Below, one piece after another: positions 1 through 64,000 of a stretch of 64,000 nucleotides of DNA. The stretch is from Candidatus Kurthia intestinigallinarum. GTDB taxonomy: Bacteria > Bacillota > Bacilli > Bacillales_A > Planococcaceae. Where the stretch lies: contig NZ_JTFC01000005.1 in the NCBI RefSeq assembly GCF_003991225.1, positions 1 through 64,000 on the forward strand, in the 5' to 3' direction. The position numbers were made by a program, and so were the translations under genes. The notes beneath the pieces are model-generated. The model worked only from the letters and a program-made list of their open reading frames with translations, had not been told where the DNA came from and ran no database searches. Positions within the stretch are counted from its first letter, which is position 1, and every line of letters starts with the position of its first letter.

Positions 1-1052
1 ACAACTATTTCCTTGAACGTTGGAATACTTCTTATGAAGAAGAAGGAAAAGGGTTGAATCGTTCCATTATGTCTAAAATGCTCACAAAGCTGAAAAAACA
101 AGATGATACGGCATGGCTACGCAACGTAGATAGTGTGGCATTACAAGCCTCTTATGAAAATTTACTAGACGCTTTTAAACGTTTCTTTCAAAAGCAAAAT
201 AACTATCCTCGCTTTAAAAGTAAAAAGAATCCAGTTCAAAGTTATACTACGAAGAATACGAATAACAATATTGCGATTATCGGTAATCAAATGAAGCTAC
301 CAAAATTAGGACTTGTAAAGTTTGTAAAATCGCGTGACATTAAAGGGCGTATTTTAAAGGCGACAATCAAATACAATGCGAGTGGTACATTTTACGTGTC
401 TGTCCAATGCGAAGTGCCAGACTTTAAGCCATTGCCTAAAACAAAGGAAGCTGTAGGAATTGATTTAGGTATCACCGATTTTGCGATTCTGTCTACTGGA
501 CGTAAAGTGGATAACCAACGCTTTACAGCCAAAATGGAGCAGAAGTTAAAACGTGAGCAACGCAAGTTATCACGTCGCTACGAGCAAGCGAAAAAAGATG
601 GGCGTGATTTACGTGAGTGCATGAACTATCAAAAGCAACGTCGTAAAGTGGCTCGTTTGCGTGAGCGTGTCGCGTTTCAACGAGAAGATTTTTTGAATAA
701 ACTGTCAACAGAATTGATTCGTCACTATGACGTCATCTGTCTTGAAGACTTAAACACAAAAGGCATGTTGAAAAATCATAAGTTAGCGAAAGCGATCAGT
801 GATGTGTCATGGTCTTCTTTTGTACAAAAACTGATGTATAAGGCGAAATGGTTCGGTAGAAAAATTGTTGAAATCGACAGATTTTTCCCATCGAGCCAAC
901 TTTGTCATGCCTGTGGTCATCGAGATGGCAAGAAAACATTGGATATTCGTGAGTGGACTTGTCCATCTTGTGATACGACACTAGACCGAGATATTAATGC
1001 AAGTAAGAATATCTTAATCGAAGGGTTAAGACTTTTAAAGCAACAACCGTAG
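1..1052 (+). CDS. tnpB: TnpB, RNA-guided RuvC-like nuclease of an IS200/IS605 element (5' end cut by window)
   Basis: TnpB is a transposon-encoded RNA-guided DNA endonuclease, ancestral to Cas12. The frame is open from the first bases (NYFLERWNTS...), upstream of the TTG at 54, so the true start lies left of the window. The RuvC residues are in place: GIDLGITDFA (Asp), ICLEDLN (Glu) and DRDINASKN (Asp). A four-Cys zinc ribbon (CHACG...CPSC) sits between the last two motifs. An Arg/Lys-rich helical segment (KREQRKLSRRYEQAKK) lies before the Glu motif, as usual in the family. No stop or frameshift interrupts the visible 350 codons, so the nuclease looks intact. The 3' end runs into the guide-RNA region at the element's right end. 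Confidence 0.93.
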   Translation, partial: NYFLERWNTSYEEEGKGLNRSIMSKMLTKLKKQDDTAWLRNVDSVALQASYENLLDAFKRFFQKQNNYPRFKSKKNPVQSYTTKNTNNNIAIIGNQMKLPKLGLVKFVKSRDIKGRILKATIKYNASGTFYVSVQCEVPDFKPLPKTKEAVGIDLGITDFAILSTGRKVDNQRFTAKMEQKLKREQRKLSRRYEQAKKDGRDLRECMNYQKQRRKVARLRERVAFQREDFLNKLSTELIRHYDVICLEDLNTKGMLKNHKLAKAISDVSWSSFVQKLMYKAKWFGRKIVEIDRFFPSSQLCHACGHRDGKKTLDIREWTCPSCDTTLDRDINASKNILIEGLRLLKQQP

Positions 1053-1182
1053 GAACGACGGGGATAGCCTACTAAAAAAAGTGAAGCCGCTGTTTCGAGC
1101 AACTGGAAACAAGCAAGCACTGTTCGTAGGAATCTCCCACTTCAAGCAACGTTCGAAGAACGGCTAAGTGGGGGTAGTTCAA
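1040..1182 (+). ncRNA. Candidate omegaRNA (reRNA) of TnpB, ending at the element's right end
   Basis: In IS200/IS605 elements the TnpB guide RNA spans the 3' end of tnpB and the right end, and its guide is the flanking DNA. Here the 130 bases after the tnpB stop can fold: CCTAC (about 1069) with GTAGG (about 1126), GTTTC with GAAAC around 1092-1109, and CCCACTT with AAGTGGG at 1136-1172. The scaffold would end at GTAGTTCAA (1174-1182). The guide would start at about 1183 and read AGCAGAGACAGAAGAGG. The exact 5' boundary is inferred from family knowledge. Confidence 0.55.
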
Positions 1183-1756
1183 AGCAGAGACAGAAGAGGA
1201 GCAGCTGAATAAAATGCTCGCGGTTCGTGTGGCAGAGCGCTTTATTCAGGGCGAGGTGTTTAATGTATGGATTCAGTCGCCGGAGACCGGATGTGGGAAA
1301 AGTCATTTGGCGATGAGTATTTTACAGCAGGTCAATGAGGCCTCACCGCAAAATCGACGTACTTTATTTTTAGATTTTGGTCGGACAATGGAGCTGATGC
1401 GTGATAGTGTGGGTAACAGAGAAAGTATGTATACGCAAAATTATTTTGTGACGCTCGCGAGTAAGGTGGATGTGCTCGTACTCGATGATTTAGGTGCGGA
1501 AACTGGGGATATTTATAGTGATAAGCGGGCGAGCGAGTATACGAGCAATGTGCTACGAAGTATATTAAATAGTCGCCAGCATAAGCCGACAATTATTACG
1601 ACAAATTTAAGTGGGCAGCGTCTTTTGACAGGCTACCGAGAAGGCGGCCGTTTCATTCCACCAATGTATGATAAAAAGATGATGTCGCGCGCCATGCGTA
1701 AGGTGGAGCATATTCTTTTTAAAGATACCCCTGATAAGCGCTTGCTGGGGTTTTAG
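1183..1756 (+). pseudogene. DnaC/IstB-like helicase-loader ATPase, 3' part, interrupted by the IS element
   Basis: This resembles phage-type DnaC/IstB-like AAA+ ATPases that load replicative helicase. The frame is open directly from the IS boundary (K-A-E-T-E-E-E-Q-L-N-K) into an internal ATG at 1214, and the upstream stop lies inside the IS end. The N-terminal part is therefore on the far side of the element, outside the window. Visible motifs are Walker A (ETGCGKSHLA), Walker B (VLVLDDLGAE) and a sensor-1-like TIITTNLSG. The C-terminus (KDTPDKRLLGF) is in family style. A segment GYREGGRFIPP before MYDKKMMSRAM looks like a small insertion. It is probably a prophage remnant. Translation from the internal ATG with its Walker motifs cannot be excluded. 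Confidence 0.75.
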
Positions 1757-1762
1757 CTACTT

Positions 1763-1789
1763 AAAAGGCCATAGAGGCGGTCTTTTTTT
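1763..1789 (+). terminator. Rho-independent terminator after the ATPase fragment
   Basis: A short stem AAAAGGCC/GGTCTTTT (one G-T pair) is followed by a T run, 7 bases after the stop codon. Confidence 0.6.
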
Positions 1790-1878
1790 GTAAGAAATTC
1801 AAAAAAATGCAACTGTTTCATTATTGGAACGTTCTTATAAGAGATAGCAAAAGTAAATTGCGTAGGGAGCAGGTTGTA

Positions 1879-2964
1879 TTGAGGAAAAAAGGGCTAGTAG
1901 TGTGCATCATCGCCGTTGTTATCGGTATGGCGATTTTTTTAACAGTGGGTGCTAATAAGAAGAGTGAGCGTAGCACAGGCTATACGATGATCAAGGATGA
2001 AAAACTGAAGGATGATGTCAAGTTACCTTATACGAATTTAACGAGTTACATAGCAACGAATGATTTTATTTACGTGGCCGTATGTGAGCCAGGTTCTGCA
2101 TCGATTGCTAATCAGATTGTGAAAATTGACCGAACATCTGGTGCGTATAAAAGTATTTTCCATTCTAATTTAGATAAAGCGGCAACACAGGGCTTAAAAA
2201 ATAGCGGAGACTGGATTATCTGGGTAGATGGAGATGATCTAGGAGGTAGCACAAAATTCTACGCATTTAATGAAAAAACAAACAAGACGCTGTCATTCGG
2301 CACAACAAGTGATACAGTGTATACCGATTTTCCAGAGATTTCGGGTGACCTTGTTGTATGGGCAGAGCATGAGCAAGTTACGAAACAAACAAAGCTGATG
2401 ACCTATGATTTAACAACACAAAAACGCAAAACCATCCGTACCGTTTCTAAGGATAAATGGAAAGTTTCTGATTACACGATTCGCGATGGTGTGATTGCTT
2501 ATATTGATAAATCATCAGAAAAAATGATGCTTCATGTACAGGATACGAAGAAAAAAACGAACAAAAAGTACCCTATTACAGCGAAAAATCCAGATTGGCT
2601 AACTTTTATTGATGAGCATACAATTGTGTATGTGGATAATTTAAAGCAAGGACAATTTGATAAAAATAAACTGATGACATATAGCATGAAAGATAAAAAG
2701 GAAAGTGCGTTATTTGCAGACCAAAAAACGGTAGAAGTAGACTCATTAAGTGGCTTTAAGAATGATGCCATTCTTACAGAGGTAAATAATGCGCTGCATG
2801 TATTTGCGGTTGAAAATGGTGTCGTAACCGAACAGCCTTTTACCCAAAAAAACAACTGGCCGCTTGATAGTGTAGATATCTCTTATTGGAATCACGAATT
2901 TTATATTTTTGAAAATGATGTAGACGCGCATATTTATAATTTAACCATTGATACAGAGCTTTAA
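1879..2964 (+). CDS. Membrane-anchored or secreted beta-propeller-like protein of unknown function
   Basis: I do not recognise a specific family. The TTG at 1879 is preferred because GGGAGCAGG (1865-1873) precedes it at good spacing. The longer frame from 1807 would add 24 residues with no ribosome site. The N-terminus (RKKG then VVCIIAVVIGMAIFLTVGA) is one membrane anchor or uncleaved signal. The rest is soluble, with repeated phrases about 45-60 residues apart such as DWIIWVDGDD, DLVVWAEHEQ and DGVIAYIDKS, which look like blades of a TolB/WD-type propeller. It probably sits outside the membrane. It is a single gene with its own terminator and is unrelated to the IS debris to its left. Confidence 0.75.
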   Translation: MRKKGLVVCIIAVVIGMAIFLTVGANKKSERSTGYTMIKDEKLKDDVKLPYTNLTSYIATNDFIYVAVCEPGSASIANQIVKIDRTSGAYKSIFHSNLDKAATQGLKNSGDWIIWVDGDDLGGSTKFYAFNEKTNKTLSFGTTSDTVYTDFPEISGDLVVWAEHEQVTKQTKLMTYDLTTQKRKTIRTVSKDKWKVSDYTIRDGVIAYIDKSSEKMMLHVQDTKKKTNKKYPITAKNPDWLTFIDEHTIVYVDNLKQGQFDKNKLMTYSMKDKKESALFADQKTVEVDSLSGFKNDAILTEVNNALHVFAVENGVVTEQPFTQKNNWPLDSVDISYWNHEFYIFENDVDAHIYNLTIDTEL

Positions 2965-2974
2965 ATGGAGAGAG

Positions 2975-3000
2975 AGTCACACCGATGTGTGACTTTTTTT
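2975..3000 (+). terminator. Rho-independent terminator
   Basis: A perfect 8-bp stem AGTCACAC/GTGTGACT (2975-2982 with 2987-2994) with loop CGAT is followed by a T run, 10 bases after the stop of the propeller-like gene. Confidence 0.9.
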
Positions 3001-3164
3001 ATTTGGTGGAAAAGCCCAGGAACTTTTTGGAATACGTACCGTCCTGTACTATAAGATGGAAATTTACCATTATATGTTGTATTAAAATGCTTAAATATCT
3101 AATAAGAAATTGATTTATAAATAGTTTGTTAATTTACCTATCTCCATTTAACTATAAAAAATTG

Positions 3165-3206
3165 TGTTATAATGGAAATGATAGAAATAAGTTCTAAGGA
3201 GTGTTT
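3165..3206 (+). promoter_or_regulatory. Extended -10 promoter and ribosome site of the first DUF3298-like gene
   Basis: TGTTATAAT (TATAAT at 3168-3173) forms an extended -10 with no clear -35. AAGGAG at about 3196-3201 is the ribosome site. It overlaps the GTG at 3201 and so places the start at the TTG at 3210. Confidence 0.5.
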
Positions 3207-3209
3207 TAT

Positions 3210-3818
3210 TTGAAAAAATTAGTAGCAACAGCAGCAATGTTAGGTTTTATGGTGGCAGTACCAGTTCAAAGCATTGGGGCTCAAGCAGCATCTGCACCAA
3301 AAGTATCCATTAAAGACTATAAAGGCGCAGACGATATTCAATACGCAGTTATTGCTGGGGACAAATACAAAGCAGTAAATGCAAAAATGAAAAAAGAAGC
3401 AAAAAAAGCGTATGACTACCAAGCTGCTGAAAAAACTGAAATGGCATTAAAACCTATCGTGAAATTTAAATCAGCGAGCAAAGTAAGTATTCTTTCTGTG
3501 ATGTCAGAAACAGCAGATGATGCAGCACATGGTAACTTCACTGCAATCAGCTACAACACAATTAACGGCAAAGAAGTATCATTGAAAAGTGTTTTCAAAT
3601 CAGAAAAAGCGTATTTAAATGCTAAAAAATATGCGAAAGCAAAAGTTTTAGATAATAAAAAGAAATATCCTTTAGCAGATAAGAAAACAACAATTGCAGG
3701 TCATTCATTCTACTTCACATCAACAGGCGGCATTAAAGTCGTATTTGATCCATACGAAGTAGCACCATATGCAGATGGTTTCGTAACCGTATCGATTCCA
3801 AAATCTCAATTAAAATAA
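3210..3818 (+). CDS. Secreted DUF3298/RsiV-like domain protein, paralogue 1
   Basis: The protein has a signal peptide (LKKLVATAAMLGFMVAVPVQSIGAQAASA). The mature part has the layout of DUF3298-type extracytoplasmic domains, as in the C-terminus of RsiV: the region around HGNFTAISYN, the helix SLKSVFKSEKAYLNAKKYAK and the end FTSTGGIKVVFDPYEVAPYADG. Two more full paralogues (5552 and 6350) and one relic (5268) follow. This copy lacks about 15-20 residues present between the first strand and the central part of the others. The TTG start at 3210 is set by AAGGAG just upstream. In RsiV this domain binds lysozyme, but whether these free-standing copies bind anything is unknown. Confidence 0.8.
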   Translation: MKKLVATAAMLGFMVAVPVQSIGAQAASAPKVSIKDYKGADDIQYAVIAGDKYKAVNAKMKKEAKKAYDYQAAEKTEMALKPIVKFKSASKVSILSVMSETADDAAHGNFTAISYNTINGKEVSLKSVFKSEKAYLNAKKYAKAKVLDNKKKYPLADKKTTIAGHSFYFTSTGGIKVVFDPYEVAPYADGFVTVSIPKSQLK

Positions 3819-4040
3819 TGTGCTAATTTAAAAAGCACCTCAGAGCTCGGACAGCTTTGATGTGTTTTTGTATGAGGAAAAAAGCGTATAATAAGCTGTA
3901 GTGTGAAATCATGCTTACATAGGAATAGAGGAAAGAAACTAAAATATTAAGTAAGCCAATTAATAACCTGGGGGATTTTATTAAACTTAAACGAAGCTAA
4001 GGCCATAAAGAAAAGAAATCTGACTATATTCTCTCAAGTG

Positions 4041-4068
4041 TTTACATTATAACCGAATTTACTATGCT
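4041..4068 (+). promoter_or_regulatory. Predicted sigma-A promoter of the serine hydrolase gene
   Basis: TTTACA (4041-4046) and TATGCT (4063-4068) are separated by 16 bases, about 70 bases before the TTG start. The rest of the 3819-4140 gap holds an imperfect terminator-like hairpin at about 3829-3868 (AAAAGCAC...GTGTTTTT) and no gene that I can see. Confidence 0.45.
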
Positions 4069-4140
4069 ACCATTTTTGTGAGAGAATTAAAGATATACTT
4101 TGTAGCATAAATTTTTATAGGATGAGGTGCGATTTTAAAA

Positions 4141-5256
4141 TTGATTTTTTTGTATAGTTTACTTATATTTCTAATTTTTATATTCATTTTAAATAGAATT
4201 TGGGTTTATAAAACAAAATCAAATCCAGAGTATATTTATAAATTTATGAAAGAAAATAGCAATAATGAAGTAGCCATATTAGTTAAGTATAATGGGGAAA
4301 TTTTAGGGCAATGCAACGAAAATAAGATGTTACCTTTAGCCAGTGTAGCCAAAATAATAGTTGCAATTGAATTTTCGAAACAAGTGGCAGAAAGAAAATT
4401 GATTGCTAGCAATTTAATTAATATTAAAGAAATAGAAAAATATTTTATACCTAATAGCGATGGTGGCTCATATCAAGAATGGTTAAAAACGTTAGGTGAT
4501 AGGGAACAAGTGACATTATTAGAGGTTGCTCAGGGAATGATTCATTATAGTTCTAATGCTAACACTTCATATTTAATGAATATTTTAGGGATTGAGAATA
4601 CAAACAAATTATTGGGAGAATTACAGTTAAAGAAACATGAAAATATTTTCCCAGCTACAGAAGCGCTATACATACCATTAAAGTTAAATGGATATGATCA
4701 AAACTTCTCCAATATAGAATATATATTGGAGAAATTTGAAAAAATGGATTCGAATGAATACTATAGAGAATCTATCGCTTTAAATGAAGAATGGAATCGT
4801 AATCCATTATCTAAAGAACATAAAAATCAAATAATGAACAAGTTAAATTTAGATTTTCAGAGAATTTGGTCTAATCGCATGCCTAAATCGACAGCTAATG
4901 AATATATGTCTATCTTAGAAAAATTAAACAGCAAAACCTTCTTTCCGAAGGATGTTCATAATTACCTCGATAAAATCATGGAACAATTAATGTTAAACCC
5001 TCGAAATCAAGAATGGTTAAAACATGCTGGACAAAAGGGTGGTTCAACTTTGAATATTCTTAATAGCGCATTTTACGCTGAAGATATTAGAAACAATAAA
5101 TTAGAAGTAGTCTTCTTTTCAAATTGTTTAGAAGAAAAAGATGTGCTAAAAAGAAGGAAATTAGAAAAATCTCTAAACGCATTTCACATTCAACTACTAA
5201 AAAGTGAAGCATTTAGAAATTCAGTTCGAAAGAATTTGAAGTCTCTAAACCAATAA
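4141..5256 (+). CDS. Membrane-anchored serine hydrolase of the class A beta-lactamase-like fold
   Basis: An N-terminal anchor (residues 2-19, very hydrophobic) is followed by an extracytoplasmic domain with the three penicillin-recognising motifs. These are SVAK at 68-71 (nucleophile Ser68, Lys71), SSN at 137-139 (the SDN equivalent) and KGGS at 299-302 (the KTG equivalent). This suits the Beta-lactamase2/PBP-like family. The spacing between motifs 2 and 3 is longer than in true class A enzymes (about 105 in typical numbering) because of a charged helical insert (residues 190-290). Resistance is therefore not implied; a peptidase or esterase role is as likely. The start is TTG with GAGGTG 10-15 bases upstream. 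Codon use (many ATA, AGA, TTA) is more AT-rich than its neighbours, and the gene lies exactly where a DUF3298-like paralogue lost its 5' part, which suggests acquisition. Confidence 0.82.
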   Translation: MIFLYSLLIFLIFIFILNRIWVYKTKSNPEYIYKFMKENSNNEVAILVKYNGEILGQCNENKMLPLASVAKIIVAIEFSKQVAERKLIASNLINIKEIEKYFIPNSDGGSYQEWLKTLGDREQVTLLEVAQGMIHYSSNANTSYLMNILGIENTNKLLGELQLKKHENIFPATEALYIPLKLNGYDQNFSNIEYILEKFEKMDSNEYYRESIALNEEWNRNPLSKEHKNQIMNKLNLDFQRIWSNRMPKSTANEYMSILEKLNSKTFFPKDVHNYLDKIMEQLMLNPRNQEWLKHAGQKGGSTLNILNSAFYAEDIRNNKLEVVFFSNCLEEKDVLKRRKLEKSLNAFHIQLLKSEAFRNSVRKNLKSLNQ

Positions 5257-5267
5257 CATGGTTCTGT

Positions 5268-5411
5268 TGTAAAAAAATATCCTTATGCAGATGCAAGTAT
5301 AACCATTGCGAGTCACGCGTTTCAACAGGTGGAGTAAAAGTGGTATTTGATCCATATGAATTAGCTTCATTTGCAGATGGAATGAAAACCGTATCGATAA
5401 AAATTAAATAA
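5268..5411 (+). pseudogene. 3' relic of a fourth DUF3298-like paralogue
   Basis: The segment encodes VKKYPYADASITIASHAF, then in another frame STGGVKVVFDPYELASFADG and a stop. This matches the last 50 or so residues of the genes at 3210, 5552 and 6350. About 10 bases (the YFT codons) are missing after HAF and shift the frame. It has no start or signal peptide. It keeps the same terminator as the downstream paralogue. The serine hydrolase stop is only about 12 bases upstream. Confidence 0.85.
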
Positions 5412-5419
5412 CCAAAAGA

Positions 5420-5448
5420 GCCTACGCTTTTTTTCGTAGGCTTTTTTT
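5420..5448 (+). terminator. Terminator of the DUF3298-like relic
   Basis: GCCTACG/CGTAGGC stem (5420-5426 with 5435-5441) followed by a T run. It is practically identical to the terminator at 6210, as expected for a duplicated gene-plus-terminator unit. Confidence 0.9.
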
Positions 5449-5551
5449 AAAAAAGATTAATTTTTCAGAAAAATAACATATTAAACTAACAATTGGTTAC
5501 TTTTTCAGACTATAATAAAGGAAGAAGGTAACTGATAAAGGGGTGATTTCA

Positions 5552-6202
5552 ATGAAGAAGTTAGGAACGGTACTCATTATGCTATGCTTTCTCGCAATGT
5601 TACCGCTTCAAGGTTTAGGGGCAAGTGCGGCAGCACCTAAGATTTCGGTCAAGACGTATAAGACGGAGCAGATTCAATATGCAGTCATTCACGGGGATAA
5701 ATATAAAGCGGTCAATGCGAAGATGAAAAAAGAGGCAGAGGAAGCTTATGCTACACAAAAAAAGCTTGATAAGCAGATGAAGAAAGACAAAGAGGCTGGC
5801 GTGGTTTTACAGGGAACTGATTATGTGATTGGCCTAACACCTGTTATAAAATATAAAACATCAACAAATATCAGTATTTTAACACAAACGTATATTTATG
5901 ATGGTGGCGCACATGGAAATTCATATTATGAAAGTTACAATGTCTATAAAGGTAAGCTAATATCATTAAAGAAAGCCTTTAAATCGGATTCAGCCTACGT
6001 AAATGGTAAGAAATATGCGAAGCAAAAAATGCTACATAATCCAGCCAGCTATCCATTTGCGGATAATAAGTCGACAATTGCCGGTCATGCATTCTACTTC
6101 ACATCAACTGGCGGCATCAAAGTGGTATTTGATCCGTATGAGGTAGCACCGTATGTAGATGGAATGAAAACCGTATTAATTCCCAAAAAATATATTAAAT
6201 AA
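5552..6202 (+). CDS. Secreted DUF3298/RsiV-like domain protein, paralogue 2
   Basis: The ATG at 5552 is chosen because AAAGGGGTG (about 5538-5545) is its ribosome site; the GTG at 5543 lies inside that site. The signal peptide is KKLGTVLIMLCFLAMLPLQGLGASAAA. The mature domain starts with the strand EQIQYAVIHGDKYKAVNAKM, followed by a charged helix (KKLDKQMKKDKEAG). The core is GAHGNSYYESYNVYKGKLISLKKAF and the end FTSTGGIKVVFDPYEVAPYVDG. Upstream sequence, ribosome site, signal peptide and terminator are almost the same as in the next gene, so the two arose by tandem duplication of a whole transcription unit. The role is unknown; the domain is related to the ligand-sensing part of RsiV-type anti-sigma factors. 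Confidence 0.82.
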   Translation: MKKLGTVLIMLCFLAMLPLQGLGASAAAPKISVKTYKTEQIQYAVIHGDKYKAVNAKMKKEAEEAYATQKKLDKQMKKDKEAGVVLQGTDYVIGLTPVIKYKTSTNISILTQTYIYDGGAHGNSYYESYNVYKGKLISLKKAFKSDSAYVNGKKYAKQKMLHNPASYPFADNKSTIAGHAFYFTSTGGIKVVFDPYEVAPYVDGMKTVLIPKKYIK

Positions 6203-6209
6203 CAGAGAA

Positions 6210-6237
6210 GCCTACGCTTTTTTTCGTAGGCTTTTTT
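6210..6237 (+). terminator. Terminator of DUF3298-like paralogue 2
   Basis: GCCTACG/CGTAGGC stem (6210-6216 with 6225-6231) and T run. It is a copy of the terminator at 5420. Confidence 0.9.
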
Positions 6238-6349
6238 AAAACTTTAAAAGACTAAATTTTCAGAAAAAATAGTACGTTAAACTAACGGTTGATTGCTTTT
6301 TCATATTATAATAGAAGGAAGAAGGTAAACTAATAAAGGGGTGATTTCA

Positions 6350-7003
6350 ATGAAGAAGCTATGGACGGTACTCATTATGCTATGCTTTCTCGTAATGTTA
6401 CCGCTTCAAAGTCTAGGGGCAAGTGCGGTGGCACCGAAGATCTCAGTCAAGCATTATAAGACGGAGCAGATTCAATATGCAGTCATTCACGGGGATAAGT
6501 ATAAAGCGGTCAATGCGAAGATGCTAAATGAGGCGAAGGAAACGTACGCGCTACAAAAAGAATTGGATCAGCAATTGGCGCGTGATAAGGCAAATGGTAG
6601 TGTACCAGATTATATGGAATACTGGGCTGTGCTGACACCCTTTGTGAAATACAAATCATCAACGAAGGTTAGTATTTTAACGCAGCTTTATGTGTATAAT
6701 GGCGGGGCGCATGGCAACTCTTCATATGAAAGCTACAATGTTTATAAAGGAACACAGCTTTCATTAAAAGGGGCATTCAAGTCAGAAGCGGCATATTTGA
6801 AAGCAAAAAAATATGCCAAAGCAAAAATGCTAGGATATCCTGAAAAATATCCATTTGCAGATAGCACAACAACGATTGCAGGTCATCCGTATTACTGGGT
6901 AGCGTCAGGTGGCATTAAGGTCGTCTTTGCACCATATGAGGTGGCACCATATGCAGCGGGTCCGGTGACAGTATCGATTCCTGCAGCGTATATGATGAAA
7001 TAA
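6350..7003 (+). CDS. Secreted DUF3298/RsiV-like domain protein, paralogue 3
   Basis: This tandem copy of the gene at 5552 has the same AAAGGGGTG ribosome site, signal peptide (KKLWTVLIMLCFLVMLPLQSLGASA) and domain order. Differences cluster in the middle helix (ALQKELDQQLARDKANGSV) and near the end, where FTSTGG became WVASGG and DPYE became APYE. That suggests divergence of a ligand surface while the fold is kept. A clear -10 (TATAAT at 6307-6312) lies upstream. The end (YAAGPVTVSIPAAYMMK) is followed by its own, unrelated terminator. Confidence 0.82.
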   Translation: MKKLWTVLIMLCFLVMLPLQSLGASAVAPKISVKHYKTEQIQYAVIHGDKYKAVNAKMLNEAKETYALQKELDQQLARDKANGSVPDYMEYWAVLTPFVKYKSSTKVSILTQLYVYNGGAHGNSSYESYNVYKGTQLSLKGAFKSEAAYLKAKKYAKAKMLGYPEKYPFADSTTTIAGHPYYWVASGGIKVVFAPYEVAPYAAGPVTVSIPAAYMMK

Positions 7004-7009
7004 AAGGAA

Positions 7010-7039
7010 GAAGCCTGGCGAAAGCGGGCTTCTTTTTTT
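7010..7039 (+). terminator. Terminator of DUF3298-like paralogue 3
   Basis: GAAGCC...GGCTTC stem with a GCGAAAGC-type tip, followed by a T run. Confidence 0.85.
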
Positions 7040-7079
7040 GTTATAATAAAGCCATTATGTATAGATTGTAGGGAATTAG

Positions 7080-8510
7080 ATGGCTATTTATTTTGAATCA
7101 TTACAGACGTTTCAGGCGAACGGCGGCTTGAAGCAGTCAACAATTACAGCGAAGCAGCTACTACCGGCGTTAGTGACGCATATGCAACGAGGAGACCGAA
7201 AATTTTCGCTGCATATTAATGGGCGCCTGCCGAAGCCGCTTAGTGAGCTACTGCAGGATGCTTTTGACATCTCACATTTGCAGCAGCCGTTTCACACACA
7301 GCACTGCGCACGCCAGCAAAGCAAATATATAAACGTGTCAAAGAGCCGTATTAAAATTGATTTTTCGATGCATTACCGGATGTCGCGTGACGAGCATAAA
7401 TGGGTCGTTGATGAAATTGGGCGTATTTTAAAGCAATTGATTAAGGAGGATATGAGTGATGTGCAAAAGGTTGTCGCGGTACATGACTATATCGTGCGCA
7501 ATCACCAATATGAGATGAATACAACCGGCTCGCCGTTTACGGTATTTACCTTTATGCATGAGAAGCAGGGCGTTTGTATGGCGTATGCCTTACTTTTTGA
7601 AAAGATGATGGAGGAGCTTCACATTCCTTGTTATTACGTGGTCGGCAAGGCGGATGGTGAGAGTGATTTAGGGCATGCGTGGAATATGGTGCAGCTCGGC
7701 GGCGAGTGGTATCATATCGATGCGACATGGAATGATTTGGGCTCGAAGCTGAAAAATCATGAAATTCGCTATCGTTATTTTTTACGCTCGGATGAGTTTA
7801 TGAAGCGTGATCACCACTGGAATCACAATCATTACCCGCAGTGCCTGAGTGAGACGTATAAAGGCATGTCGAATTTTTATGATGTGACCTACTGTGAGGA
7901 TGCGATTTATTTTCCACATCCAACGTCGTCAAAGCTTATTAAAATGAATGTAGATACACGAAAAACAGCCGTATTAGTCGAGGGACGCGTGCAATTTTGC
8001 TCGGCATTTGAAGAGGCAATCTATTTTTGTGCGGTCGACAATGAACGTCATTTATATAAGCTAAATACGACAACAAATGAAGTTAGCTGTGTTGAAAAAC
8101 GCGAGGTCATCGCCATCAAGCGAACATTATCACAGCTTATTGTGACATTTCGTGAAGGAGAGCCACTATGCTTAGAAGGGGCCCTTCAGGAAATAACGGA
8201 GACTGTGGAGGCATATGATGTCGAGCTTGCGGGCTTTGGCAATAGCTGGTTCGGTACGTATAAGGGTAAGGCACAGGCCATTTGCTTTACAGACGGTGCA
8301 GGGCTCGAGCTACTTATTCAAGATAGCTATAAGCAAGTCGCTGTCGATATTTTATGCCATGACAAGCTACAAATTTCACTTACCGCGAATAAAAAACCAT
8401 TAAAAGCAACGAAGCCAGTAATTGTGACATTGCCAAAAGAGTTGGCCGAGCGAGTAGGGCAGGAGCGCGTAGAGATAATGGGCGATTGTGCGCTTAGATT
8501 AGAGGGATAA
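7080..8510 (+). CDS. Transglutaminase-like superfamily protein
   Basis: The central part (residues about 130-240) is a transglutaminase-like cysteine peptidase domain. It has Cys in KQGVCMAYALLFEKM, His in LGHAWNMVQLGGEWYHID and Asp in the same segment (YHIDATWND), the usual Cys-His-Asp triad. A preceding helix VVAVHDYIVRN is also typical of microbial family members. No signal peptide is evident (MAIYFESLQTFQANGG), so it is probably cytoplasmic. The N-terminal 100 residues and the C-terminal 200 residues (propeller-like strands such as DVTYCEDAIYFP and EAIYFCAVDNERHLYKL) are unassigned. GTAGGGA is the ribosome site. The gene is 12 bases upstream of the next one, which may share its transcript. 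Confidence 0.82.
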   Translation: MAIYFESLQTFQANGGLKQSTITAKQLLPALVTHMQRGDRKFSLHINGRLPKPLSELLQDAFDISHLQQPFHTQHCARQQSKYINVSKSRIKIDFSMHYRMSRDEHKWVVDEIGRILKQLIKEDMSDVQKVVAVHDYIVRNHQYEMNTTGSPFTVFTFMHEKQGVCMAYALLFEKMMEELHIPCYYVVGKADGESDLGHAWNMVQLGGEWYHIDATWNDLGSKLKNHEIRYRYFLRSDEFMKRDHHWNHNHYPQCLSETYKGMSNFYDVTYCEDAIYFPHPTSSKLIKMNVDTRKTAVLVEGRVQFCSAFEEAIYFCAVDNERHLYKLNTTTNEVSCVEKREVIAIKRTLSQLIVTFREGEPLCLEGALQEITETVEAYDVELAGFGNSWFGTYKGKAQAICFTDGAGLELLIQDSYKQVAVDILCHDKLQISLTANKKPLKATKPVIVTLPKELAERVGQERVEIMGDCALRLEG

Positions 8511-8521
8511 GGTGAAAATGA

Positions 8522-8998
8522 ATGAAAAAATTTAGAGGAAAACGACGTTACTTTCGTAATTTACAAAAGGAAGCACATATAAAGAATTATGATTTAGATT
8601 TTAGTGCGGAAAGTTGGTTTGATTTTTGGCATACGCATATCGACTTTTGTGGACATGGAAATGATGCTGTAAACATAAGAAAGCAACATGTAAAGGCTTT
8701 ATTTAATTTGTTTAATGAGGCAAATAAAGAGCTGGAAAACTGGGGAAAGCCTTATCAACTATGGATTGAACTATGTCATGAAGATGCTTCTATGGATGCG
8801 TTATTTATCCATTCGCCTAATCCAAATGCAGCTAATTTTCCGTATCAACATTCACTGAATCCGCTGAATGTAAAAGCGGAATTACCCGCTTATTTAACGG
8901 ATGTCATTAGTGTGGAACAGTATAAAATCGCAAGTTATGAAACAATTGAAGAAGATGGCAGAGTAGAGAAGCTATTTATCATTCAACTACAAAAATAG
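8522..8998 (+). CDS. Conserved Bacillales protein of unknown function (158 aa)
   Basis: This is a soluble protein with no signal peptide or membrane segment. It starts with a basic stretch (KKFRGKRRYFRNLQKEA). It is rich in Trp, His and Asp around SWFDFWHTHIDFCGHGN, has a helical middle (KQHVKALFNLFNEANKELENWG) and then the phrase LWIELCHEDASMDALFIHSPNPN. I recall similar proteins of unknown role in Bacillus genomes but cannot name a family. It follows the transglutaminase-like gene by 12 bases, with AAGGTG as a ribosome site, so the two may be co-transcribed. An immunity or accessory role would be speculation. Confidence 0.7.
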   Translation: MKKFRGKRRYFRNLQKEAHIKNYDLDFSAESWFDFWHTHIDFCGHGNDAVNIRKQHVKALFNLFNEANKELENWGKPYQLWIELCHEDASMDALFIHSPNPNAANFPYQHSLNPLNVKAELPAYLTDVISVEQYKIASYETIEEDGRVEKLFIIQLQK

Positions 8999-9040
8999 AT
9001 ACGCTTACTAAAAGATAATAGTATAAAGGAGATTTATTAG

Positions 9041-9451
9041 ATGAGTGACATTGTATGGTCATTAATTTTGTTTATAGGCGGAAGCATTTTTCTATTAAGT
9101 ATTATTATCTATATGTTTAAAAAACAACGAGGTCATAAAGATTTTCTTGTATCTATCATTATTCTCATTGTATTCTTTATCGTATGTGCGTATGGAAGTG
9201 TTCTAGCTGTCCAACAAGCATTTGACAATAAGAATAGATCGGTAGCTTCTGGAAAATGTACGATTTTAATTTTGGAAGATATAGGAGGACGATTTGGCTC
9301 TTACAGTCTCATTGATGTTGAAGTAAACGATGTATCCTTAAGCACAAATTTAGAAAACTTTCCAACGATAAAAGAAGGAACGTATCGTTGTAAAGTAGCG
9401 TATTCTAAACATACAGATAAAATTTTCGATTTGGAGATTTTAGAGGATTAA
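9041..9451 (+). CDS. Small two-helix membrane protein of unknown function
   Basis: Two hydrophobic segments (residues about 4-25, SLILFIGGSIFLLSIIIYMF, and 36-57, LVSIIILIVFFIVCAYGSVL) are joined by a short basic loop. An extracytoplasmic or cytoplasmic beta-rich tail of about 75 residues follows (CTILILEDIGGRFGSYSLIDVEV). AAAGGAG precedes the ATG at 8-9 bases. There is no family match that I can name. It is a single gene with a strong terminator. Confidence 0.7.
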   Translation: MSDIVWSLILFIGGSIFLLSIIIYMFKKQRGHKDFLVSIIILIVFFIVCAYGSVLAVQQAFDNKNRSVASGKCTILILEDIGGRFGSYSLIDVEVNDVSLSTNLENFPTIKEGTYRCKVAYSKHTDKIFDLEILED

Positions 9452-9462
9452 AAAACTGCTTG

Positions 9463-9493
9463 AAGCATGCGAATAAAAATGCATGCTTTTTTT
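9463..9493 (+). terminator. Rho-independent terminator
   Basis: AAGCATGC/GCATGCTT stem (9463-9470 with 9481-9488) and T run. Confidence 0.9.
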
Positions 9494-9526
9494 GATATAA
9501 TAAGTAAAAAATGGAGGGGTTAGACA

Positions 9527-11146
9527 ATGGGCTCGTTAGAAATCGTATCGATGGATTTTAAAAATGATGCATTAAATCGCATTAGCCAGCAAGAATCTTA
9601 TTTGAATTATCCTGTTATTTATTTGCTTAATAATGATAAGGAAGCTTACATCGGGGAAACGATTTATTTTAAAAAAAGAATGAAGGCGCATTTGAAAAAT
9701 AAGGCGCGTAAAAATTTAACACAAATCAATCTCATTCAGCATGAACGATTTAACCGCTCCGCAACATTTCATCTCGAAACGAAATTGATCAATTACTTTT
9801 TAGGAGATGAAAAATATTTATTACAAAATAAAAGTAAAACAGTAAGCCATGTGACACATAATTACTACGAAAAATCTTTTTATGATGAAGAAGTCTTTCA
9901 AGAGCTATGGCAACAATTGCGACAAAAAAAGCTTGTGCAGCATTCACTGCATGCAATCGAAAATAAAGATATTTTTAAGCTGTCGCCATTTAAAGAACTT
10001 TCTCGTGAACAGCTTGATTTAAAAGAGGAGGTACTCGAATTTTGTGAAAATCACATCCAGGATGAAAGCAGTTTGTTAATTATTGAAGGAGAAGCGGGCG
10101 TTGGAAAAAGTGTCGTACTGAGCTCGATTTTTAACACCTTACAAGAGTATGCACTAGAAGAGGGGGCGCTTAAGAAAACAACTAACTATTTGGTCGTCAA
10201 TCATGAGGAAATGCTCAAGACCTATAAAGGAATTGCTAAAAATGTGAAGCATCTAAAGGCTAAAAATATTGAAAAACCAACACCGCTTATTAACCGTCTT
10301 CAAAAAAATGATGAGCGTGCAGATATTATTTTAGTGGATGAGGCGCATTTATTATTAACACGCAAAGATACATATAATAATTTTTATGGAAATAATCAAT
10401 TAGAAGAATTAATGAAACTGGCAAAGATTGTGATTATTGTTTATGACCAAAATCAAGTATTGAAATTGAAGAGCCTATGGGAAGCTGCTAAACTGGAAAC
10501 CTTAAAGCAGACGGCAAAAACGTGTAAAGTTTACCCGTTAACGAATCAATTTCGTATGCAAGCCAATGATCAAATAATTAAATGGATTGATGCTTTTAAA
10601 GATAAGAAGCTACTGCCCATACCTGTAGATGAAAAATATGAGGTGGCCTGTTTTGATAGCTTGCAGCAGCTTCATCAAGCAATTGAAGAGAAAAATAAGG
10701 ACGTAGGATTAAGCCGCGTTGTTGCCACATTTGATTTTCTACATAAGAAAGACAATAAAACCTATTATGTAACGGAATCTAAAGGGGACTATCAAATGCC
10801 CTGGAATACAACTGCAAGTTCTACAACATGGGCAGAACGTCAGGAAACGATCCAAGAGGCGGGCTCTATTTATACGATTCAGGGATTTGATTTGAATTAT
10901 GTCGGGGTTGTGCTTGGGCCATCTATTCAGTATGATGCAGCGAATGATTGCTTGAGAATTGATACAACAAAATATAAAGATACAGGTGCTTATGCAGGGA
11001 CAGAAGGAATCGAAAATGTTGAGTTTGCGAAGGAACGAATCATTTTAAATTCACTCAATATTTTAATGAAACGCGGCGTTCATGGCCTCTATATTTATGC
11101 GTATGATGAAGCATTACGCGAGCGTTTAAAGGAGCTGAAAGCATGA
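9527..11146 (+). CDS. GIY-YIG nuclease domain fused to a DUF2075 (Schlafen-like/SF1) ATPase
   Basis: Residues about 28-110 form a GIY-YIG-type domain (VIYLL at 30-34, YIGET at 41-45, Arg51, candidate Glu in HLETKLI). Residues about 150-539 are a DUF2075 P-loop helicase-like ATPase. It has Walker A GEAGVGKS (188-195), Walker B IILVDEAH (267-274), a QFRMQ motif and the late motif YTIQGFDLNYVGVVLG typical of that family. The 539-aa length is in the usual range for this fusion. The MazG-like gene begins inside its last codons (ATGA overlap), so translation is coupled. GIY-YIG-DUF2075 proteins occur sporadically in accessory regions. A defence or nucleic-acid-processing role is inference; the domains themselves are clear. 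Confidence 0.85.
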   Translation: MGSLEIVSMDFKNDALNRISQQESYLNYPVIYLLNNDKEAYIGETIYFKKRMKAHLKNKARKNLTQINLIQHERFNRSATFHLETKLINYFLGDEKYLLQNKSKTVSHVTHNYYEKSFYDEEVFQELWQQLRQKKLVQHSLHAIENKDIFKLSPFKELSREQLDLKEEVLEFCENHIQDESSLLIIEGEAGVGKSVVLSSIFNTLQEYALEEGALKKTTNYLVVNHEEMLKTYKGIAKNVKHLKAKNIEKPTPLINRLQKNDERADIILVDEAHLLLTRKDTYNNFYGNNQLEELMKLAKIVIIVYDQNQVLKLKSLWEAAKLETLKQTAKTCKVYPLTNQFRMQANDQIIKWIDAFKDKKLLPIPVDEKYEVACFDSLQQLHQAIEEKNKDVGLSRVVATFDFLHKKDNKTYYVTESKGDYQMPWNTTASSTTWAERQETIQEAGSIYTIQGFDLNYVGVVLGPSIQYDAANDCLRIDTTKYKDTGAYAGTEGIENVEFAKERIILNSLNILMKRGVHGLYIYAYDEALRERLKELKA

Positions 11147-11478
11147 CAATTGAAGAACTACAAAAACAGGTGATAGCGTTTCGGGATGAGCGAAACTGGA
11201 AACAATTCCACAATCCAAAAGATGTTGCGCTATCATTGTCACTAGAGGCAAGTGAATTACTTGAAAATTTCCAATGGAAAACGAGTGATGAAGCATTAAC
11301 TATTAATAAAGAGAACATCAAAGACGAGCTAGCAGATGTTGTAATTTATGCATTATTATTTGCGGATGAGGCACAGATTGATTTAGCAAAAGCTGTTCAA
11401 CAAAAAATTAAAAAGAATGCCTTAAAATATCCAGTTGAAAAGGCAAAGGGAAATAAATCGAAATATACGGAGCTATAA
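11143..11478 (+). CDS. MazG-like (RS21-C6/dCTPase type) nucleotide pyrophosphohydrolase
   Basis: This 111-aa all-alpha NTP pyrophosphohydrolase would hydrolyse (d)NTPs to NMP and pyrophosphate. The metal-binding motifs are present: E-A-S-E in SLSLEASELLENFQWK (ExxE) and E-L-A-D in IKDELADVVIYALLFAD (ExxD). A Lys/Asn-rich end (KKNALKYPVEKAKGNKSKY) is typical of the subfamily. It overlaps the DUF2075 gene by 4 bases and shares its transcript. The exact substrate cannot be read from the sequence. In this context it might remove modified or signalling nucleotides, which is an inference from the tight coupling. Confidence 0.88.
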   Translation: MTIEELQKQVIAFRDERNWKQFHNPKDVALSLSLEASELLENFQWKTSDEALTINKENIKDELADVVIYALLFADEAQIDLAKAVQQKIKKNALKYPVEKAKGNKSKYTEL

Positions 11479-11482
11479 AATA

Positions 11483-11520
11483 AAAAAAGGGCGGTACCCA
11501 TACAGGTACTGTCCTTTTTT
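11483..11520. terminator. Bidirectional terminator between the MazG-like gene and the M24 peptidase gene
   Basis: An imperfect stem AAAAAAGGGCGGTACC/GGTACTGTCCTTTTTT lies between convergent genes and gives a T run on both strands. Confidence 0.8.
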
Positions 11521-11525
11521 CACTG

Positions 11526-12590
11526 CTATAGCACAATCAATTCTTTTGGTGAATGAGTAATAACCTCTGCGCCGTCCTTTGTCATAATGACGTCATCCTC
11601 GATACGCACGCCACCAAGTCCAGGGATATAAATACCAGGCTCCATTGTAAGCACCATATTTTCTCTCACTGGTGTAGCAACACCTTGTGCTAAGAAAATG
11701 TCCTCATGAATATCAAGGCCAATGCCATGGCCTGCACCATGACCGTATTGTGCGCCGTAGCCTTGTGCGGTAATGTAATCGCGTGATAGGCTATCGACCT
11801 CTTGTGCGGTCATGCCGATTTTCATTTCCTTCAGTGATAATTCCTGTGCTGCTAAGACAATATCATAAATTTTTCGTAGCTCAGCAGGCGGCTCTCCAAC
11901 AGCAATCGTGCGCGTCATATCCGAGCGATAGCCCTTATAATAAGCACCGAAATCTAGTGTCAGCATATCACCTGTTTCAATTTTTTTCTCTGTCGGTGCA
12001 CCATGTGGTAGGGCAGAGCGCGTACCTGAGGCAACAATCATATCAAATGATGCGCCATCTGCACCATTTTTACGCATATGTGATTCAAGCTCAAAAGCAA
12101 TTTCACGTTCTGTCACGCCAGGCTTAATAAACGTCAAAATATGCGTGAATGCCTCATCTGAAATCCATGCAGCTTTCTTAATTAATTCGATTTCATCAGG
12201 TGTTTTCGTTAGGCGTATTGCTTCAACAAGCAGTGACATCGGCTGTAATGTAGCCTTAATATTTGCTGTTAGCATACGATATGTAGCGAATGAGACATGC
12301 TGTTCTTCAAAGGCAAGTGTTGTAATATTTTGCTCTTTCAGCGAGGCATTAATAACATCATATACGTGTCTCGGGTTAATTTCTTGCACTGTAAAATCAG
12401 GGCATTGTGCTGTGGCTTGCTCTGTGTAACGGAAGTCCACGAATAATTTGGCCTCAGTTTGTGTGACGAGAACCGCGCCCTCACTTCCTGTAAAATTTGT
12501 TAAGTAGCGGCGGTTTTGATCGCTCATTACGATGAAAGCCTCAACATCTTGCTGTTTTAAGATGAGACGTAGCTTTTCTAAAATAGTCAT
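11526..12590 (-). CDS. M24B family Xaa-Pro peptidase (aminopeptidase P/prolidase-like)
   Basis: This is a cytoplasmic metallopeptidase that removes residues next to proline. The N-terminal creatinase-like domain (ILKQQDVEAFIVMSDQNRRYLTNFTGS) is followed by the pita-bread domain. Five metal ligands are visible in order: Asp in LTLDFGAY, Asp in YRSDMTRT, His in HGIGLDIHE, Glu in TMEPGIY and Glu in VRIEDDV. The length of 354 aa is normal (B. subtilis YqhT type). The start is the ATG at 12590 because GGAGGAATT lies 4-12 bases upstream; a longer frame to 12641 has no ribosome site. It is a single gene facing the MazG-like gene. Confidence 0.92.
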   Translation of the reverse strand: MTILEKLRLILKQQDVEAFIVMSDQNRRYLTNFTGSEGAVLVTQTEAKLFVDFRYTEQATAQCPDFTVQEINPRHVYDVINASLKEQNITTLAFEEQHVSFATYRMLTANIKATLQPMSLLVEAIRLTKTPDEIELIKKAAWISDEAFTHILTFIKPGVTEREIAFELESHMRKNGADGASFDMIVASGTRSALPHGAPTEKKIETGDMLTLDFGAYYKGYRSDMTRTIAVGEPPAELRKIYDIVLAAQELSLKEMKIGMTAQEVDSLSRDYITAQGYGAQYGHGAGHGIGLDIHEDIFLAQGVATPVRENMVLTMEPGIYIPGLGGVRIEDDVIMTKDGAEVITHSPKELIVL

Positions 12591-12657
12591 GAAAATTCCT
12601 CCCTTTAGCATCACTATAGCGCGAAAAGGTGGCGTCAACAATGGTTTTTTTGAAAAT

Positions 12658-12688
12658 TAAAAAATCGTACCGCAGTACGATCTTTTTA
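12658..12688 (-). terminator. Terminator of the GNAT gene
   Basis: A perfect 7-bp stem ATCGTAC/GTACGAT with loop CGCA is flanked by A and T runs. It overlaps the last codons of the acetyltransferase gene on the minus strand. Confidence 0.85.
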
Positions 12689-13207
12689 AGCAAAGCAGCC
12701 TTTATTAAATAAATACACATCTCCCGGTTCTTCAAAATTATCAAAGCGAGGATTTAATGCTAAGCCAAGGGCCTCCGCCGTTTTTATCGACGGGATATTA
12801 TTATATTTCGTACGCGCAACAATCTTAGGATTTGTATCAATTGTATCGTGAATATACTGTAGTACAAGCTCATTAGCCTCTTTTGTATAGCCCTTCCGTG
12901 TATAAGCTGTATCTAATCGATACGCTAAATTAAAAATACGGCCATTTTGCCAATCACGGTAGCGCACACCGCACATACCAATCACGTCATTAGAGGCCTT
13001 TTCAATCATAATAAAATAGCCAATTTCGTCACGTGTCCAGTCATCCATCCAGTTTAGTAACATCTCGCGGGTTTGTTCTATAGATTCATGTGGTCCACCT
13101 GGGTTGTAGCGATTTGTGGAAGGGTCAGCATGAATACGATGCATTGCTTCTAAATACTGTAAATCAGGTTGTACGAGCTTCAATCGATTATTTTCTAAAA
13201 TGACCAT
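12686..13207 (-). CDS. GNAT family N-acetyltransferase
   Basis: A 173-aa acetyltransferase of the RimJ/RimL-like type that would transfer acetyl from acetyl-CoA to an amine. It begins ILENNRLKLVQPDLQYLEAMHRI. The GNAT core strand is FNLAYRLDTAYTRKGYTKEANELVLQYI, where RKGYTKEA is the acetyl-CoA loop. ARTKYNNIPSIKTAEALG is the usual Asn-containing motif B. The ATG at 13207 is used because AGGAGG lies 7 bases upstream; the longer frame to 13249 has none. The substrate is unknown. It is expressed separately from the peptidase, with its own terminator. Confidence 0.88.
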   Translation of the reverse strand: MVILENNRLKLVQPDLQYLEAMHRIHADPSTNRYNPGGPHESIEQTREMLLNWMDDWTRDEIGYFIMIEKASNDVIGMCGVRYRDWQNGRIFNLAYRLDTAYTRKGYTKEANELVLQYIHDTIDTNPKIVARTKYNNIPSIKTAEALGLALNPRFDNFEEPGDVYLFNKGCFA

Positions 13208-13320
13208 GTGAAAGCCTCCTATCATTATCCATTCTATTCCCAAAATCAAATAAAATTATGCGATTTTTTTCTGGAATTTATATTCGCTTGCTATAGTCCT
13301 ATAGTGAGGAGGAGAACAAA

Positions 13321-13536
13321 TGAAAAAATTATTAAGTTCGATTACAGATTTTGTATCAACGAAAAAAGGCATGTGGCTGACCATCCTTATTTGGCTTGTT
13401 GCAATGGTCGCGCTAAGTGGGGGTAGTTCAAGTATTTACAACGTCTAAAGGAACCATTTCTGTAGAAGATGTGTCGACTATTTTAAAAGAAATTAAGGAT
13501 GAAATGCTAGATAGTTCAAAAATGCTACCACGTTGA
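13321..13536 (+). pseudogene. MMPL-family transporter, N-terminal relic with an IS end scar
   Basis: From the ATG at 13321, with GAGGAG upstream, the frame reads KKLLSSITDFVSTKKGMW then a membrane helix (LTILIWLVAMVA). This is the usual start of Bacillales MMPL exporters. At 13412 the sequence switches to a 20-base stretch identical to the right end of the TnpB element. The MMPL-like frame then resumes out of phase at 13432 (VFTTSKGTISVEDVSTILKEIKDE) and soon meets a stop at 13536. The resumed part fits the periplasmic segment that normally follows helix 1, so about 35-50 codons and nearly the whole IS are lost. The rest of the gene (600 or more codons) is gone. Confidence 0.7.
13412..13431 (+). 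mobile_element. 20-bp IS200/IS605 right-end scar
   Basis: Bases 13412-13431 are identical to 1163-1182, the terminal 20 bases of the TnpB element's right end including half of its terminal hairpin. No other part of the element is present here. The flank to the right is MMPL coding sequence, as expected for an insertion followed by a deletion that ate into the IS from the left. Confidence 0.8.
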
Positions 13537-13546
13537 TAGTATTTAA

Positions 13547-13686
13547 AAAGAGACTGGGACATACGTGTAAAACAACCTTTCCTATGAGCATATAAAAAAC
13601 CGGAATCGCGCGGTGGCGCGGTTCCGGTTTTGTGTTGTGAATGCTAAAAAAGGAACATGACGTGTTTTGTCCAAGTCTCCTTTTTA
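13547..13686 (-). repeat. Long palindromic intergenic repeat, copy A (reverse orientation)
   Basis: The outer arms AGAGACTGGGACA and TGTCCAAGTCTC can pair. The inner hairpin is AAAACCGGAATCGCG...CGCGGTTCCGGTTTT (about 13594-13634). Conserved side elements are TATGAGCATA and TTGTGAATGCTAAAAAAGGAACATGACGTG. The same order, reversed, is seen at 34840 and 38085. It lies downstream of the MCP gene and can act as its terminator. Confidence 0.85.
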
Positions 13687-13692
13687 TAATGG

Positions 13693-15378
13693 TTATACTT
13701 TAAATGCGCGAATCTCTTCATTTAATTGTTGCGCATGATTACTTAATTCCATTGCGACCTGAGTGATTTGCTCCATCGTCGCTTTTTGCTCTTCCATTGA
13801 ATCAACAATGACATGAATACTTTGAGAAGCCTGTGATGCCCCACCAGAAATGTCTTGAATAGAGGCAGCTACTTGCTCAGCACCTGCAGATAATTCCTCA
13901 GATGTTGCAGAAATATCTTCGATTTGTGCGGTCATTGTCGACACAGCCATTGAAATCGTATCAAAGGATGTATGTGCCTCCTCAATTACATCAACACCCT
14001 GTTTTACAGAGACAAGGGACGCTGCTACTGCTTTTTCAACATTCGCTGTATCTAGCTGAATCTCGTCCGTTAAGCGTTTAATCGAGTTCGCTGATTTCTT
14101 CGATTGCTCTGCAAGTTTTCCAACTTCTGCAGCAACAACTGCGAAGCCCTTCCCATGTTCGCCTGCACGTGCCGCTTCTATTGAGGCATTAAGTGCAAGT
14201 AGGTTCGTTTGATCGGTAATGTCGGTAATAATTTTTGTCATCAAAGCAATTTCCACCGTTTGTGCGGAAAGCTTCGTCACTAATTGACTAACTAAATCTG
14301 TCGAATTATTAATGTCTGTCATTTGTTTACTTGCATCGCTCACTGTCGCAAGCCCTTGTGAAGCTTGATTACTCGTATCTGATGCCGATTCGTTTAATGT
14401 TTGGGCAGATTCGGCAATGCGTTGTACGCCTTGAGCGGTTTCGTCCATTGCATAAGCACTTTCATTCGATGCTTCAACAGATGAAGAAGCACGCGCTGCA
14501 ACCGTTTCGACCTGTGATGTAATTTCGTCGCTCGTCGCACTTACTTCTTCTGTGCTTGCCGACAATTCTTCGGCTGCTGCGGATAATTGCTCTGCATTCA
14601 TTTGTAAATTTCCTACAAGATGATGAAGGTTATTTTTCATTTTATTGACACTTATCGCAAGCTGACCAATTTCATCTTTTGCGTGTACGGGAATATCTTG
14701 CTGTGTTAAATCTCCATCGGCGACAATATTTACGAGCTTGTTTACATTCGTCAGTGGGTTCACAATATGACGACGAATATACACGATAAAGAATAGCGTA
14801 ATCACGATACTGATAATTAATGAAATACTAGCTGTCCATTTTGTCGACGAAATCACAGAAGTTGTTTCATCTGCAATATCGGTTAATTGCTGATTTTGAT
14901 ACGTTCGCATTTCATCCGCAAGCTTTACCAAATGCCCATTTGAGCTTGCAATATCCTCTACAACAATTCGTTTTGCCTCGCGCTTATTTTTTGCATTAAT
15001 TGCGGTCATAAAGACGTTCATTTGGTCATTGAATTCATTATTGTATGTATTCAATTCCTTCCATTGCTGTTTGACTGAGGAAGCCATTAAATAATTTTCT
15101 AGCTTTGCAATGGAATCATCGACGCCCTTTGCGCTAGCAGCTAGTAGGTCACGATTACTTTCTGAGTCCTCGATAATAATGGCACGCGCATATAGACCTT
15201 GTTTATACAAATTAATCATAATTTCATCAAGTAATTGTACTTGTACAATCCTATTTTGGAAGGCCTCGTCTGCTTTTTTATCAATAGAGACGACATTAAT
15301 AATCGCAAACGAAATCGATAAAAACATAATAATCAAAATAGAGATAAAGGCCAAATTTAATTTTTTACTAACACTCAT
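13693..15378 (-). CDS. Methyl-accepting chemotaxis protein
   Basis: This 561-aa transmembrane chemoreceptor signals to CheA/CheW. TM1 is at residues 8-31, followed by an extracytoplasmic four-helix-bundle sensor (about 32-180, 4HB_MCP style). TM2 is at 181-201 and HAMP at about 203-255 ([23 protein letters not shown]). The signalling coiled coil contains the conserved tip [33 protein letters not shown]. It has Gln/Glu-rich methylation helices and no C-terminal pentapeptide. GGAGG sits 8 bases before the ATG. The gene follows the glutathione peroxidase gene by 12 bases and is likely co-transcribed with it. The ligand is unknown. Confidence 0.94.
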
Positions 15379-15390
15379 TGGATTTCCTCC

Positions 15391-15936
15391 TTAAAGTAAT
15401 GATTCGATTGCTTGTTCAATGTCTAAAATTGAATCATCTGGCTCAAAGCGATGCACAACATGTCCCTGACGATTTACTAAAAATTTTGTGAAGTTCCAGC
15501 GAATATTCGGCGCGAGTAAATAGTCAGGATAATTTTCCTCAATATGAGCGTACAACATTTGTTGTTGCATATTGTCACGAGGCATGTCTTTGCAAGATAT
15601 TTCATGCTTTAAATAGTGAAATAAAGGATGTGCCTTTTCACCGTTTACCATCACTTTATCGAAGACTGGATAAGAGACACCATATTGTAATTTGCATTGT
15701 GTGGCAGTCGTTTGACTATCTTCTGGATTTTGTTCACCAAATTGATTGCAAGGAAAGGCTAAAATAGTAAAGCCGCGTTCTTGATAACGTGTATACAGTT
15801 TTTGCAAATCTTCATATTGATATGTAAATTGACACTGGCTTGCTGTATTCACAATAAGCATGACTTGTTGCTGATACGTTTGCATTGATAAAATCTCATT
15901 ATTGGGCTTTTTTACCAAGTAATTATAAATACTCAT
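15391..15936 (-). CDS. Glutathione peroxidase-like thiol peroxidase (BsaA type)
   Basis: It reduces peroxides, in Firmicutes most likely with thioredoxin as donor. Cys35 in NTASQC is the peroxidatic residue. Gln65 in FPCNQFGEQ and Trp147-Asn148 in RWNFTKFLV complete the catalytic tetrad. Cys81 in QCKLQYGVSYPVFDKV is in the position of the resolving cysteine of thioredoxin-dependent members. The length of 181 aa is slightly above the usual 158-165. There is no signal peptide, so it is cytoplasmic. It is upstream of the chemoreceptor gene in one apparent operon. No PerR or OhrR box that I would defend is visible upstream. Confidence 0.93.
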   Translation of the reverse strand: MSIYNYLVKKPNNEILSMQTYQQQVMLIVNTASQCQFTYQYEDLQKLYTRYQERGFTILAFPCNQFGEQNPEDSQTTATQCKLQYGVSYPVFDKVMVNGEKAHPLFHYLKHEISCKDMPRDNMQQQMLYAHIEENYPDYLLAPNIRWNFTKFLVNRQGHVVHRFEPDDSILDIEQAIESLL

Positions 15937-16057
15937 AAAAGTCTCCTCTTCTCTCTACTAAATTAGTTCTAATTATATAGGTAATAAAACTAAAAGACTA
16001 TATGTATGCTAGAAAAAAGTAAAAGATATTGAAAGGGTACAAGAATATGTCACAAAT

Positions 16058-16095
16058 AAAAAAGAAGAATCGCCATGAATGGCATTCTTCTTTCA
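16058..16095 (-). terminator. Terminator of the copC-copD unit
   Basis: A long stem AAAGAAGAATCGCCAT/ATGGCATTCTTCTTT (one bulge) is located just after the copD stop on the minus strand. Confidence 0.85.
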
Positions 16096-16108
16096 AAACG
16101 ATTTAATT

Positions 16109-17176
16109 TTAGAGCAATACAATGCTTTTCATAACAAATATGTACGTCGATACCGCAGCAATAAAGCCGAGAATAAACGTGACATAAGCTGGTATTTGAC
16201 GAATAAGGAATGACATCAAAAAGATACAAAGACTAATCGTCGCAAGTGATAAAAAGGCGACGGCCACACCAGAAAATGCAAAATTCATAACTGTGTCTCC
16301 GTCAATTGCCGCTCCACCATGCAACCACTGGAATACAGGAGATACCATCGATTGTGTTAGCTCATGAACAGGCGGTTGTTGCTGTGTAAAGAAAGCGGTA
16401 ATGATTAAAATAATCATTAAAAATGAGCTTTCGATACGAACCCATGGAAGCGGGTTAAACGGCATGTCTCGTTTTAACATAAAACGTGCAATAATCATAT
16501 TGGCAAAAGCTAATAAAACAATTGGCACAACAAACATATGCTTTAAGAATAACCCTTGACCATAATTTGTTAGCCATGATGTAACATAGCTTGGCACAAG
16601 GACACCCATTAAAATTAAGCCACTAATGATGATCGTAAATAAGCTAGCTGCTGCGACAATTGAAAACCATTTTAAGAATGCCAGCCAATTAGCTGTATTT
16701 TTTGCAAAAAAGCTCACAACAAATAATGTTCCTACCCAAACACTCATCGCAATCGTATGCAAGAAATCGCTGATGATGCCTGTTGTAAAATTCATTGATG
16801 TCGCATGACTTCCCCAAGCGAGCGTCATCATCAAGATGACCATAATCAAAAGGCCAAAGCGGGCAAACATACCGCGTGCGACTAAAATAATCAGCATAAT
16901 AGAAAAGGCGAGTGTCATCACCCACGCGAGTCCTACCGTTGTAGAAGATAATACAAGCAGGGTAGCATCTAAGTAGCCAATACGTGCGCCAAGATTAATA
17001 ATAACTTCAATCACTGCAACAAAAGATAGTATAGGAATGGCAACCGCGCTAATAAGTAGCCATTTTTTCGGTACAACGATTTCAGGACGCTTTTGTGCAG
17101 GCACGCTATAAAGCACAAATGTTCCTGTTAAAATCGCTAGACAAATATAAAGGAATGCTTGAGAAATTTCGAGCAT
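16109..17176 (-). CDS. copD: CopD-family copper transport membrane protein
   Basis: A 355-aa integral membrane protein with about 8-9 hydrophobic helices. The stretch HATSMNFTTGIISDFLHTIAMSVWVGTLF and the later HMFVVPIVLLAFANMIIARFML are CopD hallmarks, with His residues in membrane helices suited to copper. The product would move copper together with the CopC protein encoded just upstream, whose stop codon overlaps this start by one base (TAATG). In B. subtilis the equivalent is the two-part protein YcnJ, in which CopC and CopD are fused; here they are separate. Direction of transport (import versus resistance) is not decided by sequence. No copper regulator is adjacent. Confidence 0.88.
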   Translation of the reverse strand: MLEISQAFLYICLAILTGTFVLYSVPAQKRPEIVVPKKWLLISAVAIPILSFVAVIEVIINLGARIGYLDATLLVLSSTTVGLAWVMTLAFSIMLIILVARGMFARFGLLIMVILMMTLAWGSHATSMNFTTGIISDFLHTIAMSVWVGTLFVVSFFAKNTANWLAFLKWFSIVAAASLFTIIISGLILMGVLVPSYVTSWLTNYGQGLFLKHMFVVPIVLLAFANMIIARFMLKRDMPFNPLPWVRIESSFLMIILIITAFFTQQQPPVHELTQSMVSPVFQWLHGGAAIDGDTVMNFAFSGVAVAFLSLATISLCIFLMSFLIRQIPAYVTFILGFIAAVSTYIFVMKSIVLL

Positions 17177-17727
17177 TATTTTTTACGTAACAAGAAGAAT
17201 AAACCGCCGCCAATCACGACAACTAATCCACCGAAGACAGCTGCTAGCATGCCAACTGATGGACCAGTGACCTCTTCCTCAGTTGGTGTAGCTGGTTTTT
17301 CTTCTTTTTCTTTCGTTTCTACTTTTTCTTCAGTAGTAGTTTCTGCTGCTTTTTCTTCCTTCACTTCTTTTGCATTAACAGAAAATGAATACGTGCCTTC
17401 TACTGGATGGCCGTCAGCGCTTAAGACATTCCAATCAACCTGATAGTCGTCATTTGCAAGGGGCTTGTCAAATGAAGCCGTCATTTCAGTATTATGAATT
17501 GTTAAATCATTTGATTCGACTTCTTTGCCTTTTGAATCTGTTACGGTAATGTCACTCCCTTTTTCAATTTTGCCGCTAAAGGTAATGGACACTTCATCGA
17601 GTACCTTTTTTACGACTTGTCCATCTGTTGGATTTGAGTCTGTTAATTCTGAATGTGCAAAAGCAGGTAAGCTCATTGTTGTTGTCACAATGGCTGCTGC
17701 TGCAACGGGCATAAAACGTTTCATCAT
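17176..17727 (-). CDS. copC: CopC-domain copper-binding protein, C-terminally membrane-anchored
   Basis: The signal peptide (MKRFMPVAAAAIVTTTMSLPAFA) would leave His as the mature N-terminus (HSELTDSNPTDG), the classic CopC copper-binding position. A second ligand His lies in SADGHPVEGTYSFSV. The CopC beta-sandwich spans about residues 25-120. A Lys/Glu/Thr-rich linker (about 121-152) and a C-terminal helix VGMLAAVFGGLVVVIGGGLFFLLRKK follow, so the domain is tethered outside the membrane. AAGGAG precedes the ATG. The product would pass copper to or from CopD. An LPXTG motif is absent; the tail is a plain membrane anchor. Confidence 0.9.
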   Translation of the reverse strand: MMKRFMPVAAAAIVTTTMSLPAFAHSELTDSNPTDGQVVKKVLDEVSITFSGKIEKGSDITVTDSKGKEVESNDLTIHNTEMTASFDKPLANDDYQVDWNVLSADGHPVEGTYSFSVNAKEVKEEKAAETTTEEKVETKEKEEKPATPTEEEVTGPSVGMLAAVFGGLVVVIGGGLFFLLRKK

Positions 17728-17873
17728 GTTGTTTACCGCTCCTTTTAGTTTAGCTATTATTCATCATCTATTGTACAAGAAAATCATGAACTATTTGTGA
17801 AGAAGCACTCACAAATGGAGCTCATAGTGTAAAAAGTATCTCAATTTCACACGGTTGTCACAAAACCTACTGA

Positions 17874-17903
17874 TTGACAGTCATTCACACTATCCGTTAC
17901 GAT
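17874..17903 (+). promoter_or_regulatory. Sigma-A promoter of the TetR-SMR cluster
   Basis: TTGACA (17874-17879) and TACGAT (17898-17903) are 18 bases apart, about 28 bases before the TetR start. The intergenic stretch is shared with the divergent copC gene. Confidence 0.6.
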
Positions 17904-17930
17904 AGAGGGAAGGAGAAGGGGGGCGCATAC

Positions 17931-18509
17931 ATGGCTGACAAAAAAGAGCGTATAATCGCTGCAGCACAGGAAGTATTTTTAACGCAGGGAATTGATAATA
18001 CAAAAGTATCTGATATTGTGAAGCTCGCAGGCATTGCACAAGGGACTTTCTATTTGTATTTTCCAACGAAGGCAGCAGTTATGCCTGAAATTGCTAAGCA
18101 GGTAATTGTTGAGATTCTTGCGTATTTGCAACAGGAGACAAAAAAGTCATCATCTGCAGCGCAACAGCTAAATGACATGATTGATGCGATGATGCGCTTT
18201 AACCTTGAACAAAAGGATCGATTACAGCTTTTATATGCAGGTCTTGCAAAAAGTGAGTATATTCGTGAATGGGAGGACATTTACTCTCCATTTTATGATT
18301 GGATGGCTCATTTAATTGTGCGAGGTCAACAAGAACAATCAATGAATGCGGATATGGATGCATTTAGTACAGCACGTATTTTAATCGGGACTATTGAATC
18401 GACAGCAGAGCAGCTTTATTTATTCGATGATAAAGTAGATGAAGCATTTGCTGCACAACAAATTCGTACACTAAAAACGTTTGTCCACCGCGCATTAGGT
18501 ATTCAATAA
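17931..18509 (+). CDS. TetR/AcrR family repressor, likely of the adjacent SMR pump
   Basis: The N-terminal TetR HTH is present: DKKERIIAAAQEVFLTQGIDNTKVSDIVKLAGIAQGTFYLYFPTKAAV in register, with the TFYLYF recognition helix at residues about 38-43. The C-terminal ligand domain is all-helical (about 50-192). The ATG at 17931 follows GAAGGAGAAGGGG. A longer frame to 17874 would translate through the promoter and is rejected. Two SMR genes follow on the same strand after 70 bases, so the regulator probably controls itself and the pump. I could not define an operator with confidence. Confidence 0.88.
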   Translation: MADKKERIIAAAQEVFLTQGIDNTKVSDIVKLAGIAQGTFYLYFPTKAAVMPEIAKQVIVEILAYLQQETKKSSSAAQQLNDMIDAMMRFNLEQKDRLQLLYAGLAKSEYIREWEDIYSPFYDWMAHLIVRGQQEQSMNADMDAFSTARILIGTIESTAEQLYLFDDKVDEAFAAQQIRTLKTFVHRALGIQ

Positions 18510-18579
18510 GTTGAATACCTATATTTTTAACACAAAAAATGACTACAAGTCACTTTTTTTAAAATTTGGAGGAGTTATT

Positions 18580-18909
18580 ATGAAAAAAGACTGGATGTAC
18601 GTCGCTTTAACCAGTCTCTGTGAAATATTATGGCTTTTAGGATTTTCGTTTGCATCGAGTTGGTGGCATTGGATTTTGATTGTCGGTCTGATTATGCTCG
18701 ATTTCCACTTTTTAGCGAAAGCCTGTGAAAACTTGCCGACAGGCACTGTCTATGCTATTTTTGCTGGTGTCGGGACGTTTGGAACCGTATTAATGGATTT
18801 ACTTATTTTTGATAAACCACTTGATTTGATGACAAGTGCCTTTATGCTGATTTTAATTGCCGGAATTATTGGCTTGAAATTAAGTGATGGCAAAGGGAAG
18901 GAGGCATAA
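18580..18909 (+). CDS. Small multidrug resistance (SMR) subunit, YkkC-like
   Basis: A 109-aa protein with four hydrophobic helices and the SMR signature Glu in helix 1 (LTSLCEILWLLGFSFA). LPTGTVYAIFAGVGTFGTVLMD is the typical helix 3 region. The C-terminus GIIGLKLSDGKGKEA resembles YkkC. GGAGG precedes the ATG at 18580; the longer frame to 18511 lacks a ribosome site. The second subunit starts 2 bases after the stop. Paired SMR proteins function as heterodimers, so this half is expected to need the next gene. Substrates may be cationic drugs or guanidinium-type compounds. No ykkC guanidine riboswitch was seen upstream; a TetR replaces it. Confidence 0.88.
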   Translation: MKKDWMYVALTSLCEILWLLGFSFASSWWHWILIVGLIMLDFHFLAKACENLPTGTVYAIFAGVGTFGTVLMDLLIFDKPLDLMTSAFMLILIAGIIGLKLSDGKGKEA

Positions 18910-18910
18910 T

Positions 18911-19225
18911 ATGGGCTGGATATTTGTATTATTAGCTGCTTCCTGTGAGATTGCCGGTGTTGTCGGTTTACGTTTATTTAGTCAGGCTAAGAAGTCCTGG
19001 CAGCTCGCACTCTATATTGGTGGATTTGGTTTATCCTTCTTTTTCCTTTATCAATCATTTCATTATTTACAATTAAGCATTGCTTATGTCATTTGGATTG
19101 GCATTGGTACGGTGGGGGCTGTTGTTGTGAATATTTTATTTTTTGGTGAAGCAAAAAATAGAATGCGCTTAATTAGTATGGCGGCAATTATCGTCGGCTT
19201 AATCGGCTTAAAAGCAATGGCTTAA
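18911..19225 (+). CDS. Small multidrug resistance (SMR) subunit, YkkD-like
   Basis: A 104-aa four-helix SMR protein with the essential Glu in LLAASCEIAGVVGLRLF and the conserved stretch LSIAYVIWIGIGTVGAVVVNILFFGE. It ends in VGLIGLKAMA. The ATG at 18911 follows AAGGAGG at 7 bases; the preceding gene ends 2 bases upstream. Sizes and order (109 then 104 aa) match the heterodimeric YkkC-YkkD arrangement. It is translated from the same transcript and closed by its own terminator. Confidence 0.88.
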   Translation: MGWIFVLLAASCEIAGVVGLRLFSQAKKSWQLALYIGGFGLSFFFLYQSFHYLQLSIAYVIWIGIGTVGAVVVNILFFGEAKNRMRLISMAAIIVGLIGLKAMA

Positions 19226-19232
19226 ACGGAAC

Positions 19233-19264
19233 AACATCTTCAGATTACTGGAGGTGTTTTTTTG
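19233..19264 (+). terminator. Terminator of the TetR-SMR operon
   Basis: AACATCTTCAG/CTGGAGGTGTT stem (with a G-T pair) followed by a run of seven T. Confidence 0.75.
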
Positions 19265-19348
19265 TTTGGAAAGTATTTTTAACTTTTTTAAAATCCAGAT
19301 ATGAAGCGGTTTTTGAGTGATTTTTTATTAAATTTTTATAAAGCATAC

Positions 19349-19520
19349 TTGACTACTAGGAATAGTAATGTTTATACTAGCAACAACAAATTAAACAAAC
19401 CGACCAGACAACTGGAGGGCTTATCGATTAATGATCGATTTGCTCTCCTTTTGCGTTTTGGTTATAGGTGACTAGACAACTAGAGCCTCTCTAATTTTTG
19501 GATTAGAGAGGCTTTTGTGC
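19349..19520 (+). promoter_or_regulatory. Promoter plus two tandem leader units, each a conserved 16-mer followed by a terminator hairpin
   Basis: A promoter (TTGACT 19349-19354, TATACT 19373-19378, 18-base spacer) is followed by two units 68 bases apart. Unit 1 has GACCAGACAACTGGAG (19402-19417), then a hairpin GGAGGGC...GCTCTCC with an ATCGAT/ATCGAT upper stem and TTTT. Unit 2 has GACTAGACAACTAGAG (19470-19485), then a perfect 12-bp hairpin AGCCTCTCTAAT/ATTAGAGAGGCT and TTTT. The 16-mers differ only by a compensating C-G to T-A pair (CCAG/CTGG versus CTAG/CTAG), which supports pairing or dyad symmetry. I know no RNA family with this layout. A protein operator next to ordinary terminators is the alternative. 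Confidence 0.5.
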
Positions 19521-19539
19521 ATTGTAAGGAGAGGATAGC

Positions 19540-19809
19540 ATGGCCAATCTAGATGAGGTATTTCATTTACCAGATTTACGCTTTGTGCAGTTTTGTGAGG
19601 AGAAATTTGCTTTAAATAAAGGCATTTATAATACAATTGATAATTATTTTTTTGAGCTAGGTGTGCACGATATTATTAAACGCCGTCGGTTGATTTTTCA
19701 ATTTAGCTTACAGCACTGTGCTGTAGGAAAAAAATTTGGACCAGGTGGGTTAACTAGAAAACTAGAAGACTTTATGGAGCAAAAGAGTGGACTGCTGCAA
19801 GTAAATTAA
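19540..19809 (+). CDS. Small protein of unknown function behind the tandem leader
   Basis: The protein has 89 residues, with no signal peptide or membrane helix: ANLDEVFHLPDLRFVQFCEE, then KRRRLIFQFSLQHCAVGKKFGPG and an acidic end. The ATG follows AAGGAGAGG at 8 bases. I recognise no family. It lies directly after two transcription-terminator-like leaders and before the remains of a sulfonate-type monooxygenase. It may therefore be part of a decayed sulfur-acquisition unit, or itself a gene fragment. Confidence 0.5.
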   Translation: MANLDEVFHLPDLRFVQFCEEKFALNKGIYNTIDNYFFELGVHDIIKRRRLIFQFSLQHCAVGKKFGPGGLTRKLEDFMEQKSGLLQVN

Positions 19810-19893
19810 AATTTTTTACACATAATTCTTAGTTATATGATAGGTATTATTATCATAAAAAATCTGAATTTTCTAATCGAAGGAGTGTTTTTC

Positions 19894-20130
19894 ATGACAT
19901 TGAAATTTTCCTATTGGGCGCCAAACGTAAGTGGTGGGCTAGTTATTTCGAAATTGCCACAAAAGACAGGCTGGGACTTTGAGGATAATGTACGCTACCC
20001 ACACTTAGAGGAAGCGTATACAACGGCAGAGCTATTATTCTCTAAACTGCCGATAGCGAAAAAAGATGATACATTAGGACGAACATTTTTAAGTCCATTT
20101 GGTGGTTTAACATCTGCCGGGGCGAAATAA
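19894..20130 (+). pseudogene. LLM flavin-dependent monooxygenase (SsuD/SfnG-like) with large internal deletion
   Basis: The 78-aa product reads like both ends of a roughly 370-aa enzyme. LKFSYWAPNVSGGLVISKLP is the N-terminus of sulfonate/dimethylsulfone monooxygenases. YPHLEEAYTTAELLFSKLP is the C-terminus of SsuD (YPHLEEAY...ELVFPLLP in B. subtilis, from memory). The roughly 290 residues forming the FMN barrel are missing, and the junction (DFEDN/VRYPHL) is in frame. It keeps a good ribosome site (AAGGAG). No catalytic activity is expected. Confidence 0.75.
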
Positions 20131-20200
20131 AATAGTTGTTCACAACAAAAATAAGGAATCGTGCCAACGCGCGATTCCTTATTTTCGTATGCTCAGCTTT
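20126..20200 (+). repeat. Diverged short copy D of the palindromic repeat, terminator-like
   Basis: AATAAGGAATCG...CGATTCCTTATT forms the hairpin (about 20147-20184). It is flanked by GTTCACAACAAAA on the left and TATGCTCAG on the right, the same side elements as in copies B and C. The outer GGCTGGGACA arms are missing. Confidence 0.65.
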
Positions 20201-20201
20201 T

Positions 20202-20348
20202 TTACGCTTTCGTATGTACGCTATAGGCAATGCTAAGTAATGTCCCAAACGCTAAACCTGCAACAATCATCAAGCCAACAGATTCAAAGAAGGTAACGAG
20301 AAAGATGGTTAAAATAAGTCCGAATAAAATAAGAAAAATATTTTTCAC
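20202..20348 (-). CDS. 48-aa small membrane protein
   Basis: A short open frame starts at a GTG (20346-20348) with GGGAGGTG about 8 bases upstream. It encodes two hydrophobic helices: KNIFLILFGLILTIFLVTFF, then ESVGLMIVAGLAFGTLLSIAY and a short tail SVHTKA. The strong ribosome site, clean helix pattern and position between the repeat and the regulator make it a likely real gene. The family and role are unknown. Confidence 0.65.
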   Translation of the reverse strand: MKNIFLILFGLILTIFLVTFFESVGLMIVAGLAFGTLLSIAYSVHTKA

Positions 20349-20471
20349 AAAAATTCACCTCCCTATTTATTAAAATTTTATCATAAAAAGAATTAATTGG
20401 TAATTCGATGCTGGAATACAATGGTTACTTTTTAAATTAAGGTCCTACTTTGATAAGACACAAATAAGTAT

Positions 20472-21776
20472 TTAGTAATCAAAAAAATGAATTTCATAAA
20501 CATGCTTAGGACGCCCCTGCATTTTTATTTGCTGTGTAGTAGATAAACTCGCATAACCATGCTCTACAAGCTTTTTTAAATAGCGATTTGCAGAACGTTC
20601 GGTCGTATTTAAATCGAGTGCTAAATCTGTCGCGTTCGTTTCATAGTTTCCGCGCTTTTGAAGTGACTGATACATACGCTGAAGAATGGTTGTTGAGATA
20701 TTTGTCTTTTGATAAATGGTATTTAGCTTTTGGATAGTTGTATCAGATAGGTTGAGTTTCAGATCATTTGCTATCGGGCCAATCGTTGTGCCATTTTTTT
20801 CAATAATATAAGTTGTGGTCTTTTTGCTGTCTTCTCCAAGAAAAGCAGCTTTTTCGCCGTTAAACAGCGCTTCTTGTATCGATACGCCAATCCCCCATCC
20901 AATCGAAACATGAAAATCAATAGTATCTGAGAGCATCTGTTGAATAGCGCACGATGTTTTATTGTGTGTAAGCGTTAAAAAATCTGTATAGCTGATTAAG
21001 ATTTTAATAGCAAAAGATTCTTGCTGAAGAATAAAAGGTAAATTTTCCGTGCGTCCAAAATCGAGTAACGACTTATACAAGGTAATTTTCCGATAATCTA
21101 AATCACGATGTAAATCATGCAATTGTACATAGCCGACAACAAGCTGATTTTGTGTCAATCGATCAATTTCCATGTCTTTTATTAAAAGGTCAATGGTGTT
21201 TTTAACACTTGCCTCTGAAGGTGTAAACACAATTGTTGTAATCGAGTCCGGCATATTTGTAGACAGATGTGGCAAACGAGTAAGGTAGTAGCGAATATGT
21301 GGTTGCTTGCTAAGTTGCTCAGAATATTCGGCAAGATGTCCATAAATTTTTTCTTCATCAAATGCTGTAATAGATTCATTGAATATATGTGGCCAATTTT
21401 CTTTAGGAAATGTATCTCGAATAGAGAGGAAATTATTTTCTTGATATAAGAAATCGATAAAGCATTTTTTTAACTGAAAGTGAGGATCTTGCTGCGAATA
21501 GTGAAAGCATTTTTTGTAAAAATCTTCCTCAGAAATTGCGATGTAACGCATTGGTTTTTTGAATTGTGGGTGGTTTCTTTTGAGATGAAAATAAGGGATT
21601 TGTCCACTACATAAAATACCATCAAAAAAGATAGAATTTTCAGAAAAAATTGTTGCTAAATGAGTTAAATTAGTATAACTAAAATAATAAAATTGCCATT
21701 GATCTTCTAATGAATTTGTATAAGATTTAATCCAGTCTTCAGATTCGATTTTATAAAAAATAGCTATTTTTTTCAT
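20472..21776 (-). CDS. HTH transcriptional regulator with large N-terminal sensor, divergent from the abg-like operon
   Basis: A 434-aa protein. The C-terminus (about residues 360-434) is a winged-helix-like HTH: ATDLALDLNTTERSANRYLKKLVEHGYASL, then a wing with GRPKHVYEI. The N-terminal 150 residues resemble regulators that begin with KKIAIFYK. The middle (about 210-330) has alternating strands and helices: VVGYVQLHDLH, FAIKILISYTDFL, VSIGWGIGVSIQEALFNGEKAAFLG. It looks like a degenerate nucleotidyl-cyclase/GGDEF-type fold without catalytic residues. AAAGGAG precedes the ATG. Divergence from abgT with a 103-base shared region suggests it controls that operon, probably sensing a folate breakdown product or amide. 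Confidence 0.72.
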   Translation of the reverse strand: MKKIAIFYKIESEDWIKSYTNSLEDQWQFYYFSYTNLTHLATIFSENSIFFDGILCSGQIPYFHLKRNHPQFKKPMRYIAISEEDFYKKCFHYSQQDPHFQLKKCFIDFLYQENNFLSIRDTFPKENWPHIFNESITAFDEEKIYGHLAEYSEQLSKQPHIRYYLTRLPHLSTNMPDSITTIVFTPSEASVKNTIDLLIKDMEIDRLTQNQLVVGYVQLHDLHRDLDYRKITLYKSLLDFGRTENLPFILQQESFAIKILISYTDFLTLTHNKTSCAIQQMLSDTIDFHVSIGWGIGVSIQEALFNGEKAAFLGEDSKKTTTYIIEKNGTTIGPIANDLKLNLSDTTIQKLNTIYQKTNISTTILQRMYQSLQKRGNYETNATDLALDLNTTERSANRYLKKLVEHGYASLSTTQQIKMQGRPKHVYEIHFFDY

Positions 21777-21879
21777 TTTTTTTCTCCTTTGTGTAGTGGA
21801 AATTTATTTGTAAATAGTTTACCATAAATTTTAAGACAGAGTAATAACTTGTCCTAAAACATTCGTTAGGGGGAACTTT

Positions 21880-23421
21880 ATGCGTGCAAAAAAAGAGCAA
21901 GGATACGTTTCAATGGGAGGAAATTCGCGCTTTGACCGCTTTTTACATCTAGTCGAGCGTGTAGGAAATCGCCTACCAGATCCATTTATTCTATTTTTCT
22001 ATTTAACAATTCTATTAGTAATTGCGACCTTCTTCTTGTCTATTTATGGTGATGCAGTGAAACACCCAACAACTGGGGACCCTGTAGCAGTAAAAACGTT
22101 AGTGTCAACAGAAGGTATTCGTTATATTTTGTCCGATATGATTACGAATTTTACAAGCTTTGCGCCACTTGGGTTAGTAATTGTCGTCATGCTAGGCATT
22201 GGGCTTTCAGAGAAGGTTGGCTTACTTGAAGTAGCAATGAAGCAGGCGATTTTAGCAACGCCTGGACGAATCATTACGTTTGCTGTCTTCTTTATCGGAA
22301 TTTTAGCAAATGTTGCGTCAGATGCCGCGTTCGTTGTCGTACCACCGCTAGCTGCGTTAGCTTTCTTAGCTGTTGGACGACATCCACTTGCAGGTTTAGC
22401 TTCAGGTTTAGCTGCTACAGGAATTGGCTTTTCAGCGAATATTATTATTGCGGGTACAGATGTATTACTATCAGGTATTGCAACAGAGGTAGCAAAGGGT
22501 TTTAATCCAGATGCACATGTCTCGCCTGTTGATAACTGGTTCTTTATGAGTGTTTCAACATTTGTACTAGCGACACTAGGGACAATTATTACGGAAAAAT
22601 ATGTGGAGCCACGTCTTGGTAAATATACAGGGGACCATAAGGATGATATGGCACACGTTATTACGGCCCTTGAGAAAAAAGGTTTGCGCAATGCTTGTAT
22701 TGCAATGGCGATTTATGTAATTGCACTTCTTATTGCGCTTTTTATTCCGAATTCGCCGCTTCTAAACGACGATGGCACATTTCTACGCTCTCCATTTTTA
22801 ACAGGCATCGTACCATTATTATTTGGCTTGTTTCTAGTCGCCGGCATTACATACGGTGTCACTATTCAGAAAATTCAATCTACTAAAGATGTGCCGAAGC
22901 TAATGGCAGAGGCTGTGAAGGATTTATCTGGTTATATTGTGTTGGTATTTATGATTGCGCAGTTTGTTGCATTTTTTAACTGGACAAATCTTTCAACATG
23001 GTTAGCTGTCCATTTCTCAAACATTTTAGAGTTTTTGAATTTAACCAATATATTTGCGATTATTCTCTTTGTTTTACTTGTAGCATGTCTGAGTCTCTTT
23101 ATCATTAGTGGCTCAGCGTTATGGGCACTTGTGGCACCGATTTTTATTCCGACATTTATGGCACTTGGCTATAATCCAGCCTTTATTCAGCTAGCTTATC
23201 GAATTGGTGAATCTTCAACGAATATGGTGACACCACTAAATCCTTATTTCGCGATTATTCTCTCATTCCTGCATGTTTACGATAAGAAGGCAGGAATTGG
23301 GACGTTAATGTCATTAATGATTCCGTACACGGTTGCATTCCTTATAGTTTGGACATTATTACTCGTTATATTCGCACTGTTTAACATTCCAATTGGTCCT
23401 GGTATTTATATGAAAATGTAA
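21880..23421 (+). CDS. abgT: AbgT-family p-aminobenzoyl-glutamate transporter
   Basis: The 513-aa product has about 11-13 membrane helices. It starts with RFDRFLHLVERVGNRLPDPFILFFYL, the AbgT family opening. Other family features are ASDAAFVVVPPLAALAFLAVGRHPLAGLA, SGSALWALVAPIFIPTFM and YRIGESSTNMVTPLNPYFAIIL. Family members import p-aminobenzoyl-glutamate, a folate catabolite, or export sulfonamides. With two M20 amidohydrolase genes directly behind, import of an aminoacyl-glutamate is the better reading. TTAGGGGGA is the ribosome site. It is the first gene of a three-gene operon with gaps of 16 and 5 bases. Confidence 0.93.
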   Translation: MRAKKEQGYVSMGGNSRFDRFLHLVERVGNRLPDPFILFFYLTILLVIATFFLSIYGDAVKHPTTGDPVAVKTLVSTEGIRYILSDMITNFTSFAPLGLVIVVMLGIGLSEKVGLLEVAMKQAILATPGRIITFAVFFIGILANVASDAAFVVVPPLAALAFLAVGRHPLAGLASGLAATGIGFSANIIIAGTDVLLSGIATEVAKGFNPDAHVSPVDNWFFMSVSTFVLATLGTIITEKYVEPRLGKYTGDHKDDMAHVITALEKKGLRNACIAMAIYVIALLIALFIPNSPLLNDDGTFLRSPFLTGIVPLLFGLFLVAGITYGVTIQKIQSTKDVPKLMAEAVKDLSGYIVLVFMIAQFVAFFNWTNLSTWLAVHFSNILEFLNLTNIFAIILFVLLVACLSLFIISGSALWALVAPIFIPTFMALGYNPAFIQLAYRIGESSTNMVTPLNPYFAIILSFLHVYDKKAGIGTLMSLMIPYTVAFLIVWTLLLVIFALFNIPIGPGIYMKM

Positions 23422-23437
23422 GGAAGGGTGAAAAGAG

Positions 23438-24730
23438 ATGGAGATTCCACAGAGCATCATTGCACAAATGAATCAGTGGCGTCGCGATTTTCATGCTCAT
23501 CCAGAAGTCGGATGGACAGAATTTCGAACAGCTTCGAAAATTGCGGCTTATTTAGAGGAACAGGATATTGATATTTTACTTGGAAAAGAAGTAATTTCTG
23601 AGAACCGAATGGGGCTTCCATCGCAGGAACAACTCCAAAAAAGCTATGAGCGAGCAATTAAAGAAGGGGCAGATACAAAGTATGCTTCTCATTTTGAGGG
23701 TGGCTATACAGGCGTAGTTGCGACAATTCCCGGTGATTTACCGGGACCAACTGTTGCCTTTCGATTTGATATTGATGCACTTCCTATTTTTGAATCGATT
23801 GAAAAAAAACATTTGCCTCTTGCGCAAGGATTTTCGTCTATTCATGATGGAGAGATGCATGCTTGTGGCCATGATGGGCATGCCGCGATTGGCTTAGCGC
23901 TTGCGACGATTCTTTCACAAAATCGCTCCTCAATTGAAGGCGTTGTAAAAATTATATTCCAGCCAGCAGAGGAGAGTGTACGCGGTGCGAAATCCATGGT
24001 TGAAGCAGGTGTCGTTGAAGATGTAGATTATTTTCTTGCAATGCATATCGGTACAGGGGTTCCTGAGAATACAGTCGTATGCGGTGCAGATGGCTTTTTA
24101 GCAACGACAAAAATTGATGTTGAATTCTCAGGTATGGCGGCACATGCGGGCGCTTATCCTGAGGAAGGAAGAAATGCATTAGTGGCTGCTGCACAGGCAG
24201 TCATTGCGATGCAGGGCATTAGCCGAAGTAGTTTGGGCGATTCGCGGATTAACATTGGTACACTTCATGCCGGATCGGGAAGAAATGTCATTGCAGATCA
24301 TGCCAAGCTACAGCTTGAAACGCGTGGTATCAATACGGTGGTTAATACGTATATGTATGAGGAAGTCATTCGTATAACAGAAGGGATTGCACAAATGTAT
24401 GGTGTAACAGCTACGCATTCCATTGTTGGAGAGGCCAATTCAGCAAGCTCTTCTGAAAGACTTGTCACATTGCTTACGGAAGCGGCTAATAAATCTGGTA
24501 TAGAGACAGTCATTCCCCGAGAAAATTTTGCGGCGGGTTCAGAGGATGCTACCTACTTTATGGAAGCTGTACAAGAGCAAGGTGGCTATGCGAGTTACAG
24601 CGTCTTTGGTACAGAACTTGCAGCAGGACACCATCATGAGGCCTTTGATTTTAAAGAAAATGTTATGGAACAAGCGCTTCACGTTTTAACAAGTGCTTTA
24701 CTAACAATTTATCAAAAAGAAAGGGAGTAG
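23438..24730 (+). CDS. abgA: M20 family amidohydrolase, p-aminobenzoyl-glutamate hydrolase subunit A-like
   Basis: A 430-aa M20D-type metallohydrolase (E. coli AbgA is 436 aa). Metal site motifs are FRFDIDALPIFES, HACGHDGHAAIG, IFQPAEESVRGAKSMVEAG and AMHIGTG. The dimerisation lid contains FSGMAAHAGAYPEEGRNALVAAAQ. The insert around ILLGKEVISENRMGLPSQEQLQKSYERAIKEGAD is characteristic of AbgA rather than of generic hippurate hydrolases. It would split p-aminobenzoyl-glutamate as a heterodimer with the next gene product. GGAAGGGTG precedes the ATG. It is translated from the abgT transcript. Confidence 0.88.
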   Translation: MEIPQSIIAQMNQWRRDFHAHPEVGWTEFRTASKIAAYLEEQDIDILLGKEVISENRMGLPSQEQLQKSYERAIKEGADTKYASHFEGGYTGVVATIPGDLPGPTVAFRFDIDALPIFESIEKKHLPLAQGFSSIHDGEMHACGHDGHAAIGLALATILSQNRSSIEGVVKIIFQPAEESVRGAKSMVEAGVVEDVDYFLAMHIGTGVPENTVVCGADGFLATTKIDVEFSGMAAHAGAYPEEGRNALVAAAQAVIAMQGISRSSLGDSRINIGTLHAGSGRNVIADHAKLQLETRGINTVVNTYMYEEVIRITEGIAQMYGVTATHSIVGEANSASSSERLVTLLTEAANKSGIETVIPRENFAAGSEDATYFMEAVQEQGGYASYSVFGTELAAGHHHEAFDFKENVMEQALHVLTSALLTIYQKERE

Positions 24731-24735
24731 ATACG

Positions 24736-26172
24736 ATGCCACACAGCCAAACAATTGACGCAATCATAGATGCACATCATCATGAAATTATTGAACTAAG
24801 CGACACGATTTGGGAACATCCGGAGTTACGTTTTAAGGAATTTCAATCTAGCCAGCTACTTAGTTCATTTTTAGAGGAGCAAGGCTTTGTCGTGGAGAGA
24901 GGAATTGGGGGATTACCAACAGCCTTTTCAGCGACGTATGGTAATGAAAAGCCGGTAATTGGGATTCTCGGAGAATATGATGCATTGCCAGGACTTAGTC
25001 AAGTTGCTGAAAGTGATGAAGAAATAGCGATTTTAGAAGGTGAAAATGGTCATGGCTGTGGTCATAATTTACTTGGTACAGCAGGGGTTTCAGCGGTTTT
25101 AGCATTGAAGAAGCGTTTGGAGGACGGCGAAATTAAGGGGACCATTCAGTATTTTGGTTGCCCTGCAGAAGAGGGTGGCTCTGGCAAAACCTATATGGTT
25201 CGTGAGGGGGTATTTGACCATGTCGATACAGCACTTACGTGGCATCCACATTCGATGACGGGGGTTTTTTCTTATTCTTCGCTTGCAAATTATCAAGTGT
25301 ATTTTGAGTTTAGTGGGAAGGCAGCGCATGCAGCAGACTCGCCTCATTTAGGCCGCAGCGCATTAGATGCGACGGAGCTTATGAATGTCGGTGTGAACTA
25401 TTTACGCGAGCATATGATTCCGGAGGCACGCGTTCATTACGCTGTAACAGATACAGGAGGACGTTCACCAAATGTCGTTCAAGCACATGCAGAAGTGCTC
25501 TATTTGATTAGGGCTCCTAAGATTAATCAAGTTCATGCATTATATGAACGTGTAGTAGATATTGCTAAAGGTGCAGCACTAATGACAGGAACGACATTAT
25601 CAATTCGCTTTGATAAGGCATGCTCGGATTATGTGCCCAATCATGTGATTAATCAAATCGTCGAGAAGAAGTTACAAGCCGTGGGTTTACCAGAATATTC
25701 AGCAGAGGAATATTGTTATGCGAAGAAGATGGCTGCAACGATTACAGCAGATGAGCTAAGTTCAGCCCATCGAGAAGCGGAGCGGATGTCGAATTTTGAG
25801 TTAGAAGAAGATTTCTATGTGGCTGGAAAACCATTTTTTTCTAGTATTATTCCGTATCGTAAAAGCTATGCCCATATGACGGGTTCGACGGATGTTGGGG
25901 ATGTGAGCTGGGTCGTACCAACTGCTCAATTTTTCTTTACATGCTTTGTTGCAGGGACACCGCTTCATACATGGCAGCTTGTATCGCAGGGGAAAACAAG
26001 TCTTGCTCATAAAGGACTTCTACATGCGAGTAAGACACTTGCAAAAACCGCAGAACATTTATTTTTGCATCCAGAAGTCATTGATGCTGCTAAGAAGGAG
26101 CATGATAAAGTGACAAGAAATCGTTATCAGAATCCAATTCCCGCTGAGATTTCACCTGCTTTTCATGAATGA
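24736..26172 (+). CDS. abgB: M20 family amidohydrolase, p-aminobenzoyl-glutamate hydrolase subunit B-like
   Basis: A 478-aa protein, close to E. coli AbgB (481 aa). Motifs are GILGEYDALPGLSQ, NGHGCGHNLLGTAGVSA, QYFGCPAEEGGSGKTYMVREG and TWHPHSMTG. The lid contains FSGKAAHAADSPHLGRSALDA. Late motifs are GSTDVGDVSWVVPTAQFF and the C-terminal helix KGLLHASKTLAKTAEHLF. AAAGGGAG precedes the ATG, 5 bases after abgA. Together with abgA and abgT it forms a complete scavenging unit that would release p-aminobenzoate and glutamate. It could also serve other N-acyl amino acids. Confidence 0.88.
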   Translation: MPHSQTIDAIIDAHHHEIIELSDTIWEHPELRFKEFQSSQLLSSFLEEQGFVVERGIGGLPTAFSATYGNEKPVIGILGEYDALPGLSQVAESDEEIAILEGENGHGCGHNLLGTAGVSAVLALKKRLEDGEIKGTIQYFGCPAEEGGSGKTYMVREGVFDHVDTALTWHPHSMTGVFSYSSLANYQVYFEFSGKAAHAADSPHLGRSALDATELMNVGVNYLREHMIPEARVHYAVTDTGGRSPNVVQAHAEVLYLIRAPKINQVHALYERVVDIAKGAALMTGTTLSIRFDKACSDYVPNHVINQIVEKKLQAVGLPEYSAEEYCYAKKMAATITADELSSAHREAERMSNFELEEDFYVAGKPFFSSIIPYRKSYAHMTGSTDVGDVSWVVPTAQFFFTCFVAGTPLHTWQLVSQGKTSLAHKGLLHASKTLAKTAEHLFLHPEVIDAAKKEHDKVTRNRYQNPIPAEISPAFHE

Positions 26173-26182
26173 AGGACAACCT

Positions 26183-26212
26183 TTGACCGAACGACTTTCT
26201 TTGCTTTATAAT
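26183..26212 (+). promoter_or_regulatory. Sigma-A promoter of the gene at 26249
   Basis: TTGACC (26183-26188) and TATAAT (26207-26212) with an 18-base spacer, 11 bases after the abgB stop. This shows that the next gene is separately transcribed. Confidence 0.6.
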
Positions 26213-26248
26213 AGGCATCGAAATCATTTAAAAAAGTAGGTCAGAAAT

Positions 26249-26935
26249 ATGATAATGAATGTTGTTCTCTTGATTATCGTAACGATTATTAATGTCTTTA
26301 CGTTATTCTGGGATAAGTATGTGTACAAGATGAAGGCACGTCGTCTTGAAGAAGCCAATCAGACAGCTATCGATCATCTAAGTAAAGGAACAGAAATTCG
26401 TGTCGGAAAACCTTTATCAGAAGATGAAAAAGAAGCGATTCGTCAAGAGTTAGAAGATGCGAAGCGCGAGCCTTTTTACAAACGAATTAGTGGTACGAGT
26501 AAACTATTATTTTTAATTAATATTTTACTAGCAATTACGGTTGCGTATAGCTATTACCAAAAAACAGATACGGTTCAAATTCAGCAAGAATATGATGTGA
26601 TGGAGTATACACAAAACTATTCATCATATCGTTATTTAGGGAATACCCCAACAATTAATAAAAAAGCAAAAATTGAAACGGTCAAACTGTACCAAACACA
26701 AATTAATAATGAATTTTATTTAAAAGGCTACAGTGAATATAGCGGCAACTTTTATTTAAAATTATCTGCAGCGGATCAAAAGGATGCAGATTTAAAAATG
26801 AAAGAGACCGGAGAAGCTGTAAGTACAGCTGGGGTCACTGTATATGAAGGTACATTATTAATTAATAAAAAAGAGAAAGAAATTAGTTTTTTGCCGTATG
26901 AATATAAGCAAGACACAGAAAAGAAAGCAAAATAA
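26249..26935 (+). CDS. Two-helix membrane protein of unknown function
   Basis: 228 aa. Helix 1 is residues about 2-22 (NVVLLIIVTIINVFTLFWDKY). A charged cytoplasmic loop follows (KARRLEEANQTAIDHL...EDEKEAIRQELEDAKREP). Helix 2 is at about 88-105 (LLFLINILLAITVAYSYY). The extracytoplasmic tail (about 106-228) contains TPTINKKAKIETVKLYQTQINNEFYL and a beta-rich end. I know no family name. It has its own promoter and terminator, so it is independent of the abg operon. Confidence 0.7.
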   Translation: MIMNVVLLIIVTIINVFTLFWDKYVYKMKARRLEEANQTAIDHLSKGTEIRVGKPLSEDEKEAIRQELEDAKREPFYKRISGTSKLLFLINILLAITVAYSYYQKTDTVQIQQEYDVMEYTQNYSSYRYLGNTPTINKKAKIETVKLYQTQINNEFYLKGYSEYSGNFYLKLSAADQKDADLKMKETGEAVSTAGVTVYEGTLLINKKEKEISFLPYEYKQDTEKKAK

Positions 26936-26936
26936 T

Positions 26937-26972
26937 AAAAAGGCTGCGACTTATATAGGTTGCAGCCTTTTT
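26937..26972. terminator. Bidirectional terminator
   Basis: AAAAAGGCTGC...GCAGCCTTTTT stem between convergent genes. Confidence 0.88.
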
Positions 26973-26976
26973 ATCT

Positions 26977-27393
26977 TTATTTTATAGCAGTTAGCGGTTG
27001 CCCAATCAGGTAATCAAATAATTTAGCAGATGTTTGACGGTCTAGCTGCACATGTTTGTTTTCGCCATCAATTATAATTTCTGCCTTATCTTTTGATGTG
27101 TTTAACCAAATAAGATAATTTGCAGATTTGACAGTCGTGGCAGAATTTGAAAACTGTAACATGTAGTCTGGTGATTTTACTTTAGCTAAATTTGCCTCTT
27201 CCCAGTCAAGCGAGCTTAAAAAATTACGTGTATCACGTGCTGATGTATGTGCGGATACGGTTTTATATGCATGTTCGTCTGAATGATATTGTTTTACCTC
27301 GATGTATTGTTGAATTTTAGGTGCGGCAGTTTGACAGCCAGCTAAAATGATTAGACATAAGCTTACGAAAAATAGTGGGATTACTTTTTTCAA
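26977..27393 (-). CDS. Small lipoprotein of unknown function
   Basis: 138 aa with a lipoprotein signal (KKVIPLFFVSLCLIILAGC; lipobox LAGC, Cys19). The mature domain of about 120 residues is soluble with mixed strands (IEVKQYHSDEHAYKTVSAHT...YLIWLNTSKDKAEIIIDGENKHVQLD), suggesting a small surface-exposed domain. The start is TTG with AAGGAGG about 10 bases upstream. There is no recognisable family. It is a single gene facing the two-helix membrane protein gene. Confidence 0.78.
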   Translation of the reverse strand: MKKVIPLFFVSLCLIILAGCQTAAPKIQQYIEVKQYHSDEHAYKTVSAHTSARDTRNFLSSLDWEEANLAKVKSPDYMLQFSNSATTVKSANYLIWLNTSKDKAEIIIDGENKHVQLDRQTSAKLFDYLIGQPLTAIK

Positions 27394-27521
27394 TCTCTTA
27401 GACCTCCTTTTGGAATCAAGGTCTAATGTTACGAAATGCGCCGGAGTAAATCTATAAGATTGTCGTAATTTCGTGAAAAAATGGAAGCAAGTCGATAAAT
27501 TAGAACAAATAACAGCAATAA

Positions 27522-27554
27522 AAAAAGCTGATCACGGCAATGATCAGCTTTTTA
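27522..27554. terminator. Orphan terminator hairpin
   Basis: AAAAAGCTGATCA/TGATCAGCTTTTT stem with loop CGGCAA, flanked by A and T runs. No gene that I can see ends here on either strand. Confidence 0.75.
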
Positions 27555-28260
27555 AGGATTAGGAGAGAGGGTAATCTCTCCATATGTTTATTCTATTATT
27601 GTTCTATTTTTCTTACAAGAATAAATATGACTAATAATTTTATCATCCTTTTCTATTATTTTTAACAAAATACTATCATTTTATTCGTTAAATATACATA
27701 TAAAAATAATTTTTTATGCATTTAATTATTTCTTTAGTATTTCATCATATAAATTATATATTCTTTTTAAATAATTTTATTGAAAATATTTACAAATTTA
27801 AATGATTTTTTATGAAGCTACAATTGTTAAGAAGGTTCAATGGTTTATAATAAAAAAACGTTTCAGAAAAGCGATTAGTAGGTGTTTAAAATAGGATTCT
27901 TTTAATTCATAAAATATATCGATATGTTTAAAAAATAATTAGTTAGCTATTTTTCTTTCTTCTTTCAATTCTTGTAGAATACGCCTACCTCAACGCTCGC
28001 AGGTAAGAGATGAATGCAAGGTTAAGTTTCTACTTGACTGAGAAGGCATGTTTTTAGTGAAATATATTCATAAAGCGAGGTAAACAATGCTAAATAAAGG
28101 AAATGAATAAAAAAGCTACATGAGTTATTGCAGTATTTTGTTAAGCATTACTTTAAAACAACAAATATAGGATAAGGAGAGATTAATTTAGGCAATTTCT
28201 TTTTTATTGAAAATAATTTGCTTTTAATAGTCAGCTATATGCAGGGTTGATATAATTAGG
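27555..28260. other. Gene-free AT-rich stretch
   Basis: About 700 bases at roughly 75-80% A+T with stops in all frames. There is no ribosome site-start pair, no hairpin with a T run after 27554 and no gene remnant that I could match. Promoter-like TATAAT-type sequences are too common here to be informative. The segment TACCTCAACGCTCGCAGGTA (about 27987-28006) is the only GC-richer island. Confidence 0.5.
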
Positions 28261-28292
28261 CGAATTGTTTTTTTTAGATTGGAGAGAAGAAT

Positions 28293-28928
28293 ATGAAAAA
28301 ATGGTCTATCGTTTTAGTATTTGCTTTTGTGGCGATTCTTGCGGCATGTGGCACATCTGAAACAATGAAGGAACAGGTATCAAATGCAGATTATGCAGAA
28401 AAAGTGAAAGAGAACCCAATTGTAACCATTACGATGGCGAATGATGAAAAAGTAGTGCTAGAACTTTATCCAAAAGTGGCACCGAATACAGTCGCAAACT
28501 TTATTTCATTAGCAAAGGAAGGGAAGTATGACGGCTTAATTTTCCATCGTGTAATTCCTGGCTTTATGATTCAAGGAGGCGATCCATCTGGTGATGGTAC
28601 AGGGGGTCCGGGTTATACAATTGATGGTGAATTTAGTAATAATGATTTCACAAATGATTTAAAACATGAGCGCGGTGTTATTTCAATGGCTCGTTCAGGC
28701 GACCCCAATTCAGCGGGCTCACAGTTTTTTATTATGGTAAAGGCATCAGCCAATCTTGATGGTGATTATGCTGCATTTGGTAAAGTAACAAAAGGTATGG
28801 ATGTTGTTGATACGATTGTGAATGCACCTCGTGATAAAGCAGATAAACCAAATAGTGATCAAGTGATGAAAAAGGTAGAAGTCGATACAAAGGGCTTTGA
28901 TTACCCAGCACCTGTAACGAATAAATAA
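28293..28928 (+). CDS. Cyclophilin-type peptidyl-prolyl isomerase, lipoprotein
   Basis: The lipoprotein signal ([19 protein letters not shown]; lipobox LAAC, Cys19) directs it to the outer face of the membrane. The cyclophilin domain is complete: [51 protein letters not shown] (Arg and Phe/Gln of the active site), [23 protein letters not shown] and [19 protein letters not shown]. It would catalyse proline isomerisation in exported proteins. The 211-aa length equals the core domain plus a roughly 40-residue spacer after the lipid anchor. GGAGAG precedes the ATG. Confidence 0.93.
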
Positions 28929-28961
28929 AAAAAGTAGCGCTTAATTTGCGCTACTTTTTTT
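28927..28961. terminator. Bidirectional terminator
   Basis: AAAAAAAGTAGCGC/GCGCTACTTTTTTT perfect 14-bp stem between convergent genes. On the minus strand it includes the last codons of the YfhO gene. Confidence 0.92.
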
Positions 28962-31463
28962 GCGCCATAAAATCAAGGCAACAAGTAATATTAAAGATAC
29001 AGCAGATATCGGCCAGACGATAGACCAATAGGGTGGTGCATAATGCATTGTTATCTGATTTTGACCTTGTTGTAGTGGAATGCCAATAAAGGCATAGTTG
29101 ATTTTTTTGGCATCCACTTTTTCATTATTTAGTGTAATATGCCAGCCCGGCTCATACGGAATGGGTGTCACTAATAGGTCATCTTTTTTTGCGGTAACTG
29201 TGCCAGAAGCATCGGCATTATCCCAAGTGAAATCTGCTTTTTTTGCAGCCTTGTATGCCGCATCTAACGTCCTATAATCTTCACCGTAAATACGCAGGTT
29301 TGTTAAATGGTACTTACCACTTGGTAATTTGATTTTGACTAGGTCACTTGCTGGTATGGCGAAAGTTAGGTCATTGAAGCCTGTCTTGTATTTTGCATAG
29401 TTGCTTCGTCGACTTGTTTCGTAATCATTGATTTTTAATGTGAATTTTTTGTAGCGTTTAATTGGAGATAACGTCATTTGAACGTATAATGTCTCTATTT
29501 TCTCTATCTTCGGCAGCTGAATGAGTATTTCACCCTCATTCTTGCGAGGAACGATTAATTTATCCTTTTTCCATTTTCCATTATGTAATGTAATGGAAGT
29601 AGGTCTAATAGTATTTGTAGTTGGCAAGGGCGTAGTGCCATCATCTGTAATTGCTCCTTGTAAAAGTGCATGCTCTTTTGCAAGTGTTGACTCGAGCTGT
29701 AATGCTTCCTCATTATAAAAAGAATCTACTACACGAAATGCGGGTAATAATTTTTGGTTTTCATACAGTGTAAAATTCTTTGATGTATGAACATTTTCAT
29801 ATAAGTAAGGAATGTTTTTGTATGTTGAATGACGCATATAAAATTGGCTTTGGAAGGCCGCCATTAAATTTGTTCGATCACCTAATGAACGATAGCGACT
29901 TAGACTTTCACGCCCTGTATCAATTTGCAAATCGCGCATGTACATATCCATAATAGAGCCATTTGAAATGCTAGAATATAAACTAAAACCGTTAATCGGC
30001 ATAAGGGAGGCCATGTTTTCTCGGAATACATTTGACCAATCTGTTCGGACAGTTTCATTCAATTCATGATTTTTAATATAGTCGAATGCAGAAGTATCTT
30101 GTGTCGGCATATACTTGTCGGATGTTAGATACTCTTTTGTAGAAAGTTCTGTATGGGAATATAAGTTGGATTGAAAGAAATTACTATAAACTAAGACCAT
30201 TATAATAATCGAACTACTAATTAAAAAGGTGCGTTTTTTTGTTAAAAATAAACCGATAGAAATAAGTGCCCAAATTAAGGCTACAATAGATAAAAAGTTT
30301 AAATGCGTATTTGTTAACAAAATGGTTAAAAGAAAAATAACTGTAACAGTAATGGTAGCGTAAAACCATTGCTTTTTATGAAGAATGTTTAAGTTTTCAA
30401 TTGTAATAGCAGTAAGACCAGCATAACCTAGTGTGATAATTGGTGTCCAACGCGTGTTTGGTGCTGAAAAACCATTAAATAGGCTCCCTATAAATGGACT
30501 GAAATATAATACAGTTCCAAGAATACTAATGAATGCGAACAGTTTAAATGCGCGATGTTGATAAAGTGGACGGAGTAAAAGAAAAATCACAATAAAGATA
30601 GGTAGCCACAACGTTTTCGATTCACTTAATAGTAATTCTGTATTCAATGCATAGAAGGGAATACTTTGTTCATAGGCTGGACGATTATTATGAAGATAAC
30701 TAATAACCGCCGGAATAAAAGAGAAGCAACTAATACCAAAACTTAATAAACTGCCTAGTATATACCATTTAATTTGTTGTTTCTTTTGGCGTTCATTATT
30801 TGTGATATGGAGAAATAGGCGTAATAAGATATAAATTCCGGTAATGATTAATACAACATAAGATATGTAAAAGTTACTAATGAGAAGAAGTGCTGTCGAA
30901 ATAATAAAAAATATTGGTGACTGGCGTCGAATAATTTGTTCAACACCAATAAGCAGGAGAGGAACCCAAAATAACACATCGGTTAGGTTATCCGTCAGAA
31001 CTTGATTTTTGAAGAAAAATGGACTAAACATATAAACAACAGCACCTAAAAAGGCTGCAGCATGTGTTTTAGTAAAGTAATTCAAAAAATAAAAGCATGC
31101 ATAAAAAATCGCTATTTGTTTAATAATACTCATTGGAATAAGAAGTAGGGCCCAGGTTTCAACGCTTGTTTTAATTGGTAATATACTAAAAATTATATAC
31201 CAAGGGATGAGAAAAATATTTGTTGAAAAGTAGTAATTTAACTGTGAAAAGATGCCACCACCGAAGCCGAAATTTTCAGCGTAAGCCCAATTTCCTTGTT
31301 GATAGTGTTCTAAAATAAATTGCTTAAAAAAAAGCATTTGTGAAAGCCCGTCTCCAAAGCCAACCATTAAATATCCTTGCGTCCATTTCCATAAATAAAA
31401 ACCATGGCCAATAATGGATAAGAGAAGTGCTCCTACAAAAGTTAGTAGATAATGTTTTTTCAT
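28941..31463 (-). CDS. YfhO family membrane protein (GT-C-like glycosyltransferase)
   Basis: An 840-aa protein with about 12-13 N-terminal membrane helices (to about residue 440), a large extracytoplasmic part and one C-terminal helix (PPYWSIVWPISAVSLILLVALILW) followed by RKKSSAN. The opening YLMVGFGDGLSQMLFFKQFILEHY with Asp residues after helix 1 is the GT-C-type motif of YfhO. NNRPAYEQSIPFYALNTELLLSE and a late PIPYEPGWHITLNNEKVDAKK are also family features. In B. subtilis and Listeria, YfhO-type proteins glycosylate teichoic acids using lipid-linked sugars. AAAGGGG precedes the ATG. Confidence 0.9.
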   Translation of the reverse strand: MKKHYLLTFVGALLLSIIGHGFYLWKWTQGYLMVGFGDGLSQMLFFKQFILEHYQQGNWAYAENFGFGGGIFSQLNYYFSTNIFLIPWYIIFSILPIKTSVETWALLLIPMSIIKQIAIFYACFYFLNYFTKTHAAAFLGAVVYMFSPFFFKNQVLTDNLTDVLFWVPLLLIGVEQIIRRQSPIFFIISTALLLISNFYISYVVLIITGIYILLRLFLHITNNERQKKQQIKWYILGSLLSFGISCFSFIPAVISYLHNNRPAYEQSIPFYALNTELLLSESKTLWLPIFIVIFLLLRPLYQHRAFKLFAFISILGTVLYFSPFIGSLFNGFSAPNTRWTPIITLGYAGLTAITIENLNILHKKQWFYATITVTVIFLLTILLTNTHLNFLSIVALIWALISIGLFLTKKRTFLISSSIIIMVLVYSNFFQSNLYSHTELSTKEYLTSDKYMPTQDTSAFDYIKNHELNETVRTDWSNVFRENMASLMPINGFSLYSSISNGSIMDMYMRDLQIDTGRESLSRYRSLGDRTNLMAAFQSQFYMRHSTYKNIPYLYENVHTSKNFTLYENQKLLPAFRVVDSFYNEEALQLESTLAKEHALLQGAITDDGTTPLPTTNTIRPTSITLHNGKWKKDKLIVPRKNEGEILIQLPKIEKIETLYVQMTLSPIKRYKKFTLKINDYETSRRSNYAKYKTGFNDLTFAIPASDLVKIKLPSGKYHLTNLRIYGEDYRTLDAAYKAAKKADFTWDNADASGTVTAKKDDLLVTPIPYEPGWHITLNNEKVDAKKINYAFIGIPLQQGQNQITMHYAPPYWSIVWPISAVSLILLVALILWRKKSSAN

Positions 31464-31496
31464 GATTTTACCCCTTTCACTATAATCATAATACTA

Positions 31497-31530
31497 ATTT
31501 TCCATTTAATTGTTAAATTAAATGGAAAAT
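31497..31530. promoter_or_regulatory. Perfect 15-bp inverted repeat upstream of the YfhO gene
   Basis: Arms ATTTTCCATTTAATT (31497-31511) and AATTAAATGGAAAAT (31516-31530) with a 4-base loop, 34 bases upstream of the start. No T run follows on the minus strand, so an operator or a 5' leader hairpin is more likely than a terminator. Confidence 0.5.
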
Positions 31531-31582
31531 TACGATAAATTAAAAAAAAATGTTATAAAAAGAGAGCGGAATGTCTTTAAAT

Positions 31583-31618
31583 AAAAAAATCCAACGAATT
31601 CAATTCCTTGGATTTTTT
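31583..31618 (-). terminator. Terminator of the EamA gene
   Basis: AAAAAATCCAA/TTGGATTTTTT stem directly after the transporter stop on the minus strand. Confidence 0.8.
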
Positions 31619-31620
31619 AT

Positions 31621-32484
31621 TTATATTCTTTTTTTGAATTTTAATTCACTAATCAACGTTGAACCTAGTAAAAGAACAGCACCCATTAGTTGCGCTATGG
31701 TCATAGGTTCGTGTAAAAGCCACACAAAGATAACAATTGCCACAAGTGGATCGACATAGCTAAGCATCGCAATACTTTGCCCCTTTAAGCCATCCATTCC
31801 TATAAAAAAGAGCCAAAAGCCAATGCCTGTATTAACGACACCAAGGATGAAAATAAATGGAAATGTCTGTGTATTAAGCATCGCAATATGAAAAACATCT
31901 GTGAGTGATACATAAATGCCTAACACAATGGCAGCTAGTGTTAATTGAATAACGGTGAGCTCTAGCTTATCGATTTCAAGAATAAATTTATTAACGAGCA
32001 TGAGCGTCGCATAAAAGGCTGTTGCAGCAAAGCCATACAATAATCCAAGTTGTTCGTCCATAATACTATTAAAGCTTGCGCCAACAATAAGTATCATCCC
32101 GAATAGCGCAATAATGATGCACAGCACTTTTTTAACTGTCCAAGCTTCCTTTAATAAAAAGGGAGCTAGAAGTAATACAAATACAGGTGCAAAATAATAA
32201 GCTAATGTGGCATTGCTGATAGATGTGTAATCATATGATTGGTAAAGAAAAATCCAATTGCCACTTAGTGCAATCGCAGACAGCAGTAGAATGCCAGCAT
32301 GTCGGAAAATAAATGTAAAATGGATACGTTTTTTCATTAGTAGCAAAATGATTGACAGAAAAATGCTGCCGATTAGACTGCTCCAAAATGCACGTTTGCT
32401 TGAAGCAAGTTCGATTGGACGAATAACGACACCAATTGTACCGAAGATAGCCATTGATAAAATAAATGGTAGAAATGTTTTCAT
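31621..32484 (-). CDS. EamA/DMT-superfamily permease (RhaT/RarD-like)
   Basis: 287 aa, ten hydrophobic helices in two EamA repeats of five. Repeat 1 ends near residue 135 with LLAPFLLKEAWTVKKVLCIIIALFGMILIVG. Repeat 2 ends with DPLVAIVIFVWLLHEPMTIAQLMGAVLLLGSTLISEL. Such proteins export or import small metabolites, and the substrate cannot be told from sequence. AAGGAG lies 6 bases before the ATG. A 9-bp hairpin immediately upstream of that ribosome site is described separately. It is a single gene with its own terminator. Confidence 0.9.
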   Translation of the reverse strand: MKTFLPFILSMAIFGTIGVVIRPIELASSKRAFWSSLIGSIFLSIILLLMKKRIHFTFIFRHAGILLLSAIALSGNWIFLYQSYDYTSISNATLAYYFAPVFVLLLAPFLLKEAWTVKKVLCIIIALFGMILIVGASFNSIMDEQLGLLYGFAATAFYATLMLVNKFILEIDKLELTVIQLTLAAIVLGIYVSLTDVFHIAMLNTQTFPFIFILGVVNTGIGFWLFFIGMDGLKGQSIAMLSYVDPLVAIVIFVWLLHEPMTIAQLMGAVLLLGSTLISELKFKKRI

Positions 32485-32500
32485 CGCGTACTCCTTTTTT

Positions 32501-32529
32501 GAGTCTGCGATGTACGAAGACGCAGACTC
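32501..32529 (-). promoter_or_regulatory. Leader hairpin next to the EamA ribosome site
   Basis: GAGTCTGCG (32501-32509) and CGCAGACTC (32521-32529) form a perfect 9-bp stem. On the minus strand it ends only 6-7 bases upstream of AAGGAG. It could influence ribosome access or be a protein-binding dyad. Confidence 0.4.
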
Positions 32530-32642
32530 GTTTTAGTTAGCTGAAAGAGTCGCGTTTACTGACGGTGCCATTGAAATGAACAGGATGAATCACCTTCTAT
32601 TCCATATAGTTTTTTTATCATATCAAAAAATTCTGTTAAATT

Positions 32643-33614
32643 TTAGCCTTCTGGCAAATAAAAGGCTCGTAATGGCAGGAGTGCACGTGTTGTATTTGGT
32701 AGTTTTTCATAGGTTTGTACAATTAACTGTACAAGCTGTTCTAAATCGATGGCTTTGACATTATTTTGTTGGGCAATCCGTAAGGCACTCGTTGTAAATC
32801 CACCTGTGGACACAATAAGACTATTTGCTTCTAACGGATGTGCACCGAGTAGATGACGAATTTCTTCAGAGCCCGTTACCTGTGTACGGTGATGAATGGC
32901 GACTTTGATAATTGGTTTTTCAAAGCCTAATTCATCTTTAAAGGCTAGTAAATTAATGCCCTCATCAGCTACTTTAGTCAAATATCCGAGAGCATGCAAA
33001 AGGCCGTCGATTAAATCCTGCATATCCCATGGATTTAGCGCATCTACTTTATCTTCAATCATTGCCTGTGCCTGCGTTTGTAATTCTTGTAGGAGCACGT
33101 CAATATCCTCATGTTCGGGATTATGTAATGTACTCGCAATTGTTCCATGTAGGGCATTATCAAGCTCTTGCCCCCAAGCATCAATACGAAAAACGGTTAG
33201 CACCGAACTTAAGCTATTTTTCGCTGCTTGTGTTAAATTGTGTCGTGAAATACGCGTCGATTCCCAAGTAACTTGTCGTTCATTAGGATAAGAGTTATCG
33301 TCTGTATAACGATAAGTTGCTTCACTTTTAATCGTACCAATAATATATTCACGATGCTCCTTTGAGTATGAAACAACACGGTCTCCAATTTCAATTTCTT
33401 GGTAAAATCGCCAAATTTGATTGACCCAACTGTGGCGTGTTAGCGGTTTATTATCCAAATAAACGCGGTCTGCTTTTACAAATAATGATTCTTTCGTAGG
33501 GTAGAGTGCTGGGTCACCTAAATCTGCCCAGCCAATGGATACGATTCCTTCGCGTAACCATGATGGAATAAGTTCATTGTCTGTACCCGCACGGATCATC
33601 CACCATTTTTGCAT
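32643..33614 (-). CDS. Mrr-like restriction endonuclease homologue with substituted active site
   Basis: 323 aa. The N-terminus (WWMIRAGTDNELIPSWLREGIVSIGWADLGD, then VNQIWRFYQEIEIGDRVVSYSKEHREYIIGTI) is the PUA/EVE-like winged domain often joined to Mrr nucleases. The C-terminal Mrr_cat region runs from about residue 195 (NPWDMQDLIDGLLHALGY). Its D-G-G-I-D motif reads D-E-G-I-N (217-221). The Q-x-K motif expected after the second strand reads A-I-H (239-241, in IKVAIHHR), so the catalytic Asp and Lys are both replaced. The later LIVSTGGFTTSALRIAQ is intact. The start at 33614 is the first Met of the domain. The fold is intact, but DNA cleavage is doubtful. Confidence 0.8.
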   Translation of the reverse strand: MQKWWMIRAGTDNELIPSWLREGIVSIGWADLGDPALYPTKESLFVKADRVYLDNKPLTRHSWVNQIWRFYQEIEIGDRVVSYSKEHREYIIGTIKSEATYRYTDDNSYPNERQVTWESTRISRHNLTQAAKNSLSSVLTVFRIDAWGQELDNALHGTIASTLHNPEHEDIDVLLQELQTQAQAMIEDKVDALNPWDMQDLIDGLLHALGYLTKVADEGINLLAFKDELGFEKPIIKVAIHHRTQVTGSEEIRHLLGAHPLEANSLIVSTGGFTTSALRIAQQNNVKAIDLEQLVQLIVQTYEKLPNTTRALLPLRAFYLPEG

Positions 33615-33675
33615 TATGACATCGTCCTCTCCTATTTTGTAATTTATATGCCACAAAAAAGAGAGCTGTAAACGT

Positions 33676-33716
33676 CTATTGAAAATTGAATTATCAGATG
33701 ATTGAATTTTCAATAG
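33676..33716. repeat. 12-bp inverted repeat
   Basis: CTATTGAAAATT (33676-33687) and AATTTTCAATAG (33705-33716) lie upstream of the Mrr-like gene and before the MFS relic. It may be an operator or the trace of a lost element. Confidence 0.4.
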
Positions 33717-33733
33717 GATGAACGGATGTTCTA

Positions 33734-33919
33734 TTGGAGGAAAATTGGAAGCTAGGGTCTGAGGATCAGCTTGTGCGTGTGAATGGGATTTTTGGCATGA
33801 TTTCCTCGTCTATGATGCCGATTGAAATACTGGTTTTTGCCTTTAATAGGTCTTTTATTCAAGCAGACCACCCATTAAAAAAAGAGTCAGAAGCTACAAA
33901 GCAATTTGACATTGGATAA
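33734..33919 (+). pseudogene. MFS transporter fragment
   Basis: A 61-codon frame contains LVRVNGIFGMISSSMMPIEILVF, which resembles the segment around helix 10-11 of macrolide-type MFS exporters (RVFSLLS..SSGMMPLG in family style). It is followed by a soluble acidic tail and a stop. A complete MFS gene would need about 400 codons, so this can only be a remnant or a chance resemblance. Confidence 0.4.
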
Positions 33920-33979
33920 TAATTGAAAAAAAGTGTCATATTCGCTATGCTAAAGGCAATTGAAGAAAGGGTGCAACCT

Positions 33980-34210
33980 GTGATTTTAATGATTTTACGT
34001 GTCGTTTTTACAATTGTCGCGATAAGTTTTGCAACATATGGTCTGATTACGAGTGATTTCCGATTTCAAAATTGGATGCTCCTTTTCTTTAGCTTGGCAT
34101 TAGTTGTTACAGGCATTAGTGAGTTAAGAAAAGGGCATAAAATGATAGGCGGATTAGCAATTACGGCGTTTGTTTTTATTTTATGTGTAATCGCTATGAC
34201 GCAATTTTAA
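33980..34210 (+). CDS. Small three-helix membrane protein (DUF3953-like)
   Basis: 76 aa starting at GTG 33980, with GAAAGGG about 10 bases upstream. A longer frame from 33923 adds 19 mostly polar residues without a ribosome site. There are three hydrophobic segments: ILMILRVVFTIVAISFATYGLI, WMLLFFSLALVVTGISELR and IGGLAITAFVFILCVIAMTQF. The pattern YGLITSDFRFQNWMLLFFSLALVVTGISE matches what I recall of DUF3953 proteins in bacilli. The function is unknown. Confidence 0.7.
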   Translation: MILMILRVVFTIVAISFATYGLITSDFRFQNWMLLFFSLALVVTGISELRKGHKMIGGLAITAFVFILCVIAMTQF

Positions 34211-34240
34211 AAGGAGACCCTATAATGGGCCTCCTTTTTT
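34209..34240. terminator. Bidirectional terminator
   Basis: AAAAGGAGACCC/GGGCCTCCTTTTTT stem with loop TATAAT between convergent genes. Confidence 0.85.
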
Positions 34241-34772
34241 AATAACCCAAATCACTACGTAAAATGGCATAAAGCTTTATATCATGATAACGTCCTTTTG
34301 CAAATTTCCCATGTCGCTGTGTACCTTCGTAAAATAAACCAGCTTTTTGAAGTACACGTTCAGAACGAATGTTTTCCGCAAAATAACTCGCTTGAATTCG
34401 TTCTAGCTTCAATTCTGAAAAACCATAGCGAATAATCGCTTGTGTTGCTTCACTTGCATAGTCATTGCGCCAATATTGTTTTGCAATAACACAGTGCATA
34501 TCGGTAATTTTTTCTTCATGACGATAATCGCTAAATTCAATAACACCGATAAATTCATCTGTTTCTTTTAACAAAATCGCCCAAGCTACATTACTTTGGG
34601 TATATTTTTGTAATAGCGTAGCTAAAAAGTGTTGATTGTCATTTTGTGAAGGCGAAGTATCCCAATCTAACAGCGCTGTAACATCATCATCTGTTACCAA
34701 TTTTTGAATATTGTTCATATCTGTAGACGTAATTTTCCGCAATAAGAGACGTGTGGTTTCGAGTGTTTTCAT
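34239..34772 (-). CDS. GNAT family N-acetyltransferase (RimJ/RimL-like)
   Basis: About 177 aa. The opening KTLETTRLLLRKITSTDMNNIQKLV is the usual RimJ-type start. The acetyl-CoA-binding part is MHCVIAKQYWRNDYASEATQAIIRYGF and the end ASYFAENIRSERVLQKAGLFYEGTQR carries the conserved Asn. The ATG at 34772 is preferred because GAGGTGATG is its ribosome site; the frame could begin 3 codons earlier. It might acetylate a ribosomal protein terminus or a small amine; this is not resolvable here. Confidence 0.88.
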   Translation of the reverse strand: MKTLETTRLLLRKITSTDMNNIQKLVTDDDVTALLDWDTSPSQNDNQHFLATLLQKYTQSNVAWAILLKETDEFIGVIEFSDYRHEEKITDMHCVIAKQYWRNDYASEATQAIIRYGFSELKLERIQASYFAENIRSERVLQKAGLFYEGTQRHGKFAKGRYHDIKLYAILRSDLGY

Positions 34773-34839
34773 TATCATCACCTCATTATGTCGCTTTTTA
34801 ATCTATTCCCGATTTAAGCGGGTACATACTAACAAAATA

Positions 34840-34964
34840 AAAAAGAGGCTGGGACAAAATACGTCATGTTCCTTTTTTAGTGTTCGCAACAAAAAACCGG
34901 AACCGCGCCACCGCACGATTCCGGTTTTTCTTATGCTCATAGGAGCAGTTGTTTTAAGCCTCTT
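34840..34964 (+). repeat. Long palindromic intergenic repeat, copy B
   Basis: The order is AAAAGAGGCTGGGACAAAA, then ACGTCATGTTCCTTTTTTAG, GTTCGCAAC, a hairpin AAACCGGAACCGCG...GATTCCGGTTT (about 34893-34927), TTATGCTCATA, and a closing AAGCCTCTT arm. It lies between the GNAT gene start and the Na/Pi cotransporter stop. Confidence 0.88.
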
Positions 34965-34969
34965 ATTGA

Positions 34970-36625
34970 TTATGTGTTTGTTGGTTGTTGTGCTAACTGC
35001 TGCTTTGTTGCGACAGTATCTGCTAAATTTTTTGCATGATCTCCAATACGTTCTAAATTACTAATGATATCAGCAAAGACGATACCAGCAGTAGGCGAAC
35101 AAAGACCCTCGTTTAAGCGACGAATATGGCGCTTACGTAATGTACGTTCCATATTATCAATTCGCTCCTCATCGGCATATACGGCTTGTACAAGCTCTGT
35201 ATCATGCGTATCTACTGCTTGTAATGCTTTTTCTACCGATTGCATTGTTAATTTATACATGGTCACAAGCTCTTCATATGCTTCGTCACTTAGCCAGATT
35301 TTATTATTGTCTTTAAATTGCAGTAGTTCTACAATGTTTTCGACGTGGTCACCGATTCGTTCAATATCACGAATATTTTCAAATAAATTATGCTGTAAGT
35401 CTGAATCATTACCTGATAAAGATTGCTTGGATAGCTGTACTAAATAGGCCGTTGTTTTACGATCTAAATTATTAATGGCCATTTCAAGCTGTTCCACATT
35501 TTGAATGGCTTTCATATTTTTATCTTCTAATACATTTAACGCTTCTGATAAGCTTTGTACACTATATTCACCCATGCGTAGCACTTCTTTTTTAGCTTGA
35601 CCAAGTGCTACAGCAGGAGATTTTGTTAAAAGATTTTCGTCTAAATATTTAGGTTTATGTTCAATCGCTGTATCTTCACCTGGAATAAGTTTTGTAACAA
35701 TCCAAGCAAGTGCACCAATGAACGGTAACTGGATTAACGTATTTAAAATATTAAATGTTCCGTGTGCAAAGGCAATTTGCATTTTATTTTCTAGATTTAA
35801 AACACCAGAAATCCATTCAACATACATTGTAAATGGTGTTAGTAGAATCATAAAGATGACGGTACCAATTAAGTTAAATAATACATGCGTAGCAGCCGCA
35901 CGACGCGCAGCGACACTTGCGCCCAACGCAGCTAGAATGGCTGTAATCGTCGTTCCAATATTATCACCAAATAGTACAGGCAGTGCACCATGCAGCGGAA
36001 TCAGATTTTCAGCATATAAGCCTTGTAAAATCCCAACTGTAGCAGATGATGATTGAACAATTAATGTGAAAATTGTTCCGACAACAACACCTAAAATAGG
36101 TAAGTCTGACATTTGAATTGTTAAATCAATAAATGGTTGGAAATCGCGTAAAGGCTTCATTCCATTACTCATCATTTCTAGACCAATGAATAAACCAGCA
36201 AAACCGAAAATAACTTGTCCAATATTTTGAATGCTCGTCTTTTTAAAGAAGAAGAGTAAGACGGCACCTACTGCCATAATTGGATATGCATACTCGCCTA
36301 CGTCAATTCCAATAATAAATGCCGTTACAGTTGTACCGATATTGGCACCCATAATAACACCAATGGCTTGACGTAATGTCATAAAGCCAGCGCTTACAAG
36401 ACCAACTGTAATAACCGTTGTCCCTGAACTAGACTGAATTAATACCGTTACAAGCATACCTACTAGTACACCCATAAAAGGGTTTGTCGTAAAGCGATCG
36501 AGAATATCGCGTAAACGATCTCCTGCAGCTTTCTGTAAGCCATCGCCCATAAATTTAATGGCGAATAAGAATAAGCCCAAGCCACCTAAAAACTGAAAAA
36601 TCATTTCCTGCACATTAACATCCAT
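34970..36625 (-). CDS. Na+/phosphate cotransporter family protein with PhoU-like tail
   Basis: 551 aa. Two inverted Na_Pi_cotrans repeats carry the QSSS motifs (VLIQSSSGTTVITVGLVSAG and TLIVQSSSATVGILQGLY) within about 8 membrane helices (residues 1-310). The cytoplasmic C-terminal part (about 340-545) is a PhoU-type helical bundle with two E-N-I-R-D-I-E-R-I-G-D-H-V and N-L-E-R-I-G-D-H-A metal-binding repeats. It would take up phosphate with sodium, the PhoU part regulating it. The ATG at 36625 is the first Met, but I see no strong ribosome site. It is a single gene. Confidence 0.92.
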   Translation of the reverse strand: MDVNVQEMIFQFLGGLGLFLFAIKFMGDGLQKAAGDRLRDILDRFTTNPFMGVLVGMLVTVLIQSSSGTTVITVGLVSAGFMTLRQAIGVIMGANIGTTVTAFIIGIDVGEYAYPIMAVGAVLLFFFKKTSIQNIGQVIFGFAGLFIGLEMMSNGMKPLRDFQPFIDLTIQMSDLPILGVVVGTIFTLIVQSSSATVGILQGLYAENLIPLHGALPVLFGDNIGTTITAILAALGASVAARRAAATHVLFNLIGTVIFMILLTPFTMYVEWISGVLNLENKMQIAFAHGTFNILNTLIQLPFIGALAWIVTKLIPGEDTAIEHKPKYLDENLLTKSPAVALGQAKKEVLRMGEYSVQSLSEALNVLEDKNMKAIQNVEQLEMAINNLDRKTTAYLVQLSKQSLSGNDSDLQHNLFENIRDIERIGDHVENIVELLQFKDNNKIWLSDEAYEELVTMYKLTMQSVEKALQAVDTHDTELVQAVYADEERIDNMERTLRKRHIRRLNEGLCSPTAGIVFADIISNLERIGDHAKNLADTVATKQQLAQQPTNT

Positions 36626-36845
36626 AACGTAATTCCCTTCATTTCTTATTTCTCTTCTATCATGCGAGGTATTAATCCTTTTGTAAATGTGGTTTACATT
36701 CTCTTTACATAACTCAAATATTACTGTAATCTATTCGCTATAAATTCGACAATATTAGTTATTATTTCTAATAGAGGTAGCTTTTTTATATATAATCATT
36801 AAAAAAGAGTTTAAGAATTTTAAATGAGTGGATGGAGGTAATAAA

Positions 36846-38084
36846 ATGACAAGGCAACTTGATAGTCCAGCTGTACAGAAGGTTTATCAACATACAATCC
36901 GTACAGTTATTTTTTCACAAATGCTTGGTGGCGCAGGGCTTGCGGCAGGGATTACGGTGGGCTCGCTAATCGCTGCAGAGATGCTTGGGACGGAGAAATA
37001 TGCAGGTGTTCCATCCGCATTATTCACAATAGGTTCCGCAGGTGCTGCATTACTTGTTGGGCGCATTACGGCGAGTAGTGGACGCCGATTAGGACTTGCG
37101 ACTGGTTTCTTTTTAGGTGGTATAGGGGCATTACTTATTATTTTAGCAATCGTATTAACGAATATTTGGCTTCTTTTTTTCGCATTGATTATTTACGGAG
37201 CGGGCACAGCAACTAATTTACAGGCGCGCTATGCGGGGACGGATTTAGCATTACCACATAAGCGTGCAACTGCTGTAAGTATGGCAATGGTAGCGACGAC
37301 ATTTGGTGCAGTTCTTGGCCCTAATATGGTTGGTGTCATGAGTAATATAGCGATTTTTTTACATATTCCTGAATTAGCAGGCATTTTTATTTTAGCAGCG
37401 GGGGCATTTTTCGCTGCCGGTTTTATCTTATATTTCTTTTTGAAGCCTGATCCATACTTATTAGCACGTGATATTGCGATTGAAGCACCGATTGAAGAGC
37501 AAGGCATACATAATCAAGGACTTATTTATTTAGGTGGCTTTGTGATGGTTATGACACAAATTATTATGGTAGCGATAATGACAATGACACCACTTCATAT
37601 GCAGCATCATCAGCATAGTGTTAATGCTATTGGCCTCGTTATTAGTTTCCATATTGCTTCAATGTATTTGCCTTCGCTTATAACAGGTACACTTGTAGAT
37701 AAGATAGGGACACATAAAATGGCGCTTATAGCGGGATTTGTGCTTGTATTAGCAGCTATGACAACAATGCTTGCGCCGACAGATTCCGTTCTACTACTGA
37801 CACTAGGCTTATCATTACTAGGAATTGGTTGGAATTTTGGCTTAATTAGTGGGACAACAGCGGTTGTTGATGGTACAAATACATTAGAGCGACCAAAAGT
37901 TCAAAGTCGTATTGATGTTTTGATTGCTGTATTTGGGTCATTAGCAGGGATTTTATCAGGTGTTATTGTAAATTATAGTGATTATGCAGTGCTGTCATTT
38001 ATCGGCATTTTATTAGCGGTATTTATTATCATTGTTGTGTTTATCACAAGAAAAAAGAGGCTGGGACAAAACCCTAGTCAATAA
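36846..38084 (+). CDS. MFS transporter whose C-terminus runs into a repeat
   Basis: About 412 aa with 12 hydrophobic helices, a typical MFS drug or metabolite exporter: RITASSGRRLGLATGFFLGG (motif A-like loop), LGPNMVGVMSN in the first half and LITGTLVDKIGTHKMALIAGF in the second. The ATG at 36846 follows GGAGGTAATAAA. The last residues (RLGQNPSQ) are encoded by the GAGGCTGGGACAAAA start of the intergenic palindrome. The original stop has been lost and a repeat-derived tail added. The substrate is unknown. Confidence 0.88.
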   Translation: MTRQLDSPAVQKVYQHTIRTVIFSQMLGGAGLAAGITVGSLIAAEMLGTEKYAGVPSALFTIGSAGAALLVGRITASSGRRLGLATGFFLGGIGALLIILAIVLTNIWLLFFALIIYGAGTATNLQARYAGTDLALPHKRATAVSMAMVATTFGAVLGPNMVGVMSNIAIFLHIPELAGIFILAAGAFFAAGFILYFFLKPDPYLLARDIAIEAPIEEQGIHNQGLIYLGGFVMVMTQIIMVAIMTMTPLHMQHHQHSVNAIGLVISFHIASMYLPSLITGTLVDKIGTHKMALIAGFVLVLAAMTTMLAPTDSVLLLTLGLSLLGIGWNFGLISGTTAVVDGTNTLERPKVQSRIDVLIAVFGSLAGILSGVIVNYSDYAVLSFIGILLAVFIIIVVFITRKKRLGQNPSQ

Positions 38085-38227
38085 GAAAGTGGCTGGGACA
38101 AAACACGTCATTTTCCTTTTTTAGCGTTCGCAACGAAAAACCGGAACCGCGCTACAGCGCAGTTCCGGTTTTTCTTATGCTCATATGAACGGTTGTTTTT
38201 ATACGTATGTCCCAGCCTCTTTTTTTA
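38051..38227 (+). repeat. Long palindromic intergenic repeat, copy C, with an extra 5' half-unit
   Basis: A first partial unit (AAAAAAGAGGCTGGGACAAAACC, read here as two parts around 38051-38073) overlaps the end of the MFS gene. The full copy runs from GTGGCTGGGACAAAACACGTCATTTTCCTTTTTTAG through the AACCGGAACCGCGCT...AGTTCCGGTT hairpin to TGTCCCAGCCTCTTTTTTT. The outer arms pair perfectly over GGCTGGGACA/TGTCCCAGCC. Confidence 0.88.
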
Positions 38228-38231
38228 GTAG

Positions 38232-38450
38232 TTAATTTTTAGGCTCCGGCCCATACCATCGTTCCATTGCACGAATATGAATCACCCAGTAACAACGTTT
38301 ACTGTCTGGTATTTGAAAGTATTTAAGTGTTTTATTGTCCAGGTCTTTTTGAATATAAGAACGATTAGCTAAAACACGGTTAATTTTATAATACGAAATT
38401 TTCCAGCGATGTGCAGCTTCATAAGGAGTCATATAGTTATCAATTCCCAT
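38232..38450 (-). CDS. Small HTH-type protein downstream of the LCP gene
   Basis: 72 aa: YMTPYEAAHRWKISYYKINRVLANRSYI is a helix-turn-helix of the MerR/excisionase sort. It is followed by a short wing (KTLKYFQIPDSKRCYWVIHIRAMERW). GAGGTG precedes the ATG. It begins 21 bases after the LCP gene stop on the same strand, so the two may be co-transcribed. It could regulate the divergent exopolysaccharide operon, but nothing in the sequence proves this. Confidence 0.7.
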   Translation of the reverse strand: MGIDNYMTPYEAAHRWKISYYKINRVLANRSYIQKDLDNKTLKYFQIPDSKRCYWVIHIRAMERWYGPEPKN

Positions 38451-38471
38451 TATTCATTCACCTCTTATACT

Positions 38472-39413
38472 TTATTGCAGCTCTAAATGTTTGTTTAAGG
38501 CATCCTTTACTTCTTCCAATTGCTTTGTATTCAATTTGTAGTAATAGATACCTTTTTTCTTCATATCGGTTCCTTCATTTAAAGAAAGCTGTTCTGTTTT
38601 TTCAATGGTAGTTAAATAATTTTTACGTAACGTATTTAATTGGTCCATAGGAATGTTTGTTTGCATATTATGTTTCATGACAATTAACAGATTGTCGAAT
38701 TTCTTAATAGTTTCAGCAGATTTAAGTTGTTCTGCCAATCCAACTAAGACGGCTCGTTGTCTATTTTGGCGTCCAAAGTCACCATCCGGGTCTGATTTTC
38801 TCATACGAATATACTCTAGTGTAGATTCACCATCTAGGGTAATTTCTCCCTTTTTAAAATCCTTGCCGTGACTTGAGAATGCTTTTGGATTGTTTACGGT
38901 TACACCACCCATTAAGTCAACTAAATCTACAACACCATCCATGTTAATCTTCACGACATAGTCAATAGGGATGCTGAATAACTGTTCTACAGTTTTACTA
39001 GCGCCTTCAATTCCAGCATAGGCATATGCGTGATTTATCTTGTCAAATTTTTCTTTCCCAGCAATTTCAACATAGCTGTCTCGAGGGATACTTATTAATT
39101 TTGCAGAACGTTTGTCTGGGTTTAAAGTTACAGTAATCATTGTGTCTGATCGACCGCTGTCATTTTCACGTTCATCAACACCTAATAACAGCAATGAAAT
39201 AGGTTTCGAACCTTTTACTATCTCATTACTAGGCGTTTTCCGTTCTTTTGTCTCGTACACAATTTTTGTTTTTTGATAACTATCTTGTGCACTTTTTACT
39301 TTGCTATACGTATAGCTGGCGGCTATCGTTAATAGAAGTAAAATAGTTACAAGTACCCAAATTATTTTTTTGAAGTTAAAAAATTGATACTTTTTATCTT
39401 TTTTAACTGACAT
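38472..39413 (-). CDS. LytR-CpsA-Psr (LCP) family cell-wall glycopolymer ligase
   Basis: About 313 aa with one N-terminal membrane helix (IIWVLVTILLLLTIAASYTY) and an extracellular LCP domain. Polyprenyl-phosphate-binding residues appear in GVDERENDSGRSDTMITVTLNPDKRSAKLISIPRDSYVEI and RMRKSDPDGDFGRQNRQRAVLVGL. LCP enzymes attach teichoic acids or capsular polymers to peptidoglycan. AAGGGGG fits the ATG at 39413; the ATG at 39422 overlaps too closely. The gene is divergent from the Wzz-like gene that opens the exopolysaccharide operon, so it may link this polymer to the wall. Confidence 0.92.
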   Translation of the reverse strand: MSVKKDKKYQFFNFKKIIWVLVTILLLLTIAASYTYSKVKSAQDSYQKTKIVYETKERKTPSNEIVKGSKPISLLLLGVDERENDSGRSDTMITVTLNPDKRSAKLISIPRDSYVEIAGKEKFDKINHAYAYAGIEGASKTVEQLFSIPIDYVVKINMDGVVDLVDLMGGVTVNNPKAFSSHGKDFKKGEITLDGESTLEYIRMRKSDPDGDFGRQNRQRAVLVGLAEQLKSAETIKKFDNLLIVMKHNMQTNIPMDQLNTLRKNYLTTIEKTEQLSLNEGTDMKKKGIYYYKLNTKQLEEVKDALNKHLELQ

Positions 39414-39560
39414 TTTGTTCATGCCCCCTTACTTATAATAAAAACATGTTTACCTATACGAAAGAAATGGTTATATTGGAGATGACAAGTATTTACCATT
39501 TTTACTAATATATATCGAAAAAAGAGTGGACGTCTAGTATTTTCTATGGGAGGTATAAAA

Positions 39561-40355
39561 TTGAGTAGCTCAGCAATCAGCGTAGAAGAAATTGTTCATA
39601 TTGTGAAAAAGCGTTTTGGCCTCCTTTTATTTATGGGGCTATTAGGACTGGCAATTAGTTCCGTTATTACATTTATGGTAGTAACACCAAAATACGATGC
39701 AACGACACAATTATTAATTAATAAGGTCCAAAAAGGAGATAGTGTCAATCCCTATCAAGAGACACAAACGGATTTACAATTGATGAATACGTATATAGCG
39801 ATTGTAAAAAGTGATGTCATTCTAGATGAAGTCATTAGAGACCTGAATTTGTCGATGGATGTAAAAAAACTTAGGGAAAGTTTGACAGTTGCAAGTGAAG
39901 AAAATTCTAAAGTAATGAATATTTCGATTCGTAGCACAGATCCTGTTGAATCAGTTACAATTGCAAATAAAATTGCCGAAATATTCAAACAAAAAACACC
40001 AGGTTTAATTGAAGTGAAAAATGTACAAATTTTATCACAGGCAAATTTAAAAAATTCCTTTACGCCAGTCTCTCCAAATGTCGCCTTAAATCTAGTAGCA
40101 GGTGCATTATTAGGCATCATAGCGGGTGGTCTATTAATTGCTATTTTAGAATTAACGGACCATACATTTAAATCTGAGCGAGAAATTGAAGAATACTTAG
40201 AAGTGCCGGTAATCGGGAGTATTCATCAAATGAATAATGCTCAAAAGCGTAAGTTAAGTAAACAAACAGTAAATACGAAGCCGCCGAAAAAGAACATATC
40301 TAAGAAACAAAAAACGCCTATTTGGATGTCAACTTTGAGGAGGGATAAAGGATGA
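39561..40355 (+). CDS. Wzz/YveK-type chain-length modulator (kinase activator)
   Basis: About 264 aa. The Wzz domain has two membrane helices (LLLFMGLLGLAISSVITFMV near the N-terminus, VALNLVAGALLGIIAGGLLIAILEL near residue 185). A coiled extracytoplasmic part lies between them (KYDATTQLLINKVQKGD...), with a basic cytoplasmic tail. It partners the BY-kinase encoded next, whose ATG overlaps its stop by 4 bases. The TTG at 39561 is used because GGGAGG lies 7-8 bases upstream. It controls polymer length and kinase activity. Equivalent to YveK/EpsA and CapA. Confidence 0.9.
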   Translation: MSSSAISVEEIVHIVKKRFGLLLFMGLLGLAISSVITFMVVTPKYDATTQLLINKVQKGDSVNPYQETQTDLQLMNTYIAIVKSDVILDEVIRDLNLSMDVKKLRESLTVASEENSKVMNISIRSTDPVESVTIANKIAEIFKQKTPGLIEVKNVQILSQANLKNSFTPVSPNVALNLVAGALLGIIAGGLLIAILELTDHTFKSEREIEEYLEVPVIGSIHQMNNAQKRKLSKQTVNTKPPKKNISKKQKTPIWMSTLRRDKG

Positions 40356-41047
40356 AAAAAATGACGCGCGCTGCACGGCAATTAATTGTCCGAGAACAGC
40401 CACAAGCTGTGATATCTGAGCAGTATCGCACACTGCGCACGAATATTAAATTCTCAAAAAGTGATAAACTGAAATCTTTTTTAGTTACATCTGCTATTCA
40501 AGCAGAGGGAAAATCAACAACAGCGGCAAATTTAGCTTATCTATTAGCAGAAGAAGGAAAAAATGTGTTGTTTATTGATGCAGATCTGCGAAAGCCTACC
40601 GTACATTATACTTTTCATTTAAAAAATACAGTAGGACTTTCTCATGTATTATCAAATCAAATTGAAGTAGCATCAGCAATACAGCGAACAGATGTTACTG
40701 GTCTATCGATTATGACGAGTGGACCTATACCACCAAATCCTTCTGAATTGCTTGGGTCTCAGCGATTTCAAATATTCCTAGCTGAAGTGGAGGAAAGTTA
40801 TGATTGGATAATCTTTGATACATCGCCGCTACTAGCAGTTACAGATACGCAACTACTAGCTAATCGATTAGATGGAACCATTTTAGTAGTGGATTCGATG
40901 AATACGGATAAAAAAATGGCGAAAAAAGCGATGAATTTATTGAAGAGTGCCGATGCTAAAGTTTTAGGGGTTGTCATGAATAACGTGACCGCTTCTAATG
41001 TAAACTACTACAGTTCAAAATATTATCGTTCATATGTCAATGACTAA
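40352..41047 (+). CDS. CpsD/CapB-family bacterial tyrosine kinase (BY-kinase)
   Basis: 231 aa with the BY-kinase P-loop set: Walker A in TSAIQAEGKSTTAANLAYLLA, Walker A' in VLFIDADLRKPTVHYTF and Walker B in DWIIFDTSPLLAVTD. The C-terminus is a tyrosine cluster (VNYYSSKYYRSYVND), the autophosphorylation site. RTLRTNIKFS near the N-terminus is typical. Together with the Wzz-like activator and the PHP phosphatase that follows it forms the phosphorylation cycle regulating polysaccharide synthesis. It starts in a 4-base overlap with the previous gene. Confidence 0.94.
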   Translation: MKKMTRAARQLIVREQPQAVISEQYRTLRTNIKFSKSDKLKSFLVTSAIQAEGKSTTAANLAYLLAEEGKNVLFIDADLRKPTVHYTFHLKNTVGLSHVLSNQIEVASAIQRTDVTGLSIMTSGPIPPNPSELLGSQRFQIFLAEVEESYDWIIFDTSPLLAVTDTQLLANRLDGTILVVDSMNTDKKMAKKAMNLLKSADAKVLGVVMNNVTASNVNYYSSKYYRSYVND

Positions 41048-41059
41048 GGAGTGCAGTGT

Positions 41060-41824
41060 ATGGTCGATTTACACAGTCATATTTTATTTCAAGCAGATGA
41101 TGGACCGGCCACATTTGAAGAATCATTAATGATGCTAGAACAGGCAATGAAACAGGGAATTACACAACTTATTTCAACAAGTCATGCTCATAAAGGGGCA
41201 TTAAATGTTTCAAAAGAGGATGTGTTCGATAAATTGGCCTTACTACGTCATCATATTGAGCAACAAAATTGGGATTTAAAAGTGTTTGAAGGGCATGAAA
41301 TCACGATTTCAGAAAATACAGTAGAACATGTTATAAATCATGATGTGCTGACATTAGCAAATAGTCAGTATGCTTTAATTGAATTGCCATCAGGACATTT
41401 ACCACATTACACATTGTCAACTTTTCATGGCTTACTTGAAGCAGGCTATACACCAATTATTGCACATCCTGAGCGTCAGCAAAATATTATTCAGGATGCG
41501 AATGTTCTAGAGCAATTTGTACGAAGTGGTATGTTGGCACAGCTAACGACAGGTGCTATTTTGGGTAAGTATGGTAAGCGAGTTGAGAAGGCTGCTTTTG
41601 AGTTATTAGATCGTCAGTTAATTCATTTTATTGGAACAGATGCACATGATTTAGAACGTCGTCATTTTGATCTTGAACGTGCGATTTCTGTTTTAGAAAA
41701 ACGTGGTTTTGCTGATTATGCAGCGTTACTGCTAGAAAATAATGAAGCGGTGCTACGGAACCAACCAGTAGAAGTTTTAGAGCCTGAACAACCTAGTAAA
41801 AAGCGATGGTGGCTACGTCGATAG
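41060..41824 (+). CDS. PHP-type tyrosine-protein phosphatase (YwqE/CpsB/CapC-like)
   Basis: 254 aa metal-dependent phosphatase that removes phosphate from the BY-kinase tyrosine cluster. PHP motifs are DLHSHILFQADDGPATFEESL, STSHAHKGA, EGHEITIS, IAHPERQQN and IGTDAHDLERRHFDLERAI. AAGGAG places the start at the ATG at 41060; the frame could extend to 41051 but the GTG there overlaps the ribosome site. The basic tail KKRWWLRR overlaps the leader of the flippase gene. It is part of the same operon. Confidence 0.93.
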   Translation: MVDLHSHILFQADDGPATFEESLMMLEQAMKQGITQLISTSHAHKGALNVSKEDVFDKLALLRHHIEQQNWDLKVFEGHEITISENTVEHVINHDVLTLANSQYALIELPSGHLPHYTLSTFHGLLEAGYTPIIAHPERQQNIIQDANVLEQFVRSGMLAQLTTGAILGKYGKRVEKAAFELLDRQLIHFIGTDAHDLERRHFDLERAISVLEKRGFADYAALLLENNEAVLRNQPVEVLEPEQPSKKRWWLRR

Positions 41825-41838
41825 GGGAGGGAAGACAT

Positions 41839-43065
41839 ATGCTAAAAAAAATCTCCTGGACATTTACCTCTAATTTAGTAACAGCCTTTGTAAAATGGCT
41901 GATGCTCATTATGATTGCAAAGTGGCTAACACCAACAGATGTTGGTGTTTATGCACTTGCTTTAGCAATTACTTCACCACTTGCCCTTTTTGCGAATATG
42001 AAGTTGCGATCTTTATATGTGAATGCAGAGGAAGCAAATTATCGTGCATATAGTATTGCACGAAATATTATCGCATTGATTTCATTTTTAGGAATCAGTT
42101 TATTAGCATTTTTTGCATATCATGATACCTGGTTAATTATCGCAATAGTAGGTTTATCTAAAATGCTTGAGCTTGTCAGTGATCTTATGTATGCGTTAGC
42201 ACATCGCGAACAGGATATGGCAAGACTATCGAAACAAATTGTCATTAAACAAATTTTGCTAACGATATTGTTTATAGGTAGCTTAGTATGGAGCCGTGAT
42301 TTACTAACGGCAGTTACGGTACAAGTAGTAGCACAGTTTTGTTATTTAGCTATAGAAACGAAATTATTCGTCAAACGCTATCCTTTTGAGCGTACCATTT
42401 CAACATCTCTTGTATGGTCGATTTTAACATTAGGACTACCACTAGGTATCACACAGCTTGTCGTATCTTTTAATACTTTTTTACCTCGCTATGCACTTGA
42501 ATTTTTTTCGTCCTCAGAAATGCTCGGTTATTTTTCAGCAATTGCTTACATAACCGTTATTGCCAATATTTTAATGGGTGCAATTTCGCAGAATTATTTA
42601 CATGTGTTTAAACGGCTGCATGTTGCTGGTGATTATACTAAAATCCAGCGAGTTTTATACCGCAATCTATTAGTAATCGCGCTTATGCTATGTGTCGTTC
42701 TGACATTAGCAAGTTTGATTACAGGTAAATGGCTTTTAACATTTATATACTCTGTAGATTATGCGAAGTATGCCTGGCTATTACCATGGATATGTATTTG
42801 TATTTTCTTTAATGCACTTAATTGGAATATTGATACGCTTTTTGTAAGTATTGGAATTATTAAAAATCAAATGTATTTTGCCTTGCTTACAAGTGTAATA
42901 ACGATACCAGTAACAGCCTGGTTTGTTTATGAAGAGGGAATTTTTGGTGCTGCTTTAGCGATGAGTATAAATAGTGCAATACATTATTCAATAAAAGAAA
43001 TTTATTTTAGAAAATGGTTGCGAAAAAAGGAGTGCCTACATGGGGTAGCAGAGCGAGCTTCTTGA
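41839..43065 (+). CDS. Wzx-like polysaccharide flippase
   Basis: About 408 aa with 12 or so hydrophobic helices and the MATE/MVF-type beginning KKISWTFTSNLVTAFVKWLMLIMIAKWLTPTDVGVYALALAI. It fits the polysaccharide-synthesis flippases that move undecaprenyl-linked repeat units across the membrane. GGGAGGGAAGACAT precedes the ATG at 41839. It is followed by a 220-base non-coding stretch before the polymerase gene. The substrate would be the repeat unit made by the GTs of this locus. Confidence 0.88.
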   Translation: MLKKISWTFTSNLVTAFVKWLMLIMIAKWLTPTDVGVYALALAITSPLALFANMKLRSLYVNAEEANYRAYSIARNIIALISFLGISLLAFFAYHDTWLIIAIVGLSKMLELVSDLMYALAHREQDMARLSKQIVIKQILLTILFIGSLVWSRDLLTAVTVQVVAQFCYLAIETKLFVKRYPFERTISTSLVWSILTLGLPLGITQLVVSFNTFLPRYALEFFSSSEMLGYFSAIAYITVIANILMGAISQNYLHVFKRLHVAGDYTKIQRVLYRNLLVIALMLCVVLTLASLITGKWLLTFIYSVDYAKYAWLLPWICICIFFNALNWNIDTLFVSIGIIKNQMYFALLTSVITIPVTAWFVYEEGIFGAALAMSINSAIHYSIKEIYFRKWLRKKECLHGVAERAS

Positions 43066-43291
43066 AATACTCGTTATCGTACATAGTACTATAGCTATTT
43101 TTGAGAGGCTTTCTTATTTAGCGTTTATAATCAAAAATGTATGTGTTCTATTCATTCTTTAATTATACGAATGACTTTCAAAGATGAAGTTTAGCTATTA
43201 GGGAAAAATATATAGGCGCTGAATATATTGATTCACTGAAATGACTTAATGGTATTTAGCCTATTTATGAAAAAAAAGAGCAGGTGTGTTG

Positions 43292-44698
43292 ATGAAACTT
43301 ATTTCCCATATTATCGTGTCATGTCTTGTCATTGGAATGGCTATTTTTTCAAGTATTTTTATTAATAGTAATACCACATATCAAGGCTATGAATTATTAT
43401 ACATTTTACCGCTACTTTACATGGTATTATTTATTTTAATTTTAAGCCCTTTATTATTTTATCGATTTAATACATTTTTAATGAGTTATACATTAGTAAC
43501 TTTTTTACGATATCTTATCTTACCATTTTTAATTGTAAAATCAGGATGGTATATTGGGCGCTCGCCAGTAGATCCAATGGCAAGCTCTTTTTCAACTGCT
43601 CTTTTACTTATGATGTGGGAGTTGATTTTGACAACGGCAGCAATCGCATTTTTCTTTTCTCGTAAAAAAATCCTTCGAATAGAGCCGTCTGTAAAGACAA
43701 CCGTTGAATTACCGCAATCTATATTTATTTATGTTGTGTATATTTTAATGAGCTTTGTTGTTTTAGCAGCAGTTCCAGAAGCGCTCAACAGCTTTGCTTT
43801 CTTAATGCCGCGCGATAATATGATTGATATTGGTATGGGCGGTTTTAAAATTAGTATTGTTCAGTTTATACTAATTACGGCGAAGTACTTAATTTTTCTT
43901 TTAATGATGATGCTATTATATCGTCGTTATGAGCGAACAAAAGGTACAATTTGGATTTGGTTATCTTTTGGGGCTGTCTTATTAAATATTATGATTATAT
44001 TTGGTGATAACCGTTCAGATTTTTTAATTAGCGCGATTGCAAGTTTATATTTATTTTATCGTCTTTTTTTGAAAAGATCATTACCTTTTATATTTAGTAC
44101 AGTTGTATTAGTATTTATTGTTTTTATGAACATTACCACATATCGAAATACGACATCGATAACGGGTGGTGAAAATCGCTTGACCGATTTGACAGATATG
44201 TTACAAATTTATGCTGGGGGTCCATATAACGTAGCAATGGCTATAGAATTACCTAGCTATTTCCCTAATGCTGCAACAATAGGTAATTTTATATATGATT
44301 TAGGACGTCCGATTATTGGATTGAATGTATTTTTCAGAGAATTACAGGGGTTTGAATTTAGTAATTATTTATATAATTATCGAATTTATTTTTCAGACCA
44401 TGTATCACAAATTATACCAATTGTTGGGCAAGGAAATTTATATATGGGCTTTTTATTTGCTCCTTTATTAAATGTTACCTTTGTAGCTCTTGCATATATA
44501 CTTTATAAAATTATGTGTCGCCAAAATCAGATTGAATTAATTTTTTTCTTAACGATTCCTATTACACGGATAGGCTTCATGATGGGCCAAAACGCCGGGA
44601 TTTTATTAAATGATATTTCCTTCATATTAGTACTAAATATTACGTTATATTTATTGAACCATTACGTTGTTTTAAGGAGAAAGGGATTAGTTACATGA
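43292..44698 (+). CDS. Wzy-like polysaccharide polymerase
   Basis: About 468 aa, 10-12 membrane helices. One long extracellular loop contains YRNTTSITGGENRLTDLTDMLQIYAGGPYNVAMAIELP and FIYDLGRPIIGLNVFFRELQG, a layout typical of oligosaccharide repeat-unit polymerases. Sequence is poorly conserved in this class, so the call rests on topology, length and position between a flippase and a GT. GAGCAGGTG precedes the ATG at 43292 (GTG at 43286 possible). Its stop overlaps the GT start by 4 bases. Confidence 0.78.
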   Translation: MKLISHIIVSCLVIGMAIFSSIFINSNTTYQGYELLYILPLLYMVLFILILSPLLFYRFNTFLMSYTLVTFLRYLILPFLIVKSGWYIGRSPVDPMASSFSTALLLMMWELILTTAAIAFFFSRKKILRIEPSVKTTVELPQSIFIYVVYILMSFVVLAAVPEALNSFAFLMPRDNMIDIGMGGFKISIVQFILITAKYLIFLLMMMLLYRRYERTKGTIWIWLSFGAVLLNIMIIFGDNRSDFLISAIASLYLFYRLFLKRSLPFIFSTVVLVFIVFMNITTYRNTTSITGGENRLTDLTDMLQIYAGGPYNVAMAIELPSYFPNAATIGNFIYDLGRPIIGLNVFFRELQGFEFSNYLYNYRIYFSDHVSQIIPIVGQGNLYMGFLFAPLLNVTFVALAYILYKIMCRQNQIELIFFLTIPITRIGFMMGQNAGILLNDISFILVLNITLYLLNHYVVLRRKGLVT

Positions 44699-45795
44699 AA
44701 TTAACTTACGTTTATGATTTACGTTTGCAGTTTGATGGACAAGCTTATTATTCAAAAAATTTTTCAGATAGTGCTTGGGAGAAATATTTTGATGTCGTAG
44801 ATGAAATTCATATTTATCCTATGATTCAACAAGTAGAATATAGTAATCTTTCACCTATAAAGAGCCCGCTTATTGTGCATGAAATTCCTTTCCAATCAAC
44901 AAAATCGATTTATTTAAACTTAAAAGATATGTGGTCTCTAGCGATAAATATAGTAGAATCAAGTGAAGAAATCATTATAAGATTACCTTCACATATGGGG
45001 ATTTTTGTTGGGTTAGCATGTATTAAAAATCAAAAAAAATATAAGGTAGAAGTGGTGGGCAATGCATTAGAAGCCTATCGCTTGCATGGTAATCCTTTAT
45101 ACAAGGTAATAGCACCTTTTTTACATTCTTCAATGAAGAATGTTGTGGCAAGAGCTGATACAGCAATTTATGTTACAAGTATATATTTACAAGAATGTTA
45201 TCCAAATAATCAACAAGTTTACAATGTAGTGAATGCATCAATAAAAAAGCATCCTGTTTCTGTAAAATGGCAACAGCAGCCATTTACAATTGGTATGATA
45301 GGTTCATTAGAAACGAAATATAAAGGACATGCTACCCTTTTTAAAGCATTAGAAGAGCTAGATAAACTAAATCAGCCTATCATTATAAGATTATTAGGCG
45401 AAGGTAAACTAAAAAATTTACCTCGGTACAACAATGTTACTGTGTATCATGAAGGAATTATCGATCAACAAGAGGTAGCACGATGGTATCAGTCGCTTCA
45501 ATTATATGTTCAGCCAAGTTATACAGAGGCAATGGGTCGAAGTATAATGGAAGCTATGAGTTATGGGTTACCAGTGGTAGCTTCAAATGTCGGTGGAATA
45601 CCTGAGCTTGTAGAAGCGAATATGCTTTTTAAAGTTCGAGATACAAAAGGAATGGCTAAGAAAATCGCTGCATTATTATATGATCCATCTCTTTGGCAAC
45701 GTGTTTCAACGCGTAATCACGCGTATATACAGCAATTTGAGAAATCAATTGTGCAAGAGCAACGTCGAATAGCCCTTAGAAATTATAATGTTTAA
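44695..45795 (+). CDS. Glycosyltransferase family 4 protein
   Basis: 366 aa with a GT-B fold. The C-terminal half carries the GT4 features GMIGSLETKYKGHATLFKAL, IRLLGEGKL and the E-x7-E motif PSYTEAMGRSIMEAMSYGLPVVASNVGGIPELV. It would add one sugar to the lipid-linked repeat unit on the cytoplasmic side. Its ATGA overlap with the polymerase gene shows translational coupling. A strong terminator and a long palindrome follow, so the first exopolysaccharide transcript ends here. Confidence 0.9.
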   Translation: MKLTYVYDLRLQFDGQAYYSKNFSDSAWEKYFDVVDEIHIYPMIQQVEYSNLSPIKSPLIVHEIPFQSTKSIYLNLKDMWSLAINIVESSEEIIIRLPSHMGIFVGLACIKNQKKYKVEVVGNALEAYRLHGNPLYKVIAPFLHSSMKNVVARADTAIYVTSIYLQECYPNNQQVYNVVNASIKKHPVSVKWQQQPFTIGMIGSLETKYKGHATLFKALEELDKLNQPIIIRLLGEGKLKNLPRYNNVTVYHEGIIDQQEVARWYQSLQLYVQPSYTEAMGRSIMEAMSYGLPVVASNVGGIPELVEANMLFKVRDTKGMAKKIAALLYDPSLWQRVSTRNHAYIQQFEKSIVQEQRRIALRNYNV

Positions 45796-45821
45796 ATAAA
45801 ATATATATGAAAATGTAAAAT

Positions 45822-45859
45822 AAAAAGAGAAATCGTCGTAGCTGGCGATTTCTCTTTTT
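45822..45859 (+). terminator. Terminator of the first exopolysaccharide transcript
   Basis: AAAAAGAGAAATCG/CGATTTCTCTTTTT stem with T run, 27 bases after the GT4 stop. Confidence 0.92.
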
Positions 45860-45862
45860 ATT

Positions 45863-45920
45863 TATGTAATGTGATATGGACTTTAGTTAACTAAAGTCTA
45901 TAAAAAAATCATATTACATA
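45863..45920. repeat. 58-base near-perfect palindrome
   Basis: TATGTAATGTGAT/ATCATATTACATA (outer, one G-T) encloses ATGGACTTTAGTT/AACTAAAGTCTAT (inner, one G-T) with only a short A-run offset. The whole can form a 26-bp hairpin. It starts 4 bases after the terminator. Confidence 0.75.
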
Positions 45921-46690
45921 AGGGTTTGTAGCGTTTAAAATAGACCGAACAACTAAGAAGTTTTTTTAATATAGTAACTAAATTTAAATTAAAATAAACT
46001 TAATTTTATGATAATAAGGAGCTATAAAACCAATAAATAAAAACCATTAAGTTTTTTTAATATAATTTAATGAAAGATAATAATAAAAAAATATATAAAA
46101 AATGAGTAATTTTCAAAATTTTTACCCATAGAACATAATTTTAAACATAGTAATTAGACTTATTGGTTGTTTTTAAAAAAAGAAACTTTAGACATACAAA
46201 TATATTATTCTTAAAATTTAAAGTTAGAAAACAGTCTTAATGACTAAAAAAATAAGCATAATATCAAAAAAAGAAGGTAGTTTTTTTGTTGTTTTATTTA
46301 ATAAAAAACAAATAGTTCTAAATGTTTATCTGGGTTTAGAATTATAAATTTATTATTTTAAAAATTAAATAAAAAAGTGATAGAAAAATCTATAATAATA
46401 ACTTTATAAGCGATATGAATGAAAAATAGTAAGAAAATTAGCTGTAAATCATATTAAAATAAAAAGTTTCCATGAATAAACAGAATGAAAATCATTCTTT
46501 TAGACATGGTGTAAGTATAGATATAAAAGGGTTTTTAAAGAAATTTGGATTAGAAAACAACTTACAAAAAATTTTTTTGTTAACATTATTTTGGTATAAA
46601 ACATGTAAAAATGTTTTGTGAAATCAAATATATGCTATATTATGGCTAGATTTAAAAAATAATAAATAAGTTCTATACGAAAAAGTAAAT
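45921..46690. other. AT-rich gene-free stretch inside the exopolysaccharide locus
   Basis: About 770 bases, over 75% A+T, no coding frame of note and no gene fragment that I recognise. It contains two copies of AAGTTTTTTTAATATA (about 45958 and 46051). An extended -10-like TGCTATATT at about 46630 could be the promoter of the second exopolysaccharide transcript. Confidence 0.5.
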
Positions 46691-46703
46691 GAGGTGATGA
46701 TGT

Positions 46704-48497
46704 TTGCGTAAATTGTTATTTAATTGGAAATGGACTATATCTGATTTAACACTGTTGATTTTATTATTTTTAATGACATTTAGCTTATCTTCACAAAAAA
46801 GTATATCGTATAGTCTAATTTTTGCTGTATGTCTAGTTGTTTCAATGACAATGGTTGCTGCTTTTTTAACACAACTTTATAAAAAAGATGTGCATTCACT
46901 AAGTGCGAGTCGCTTACTATTTTGCACATTGAGCATGAGTGCGATTGCAGGTGTTACTCAATTATTACTAGGTGCACCAGTTGAAACCGTGACACTATCA
47001 GTACTTGTATTAATATGTTATCTACTTATTACACGTATTTCTTATCAGTATAAAGTGAGAGGTGAGAGTAGATTAGTGAATACTGCATCTGAGCAAAAGA
47101 AAAGGCTTCTTATTATAGGAGCAGGAGAAGCGGGACGCCTATTCGCAGATCGATTACGTCATAAAAAACAATATGACATCGCTGGTTTTGTAGATGATGA
47201 TTATAAAAAAATTGGGTTGGAAATTGGCTCTATACCAGTACTGAGTGAGATTAAATTATTAAAAAGTACAGCCCTTAAGTTTCAAGTAGATCAATTAGTT
47301 GTCGCAATTCCTTCACTCAATCGTGAAAAGCTCCGTCAAATTATGCAGCTATGTATTGAAACAGGATTAAAAACGCAGGTGATTCCTTCTATTGAAGACT
47401 TAGTAAATGGTAAGCCAATTCATCAAACGCGAGATGTCCACATTGACGATTTACTCGGACGTGAGGAAGTAGCACTTGATGAAACAAAGCTTCGTGAAAC
47501 AGTAACAAATAAGGTTGTACTTGTCACAGGTGCTGGCGGTTCGATTGGTTCTGAAATTTGTCGTCAATTAATTCGTCTACAGCCTAAAAAACTAATTTTA
47601 CTCGGGCATGGTGAAAATTCGATTTATTTAATTGAACGAGAGTTACGTGGACTGACATCGATTCCTCTTCAGTGCATGATTGCTGATATTCGCGATGCTG
47701 ATGCGATTGAGCAAGTGATGTACACGCATCGTCCTGAAATTGTCTACCATGCGGCAGCTCACAAGCATGTACCACTAATGGAGCAGAATCCATATGACAG
47801 TATTAAAAACAATATTTTTGGTACGCGTCATGTAGCCCAGGCAGCACACAAGGCAGGTGTCGAACGATTCGTTATGATATCGAGTGATAAAGCTGTTGAT
47901 CCACCAAATATCATGGGCGCAACAAAGCGTGTAGCAGAAATGATTATTCAGCAAGTGGCAAAACAAAGTGACACAAAATTCGCGGTTGTCCGTTTTGGGA
48001 ATGTACTTGGCTCTCGTGGCTCAGTAATCCCATTATTTCAACAGCAAATTGCTAACGGGGGCCCGATTACGTTAACAGACAAACGAATGACACGCTATTT
48101 CATGACGATTCCAGAAGCGGCACGTTTAGTATTGCAAGGATCTTCTTTAACAGAAGGCGGCGAAATTTTCATTTTAGATATGGGAAAGCCGGTAAAAATT
48201 ATCGATTTGGCACAAAATTTAATTCGCTTGTCAGGTCATGAGTTAGAAGACATTCCAATTGTAGAAACGGGCATTCGTGAAGGCGAAAAATTACATGAAA
48301 CCTTATTAGGTGAACAGGAGCAATTACTGCATAAGGTGTTTAATAAAATTTATGTGGGTGCGACACAAAGCTGTACCCAGCAAGAGCTAGATGAATTTTT
48401 GGCGGTTATTTTACAAACACCAGTAGAGGATATTAAAGGCAAACTATTAAGTTTTGCAAATCAACGACAACGGGTTGTCGCAGAAAGCAGGGGATAG
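46704..48497 (+). CDS. CapD/EpsC-type UDP-sugar 4,6-dehydratase (membrane-anchored)
   Basis: 597 aa, nearly the same length as B. subtilis EpsC (598). Four N-terminal membrane helices (residues about 10-115) precede a CoA-binding-like Rossmann domain (LLIIGAGEAGRLFADRL). The catalytic SDR domain follows (VVLVTGAGGSIGSEICRQLI near 275, SSDKAVDPPNIMGATKR as the active-site loop). It dehydrates UDP-GlcNAc to a 4-keto-6-deoxy sugar for amino-sugar synthesis. The start is TTG at 46704 with GAGGTGATG 5 bases upstream. It opens the second transcript of the exopolysaccharide locus. Confidence 0.92.
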   Translation: MRKLLFNWKWTISDLTLLILLFLMTFSLSSQKSISYSLIFAVCLVVSMTMVAAFLTQLYKKDVHSLSASRLLFCTLSMSAIAGVTQLLLGAPVETVTLSVLVLICYLLITRISYQYKVRGESRLVNTASEQKKRLLIIGAGEAGRLFADRLRHKKQYDIAGFVDDDYKKIGLEIGSIPVLSEIKLLKSTALKFQVDQLVVAIPSLNREKLRQIMQLCIETGLKTQVIPSIEDLVNGKPIHQTRDVHIDDLLGREEVALDETKLRETVTNKVVLVTGAGGSIGSEICRQLIRLQPKKLILLGHGENSIYLIERELRGLTSIPLQCMIADIRDADAIEQVMYTHRPEIVYHAAAHKHVPLMEQNPYDSIKNNIFGTRHVAQAAHKAGVERFVMISSDKAVDPPNIMGATKRVAEMIIQQVAKQSDTKFAVVRFGNVLGSRGSVIPLFQQQIANGGPITLTDKRMTRYFMTIPEAARLVLQGSSLTEGGEIFILDMGKPVKIIDLAQNLIRLSGHELEDIPIVETGIREGEKLHETLLGEQEQLLHKVFNKIYVGATQSCTQQELDEFLAVILQTPVEDIKGKLLSFANQRQRVVAESRG

Positions 48498-48498
48498 G

Positions 48499-49527
48499 AT
48501 GCGTATTTTAGTAACAGGATGTGCGGGATTTATAGGTTCGCATTTAACGAAGCGATTAGTAGAGGATGGACATCATGTTGTCGGGGTAGACAATTTAAAT
48601 GATTATTACGACGTTACATTGAAAAGAGATCGTCTGAAACAGATTGCACATCCACAGTTTGAATTTATAGAGGCAGACATTGCGGATCGACATACGATGG
48701 TACATCTTTTCTCAGTGAATCAGTTTGAGCGCGTGATACATTTAGCAGCGCAGGCTGGCGTTCGTTACAGTATCGACTTTCCAGAGATGTATGTACAAAC
48801 GAATATTGTTGGCTTTTCGACAATTTTAGAATGCTGTCGAGAATTTAAAACACCTCATTTTTTATATGCATCATCTAGCTCGGTGTACGGTGGTAATAAA
48901 AATTATCCGTTTTCAACAAATGATTCAGTTGATCATCCGGTGAGTCTGTATGCCGCAACGAAAAAATCGAATGAGTTATTTGCACATTCCTATAGTCATT
49001 TATACGAGTTACCAACAACAGGAATGCGCTTTTTCACTGTATACGGTCCTTGGGGTCGTCCTGATATGGCATTATTTAAATTTACAAAAAATATTCTGAA
49101 TAATAAAACAATAGATGTGTACAACTACGGTGAAATGCTACGAGACTTTACATATATCGATGACATCGTAGAGAGTATTACCCGTTTAATGAATACCATT
49201 CCAGCAGTAAATGAAAAATGGTATGAGCAAGGAGCACCTTTACCTGAAAGCTTTGCACCTTACCAGGTTGTAAATATCGGACATAGTGAGCCTGTGAAAT
49301 TAATGGATTTCATTGAAGTATTGGAAAAAACACTTGGGCGTGTAGCGGAAAAGAATTTGATGCCGATTCAGCCTGGTGATGTACCAAATACGTATGCGGA
49401 TGTTCAAGCACTGCAACAAAAAATTGGTTATGTACCACAGACAACGATTGAGCAGGGCATTCGTTCCTTTGTGAAATGGTATGAATCGTATTATGCAGTG
49501 GAGGAGGCAGTATATGAAAAACTATAA
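48499..49527 (+). CDS. NAD-dependent sugar-nucleotide epimerase (UDP-glucuronate 4-epimerase-like)
   Basis: 342 aa extended SDR. NAD-binding VTGCAGFIGSHLTKRL at the N-terminus, VDNLNDYYDVTLKRDRL typical of the CapI/WbpP subfamily, catalytic YAATKKSNE, and FFTVYGPWGRPDMALFKFTKNIL. CapI-type enzymes epimerise UDP-glucuronate or its amides at C4. The ATG at 48499 lies 2 bases after the dehydratase stop, with the ribosome site inside that gene. It overlaps the next gene by 14 bases. It supplies a uronic-acid-type precursor together with the dehydrogenase. Confidence 0.9.
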   Translation: MRILVTGCAGFIGSHLTKRLVEDGHHVVGVDNLNDYYDVTLKRDRLKQIAHPQFEFIEADIADRHTMVHLFSVNQFERVIHLAAQAGVRYSIDFPEMYVQTNIVGFSTILECCREFKTPHFLYASSSSVYGGNKNYPFSTNDSVDHPVSLYAATKKSNELFAHSYSHLYELPTTGMRFFTVYGPWGRPDMALFKFTKNILNNKTIDVYNYGEMLRDFTYIDDIVESITRLMNTIPAVNEKWYEQGAPLPESFAPYQVVNIGHSEPVKLMDFIEVLEKTLGRVAEKNLMPIQPGDVPNTYADVQALQQKIGYVPQTTIEQGIRSFVKWYESYYAVEEAVYEKL

Positions 49528-50797
49528 AATTGGTGTCGTTGGCTTAGGCTATGTGGGTTTACCAGTTGCAGTAGGCTTTGGAAAGGTTCGACAAGTTGTT
49601 GGTTTTGATATCAGTAATAAGCGAATAAAAGAATTAGCTGCTGGCATAGATGTAACAAATGAAGTGACATCCTATGAATTAGCACATACAAATATTCAAT
49701 ATACGTCAGACCCAGAAGAATTAGCACAATGTAATTTTATTATTGTGTCCGTGCCCACACCAATCAATACGGATAATCAACCAGATCTTACACCAATTTT
49801 AAGTGCCTCAAAAATGATTGGACAGCATTTAAAACCTGGAACAATTGTTGTTTATGAATCTACTGTGTACCCAGGATTAACAGAAGAGGAATGCATACCA
49901 GTTCTCGAGCGCTTTTCATCACTGCGCGAAGGTGTAGATTTTCACGTTGGCTATTCTCCGGAGCGTATCAATCCAGGGGATAAAAAACGTAGTTTCACAA
50001 CGATTCAAAAGATTGTGGCAGGTCAAACATCCTTTATTACAAATCGTATTGCAGAGGTGTATGAGCTAGTTGTGACGGCTGGCGTGTATAAGGCACCTTC
50101 TATTAAAGTAGCAGAAGCAGCAAAAATCATCGAAAATACGCAGCGTGATATCAACATTGCATTTATGAATGAGCTTGCGCTATTGTTTGATGCTTTAGAT
50201 ATTAATACGTCAGAAGTGTTAAAGGCAGCGGGAACGAAGTGGAATTTCTTAAACTTTACACCGGGTCTAGTCGGTGGTCACTGCATCGGCGTCGATCCTT
50301 ATTATTTAACGTATAAAGCACAGCAGGTTGGCTATAATCCAGAACTGATTTTAGCAGGTCGTCGATTAAATGATGCTTTTCCTGAGCACATGGCGAGCAT
50401 GATTGTCAAAAAACTTCATGCACAAGGTGTCATACTACAGGATGCGCTCGTAACGGTTTTAGGTGTGACATTTAAAGAAAATATACCAGACATTCGAAAT
50501 ACGAAAGTGGCAGCGCTCGTGCGGGAGTTAGAAGCTTACGGAGTATCGATTCAAGTGCACGATCCACATGCAGATGCCGAAGAAGTATACGAGCATTATC
50601 AGCTACGTCTAAGTAAAGAAAGTGAGTTAGTAAAATCGGATGCGGTTGTTGTCGCGGTTGCACATGATGAGTATATTGAAAAATCGTGGCCGTATTTAAC
50701 GACATTACTAGCAAAAGAGGACGGCATTGTCGTAGATATCAAAAGTTGCTTAGACCCAACTTGCAAGCCTGCGCTCGTGACGCACTTTAATTTTTAA
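49514..50797 (+). CDS. UDP-sugar 6-dehydrogenase (WbpA/VipA-type)
   Basis: 427 aa nucleotide-sugar dehydrogenase that oxidises C6 of a UDP-hexose or UDP-HexNAc to the uronic acid with two NAD. N-terminal GVVGLGYVGLPVAVGFGK, substrate loop VPTPINTDNQPDLTPI, ESTVYPG, catalytic Cys in LTPGLVGGHCIGVDPYYLT, and a C-terminal UDP-binding domain (GVTFKENIPDIRNTKVAALVREL). GGAGGAGG lies 6-8 bases before the ATG at 49514, inside the preceding gene. The VipA/WbpA resemblance favours UDP-GlcNAc/GalNAc over UDP-glucose as substrate. Confidence 0.92.
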   Translation: MKNYKIGVVGLGYVGLPVAVGFGKVRQVVGFDISNKRIKELAAGIDVTNEVTSYELAHTNIQYTSDPEELAQCNFIIVSVPTPINTDNQPDLTPILSASKMIGQHLKPGTIVVYESTVYPGLTEEECIPVLERFSSLREGVDFHVGYSPERINPGDKKRSFTTIQKIVAGQTSFITNRIAEVYELVVTAGVYKAPSIKVAEAAKIIENTQRDINIAFMNELALLFDALDINTSEVLKAAGTKWNFLNFTPGLVGGHCIGVDPYYLTYKAQQVGYNPELILAGRRLNDAFPEHMASMIVKKLHAQGVILQDALVTVLGVTFKENIPDIRNTKVAALVRELEAYGVSIQVHDPHADAEEVYEHYQLRLSKESELVKSDAVVVAVAHDEYIEKSWPYLTTLLAKEDGIVVDIKSCLDPTCKPALVTHFNF

Positions 50798-50903
50798 GTG
50801 ATTGTACATTAAAGGAGGTGTTGGCCTGGTAGAGGGAGCTAGTAAGTTGTAGAAGTTTTATCTGTATTACCCATATTCTAAAATTCAGAAAGAAGGTTAT
50901 GAA

Positions 50904-53900
50904 ATGCCGAAGAAAAACTATTCAAAGTGGACTAAAAGTGCCGCCGCATCAATGCTTGCATTTTCATTAGTTGCTACACCTTATGCAATTTCATTTGGAG
51001 AAAACGGAAAGCCAAATGTTTCTCAAAAATCTGCTAGTGCGGCTGTGTTAGATATTGAATTATTAAGTAATATGACATTAACAAATAATTCAGGAACAAC
51101 AACTGCAGATCGTTTCCAACTAAATCCAGATGGTACACAAAACGTGGACTTTACAGTTTCAGGGGCATCCCTTGCACAAGCTTCCACGATTACTAGTGGT
51201 AAAAAACAGGTTGTTCTAGGTGTACCGGAGGAATTACAAGGCCTTGTACAACCAAATGGTCAAGCTCAAATTGATTCATCTATTACAGTTCGTATTAACG
51301 AAGTACCACTTGTAGAACCAGTTCTTGATGCGACGAATGCTGTATTAGATGCGGTTGCATCAGCAGTTTCTGCAACGCCAGGTATTAGCATTAACCTAGA
51401 TGAAGTGAACAAACAATTAAATCTATTAAATAATTTAGGTGAAGTTGGTCAAGCGACATTTACTGCCCCTGTCACTGTAAATGCGGACGGTTCCGTATTA
51501 TCTGCACCAATCGATGACGGATTAGGCTTGATTTTAGCACAAAATTTAAATACCGTATTAACGGATTTAGATAACGCCATTCAAGCATTAAATGCGACAG
51601 GCTCAGGTTTAGCAGCACTACCAGCGGCAGCACTAAACGCAGCGTTAGTTCCACTTAAATTAACAGTTTCAACAGCTGTTGCAACATTAAAGGCTGTCAT
51701 TACAGCTGGCGGTGCCATCGTTAATCAATTGGCGGACGCGGCTGTGTTAGGGGACACAGAAATTGTTATCCCTACTAAAGTGACAGGGCCAGCTGAATAT
51801 TTAAATACAAATCCGACGCTTGATGCAGAATTCGTAGGGTCAGTTGTAAAAGGGAATGTTATTACGTTAGATTTATTCGCATCTTCTGATGGTAAGAGTA
51901 CAGTTTATTACCAAGGAAACCCAGATGATTTCGTAGCACCAGCAGCACCAACGGATGTGGCGACAACAGGTAACTCAACAGATGGCTACGAAGTAACAGG
52001 TAAAGCAGAACCAAATTCAGATGTGACTGTGTATGATGCAGATGGCAAAGAAGTCGGCACAGGAACAGCGGACGCAGACGGAAACTTTACAATTGACGTT
52101 CCAGGCTCGGTAGGCCCAGAAGCGCCACTAACGGTAACCGCTACAAATGCAAATGGTGAAAGTGAGCCAGCTTCAACAGAAACACCAGCAGATCCTGCGG
52201 TAGCACCAGAAGCACCAACGGATGTGGCAACAACAGGTAATTCAACAGATGGTTACGAAGTAACAGGTAAAACAGAGCCAGGCGCAACCGTAAACGTATA
52301 TGACAAAGACGGGAACGAAGTCGGCACGGGAACAGCGGATGCAGACGGAAACTTCACCATTGAGGTACCAGCATCGGTAGGGCCAGAAGCCGACTTAACA
52401 GTGAAAGCTGAAAATAGCGCGGGTGAAGGTGAAGGCGCAACAACGCAAACACCAGCGGATGAAGTGGTAGCACCAGCGGCACCAACGGATGTGGCAACAA
52501 CAGGTAATTCAACAGATGGTTACCAAGTGACCGGTAAAACAGAGCCAGGCGCAACGGTGAATGTATATGACAAAGACGGGAACGAAGTCGGCACAGGAAC
52601 AGCGGATGCAGACGGAAACTTCACCATTGAGGTACCAGCATCGGTAGGACCAGAAGCTGACTTAACAGTGAAAGCTGAAAATAGCGCGGGTGAAGGTGAA
52701 GGCGCAGCAACGCAAACACCAGCGGATGAAGTGGTAGCACCAGCGGCACCAACAGATGTGGCAACAACAGGTAACTCAACAGATGGTTACGAAGTAACAG
52801 GTAAAACAGAGCCAGGCGCAACGGTGAATGTATATGACAAAGACGGGAACGAAGTAGGCACAGGAACAGCGGATGCGGACGGTAACTTCACCATTGAGGT
52901 ACCAGCATCAGTAGGGCCAGAAGCAGACTTAACAGTGAAAGCTGAAAATAGCGCGGGTGAAGGTGAAGGCGCAACAACGCAAACACCAGCGGATGAAGTG
53001 GTAGCACCAGCGGCACCAACGGATGTGGCAACAACAGGTAACTCAACAGATGGTTACGAAGTAACAGGTAAAACAGAGCCAGGCGCAACGGTGAATGTAT
53101 ATGACAAAGACGGGAACGAAGTCGGCACGGGAACAGCAGATGCAGACGGAAACTTCACCATTGAGGTACCAGCATCAGTAGGGCCAGAAGCAGACTTAAC
53201 AGTCAAAGCTGAAAATAGCGCGGGTGAAGGTGAAGGCGCAACAACGCAAACACCAGCGGATGAAGTCGTAGCACCAGCAGCACCATCTGAGCTTGGAGTA
53301 ACAGGTAACCCAACAGACGGCTACGAAGTAACAGGTAAAACAGATCCAAATACAGACGTTACAATCTATGATAAAGACGGAAATGAAGTCGGCAGTGGTA
53401 CATCAGATGCAAACGGCGACTTTACGATTACAGTACCTGGTACAGTAGGGCCAGAAGCCGACTTAACAGTGAAAGCTGAAAATGAAGCAGGTTCAAGTGA
53501 AGGAACAGTGAAAACACCAGCAATTTCAGGTGCGATTGTTGTTAATGAAATAAAAGAATTTAACACATTAATTACAGGTACAGCACCAAAAGGAACAGAA
53601 AAAGTTAAATTAACAGTGAATGGCAAAGACTTAGTTCTTGGGAATGTAAATGCAGATGGTACGTTTGAATTTGATCGTAAGTATGTTTATGATACAGCGG
53701 GCAACAAGAAGGTACTAGGTGCAGGCGACGAAATCGTTGTCTCATATTACGGGCCAGGAAAACAACCTGTTACAGCAGGATCAACAATCGTACAGCCTTC
53801 AGAATTACAAATTACAATGGATGCCATCGAAGTCCAAACGAGTGAGTTTACATCAACAAAAATTACGGGTACTGCTGGGCCAGATGTTACAAAAGTTAAG

Positions 53901-54362
53901 CTTACAGTAAATGGCCAAGATTTAGTATTCGCAAATGTAAATGCAGATGGCACATATGAATTTGATCGTAAGTATGTCTATGATGCACAAGGTAATAAAA
54001 AATTATTAGGTGCAGGCGATATCGTTCGCGTAACAGTAGCTGATAATGGAAAACAAAATTACTATGCAGAGCAAACCGTAACTGCAACTGAAGTAGCACC
54101 AGTTGTAATTGAGAATGTTGATAAAGCGACATATACGATTACAGGTACAACAGATGCAAGCGTAACGAAAGTACAGTTATCAGTGAATGGTAAGGCATTA
54201 GCAACGTATGATGTTGTGGATGGCGAATTCACAATTACACGTAAATATGTCTATGATGCTGACGGTAACAAGAAAATCTTAGGTGCAGGTGATGTTATCA
54301 CAGTTCGCAACTATGAAAAATTAAAAGATGGTCAAGCATCAATCACTGTACCAGCAGATTAG
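50904..54362 (+). CDS. Large secreted Ig-like repeat surface protein
   Basis: 1152 aa. The signal peptide (PKKNYSKWTKSAAASMLAFSLVATPYAISFG) is followed by a unique N-terminal domain (about 45-345) rich in Leu/Ala helices and strands. Six 89-aa Ig-like repeats (bacterial Ig domains with NVYDKDGNEVGTGTADADGNF) span about 349-882. Three longer C-terminal repeats of about 90-95 aa carry the phrase FDRKYVYDTAGNKKVLGAGD. No LPXTG, SLH or transmembrane anchor is visible, so it is released or held by non-covalent contacts, possibly with the polysaccharide made by this locus. AAGAAGG precedes the ATG. A matrix or adhesin role is inference. Confidence 0.88.
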   Translation: MPKKNYSKWTKSAAASMLAFSLVATPYAISFGENGKPNVSQKSASAAVLDIELLSNMTLTNNSGTTTADRFQLNPDGTQNVDFTVSGASLAQASTITSGKKQVVLGVPEELQGLVQPNGQAQIDSSITVRINEVPLVEPVLDATNAVLDAVASAVSATPGISINLDEVNKQLNLLNNLGEVGQATFTAPVTVNADGSVLSAPIDDGLGLILAQNLNTVLTDLDNAIQALNATGSGLAALPAAALNAALVPLKLTVSTAVATLKAVITAGGAIVNQLADAAVLGDTEIVIPTKVTGPAEYLNTNPTLDAEFVGSVVKGNVITLDLFASSDGKSTVYYQGNPDDFVAPAAPTDVATTGNSTDGYEVTGKAEPNSDVTVYDADGKEVGTGTADADGNFTIDVPGSVGPEAPLTVTATNANGESEPASTETPADPAVAPEAPTDVATTGNSTDGYEVTGKTEPGATVNVYDKDGNEVGTGTADADGNFTIEVPASVGPEADLTVKAENSAGEGEGATTQTPADEVVAPAAPTDVATTGNSTDGYQVTGKTEPGATVNVYDKDGNEVGTGTADADGNFTIEVPASVGPEADLTVKAENSAGEGEGAATQTPADEVVAPAAPTDVATTGNSTDGYEVTGKTEPGATVNVYDKDGNEVGTGTADADGNFTIEVPASVGPEADLTVKAENSAGEGEGATTQTPADEVVAPAAPTDVATTGNSTDGYEVTGKTEPGATVNVYDKDGNEVGTGTADADGNFTIEVPASVGPEADLTVKAENSAGEGEGATTQTPADEVVAPAAPSELGVTGNPTDGYEVTGKTDPNTDVTIYDKDGNEVGSGTSDANGDFTITVPGTVGPEADLTVKAENEAGSSEGTVKTPAISGAIVVNEIKEFNTLITGTAPKGTEKVKLTVNGKDLVLGNVNADGTFEFDRKYVYDTAGNKKVLGAGDEIVVSYYGPGKQPVTAGSTIVQPSELQITMDAIEVQTSEFTSTKITGTAGPDVTKVKLTVNGQDLVFANVNADGTYEFDRKYVYDAQGNKKLLGAGDIVRVTVADNGKQNYYAEQTVTATEVAPVVIENVDKATYTITGTTDASVTKVQLSVNGKALATYDVVDGEFTITRKYVYDADGNKKILGAGDVITVRNYEKLKDGQASITVPAD
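51948..53549 (+). repeat. Six tandem 267-bp coding repeats
   Basis: The phrase ACGGATGTGG (or its variant) recurs at 51951, 52218, 52485, 52752, 53019 and, diverged, 53286, exactly 267 bases apart. Units 2-5 are almost identical in DNA, while units 1 and 6 differ at many positions. This is the pattern of recent expansion of the array centre. Confidence 0.95.
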
Positions 54363-54372
54363 TTTTTAAATC

Positions 54373-54463
54373 GGGCTACCGTTGAACGAAGAGTAGCATA
54401 AGAAATCGCTTTTGGCGATTTCTTTGCTATTTCTGAATGAAGGGATCATTACCTCGGTAGCCC
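54373..54463 (+). terminator. Nested hairpin terminator behind the repeat protein gene
   Basis: The inner stem AAGAAATCGC/GCGATTTCTT (54400-54424), extended by AGTAGCA/TGCTATT, sits inside an outer GGGCTACCG (54373-54381)/CGGTAGCCC (54455-54463) stem. The inner part resembles a terminator core. Confidence 0.6.
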
Positions 54464-54500
54464 TTCTTCTTTCATATTAATTAAAAAAGGGTGGTTATGT

Positions 54501-54962
54501 ATGCGTAAGTTAACTCAAACAATGATGTTATTACTAGTAGCTTCGCTATTTTTAGCTGCATGTAATAAAGCTGAAAAAGTAGAAGAAACTAATGATGCTA
54601 ATGAGGCAAAGGCACAAATTAAAGTAGGCGAGATTGATGAGAAATACGATGCTGTAAAAGTAGATGGTTTCAAAATTCAATTGCTTTCAACAGAAGTGAA
54701 AGACGATACGTTAACGCTGCATTTAAAAGTTAAAAATACAACGGACAAAAAGAAACTCTTTGATGCCTTTGTATTAAATGTACAAACTTCAGAAGCAAAA
54801 AATTTAACATCTGCAGTTGAAAATAATATGGGTGAAACAATTAAAGCTGGTAAAGAAGTGGAAGGTACTGTTTCATTTACTGCTGCTGGTAAAGGACCAT
54901 TCACAGTAGAATATGACGACTTAGAAAACGATAAAAAAGAATTATGGAAAATTGAGCGATAG
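54501..54962 (+). CDS. Lipoprotein with a DUF4352-like immunoglobulin-type domain
   Basis: 153 aa. The lipoprotein signal is RKLTQTMMLLLVASLFLAAC (lipobox LAAC, Cys21), followed by a charged linker. A beta-sandwich-like domain then carries the pattern DGFKIQLLSTEVKDDTLTLHLKVKNTTDKKK, seen in DUF4352/Telomeric-type extracytoplasmic domains. AAAAAGGGTGG precedes the ATG. It is 12 bases upstream of the TetR gene and so is likely co-transcribed with it. It has no obvious enzymatic role in polysaccharide synthesis. Confidence 0.75.
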   Translation: MRKLTQTMMLLLVASLFLAACNKAEKVEETNDANEAKAQIKVGEIDEKYDAVKVDGFKIQLLSTEVKDDTLTLHLKVKNTTDKKKLFDAFVLNVQTSEAKNLTSAVENNMGETIKAGKEVEGTVSFTAAGKGPFTVEYDDLENDKKELWKIER

Positions 54963-54973
54963 GAGGAATAACG

Positions 54974-55564
54974 ATGCCGACAAAAAGAGTAGAAGTAATT
55001 CATACAAAAGAGTTAATAAACCATGCATTTAAAGAGCTGTTATTAGAAAAGGAATTTGATCGCATTACAGTAATGGATATTTCATCGAAAGCTCAAATTA
55101 ATCGTGCAACATTTTATCTACACTTTAAAGATAAGCAAGAGCTCTATACGAATTATATGGAGTACTTCTTTTACCATGTCGACATCATCTTGCACAATAT
55201 AATGTCACCTACTTATGTGAATAAGGGGTTAAATCAATTTGTGACAAAGCCATTTCCACCTATTGCTGCTTTATTTAGTTATATGAAAAAAGAAGAAGCT
55301 TTAACAAATTGCTTGTTGGGACTAAAAAGTTCGCGTGAAACAACGTTACGATTAGAACAGTTATTAGAAAAGTATTATTTACGTTTTTATAAGGCGCATA
55401 AAGGTACACCCTATAATATGCAATTCACAAAAGAAAATGACTTATATGAGCGCTATATTTTAAAAGCTGCGATGGGTATTATCTTTGGCTGGGTAGATGA
55501 AGGAATGCGACGTTCATCGGATGAAATGGCGATTTTATTTGTTCGCATTTCATTAAAAATGTGA
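54974..55564 (+). CDS. TetR/AcrR family regulator within the exopolysaccharide locus
   Basis: 196 aa. The N-terminal HTH is KRVEVIHTKELINHAFKELLLEKEFDRITVMDISSKAQINRATFYLHFKDKQEL, with the ATFYLHF recognition helix. The helical C-terminal domain (about 60-196) is of the DhaS/TetR_C-type. GGAGGAATAACG precedes the ATG. It sits between a lipoprotein gene and a GT4 gene, all on the plus strand with gaps of 11 and 10 bases. It may therefore be a local sensor controlling the last part of the exopolysaccharide locus. The ligand is unknown. Confidence 0.88.
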   Translation: MPTKRVEVIHTKELINHAFKELLLEKEFDRITVMDISSKAQINRATFYLHFKDKQELYTNYMEYFFYHVDIILHNIMSPTYVNKGLNQFVTKPFPPIAALFSYMKKEEALTNCLLGLKSSRETTLRLEQLLEKYYLRFYKAHKGTPYNMQFTKENDLYERYILKAAMGIIFGWVDEGMRRSSDEMAILFVRISLKM

Positions 55565-55574
55565 GGAGAATTAA

Positions 55575-56693
55575 ATGAAAATTCTTCAAGTAACGGCGGT
55601 AGACTTTACAGTAGAAAAATTTCTATTGCCACTGATTCATCGTTTGCAAAAAGAGGGGCATGAAGTGCATATTGCTTGCCTCATAACCACTGCGCCTAAG
55701 CATTCCAATATGCACGCCATTTCTTTTGAACGTAGTATGCGTATGGCGACTCATGCGAAGGCATTAAAAGAACTTGTGAAGCTTATGAAATCCGAAAAAT
55801 TTGATGTTGTGCATACCCATACACCTGTCGCGAGTATGTTGGCAAGAATTGCAGCGAAGATAGCACGTGTACCAACGATTATTTATACGGCGCATGGTTT
55901 TTACTTTCATGAGCGTATGAATAAGATTCCTTACACAATTGCGTATACACTTGAAAAGTATGCAGCAAAATGGGGTAGTGATTATGTCTTTTTCCAAAGT
56001 GAAGAAGACTATCAGTTAGCTGTGAACAATCATTTTAAACGCCCAGAGCGATTAATTCATATTCAAAATGGCGTCAATCGGAAACTATTTGAGCCAAATG
56101 ACTATAATCGAAACGAAATGCGCCAAAAACTCGGATTAGCTGAGGACACATTTGTTTACTTATTCGTTGGTCGTCTAGTATACGAAAAAGGATTAGCAGA
56201 ATTAACAGAAGCCTTTCGGTTGTTAAATGAACCAAGGTCACATCTTGTTATTGTTGGCGGTCAAGTAGAAGGAGATCGCGATACATTTCCCGCTACAGTT
56301 CAAAAAAATGTTACGTATTTAGGCTTACGACAGGATATTGCAGCATTACTTCATGCAGCAGATGCATTCGTGTTGCCGAGTCATCGTGAAGGACTCCCGC
56401 GTTCCATTATTGAAGCAATGGCAATGGAAAAACCAGTGATTGCAACGGATATTCGGGGATGTCGTGAAGAAGTGATTCATCAAAAAACAGGGCTGCTATG
56501 TACTGTTCAAAGTGCATCTGATTTAAAGGATGCAATGAACGAATTATTTGAACACCCGCAAATGGCTAAAGCTTTTGGTAAAGCTGGACGCCAACGCTTT
56601 TTAGAACAATATGATGAAGAAAAAGTCTTGGATAGACAGATGGTTATTTTTCGACAGTGTGAGCAACAAGAGATGGGAGTGGAGTATGAATGA
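55575..56693 (+). CDS. Glycosyltransferase family 4 protein (EpsD-like)
   Basis: 372 aa GT-B enzyme. N-terminal KILQVTAVDFTVEKFLLPLIHRLQKEGHEVHIAC and FDVVHTHTPVASMLARIAAK are the acceptor-side features. YLFVGRLVYEKGLAELTEAF and LPSHREGLPRSIIEAMAMEKPVIATDIRG (E-x7-E) mark the donor-binding half. The EpsD-type start suggests transfer of a HexNAc. TGAGGAGAATTAA carries its ribosome site directly behind the TetR stop. It overlaps the sugar transferase gene by 4 bases. Confidence 0.92.
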   Translation: MKILQVTAVDFTVEKFLLPLIHRLQKEGHEVHIACLITTAPKHSNMHAISFERSMRMATHAKALKELVKLMKSEKFDVVHTHTPVASMLARIAAKIARVPTIIYTAHGFYFHERMNKIPYTIAYTLEKYAAKWGSDYVFFQSEEDYQLAVNNHFKRPERLIHIQNGVNRKLFEPNDYNRNEMRQKLGLAEDTFVYLFVGRLVYEKGLAELTEAFRLLNEPRSHLVIVGGQVEGDRDTFPATVQKNVTYLGLRQDIAALLHAADAFVLPSHREGLPRSIIEAMAMEKPVIATDIRGCREEVIHQKTGLLCTVQSASDLKDAMNELFEHPQMAKAFGKAGRQRFLEQYDEEKVLDRQMVIFRQCEQQEMGVEYE

Positions 56694-57247
56694 AACGTAT
56701 GACCGATTTATTAGTCGCTACGTTATTGATTTTTATCCTATTCTTGCCCATGCTTTTAATTGCTATATGGATCAAATTAGATTCGGAGGGTCCAGTATTG
56801 TTTAAGCAAAAAAGAAAAGGACAATATGATGGACATTTTACAATCTATAAATTTCGAACAATGGCGATAGATACACCAAATTTAGCGACGGATGAGCTGC
56901 AAAATGCGGCTGCCTTTATTACAAAAAGCGGCCATTTCTTACGTAAAACGAGTTTGGATGAGCTACCACAGCTATTTAATATTTTAAAAGGTGATATGTC
57001 CTTTGTTGGACCAAGACCTGCACTGTACAATCAATATGAGTTAATTTCAAAGAGAGAGCAATTCAATGTACATGCTGCTAAGCCAGGACTTACAGGCTAT
57101 GCGCAAGTGAATGGACGAGATTTGATTAGTGATGAGCATAAAGTGCGTTATGATGCCTATTATGTACAGCATTATTCATTGTGGTTGGATATAAAAATTG
57201 TCTGTAAAACAGTTACAAAAGTATTTAAACAACAGGACATTGCGTAA
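56690..57247 (+). CDS. Priming undecaprenyl-phosphate sugar phosphotransferase (EpsL/WcaJ-like)
   Basis: 185 aa, the short form containing only the catalytic domain, with one N-terminal membrane helix (DLLVATLLIFILFLPMLLIAIW). The family signature is intact: KRKGQYDGHFTIYKFRTM, LDELPQLFNILKGDMSFVGPRP and KPGLTGYAQVNGRD. It loads the first sugar-1-phosphate onto undecaprenyl phosphate and so starts repeat-unit assembly. It starts in an ATGA overlap with the GT4 gene and is the last gene of the locus before a terminator. Confidence 0.94.
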   Translation: MKRMTDLLVATLLIFILFLPMLLIAIWIKLDSEGPVLFKQKRKGQYDGHFTIYKFRTMAIDTPNLATDELQNAAAFITKSGHFLRKTSLDELPQLFNILKGDMSFVGPRPALYNQYELISKREQFNVHAAKPGLTGYAQVNGRDLISDEHKVRYDAYYVQHYSLWLDIKIVCKTVTKVFKQQDIA

Positions 57248-57249
57248 GC

Positions 57250-57287
57250 AAAAGGAGAAGTGCATAATTAATGTACTTCTCTTTTTG
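57250..57287 (+). terminator. Terminator of the exopolysaccharide locus
   Basis: AAAAGGAGAAGTGCAT/ATGTACTTCTCTTTTT stem with loop AATTA, directly after the sugar transferase stop. Confidence 0.85.
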
Positions 57288-57442
57288 TTGTAAAATAAAG
57301 TCTTTTATCTTAATAAAAGACTTAATAAATAATTAAACAGATAAAAAACGGTTCTTTATCACCGAATTATTAAGATGCATTACTGTTTTATTGCGATTCG
57401 AATAAGCTATTCTTGTACTATAGTATTGAACGGAGGTGCCTC

Positions 57443-58815
57443 ATGGCAATACACTATGTAGAACAATCCTTACATAAATTGCAAAAATTATACCGTCAGA
57501 AAGCTTATCATGAAGTAATTGATGAAGCAAAAAAATTATTAAAATCGTCAGCAATTAAACAAAATAGAAACCAACAATTTCACTGTTTGCTATTACTTGG
57601 CGAAAGTTATTCTTTTCAGGCGAAGTTTGCAGAAATGGTCCAAATTGTCGCGCAGCTTCAACCGATTTTTCCATGGATTAAAAATGCCGAACAGAGTCGC
57701 CGCTATTATATGCTGATGATGCACTGCTGGTCATTTTTCAAGCAACACGCAAAGGCAATCTATTATTTTGAAAAAGCAATTTCGTTGCAAAAAAGTGAGT
57801 TTTCTTCTTATTCAAATCAGGTATATTATACATTGGCGGCACTTCATATGCTCAACGGTCAATTTGAACAATCCTTAAAAGAAGTACAAATTATTCAACA
57901 ACGACAAAATAAGCAAAAAGAGGCTATTTTTTAATAGAATATGTTTATTTTTTAGAAGCTCGTCTGCGACTAGAACTAGGACAAATTTTAGAAGCACGCT
58001 TACTTTTTAATAGTTTAAATAAATTCGTAATTACACAACATAGTCAGGTGATGAAAAATGATTATTTTTTATTGCAATTACGACTTTATCTTGCAGAAAA
58101 TGCACATAAAAAGGCGATGCAGTTAGCGTTGGAAATGATTACATTTGAACAAACAGAAAATGATCCATTAATTCGTGAATATGTATATCCACTAGTAATT
58201 GAACATTATTTACAATATGAGGATTATGAAAAAGTAGTTGAACTACAGCGCCAAGTGATTCAAAGCTATCAACACAATAATTTATTGCAGCAAATGAATG
58301 ATATGGAGATACTTCAGCAAAAATATGAATTACGAGAACAAATGAATGTGGATGATTTAACAGGGGCATATATGCGCTCATTTATGATAGATGTATTTCA
58401 GGAAATGTTTGCAGAAAATGAATGGTATCAGCTCTATATGTTTGATTTGGATGATTTTAAATTAATTAATGATCGTTACGGGCATCTTGTAGGCGATCAG
58501 GCGCTGATTCAAACGGTAGAAGCGGCCAAGCAATATTTCGAGAAGCAATCCGCAATTATTACGAGATTTGGCGGCGATGAATTTATTGTGATTGTCAAAA
58601 ATGATTATGCAATTGAGACAAATGCGCAAGCATTTTGGGAGCATATGGCAAAGCAAACGATTAACGAGGGACGCATTCATTTACGCTATAGTATCGGTGC
58701 GGTGCTTATTGCCAATCGTCAGCCACTTGATGTTGCAATTGAACTTGCAGACCAATTGCTTTATACCGTCAAGGAGACGGGAAAAGGCTATCTTCAATAT
58801 AAAATAATTGATTAA
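57443..58815 (+). pseudogene. TPR-type sensor with GGDEF diguanylate cyclase domain, split by a one-base frameshift
   Basis: The ATG at 57443 follows GGAGGTG. Part one (to 57934) is helical, TPR-like (KAIYYFEKAISLQKSEFSSYSNQVYYTLAALHMLNGQFEQSLKEV). It stops at TAA inside a run of six T (57927-57932). With one more T the frame continues without interruption (FLIEYVYFLEARLRLELGQ) into part two, which ends at 58815. That part carries a GGDEF domain (MFDLDDFKLINDRYGHLVGDQAL, RFGGDEFIVIV) with the catalytic residues intact. The restored protein would have 457 aa. Causes may be a real mutation, a sequencing error, or slippage at the T run. Part two alone, from the ATG at 58051, would retain the cyclase. 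Confidence 0.85.
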
Positions 58816-58853
58816 AAGGATGCGTAGGCATGTATTTTTCAATGGATTTTTTC

Positions 58854-58882
58854 TTGACTTTCAAAATTGAAAAGCGTAAGAT
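58854..58882 (+). promoter_or_regulatory. Promoter of the LmrA-like repressor gene
   Basis: TTGACT (58854-58859) and TAAGAT (58877-58882), 17-base spacer. A half-match to the operator at 59570 (TAGACC) lies just downstream of the -10 at 58890-58895, consistent with self-control. Confidence 0.55.
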
Positions 58883-58928
58883 ATATCGAGTAGACCAATC
58901 GTTATAATTTGTTTAGGAGGACATTCTT

Positions 58929-59501
58929 ATGAAAAATAATCCGACGCGTGATCACTTGCTAGATGTAGCAACGAAGCTATTTCATTCACAAGGCTATCAT
59001 GCGACAGGGCTGAATCAGATTTTAAAAGAATCTGGCACACCGAAAGGGTCCCTATATCATTATTTTCCAAATGGTAAGGATCAACTCGTGAAAGAGGTGG
59101 TACAGTCGTCATCCAATCGATTGGTTAAGGACATTCAAGCGCATTTAGATTCGGACCTAGATCCAGTCATTGCGATTCAACATTATTTAGATAAGATGAG
59201 TCAGCGCTTTGAAAATCTAGAAACACCGGATAAGTTAGACATGCCGCCCTTTTCACTGATTTCGTTAGAATCAGCATTTGCGAATGAAGAGATTCGACAA
59301 GTGTGTCAGGAAAATTACAATCAGGTAGAGCAGCTTTATTATAAGAAGATAGTCGCTTCAGGTGTCGCTCAGCCAGAGGCACGCGCTCTTGCAGTATCGA
59401 TTTGTGCTGCCATTGAAGGCGTATTAATGCTATCGATTACGAAAAAATCAAATGAGCCCATTCATATGCTACGAAAAACAATTCCAGGTTTCTTCGCATA
59501 G
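58929..59501 (+). CDS. TetR-family repressor, LmrA/QdoR-like
   Basis: 190 aa. HTH NPTRDHLLDVATKLFHSQGYHATGLNQILKESGTPKGSLYHYFPNGKDQLVKE with the GSLYHYFP recognition helix is typical of the LmrA/YxaF group. LmrA of B. subtilis is 188 aa. In B. subtilis this group represses drug-efflux or quercetin genes and is released by flavonoids. It precedes an LmrB-like efflux gene by 98 bases. Two operator-like dyads lie between the genes. AGGAGG precedes the ATG. Confidence 0.9.
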   Translation: MKNNPTRDHLLDVATKLFHSQGYHATGLNQILKESGTPKGSLYHYFPNGKDQLVKEVVQSSSNRLVKDIQAHLDSDLDPVIAIQHYLDKMSQRFENLETPDKLDMPPFSLISLESAFANEEIRQVCQENYNQVEQLYYKKIVASGVAQPEARALAVSICAAIEGVLMLSITKKSNEPIHMLRKTIPGFFA

Positions 59502-59530
59502 GAGCCTAGGAATTGTTTTTTGAATAAAAA

Positions 59531-59585
59531 ATATATAAACCGGTCTAATATTTTTTTGGAATTAAATTATATAGACTGGTCTAGT
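59531..59585 (+). promoter_or_regulatory. Two LmrA/QdoR-type operators in front of the efflux gene
   Basis: ACCGGTCTAATA (59539-59550) and TATAGACTGGTCTA (59570-59583) fit the known LmrA/QdoR box, a dyad around TAGACCRGTCTA. Both lie in the 97-base gap directly before the MFS gene, where a bound repressor would block transcription. Confidence 0.7.
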
Positions 59586-59598
59586 AAAGGGAGTTAGT

Positions 59599-60996
59599 AT
59601 GACTACAGAACAACAAAAGAATCCCAAACCGATGATTGCTTTATTAATGATTGCAACATTCGTCGGCTTATTTGGGGAAACAGCAATGAACATGGCTATG
59701 ACCAATGTGATGACCGACTTTAATGTTAGCGCTGGAACAGCACAATGGTTAACAACCGGTTATTTATTAGTATTAGGAATTTTAGTTCCGGTCTCAGCTT
59801 TAATTATTCAATGGATCTCAACACGAGGAATTATCATCCTTGCATTTGTTTTCTCGATTGTTGGTTCAATTATTGGCGCAATCGCACCAAATTTTGAAAT
59901 TTTATTACTTGCACGTGTTATCCAAGCAGTAGGTACAGGTCTCGTTTTACCGCTTATGATTAATGTTATTTTAATTGTTGTCCCAATTACAAAACGTGGG
60001 GCAGCAATGGGTATCATGGGGATGGTTATTACATTAGCCCCAGCTATTGGACCAACATTAGCCGGCTTTATCGTCGATATTTCAAGCTGGCATTATATTT
60101 TCTGGGTAAGTGTGGTATTATATATCATTTTACTTGTTGTATTTATGTCGAAAGTATACAATGTTACAACATTAACAAAACCAAAAATTGATTTCCTATC
60201 TGTTATTCTTTCAACAGTAGCTTTTGGGGGTATTATTTATGGCCTAAGCACATTTTCAGAAGGAACAACTTCTTCAACAGTTGGTTTAGTTGCAGGTATT
60301 GTAGCCTTACTATTATTCGTATGGCGTCAATTTGCAAGCGAGCAGCCAATGATTGATTTACATGTGTTTAAATACCGTAACTTCACAATTGGCTCATTAC
60401 TATTATTCATCTCATTCGCCTTAATTTTAGCGATGGCTATTTTAATGCCAATGTATTTAAAAGGTAGTTTGTTATTAACAGCAACAAGCGCTGGCCTAGC
60501 AATGCTTGTAGGTAATATTTTAAATGCAGCATTAGCACCAGTCGTTGGGAATACATTTGACCGCGTTGGTGCGAAAATTTATTTAACAATTGGCTTCCTA
60601 TGCTTCGTTATTGCAACGGTTATGTTATATGTCTTCGTTAGTGCAACAACGCCATTATGGATTGTAATTGTGGCATATATGATTTTCTTTATCGGTGCAT
60701 CAACAATTATCATGCCAGCACAAACGAACTCATTAAATGAATTACCAAAACAATTGTACACACATGGTTCTGCCGTACTGAACACATTTCAACAAATTGC
60801 GGGTGCTGCAGGTACAGCTATTGCCATTACATTGATGACAACAGGTCAAGCATCCTATGCTACTGAACATCCAAAAGCGAGCATTGAAACATTAATTGCT
60901 GCAGGTACAGAGCATGCCTTCTTCTTCATTGTTCTTTTAGCGGTTATTGGGTTTGTATTATCATTATTCGTAACACGTCCAAAAATGAATCACTAA
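59599..60996 (+). CDS. DHA2-type multidrug MFS transporter, LmrB-like
   Basis: 465 aa with 14 hydrophobic helices. It begins TEQQKNPKPMIALLMIATFVGLFGETAMNMAMTNVMTDF, typical of DHA2 exporters. ARVIQAVGTGLVLPLMINVILIVVPITKRGAAMGIMGMVITLAPAIGPTLAGFI is motif C-like. It exports drugs in exchange for protons, lincosamides in the case of LmrB. GGGAG precedes the ATG. It is controlled by the adjacent repressor through the two dyads. A terminator follows at 61004. Confidence 0.92.
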   Translation: MTTEQQKNPKPMIALLMIATFVGLFGETAMNMAMTNVMTDFNVSAGTAQWLTTGYLLVLGILVPVSALIIQWISTRGIIILAFVFSIVGSIIGAIAPNFEILLLARVIQAVGTGLVLPLMINVILIVVPITKRGAAMGIMGMVITLAPAIGPTLAGFIVDISSWHYIFWVSVVLYIILLVVFMSKVYNVTTLTKPKIDFLSVILSTVAFGGIIYGLSTFSEGTTSSTVGLVAGIVALLLFVWRQFASEQPMIDLHVFKYRNFTIGSLLLFISFALILAMAILMPMYLKGSLLLTATSAGLAMLVGNILNAALAPVVGNTFDRVGAKIYLTIGFLCFVIATVMLYVFVSATTPLWIVIVAYMIFFIGASTIIMPAQTNSLNELPKQLYTHGSAVLNTFQQIAGAAGTAIAITLMTTGQASYATEHPKASIETLIAAGTEHAFFFIVLLAVIGFVLSLFVTRPKMNH

Positions 60997-61003
60997 TATT
61001 TTT

Positions 61004-61035
61004 AAAAGACTAGGAGGAATCCTAGTCTTTTTTTG
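61004..61035 (+). terminator. Terminator of the LmrB-like gene
   Basis: AAAAGACTAGGA/TCCTAGTCTTTT stem and T run. Its right side overlaps the end of an antisense MFS relic. Confidence 0.88.
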
Positions 61036-61398
61036 TGCATAAAAAAAGAACCGCGAAGGCGATTCCGGCATCAAATAATGTGAAGTAGGTTGCGGTAGCG
61101 TAGCCTGTTCGCTGCGGAGAGGTTGCTTGAATACAAAGTGATTGGAAGCTTGTCGTCAGTGTACCGTATCCAACACCGATGAAGGCAGCTGATGTTAGTA
61201 ATAAAGCCGCATTCTCAGCATTACCTAATAAAAATAGGCCAATTGCAAAGAAGATGAATGATGGAATAATGACATATTTTGCGCCATATGTGTCATAAAT
61301 ATGGCCTGTTACTGGACGTACGCCAATCATTGCAACAGCAAGTACAGCATAGAAGTAACTTGCTGCATCTAACAAGCCTTTTTGTGCGGAATAAAGAG
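61022..61398 (-). pseudogene. MFS transporter, internal fragment
   Basis: On the minus strand the frame reads PLYSAQKGLLDAASYFYAVLAVAMIGVRPVTGHIYDTYGAKYVI and continues through three more helices to TSPQRTGYATATYFTLFDAGIAFAVLF. It then hits a stop inside the LmrB-like terminator. This is roughly helices 7-11 of an MFS exporter. The N-terminal half and the last helix are missing. The fragment abuts the chemoreceptor relic head to head at about 61395. Confidence 0.8.
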
Positions 61399-62252
61399 GG
61401 GACTAAATCAACAAATGCTGCCACAATAGTCGGGGTTGTACTAGTAATTATTTTAATTGCAGTTATTGTAGGAATTATTTTTTATATGCGTAGATCAATT
61501 GTTCGACCAATTGAATTATTAAATCAATCGATTCAGCAAGTAGCAGCTGGTGATTTAAGTACAGAAGATGTTGCAGTTCGTTCGAAAGATGAAATCGGTA
61601 CACTGTCGACTGCATTCAATGCGCAGTGGAGATTTCGACGAGCTCTGTAAAGACAACAGGCCAAATTCAAGCATTATCAAAACAATCTGAGGAAATTACA
61701 TTGATTGTCAAAGCGATTAGGCAAATTACGGATCAAACGAATCTTTTAGCACTCAATGCAGCAATTGAAGCGGCACGCGCAGGAGAAGCGTTCCAAGGGT
61801 TTGCAGTTGTAGCAGATGAAGTGTGCAGTTTAGCAGAGCAATCCAATAAATCGGCAAGTGAAATTCAATTATTGATTGAAAATGTTCAAAAAGCGACAAC
61901 AACTGTCGAAAATAAAATTATACAAAATAATGTGTCGATTCAAGAGGGTGTTGACACAATTGCAAAAGCAAGTGAAGTATTTGGTAATATTTCACAATCT
62001 GTTAATAAAATGCAAGGTGAAATTACGGAAGTGTCTGCCCTTACAGAGCAGTTATCTGCCTCTACACAAGAAGTATCGGCTTCAGTAACAGATATTGCCC
62101 GTTCCATTAAGGTCGAATCACAGCAATTAGGTGAAGTTTCAACATCATTGAACGACATTACAGCGGTTATTTCAAGTCTATCTGGCACATCTGAAAGCTT
62201 ACAGGATCGTGCAAATACACAGGAAAATTTAGTTGGGCGCTTTACTGTTTAA
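61390..62252 (+). pseudogene. Methyl-accepting chemotaxis protein remnant
   Basis: Frame 1 (to 61650) holds a membrane helix (TIVGVVLVIILIAVIVGIIFYM) and HAMP (RRSIVRPIELLNQSIQQVAAGDLSTEDV...[12 protein letters not shown]), then a stop. Frame 3 (61626-62252) holds the signalling domain with the tip [33 protein letters not shown] and ends in VGRFTV. The sensor part and the stretch between HAMP and the signalling helix are lost. Two frames and no start show a decayed gene. Confidence 0.85.
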
Positions 62253-62280
62253 TAAATATAGCTTGTTAGTCTATATATTA

Positions 62281-62317
62281 AAAAGAACTACATTTAAAAA
62301 ATGTGGTTCTTTTTTGT
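62281..62317 (+). terminator. Terminator behind the chemoreceptor remnant
   Basis: AAAAAGAACTACATTT/AAATGTGGTTCTTTTT stem (one G-T) and T run. Confidence 0.85.
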
Positions 62318-62386
62318 TATGATTTAAAAAAATGTGAGAATATTTCTAAAATGCATTCGTTATCATATATAACAGGGAGGTGCAAA

Positions 62387-62950
62387 ATGACAAAATCAAT
62401 CGAACAGCAGATTAAACTATTAAAAAAGAAAAAAGAACATGCACTCGAAGCGATTATTGATGTGTATATGCCATATGTAAAAGCAATTGCCTTACGCATT
62501 TTATCTAATACAGCTACTGTCGATGAATGTGTGAATGATATTTTTTTAGCAGTCTGGCAGAAAAGTGCACAGTTTGAAGGAAATGAAGTAGACTTTAAGC
62601 GCTGGATAGGGGTTATGACAAAATATAAAGCTATTGATTTATATCGTCAGCAAAAACGCCGAGGAGAGTATGAGTTTAAGCAAGAGGATATGTCGTATTT
62701 TTCTGTAGATTCTGAACCCCAACAGTTGTATTTACAGAAAGAAGAACGCCAAGAAATGCTAATAAAATTAAGTCAATTACCTAATGTAGACAGGGACATT
62801 TTCATTATGAAATATTATTTAGAAATGAATAATAGTGAAATAGCAGAAGCACTGGAATTAACAAAAGCTGCTGTAGACAACAGGCTGTATCGAGGGAAAA
62901 AGAAGCTTGCTACGCAGCAGGATAGGGGGAGCGCATTGTATGAAGGATGA
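62387..62950 (+). CDS. ECF-type RNA polymerase sigma factor
   Basis: 187 aa. Region 2 is AIIDVYMPYVKAIALRILSNTATVDECVNDIFLAVWQKSAQF with VDFKRWIGVMTKYKAIDLYRQQKRR. Region 4 (about 120-180) is LIKLSQLPNVDRDIFIMKYYLEMNNSEIAEALELTKAAVDNRLYRGKKKL. The ATG at 62387 follows GGGAGGTG; the 28-codon longer frame lacks a site. The anti-sigma gene starts 11 bases before its stop, a usual translational coupling. The regulon is not visible, and no self-promoter was recognised. Confidence 0.93.
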   Translation: MTKSIEQQIKLLKKKKEHALEAIIDVYMPYVKAIALRILSNTATVDECVNDIFLAVWQKSAQFEGNEVDFKRWIGVMTKYKAIDLYRQQKRRGEYEFKQEDMSYFSVDSEPQQLYLQKEERQEMLIKLSQLPNVDRDIFIMKYYLEMNNSEIAEALELTKAAVDNRLYRGKKKLATQQDRGSALYEG

Positions 62951-64000
62951 GAAACGAAAGTTTCATATAGATATTGATGATGTCACAGAAGTAGAAGTGA
63001 CAAAGCGTGAAAAAGAACGTGTATTAACACATGTTTTAGGTGGAAAACAACGCAAGAGATCATTTGTGATGCCCGTAATTATCACTCTTGCGGCTCTGTT
63101 GATTTTAGGCTTGAGTTCGATTCGTTTATCACCAACATTTGCGGCGACAGTAGCTAAAATCTCATTATTTGAACCTCTTGTTACAGCGATGATGGATGAC
63201 AAAGGACTTGAAGATATCGCAAAGTATCACTATATGGAAGAAGTAAATGCAGAGGCAACCAAAAATGGTTACACTGTAAAAATTACTAATATGATTGCCG
63301 ATGAAACTGGATTTATTATGTATTATGAAGTAAATGGTGTCAAAAAAGATGGCGAAGTAATGGTAGAACATTTCAAAAAAAATGGTAAGGAAGTAGAAGG
63401 CTCAATGTGGAGTGAAATTGTAAATGATAAAAAACAGCAGTATGAGTTTGTATTAAATCTTCCTCTAACAGAACAAGTACAGTGGAATAAAGTGGTACTA
63501 GAGGCAGATTTTAAAGTGAATGATACACTAATTAAAGTGCCATTTAAACTGAAAAACGACATCGCAAAAACAATCATCTATCCACTAGATAAAATAGTTA
63601 CCATTGATGGTCAGAAAATAGCTATAAAAGAATTACGTGTGTCACCTCTACGCGCAGTTGTTGTGACAAAGGCAGCCTCTACAAATACAAAAAAAATCTT
63701 AAACATTGATTCGATTCATTTGAAGGACGAACATAATGAAGTTTGGGGCGGGATACAAAATGGCCTATCACGTCAGCAAGATATTAAAACCGGCGAAACA
63801 GCATATGTGCTACAAAGCAATTATTTCCGTAATCCTAAGGAACTTAATCTTCAAATGGGACATGTACAAGCGATTCCAAAAGATGATACTGTTATTGTTG
63901 TAGATTTCTCTGCAGAGAAGGTCCTTAAACAGCCTGCATACGTAAAAGAGAAATTCAAAGTTTATAAAAATGGAACAATTCATTATAAAGGAAAAAACTC
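62940..64000 (+). CDS. Anti-sigma factor of the DUF4179 type (3' end beyond the window)
   Basis: The frame is open from the ATG at 62940 to the window edge (more than 350 codons). The short cytoplasmic part (KDEKRKFHIDIDDVTEVEVTKREKERVLTHVL) is followed by one membrane helix (SFVMPVIITLAALLILGLSSIRL). The extracytoplasmic DUF4179-like region (FAATVAKISLFEPLVTAMMDDKGLED) and a second beta-rich domain follow. GGGGGAG is the ribosome site inside the sigma gene. It would hold the ECF factor at the membrane until an outside signal is sensed. The C-terminus is not seen. Confidence 0.88.
   Translation, partial: MKDEKRKFHIDIDDVTEVEVTKREKERVLTHVLGGKQRKRSFVMPVIITLAALLILGLSSIRLSPTFAATVAKISLFEPLVTAMMDDKGLEDIAKYHYMEEVNAEATKNGYTVKITNMIADETGFIMYYEVNGVKKDGEVMVEHFKKNGKEVEGSMWSEIVNDKKQQYEFVLNLPLTEQVQWNKVVLEADFKVNDTLIKVPFKLKNDIAKTIIYPLDKIVTIDGQKIAIKELRVSPLRAVVVTKAASTNTKKILNIDSIHLKDEHNEVWGGIQNGLSRQQDIKTGETAYVLQSNYFRNPKELNLQMGHVQAIPKDDTVIVVDFSAEKVLKQPAYVKEKFKVYKNGTIHYKGKN

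Follow-up and report, generated by a model that had tools for sequence, protein, structure and literature searches.

Known nuclease-helicases and the Kurthia locus

Among characterised nuclease-helicases the nearest is Nhi (nuclease-helicase immunity, SERP2475 of Staphylococcus epidermidis). It is known as a one-gene system, the product of which is reported to sense the SSB of the phage and to nick and unwind DNA (PMC12904381). For Nhi-like systems the nuclease is given as NERD (PMC10952713). GIY-YIG nucleases also occur in antiphage defence, as in CMoRE (PD-T4-3), with a GIYxY-YIG motif (PMC12923530), and SNIPE, which carries DUF4041 and a membrane segment (PMC13190303). Tlr8 of the ciliate Tlr elements combines a GIY-YIG domain with a putative SF1 helicase in one protein (PMC1564403).

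We have analysed a stretch of 64,000 nucleotides from Candidatus Kurthia intestinigallinarum (contig NZ_JTFC01000005.1), hereafter the window. It encodes a GIY-YIG nuclease-helicase together with a small MazG-like protein. The first-pass annotation had described two open reading frames overlapping by 4 bases, followed by a terminator and with all key motifs visible, which the closer analysis bears out:

9462-9489, + strand: terminator-like hairpin behind the preceding gene, the upstream bound of the pair (terminator scan)
9513-9519, + strand: ribosome-binding-like GGAGGGG, 5' of the helicase gene (sequence read directly)
9527-11146, + strand: GIY-YIG nuclease fused to an SLFN-g3 (DUF2075) SF1 helicase, 539 aa (ORF list, Pfam, structure comparison)
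9617-9775, + strand: GIY-YIG catalytic domain, aa 31-83 (PF01541), with catalytic Glu84 directly after it
10070-11107, + strand: SLFN-g3 helicase domain, aa 182-527 (PF09848)
Within the helicase domain: Walker A GEAGVGKS, aa 188-195; VDEAH, 270-274; NQFRM, 340-344; QGFDLNYVG, 452-460
11143-11146, + strand: 4-nt ATGA stop/start overlap of the two genes (ORF positions, sequence)
11143-11478, + strand: MazG-like pyrophosphohydrolase, dCTPase type (DCTPP1/RS21-C6), 111 aa (Pfam, PDB homology)
11483-11520, + strand: terminator hairpin behind the pair (-22.2 kcal/mol, z -6.5, none of 200 shuffles as low)

Like Nhi, the 539-aa protein joins nuclease and helicase in a single chain, but the locus here holds two genes, whereas Nhi is one gene for which no MazG is named; moreover, the nuclease of the 539-aa protein is GIY-YIG and Pfam finds no NERD in it, in contrast to the NERD nuclease given for Nhi-like systems. 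The PADLOC model for Nhi matches divergent members of the family over the helicase (L165, E 3.5e-12; L162, E 1.6e-9). With the window protein it gives no match at E<=1 and, in the protein's own genome, none at the locus at E<=10. The model for AbiO (abortive infection), likewise without a match to the window protein at E<=1, finds divergent members at E 4.3e-10 (L165) and 2.9e-7, and at E 5.8e-17 a locus (L178) with a second version of the helicase, the N-terminus of which resembles a PD-(D/E)XK nuclease. The likeness to AbiO is the helicase region common to L165 and L178, and we know of no MazG partner of AbiO.

In the window protein, models of the PADLOC candidate PDC-S14 hit the GIY-YIG part at the N-terminus (E 1.5e-8); these matches are confined to residues 6-121, leaving the helicase outside, and the best model was matched over positions 40-124 of its 305. 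Another candidate, PDC-S41, gives no match with the window protein and hits the second version of the helicase (L178, E 3.2e-17). CMoRE (PD-T4-3) and SNIPE have, like the window protein, a GIY-YIG nuclease, which in these two systems is employed against phages. The word helicase is absent from the main text on CMoRE (PMC12923530), whereas the window protein has one; the GIYxY-YIG motif is absent from the latter, which reads YPVIYLL...AYIG with no Tyr two residues before Y32, and so is the DUF4041 of SNIPE (Pfam, E<=0.1). Tlr8 belongs to a eukaryotic mobile element and carries GIY-YIG at the C-terminus; the likeness drawn here is one of domain make-up. The helicase half of our structural model resembles human SLFN14 and SLFN11 (Z 14.4 and 14.3, 270-275 residues, rmsd 4.4-4.7), but Pfam finds no Schlafen core nuclease domain in the window protein, where the nuclease is GIY-YIG.

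A search of one limited collection of papers returned no paper naming both DUF2075 and MazG, and none joining GIY-YIG with DUF2075, or prokaryotic Schlafen with GIY-YIG and anti-phage. The earlier suggestion of a new system needs qualification, as the relatives of the helicase include Nhi/AbiO-like nuclease-helicases: the helicase is of a kind that seems already known, and the partnership with MazG seems undescribed.

Nuclease-helicase and MazG-like proteins

The helicase domain of the 539-aa protein is assigned to PF09848 (SLFN-g3_helicase in Pfam, earlier DUF2075), with E 4.9e-98 and 329 bits against a cut-off of 24, over profile positions 2-354 of 354. The GIY-YIG assignment, at 22.7 bits, lies barely above the PF01541 cut-off of 22.6, and the Y41-I-G43 motif is intact. 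In an alignment restricted to 64 full-length members, from which fragments and decayed copies were excluded, the nuclease residues Y32, Y41, G43, R51, H55 and E84 are invariant, as are K194 (the Walker A lysine), D271 and E272 (the acidic pair of VDEAH), H274, Q341, R343, Q452 and D455 of the helicase.

The helicase half of the predicted model resembles UvrD (Z 15.6; UvrD/Rep range, Z 14.3-15.6). Since the model was built from 11 input sequences, with a mean pLDDT of 73 and residues 407-453 below 50, only the helicase resemblance is taken from it. Among the 50 structure matches listed there is no GIY-YIG chain, which does not speak against such a fold; helicases fill the list and residues 1-141 are barely sampled. 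Judging from its families, the protein would both cut DNA and translocate along it.

The 111-aa protein matches PF12643 (MazG-like; E 6.9e-21, 74.7 bits against a cut-off of 27) and PF03819 (MazG; 25.4 bits against 22), and in the PDB the pyrophosphatase 4qgp (E 9.8e-22) and the dCTP pyrophosphatase 1 structures 6sqw and 2a3q (E 1.7e-18). Its metal-binding ExxE...ExxD residues, E35/E38...E62/D65, are invariant in all 22 MazGs paired with GIY-YIG helicases, and so are W19, W45 and Y69. The catalytic residues of mammalian DCTPP1 (RS21-C6) are the same in the window MazG; the C-terminal KYTDL-like tail, however, is absent from 18 of the 22 paired homologues. Unlike DCTPP1 and 4qgp, the window protein is encoded together with a nuclease-helicase. 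Family membership makes it a likely dCTP hydrolase.

The ATGA overlap suggests translational coupling of the two genes, and a -4 overlap is seen again in other paired loci. No sigma-70-like promoter was listed between the 9462-9489 hairpin and the helicase gene. The terminator scan, which lists three terminator-like sites in the scanned stretch against 1.3 expected, gives the 11483-11520 hairpin on the - strand only; this terminator is perhaps bidirectional.

Conservation of the gene pair

Both genes are accessory. The helicase is present in 42/398 genomes of the class, 52/261 of the family and 3/8 of the genus, so that the pair is not core. In the class-wide sample MazG adjoins the helicase (<=101 bp, same strand) in 32 of the 42 helicase-bearing genomes, which divide into 30/34 outside the window's family and 2/8 within it. 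This count rests on class MazG matches down to E 2.3e-30 plus ten family MazG matches; the matches excluded lay, as judged by eye, in genomes with no helicase match, on other contigs or at a distance. MazG lies downstream in 29 of the 32 genomes and upstream in three, all of one genus. Outside the class, in the same phylum, all three of the genomes covered have MazG beside the helicase, with both gene orders represented. The pair is therefore conserved together. Distances among 33 paired helicases correlate with those among their MazGs (r 0.74, a value reached in none of 2000 permutations). The tree of the helicases was quickly built and has long branches flagged.

Within the window's own family the picture is different, with MazG beside the helicase in 8 of 52 helicase genomes. 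As the other 44 carry the helicase without an adjacent MazG, MazG looks dispensable. All catalytic residues are kept in the 30 solo helicase members that we aligned. The converse is seen in the Exiguobacterium group, where two genomes retain MazG with the helicase reduced to an 87-aa remnant (L176) or lost (L175). Loss of either partner is thus repeated, alongside co-conservation in both gene orders.

MazGs alongside the second helicase version are 52-62% identical to that of the window. Plasmid matches to the helicase comprise 19 records, nine of them covering at least 80%; in one plasmid row, NUDIX, PLD-helicase, MazG and GIY-YIG-helicase genes follow one another, the MazG and helicase being 32-33% identical to those of the window. 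DUF3578 directly precedes a MazG-helicase pair in which the helicase is of the second version, and also precedes a GIY-YIG-type helicase. No fusion of MazG and helicase genes was noticed among the loci. Four records of the phage collection match the helicase: three are unverified 'Bacteriophage sp.' contigs, and the fourth, Microcystis phage Mwe-JY31, carries MazG and the second helicase version.

Genomic neighbourhoods

Some copies are found among known defence genes. Wadjet JetC/JetD genes adjoin the pair at L139, where jetD and the helicase gene, from its start as called, overlap by 4 nt; Bunzi genes come immediately after MazG at L151, and Septu-like genes one gene past MazG at L165, all three identified in a scan of ten hand-picked large neighbours. 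Type I restriction-modification (RM) genes adjoin other helicase copies, and a plasmid copy lacking MazG has Cas6/Cas10 behind it. Ten other paired loci (10 of 13; L139 and L151 were scanned separately and L146 is a short contig) have, among 101 neighbour genes, a single ThsA, a single ThsB (both Thoeris) and a type IV restriction enzyme. Ten arbitrary regions with 117 whole genes have none of these; genes cut by a region edge, such as a SauUSI-like one in L184, are outside this count. A NUDIX/MutT-type gene occurs near some helicase loci.

SauUSI-like enzymes are near 6/39 paired loci (with a weak match at L230) versus 1/51 solo and arbitrary loci taken together (p 0.04; 0.08 without the source locus). 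For defence genes overall p ranges from 0.04 to 0.11, with a panel of 21 queries that were taken from loci with defence-like neighbours, so that four of the ten paired matches are source loci. Nor are the loci independent, as seven of the eight named Exiguobacterium loci share the same two upstream genes. Matches to restriction and further defence models also occur around unpaired MazGs, and a defence-type reverse transcriptase is found around solo helicases. The enrichment of the pair near defence genes, which the first-pass annotation proposed to check, is only suggestive. The window copy is surrounded by ordinary genes and no defence genes.

Possible function of the pair

With moderate confidence, we interpret the pair as a two-gene antiphage module, an Nhi-like nuclease-helicase with a dNTP pyrophosphohydrolase as its partner. 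The defence role is deduced from the protein families. The Schlafen-type SF1 helicase would load on, and move along, DNA indicative of foreign replication or repair intermediates, where the GIY-YIG nuclease that it brings would cut, much as proposed for the related Nhi. MazG would turn a dNTP, most likely dCTP or 5-modified dCTP, into dNMP, and might help by starving replication or by removing modified nucleotides around the action of the nuclease; the trigger and the manner of this help are speculative. What we observe in favour is the domain make-up, the intact motifs, the position of some copies among defence genes, the conserved but non-core pair, the patchy distribution with plasmid copies and the divergent relatives hit by Nhi and AbiO models. 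Against it stand the ordinary surroundings of the window copy, the weak statistics of the defence-gene enrichment, the lack of an Nhi or AbiO match in the window protein, the prevalence of solo helicases in its own family and the two Exiguobacterium-group genomes where MazG outlasts the helicase.

Across the sampled phylum this helicase family recurs beside a dCTP-type pyrophosphohydrolase, with two different N-terminal domains and in either gene order, a pattern which suggests that control of the nucleotide pool has a part in the action or the safety of the nucleases. In annotation, helicase-MazG adjacency could also serve as a simple criterion by which to find further modules of this kind.

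A role in maintenance of the host genome is unlikely but deserves consideration. A UvrD/UvrC-like helicase-nuclease would act on damaged or stalled DNA and MazG would clean faulty dCTP derivatives, phages being incidental. The UvrD/Rep likeness of the modelled helicase half is consistent with this, as are the stability of the Exiguobacterium locus at one chromosomal site, the NUDIX/MutT-type genes near some loci and the occurrence of GIY-YIG in repair enzymes such as UvrC (PMC1564403). A patchy distribution in family and genus, plasmid copies, relatives in antiphage families and the copies inside Wadjet, Septu-like, Bunzi, CRISPR and RM neighbourhoods argue against it.

A further, rather improbable reading is a defence module with modified cytosine at its centre. 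DCTPP1 acts on 5-modified dCTP, SauUSI is a type IV enzyme and DUF3578 is McrB-N-like. MazG would here destroy 5-modified dCTP, either made by the phage or released from degraded modified phage DNA, so that host DNA never acquires the mark, and nuclease-helicases of GIY-YIG or PD-(D/E)XK type would attack marked DNA, in some cases accompanied by a neighbouring SauUSI-like type IV enzyme, NUDIX hydrolase or McrB-N-like DUF3578 protein. The DCTPP1-like MazG, the SauUSI-like neighbours, the plasmid row with NUDIX and the positions of DUF3578 support it. If true, this would be a restriction system guarding itself via the nucleotide pool and not by methylation.

A toxin-antitoxin-like arrangement, with a toxic nuclease-helicase restrained by MazG or the reverse, would fit overlapping genes of patchy distribution; it is very improbable and was set aside, as either gene persists alone, the 30 aligned solo helicases retain intact active sites and MazG is, by its residues, a well-formed enzyme. 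Chance adjacency of unrelated genes, to which the 8/52 pairs of the own family might point, is hardly credible and was likewise discarded, given adjacency in 30/34 and 3/3 genomes outside family and class, in both orders, and the occurrence of similar MazGs with another version of the helicase.

Setting of the pair in the window

Insertion of a mobile island at the window was not demonstrable, as there is no empty site to align among genus members: homologues of the aminopeptidase-like gene that flanks the pair are only 47-50% identical and occur in six of the seven other genus members, with none in G004, and a second copy in the same genome is 48% identical. No sign of phage origin emerged from a pattern-based scan of viral contigs, a method limited to close relatives. 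In base composition the pair does not stand out from the window.

Gene organisation

The first-pass annotation had described a GIY-YIG-DUF2075 gene overlapping a MazG-like gene by 4 bases, with a terminator behind, and the ORFs, Pfam matches and predicted hairpin agree with that description (DUF2075 is now named SLFN-g3 helicase).

9462-9489: terminator-like hairpin before the pair
9527-11146, + strand: ORF for a 539-aa GIY-YIG and SLFN-g3 helicase protein; GIY-YIG domain at aa 31-83 (22.7 bits, Pfam cut-off 22.6), SLFN-g3_helicase (PF09848) at aa 182-527 (Pfam, E 4.9e-98)
11143-11478, + strand: ORF for a 111-aa MazG-like protein; Pfam MazG-like (PF12643, E 6.9e-21) and MazG (PF03819, 25.4 bits against a cut-off of 22)
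11483-11520: strong terminator hairpin after the pair (-22.2 kcal/mol, z -6.5)

In the window sequence, ATGA is common to the helicase stop and the MazG start, and no sigma-70-like promoter is listed from the front hairpin to the helicase gene. The nearest solved structure to the 111-aa protein is pyrophosphatase 4qgp (E 9.8e-22), and dCTP pyrophosphatase 1 (6sqw, 2a3q) is matched as well (E 1.7e-18). Upstream, two neighbouring genes at 5543-6202 and 6341-7003 encode closely similar, secreted-looking proteins of 219 and 220 aa, which looks like a tandem duplication.

Conservation of the pair

Conserved co-occurrence, which the first-pass annotation had expected of a defence module, was found across the class Bacilli and beyond. 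The helicase is present in 42 of 398 class-sample genomes (E<=1e-45), with a same-strand MazG match no more than 101 bp away in 32 of them (downstream in 29, upstream in three, all of one genus); the pair is seen in 30/34 helicase-bearing genomes outside the family Planococcaceae and in 2/8 within it. The phylum sample gave five helicase-bearing genomes of 398 (E<=1e-35), two already known from other samples; MazG adjoins the helicase in all three that lie outside the class (L283-L285), the helicase coming first in two and MazG in one. At L283, a second small gene (834-1133), by eye MazG/HisE-like, lies shortly after the pair. Nor is the pair core in relatives: besides the class figure, the helicase occurs in 52/261 family genomes (E<=1e-60; a few hits are fragments), where MazG adjoins it in eight of the 52, and in 3/8 Kurthia genomes.

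Among 64 members, a set weighted towards the window's own family, MazG is downstream in 32, upstream in one, divergent in one and absent in 30. On a quick tree of these sequences, in which long branches were flagged, the paired/solo label changes eight times, against a shuffled mean of 21.5, and paired members sit on every deep branch. Together with the wider sampling, this tree suggests that the pairing is old and that MazG was lost repeatedly, mainly in the window's family. Helicase and MazG distances correlate over 33 pairs (r 0.74, reached by 0/2000 permutations), which shows common inheritance, not contact.

Either partner may stand alone. Seven of eight named Exiguobacterium loci share two upstream genes; at that site L175 has kept MazG and lost the helicase, and at L176, which shares the site's downstream genes, an intact MazG adjoins an 87-aa helicase remnant. 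Two of seven inspected plasmid copies of the helicase have an adjacent MazG. Its repeated loss suggests that MazG is helpful yet not needed.

Catalytic residues and predicted fold

In an alignment of the 64 non-redundant, full-length GIY-YIG-type helicases, including the window's, the nuclease residues Y32, Y41, G43, R51, H55 and E84 are kept throughout (64/64), as are K194, D271, E272, H274, Q341 and R343 of the helicase, and all 30 aligned solo helicases retain every catalytic residue. MazG residues E35, E38, E62, D65, W19, W45 and Y69 are kept in 22/22 MazGs paired with this helicase type, 18 of which miss the DCTPP1-like C-terminal tail. The predicted model of the helicase protein (mean pLDDT 73, built from 11 sequences) has a helicase half that appears to resemble UvrD/Rep helicases (4c30, Z 15.6, rmsd 5.0 over 307 residues) as well as the human Schlafens SLFN14 (9uie, Z 14.4, 275 residues) and SLFN11 (7zep, Z 14.3, 270 residues); Gabija GajB is also among the structure matches of the model (8tk1, Z 12.9 over 153 residues).

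A second helicase version

MazGs 52-62% identical to the window's also adjoin helicases of about 620-650 aa that have only the SLFN-g3 part in common with the window protein (25-28% identity). The usual order is MazG first (L161, L166, L167, L170, L173, L174), with the helicase first at L178; the MazG frame is interrupted at L166 and the helicase is split at L174. The arrangement extends to a Priestia plasmid and to Microcystis phage Mwe-JY31 (L212, 6001-8198). A Pfam search of the alternative N-terminus gave no named domain; it carries the motif RVDF...VELKQW, which we take to be a PD-(D/E)XK nuclease. In a single same-strand run, L165 (5222-12461) combines the two helicase types with one MazG, a 191-aa gene and Septu-like PtuA/PtuB.

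Defence-gene surroundings

Some paired loci adjoin known defence genes. Wadjet JetC/JetD lie directly upstream at L139 (2679-9831), where jetD overlaps the called GIY-YIG-helicase start by 4 nt; Bunzi BnzA/BnzB come next after MazG at L151, and PDC-M62/Septu-like genes lie one gene past MazG at L165. The 101 neighbour genes of ten further paired loci match PADLOC models (E<=1e-15) for the Thoeris proteins ThsA and ThsB, once each, and for a type IV restriction enzyme (L140), with further matches to PD-T4-2_B, LmuA, PDC-S25, mad2 and mad3, several models possibly matching one gene. Ten arbitrary regions matched only mad3, mad8, GlgB-like and nucleosidase-like models in 117 whole genes, a set that omits edge-cut genes such as a SauUSI-like one in the L184 region. 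The 94 genes around unpaired MazGs likewise gave matches to MTase_II, type IV restriction, ZorD-like and other models, and a defence-type reverse transcriptase was matched among the 55 genes around solo helicases. Cas6 and Cas10 follow one plasmid helicase copy lacking MazG, and other copies adjoin type I RM genes.

With the same panel of queries, matches were found at 10/39 paired, 2/21 solo and 1/30 arbitrary loci, four of the ten paired loci being sources of the queries; without source loci the count is 6/35 paired versus 1/30 arbitrary (p 0.11). SauUSI-like enzymes occur at 6/39 paired versus 1/51 other loci (p 0.04), or 5/38 versus 1/51 minus the source locus (p 0.08). The enrichment that the first-pass annotation proposed to look for is at most suggestive (p 0.04 to 0.11). 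Among the neighbours of the window copy, annotation and Pfam recognise no defence genes.

Relation to known systems and proposed mechanism

PADLOC Nhi and AbiO models match the divergent GIY-YIG-type members L165 and L162 (the latter scoring under Pfam's GIY-YIG cut-off) and the second-version L161 and L178; the window protein matches neither model. Published work describes Nhi as a single-gene nuclease-helicase whose activity needs phage SSB (PMC12904381; PMC10732053) and lists Nhi-like proteins with NERD (PMC10952713). Nhi is reported to protect without abortive infection and, in complete genomes of the Bacillus cereus group, to be plasmid-borne, as AbiO is (PMC11811056). CMoRE (PMC12923530) and SNIPE (PMC13190303) are known antiphage enzymes with GIY-YIG. 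Given these relatives and this literature, the window protein, though not classed as Nhi, probably works like an Nhi-type protein. Literature searches, which exclude most subscription journals and bioRxiv, found no paper on DUF2075 with MazG or on GIY-YIG with DUF2075. The general kind is already known; what seems new here is an Nhi-like nuclease-helicase carrying GIY-YIG, together with a MazG partner.

By analogy with Nhi, the helicase half would meet phage DNA intermediates, and ATP-driven movement, as the intact motifs would allow, would deliver GIY-YIG for cutting. MazG, probably made in step with the helicase through the gene overlap, would hydrolyse a dNTP; if DCTPP1 is a guide, this is probably dCTP or a modified form of it. 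The outcome could be phage starvation, pool cleaning or host protection.

Such MazGs may serve other nucleases too, since MazG-like genes overlap HNH-type endonuclease genes on a Nocardiopsis plasmid (L216, 7001-8361) and in a Vibrio phage (L218, 3071-4214). On Lactiplantibacillus plantarum plasmid NZ_CP028230.1 (L207, 1315-6710), genes for a NUDIX hydrolase, a PLD-DEAD (SauUSI-like) helicase, MazG and the GIY-YIG-SLFN helicase are consecutive, and parts of this four-gene set recur in L242, L237 and L210.
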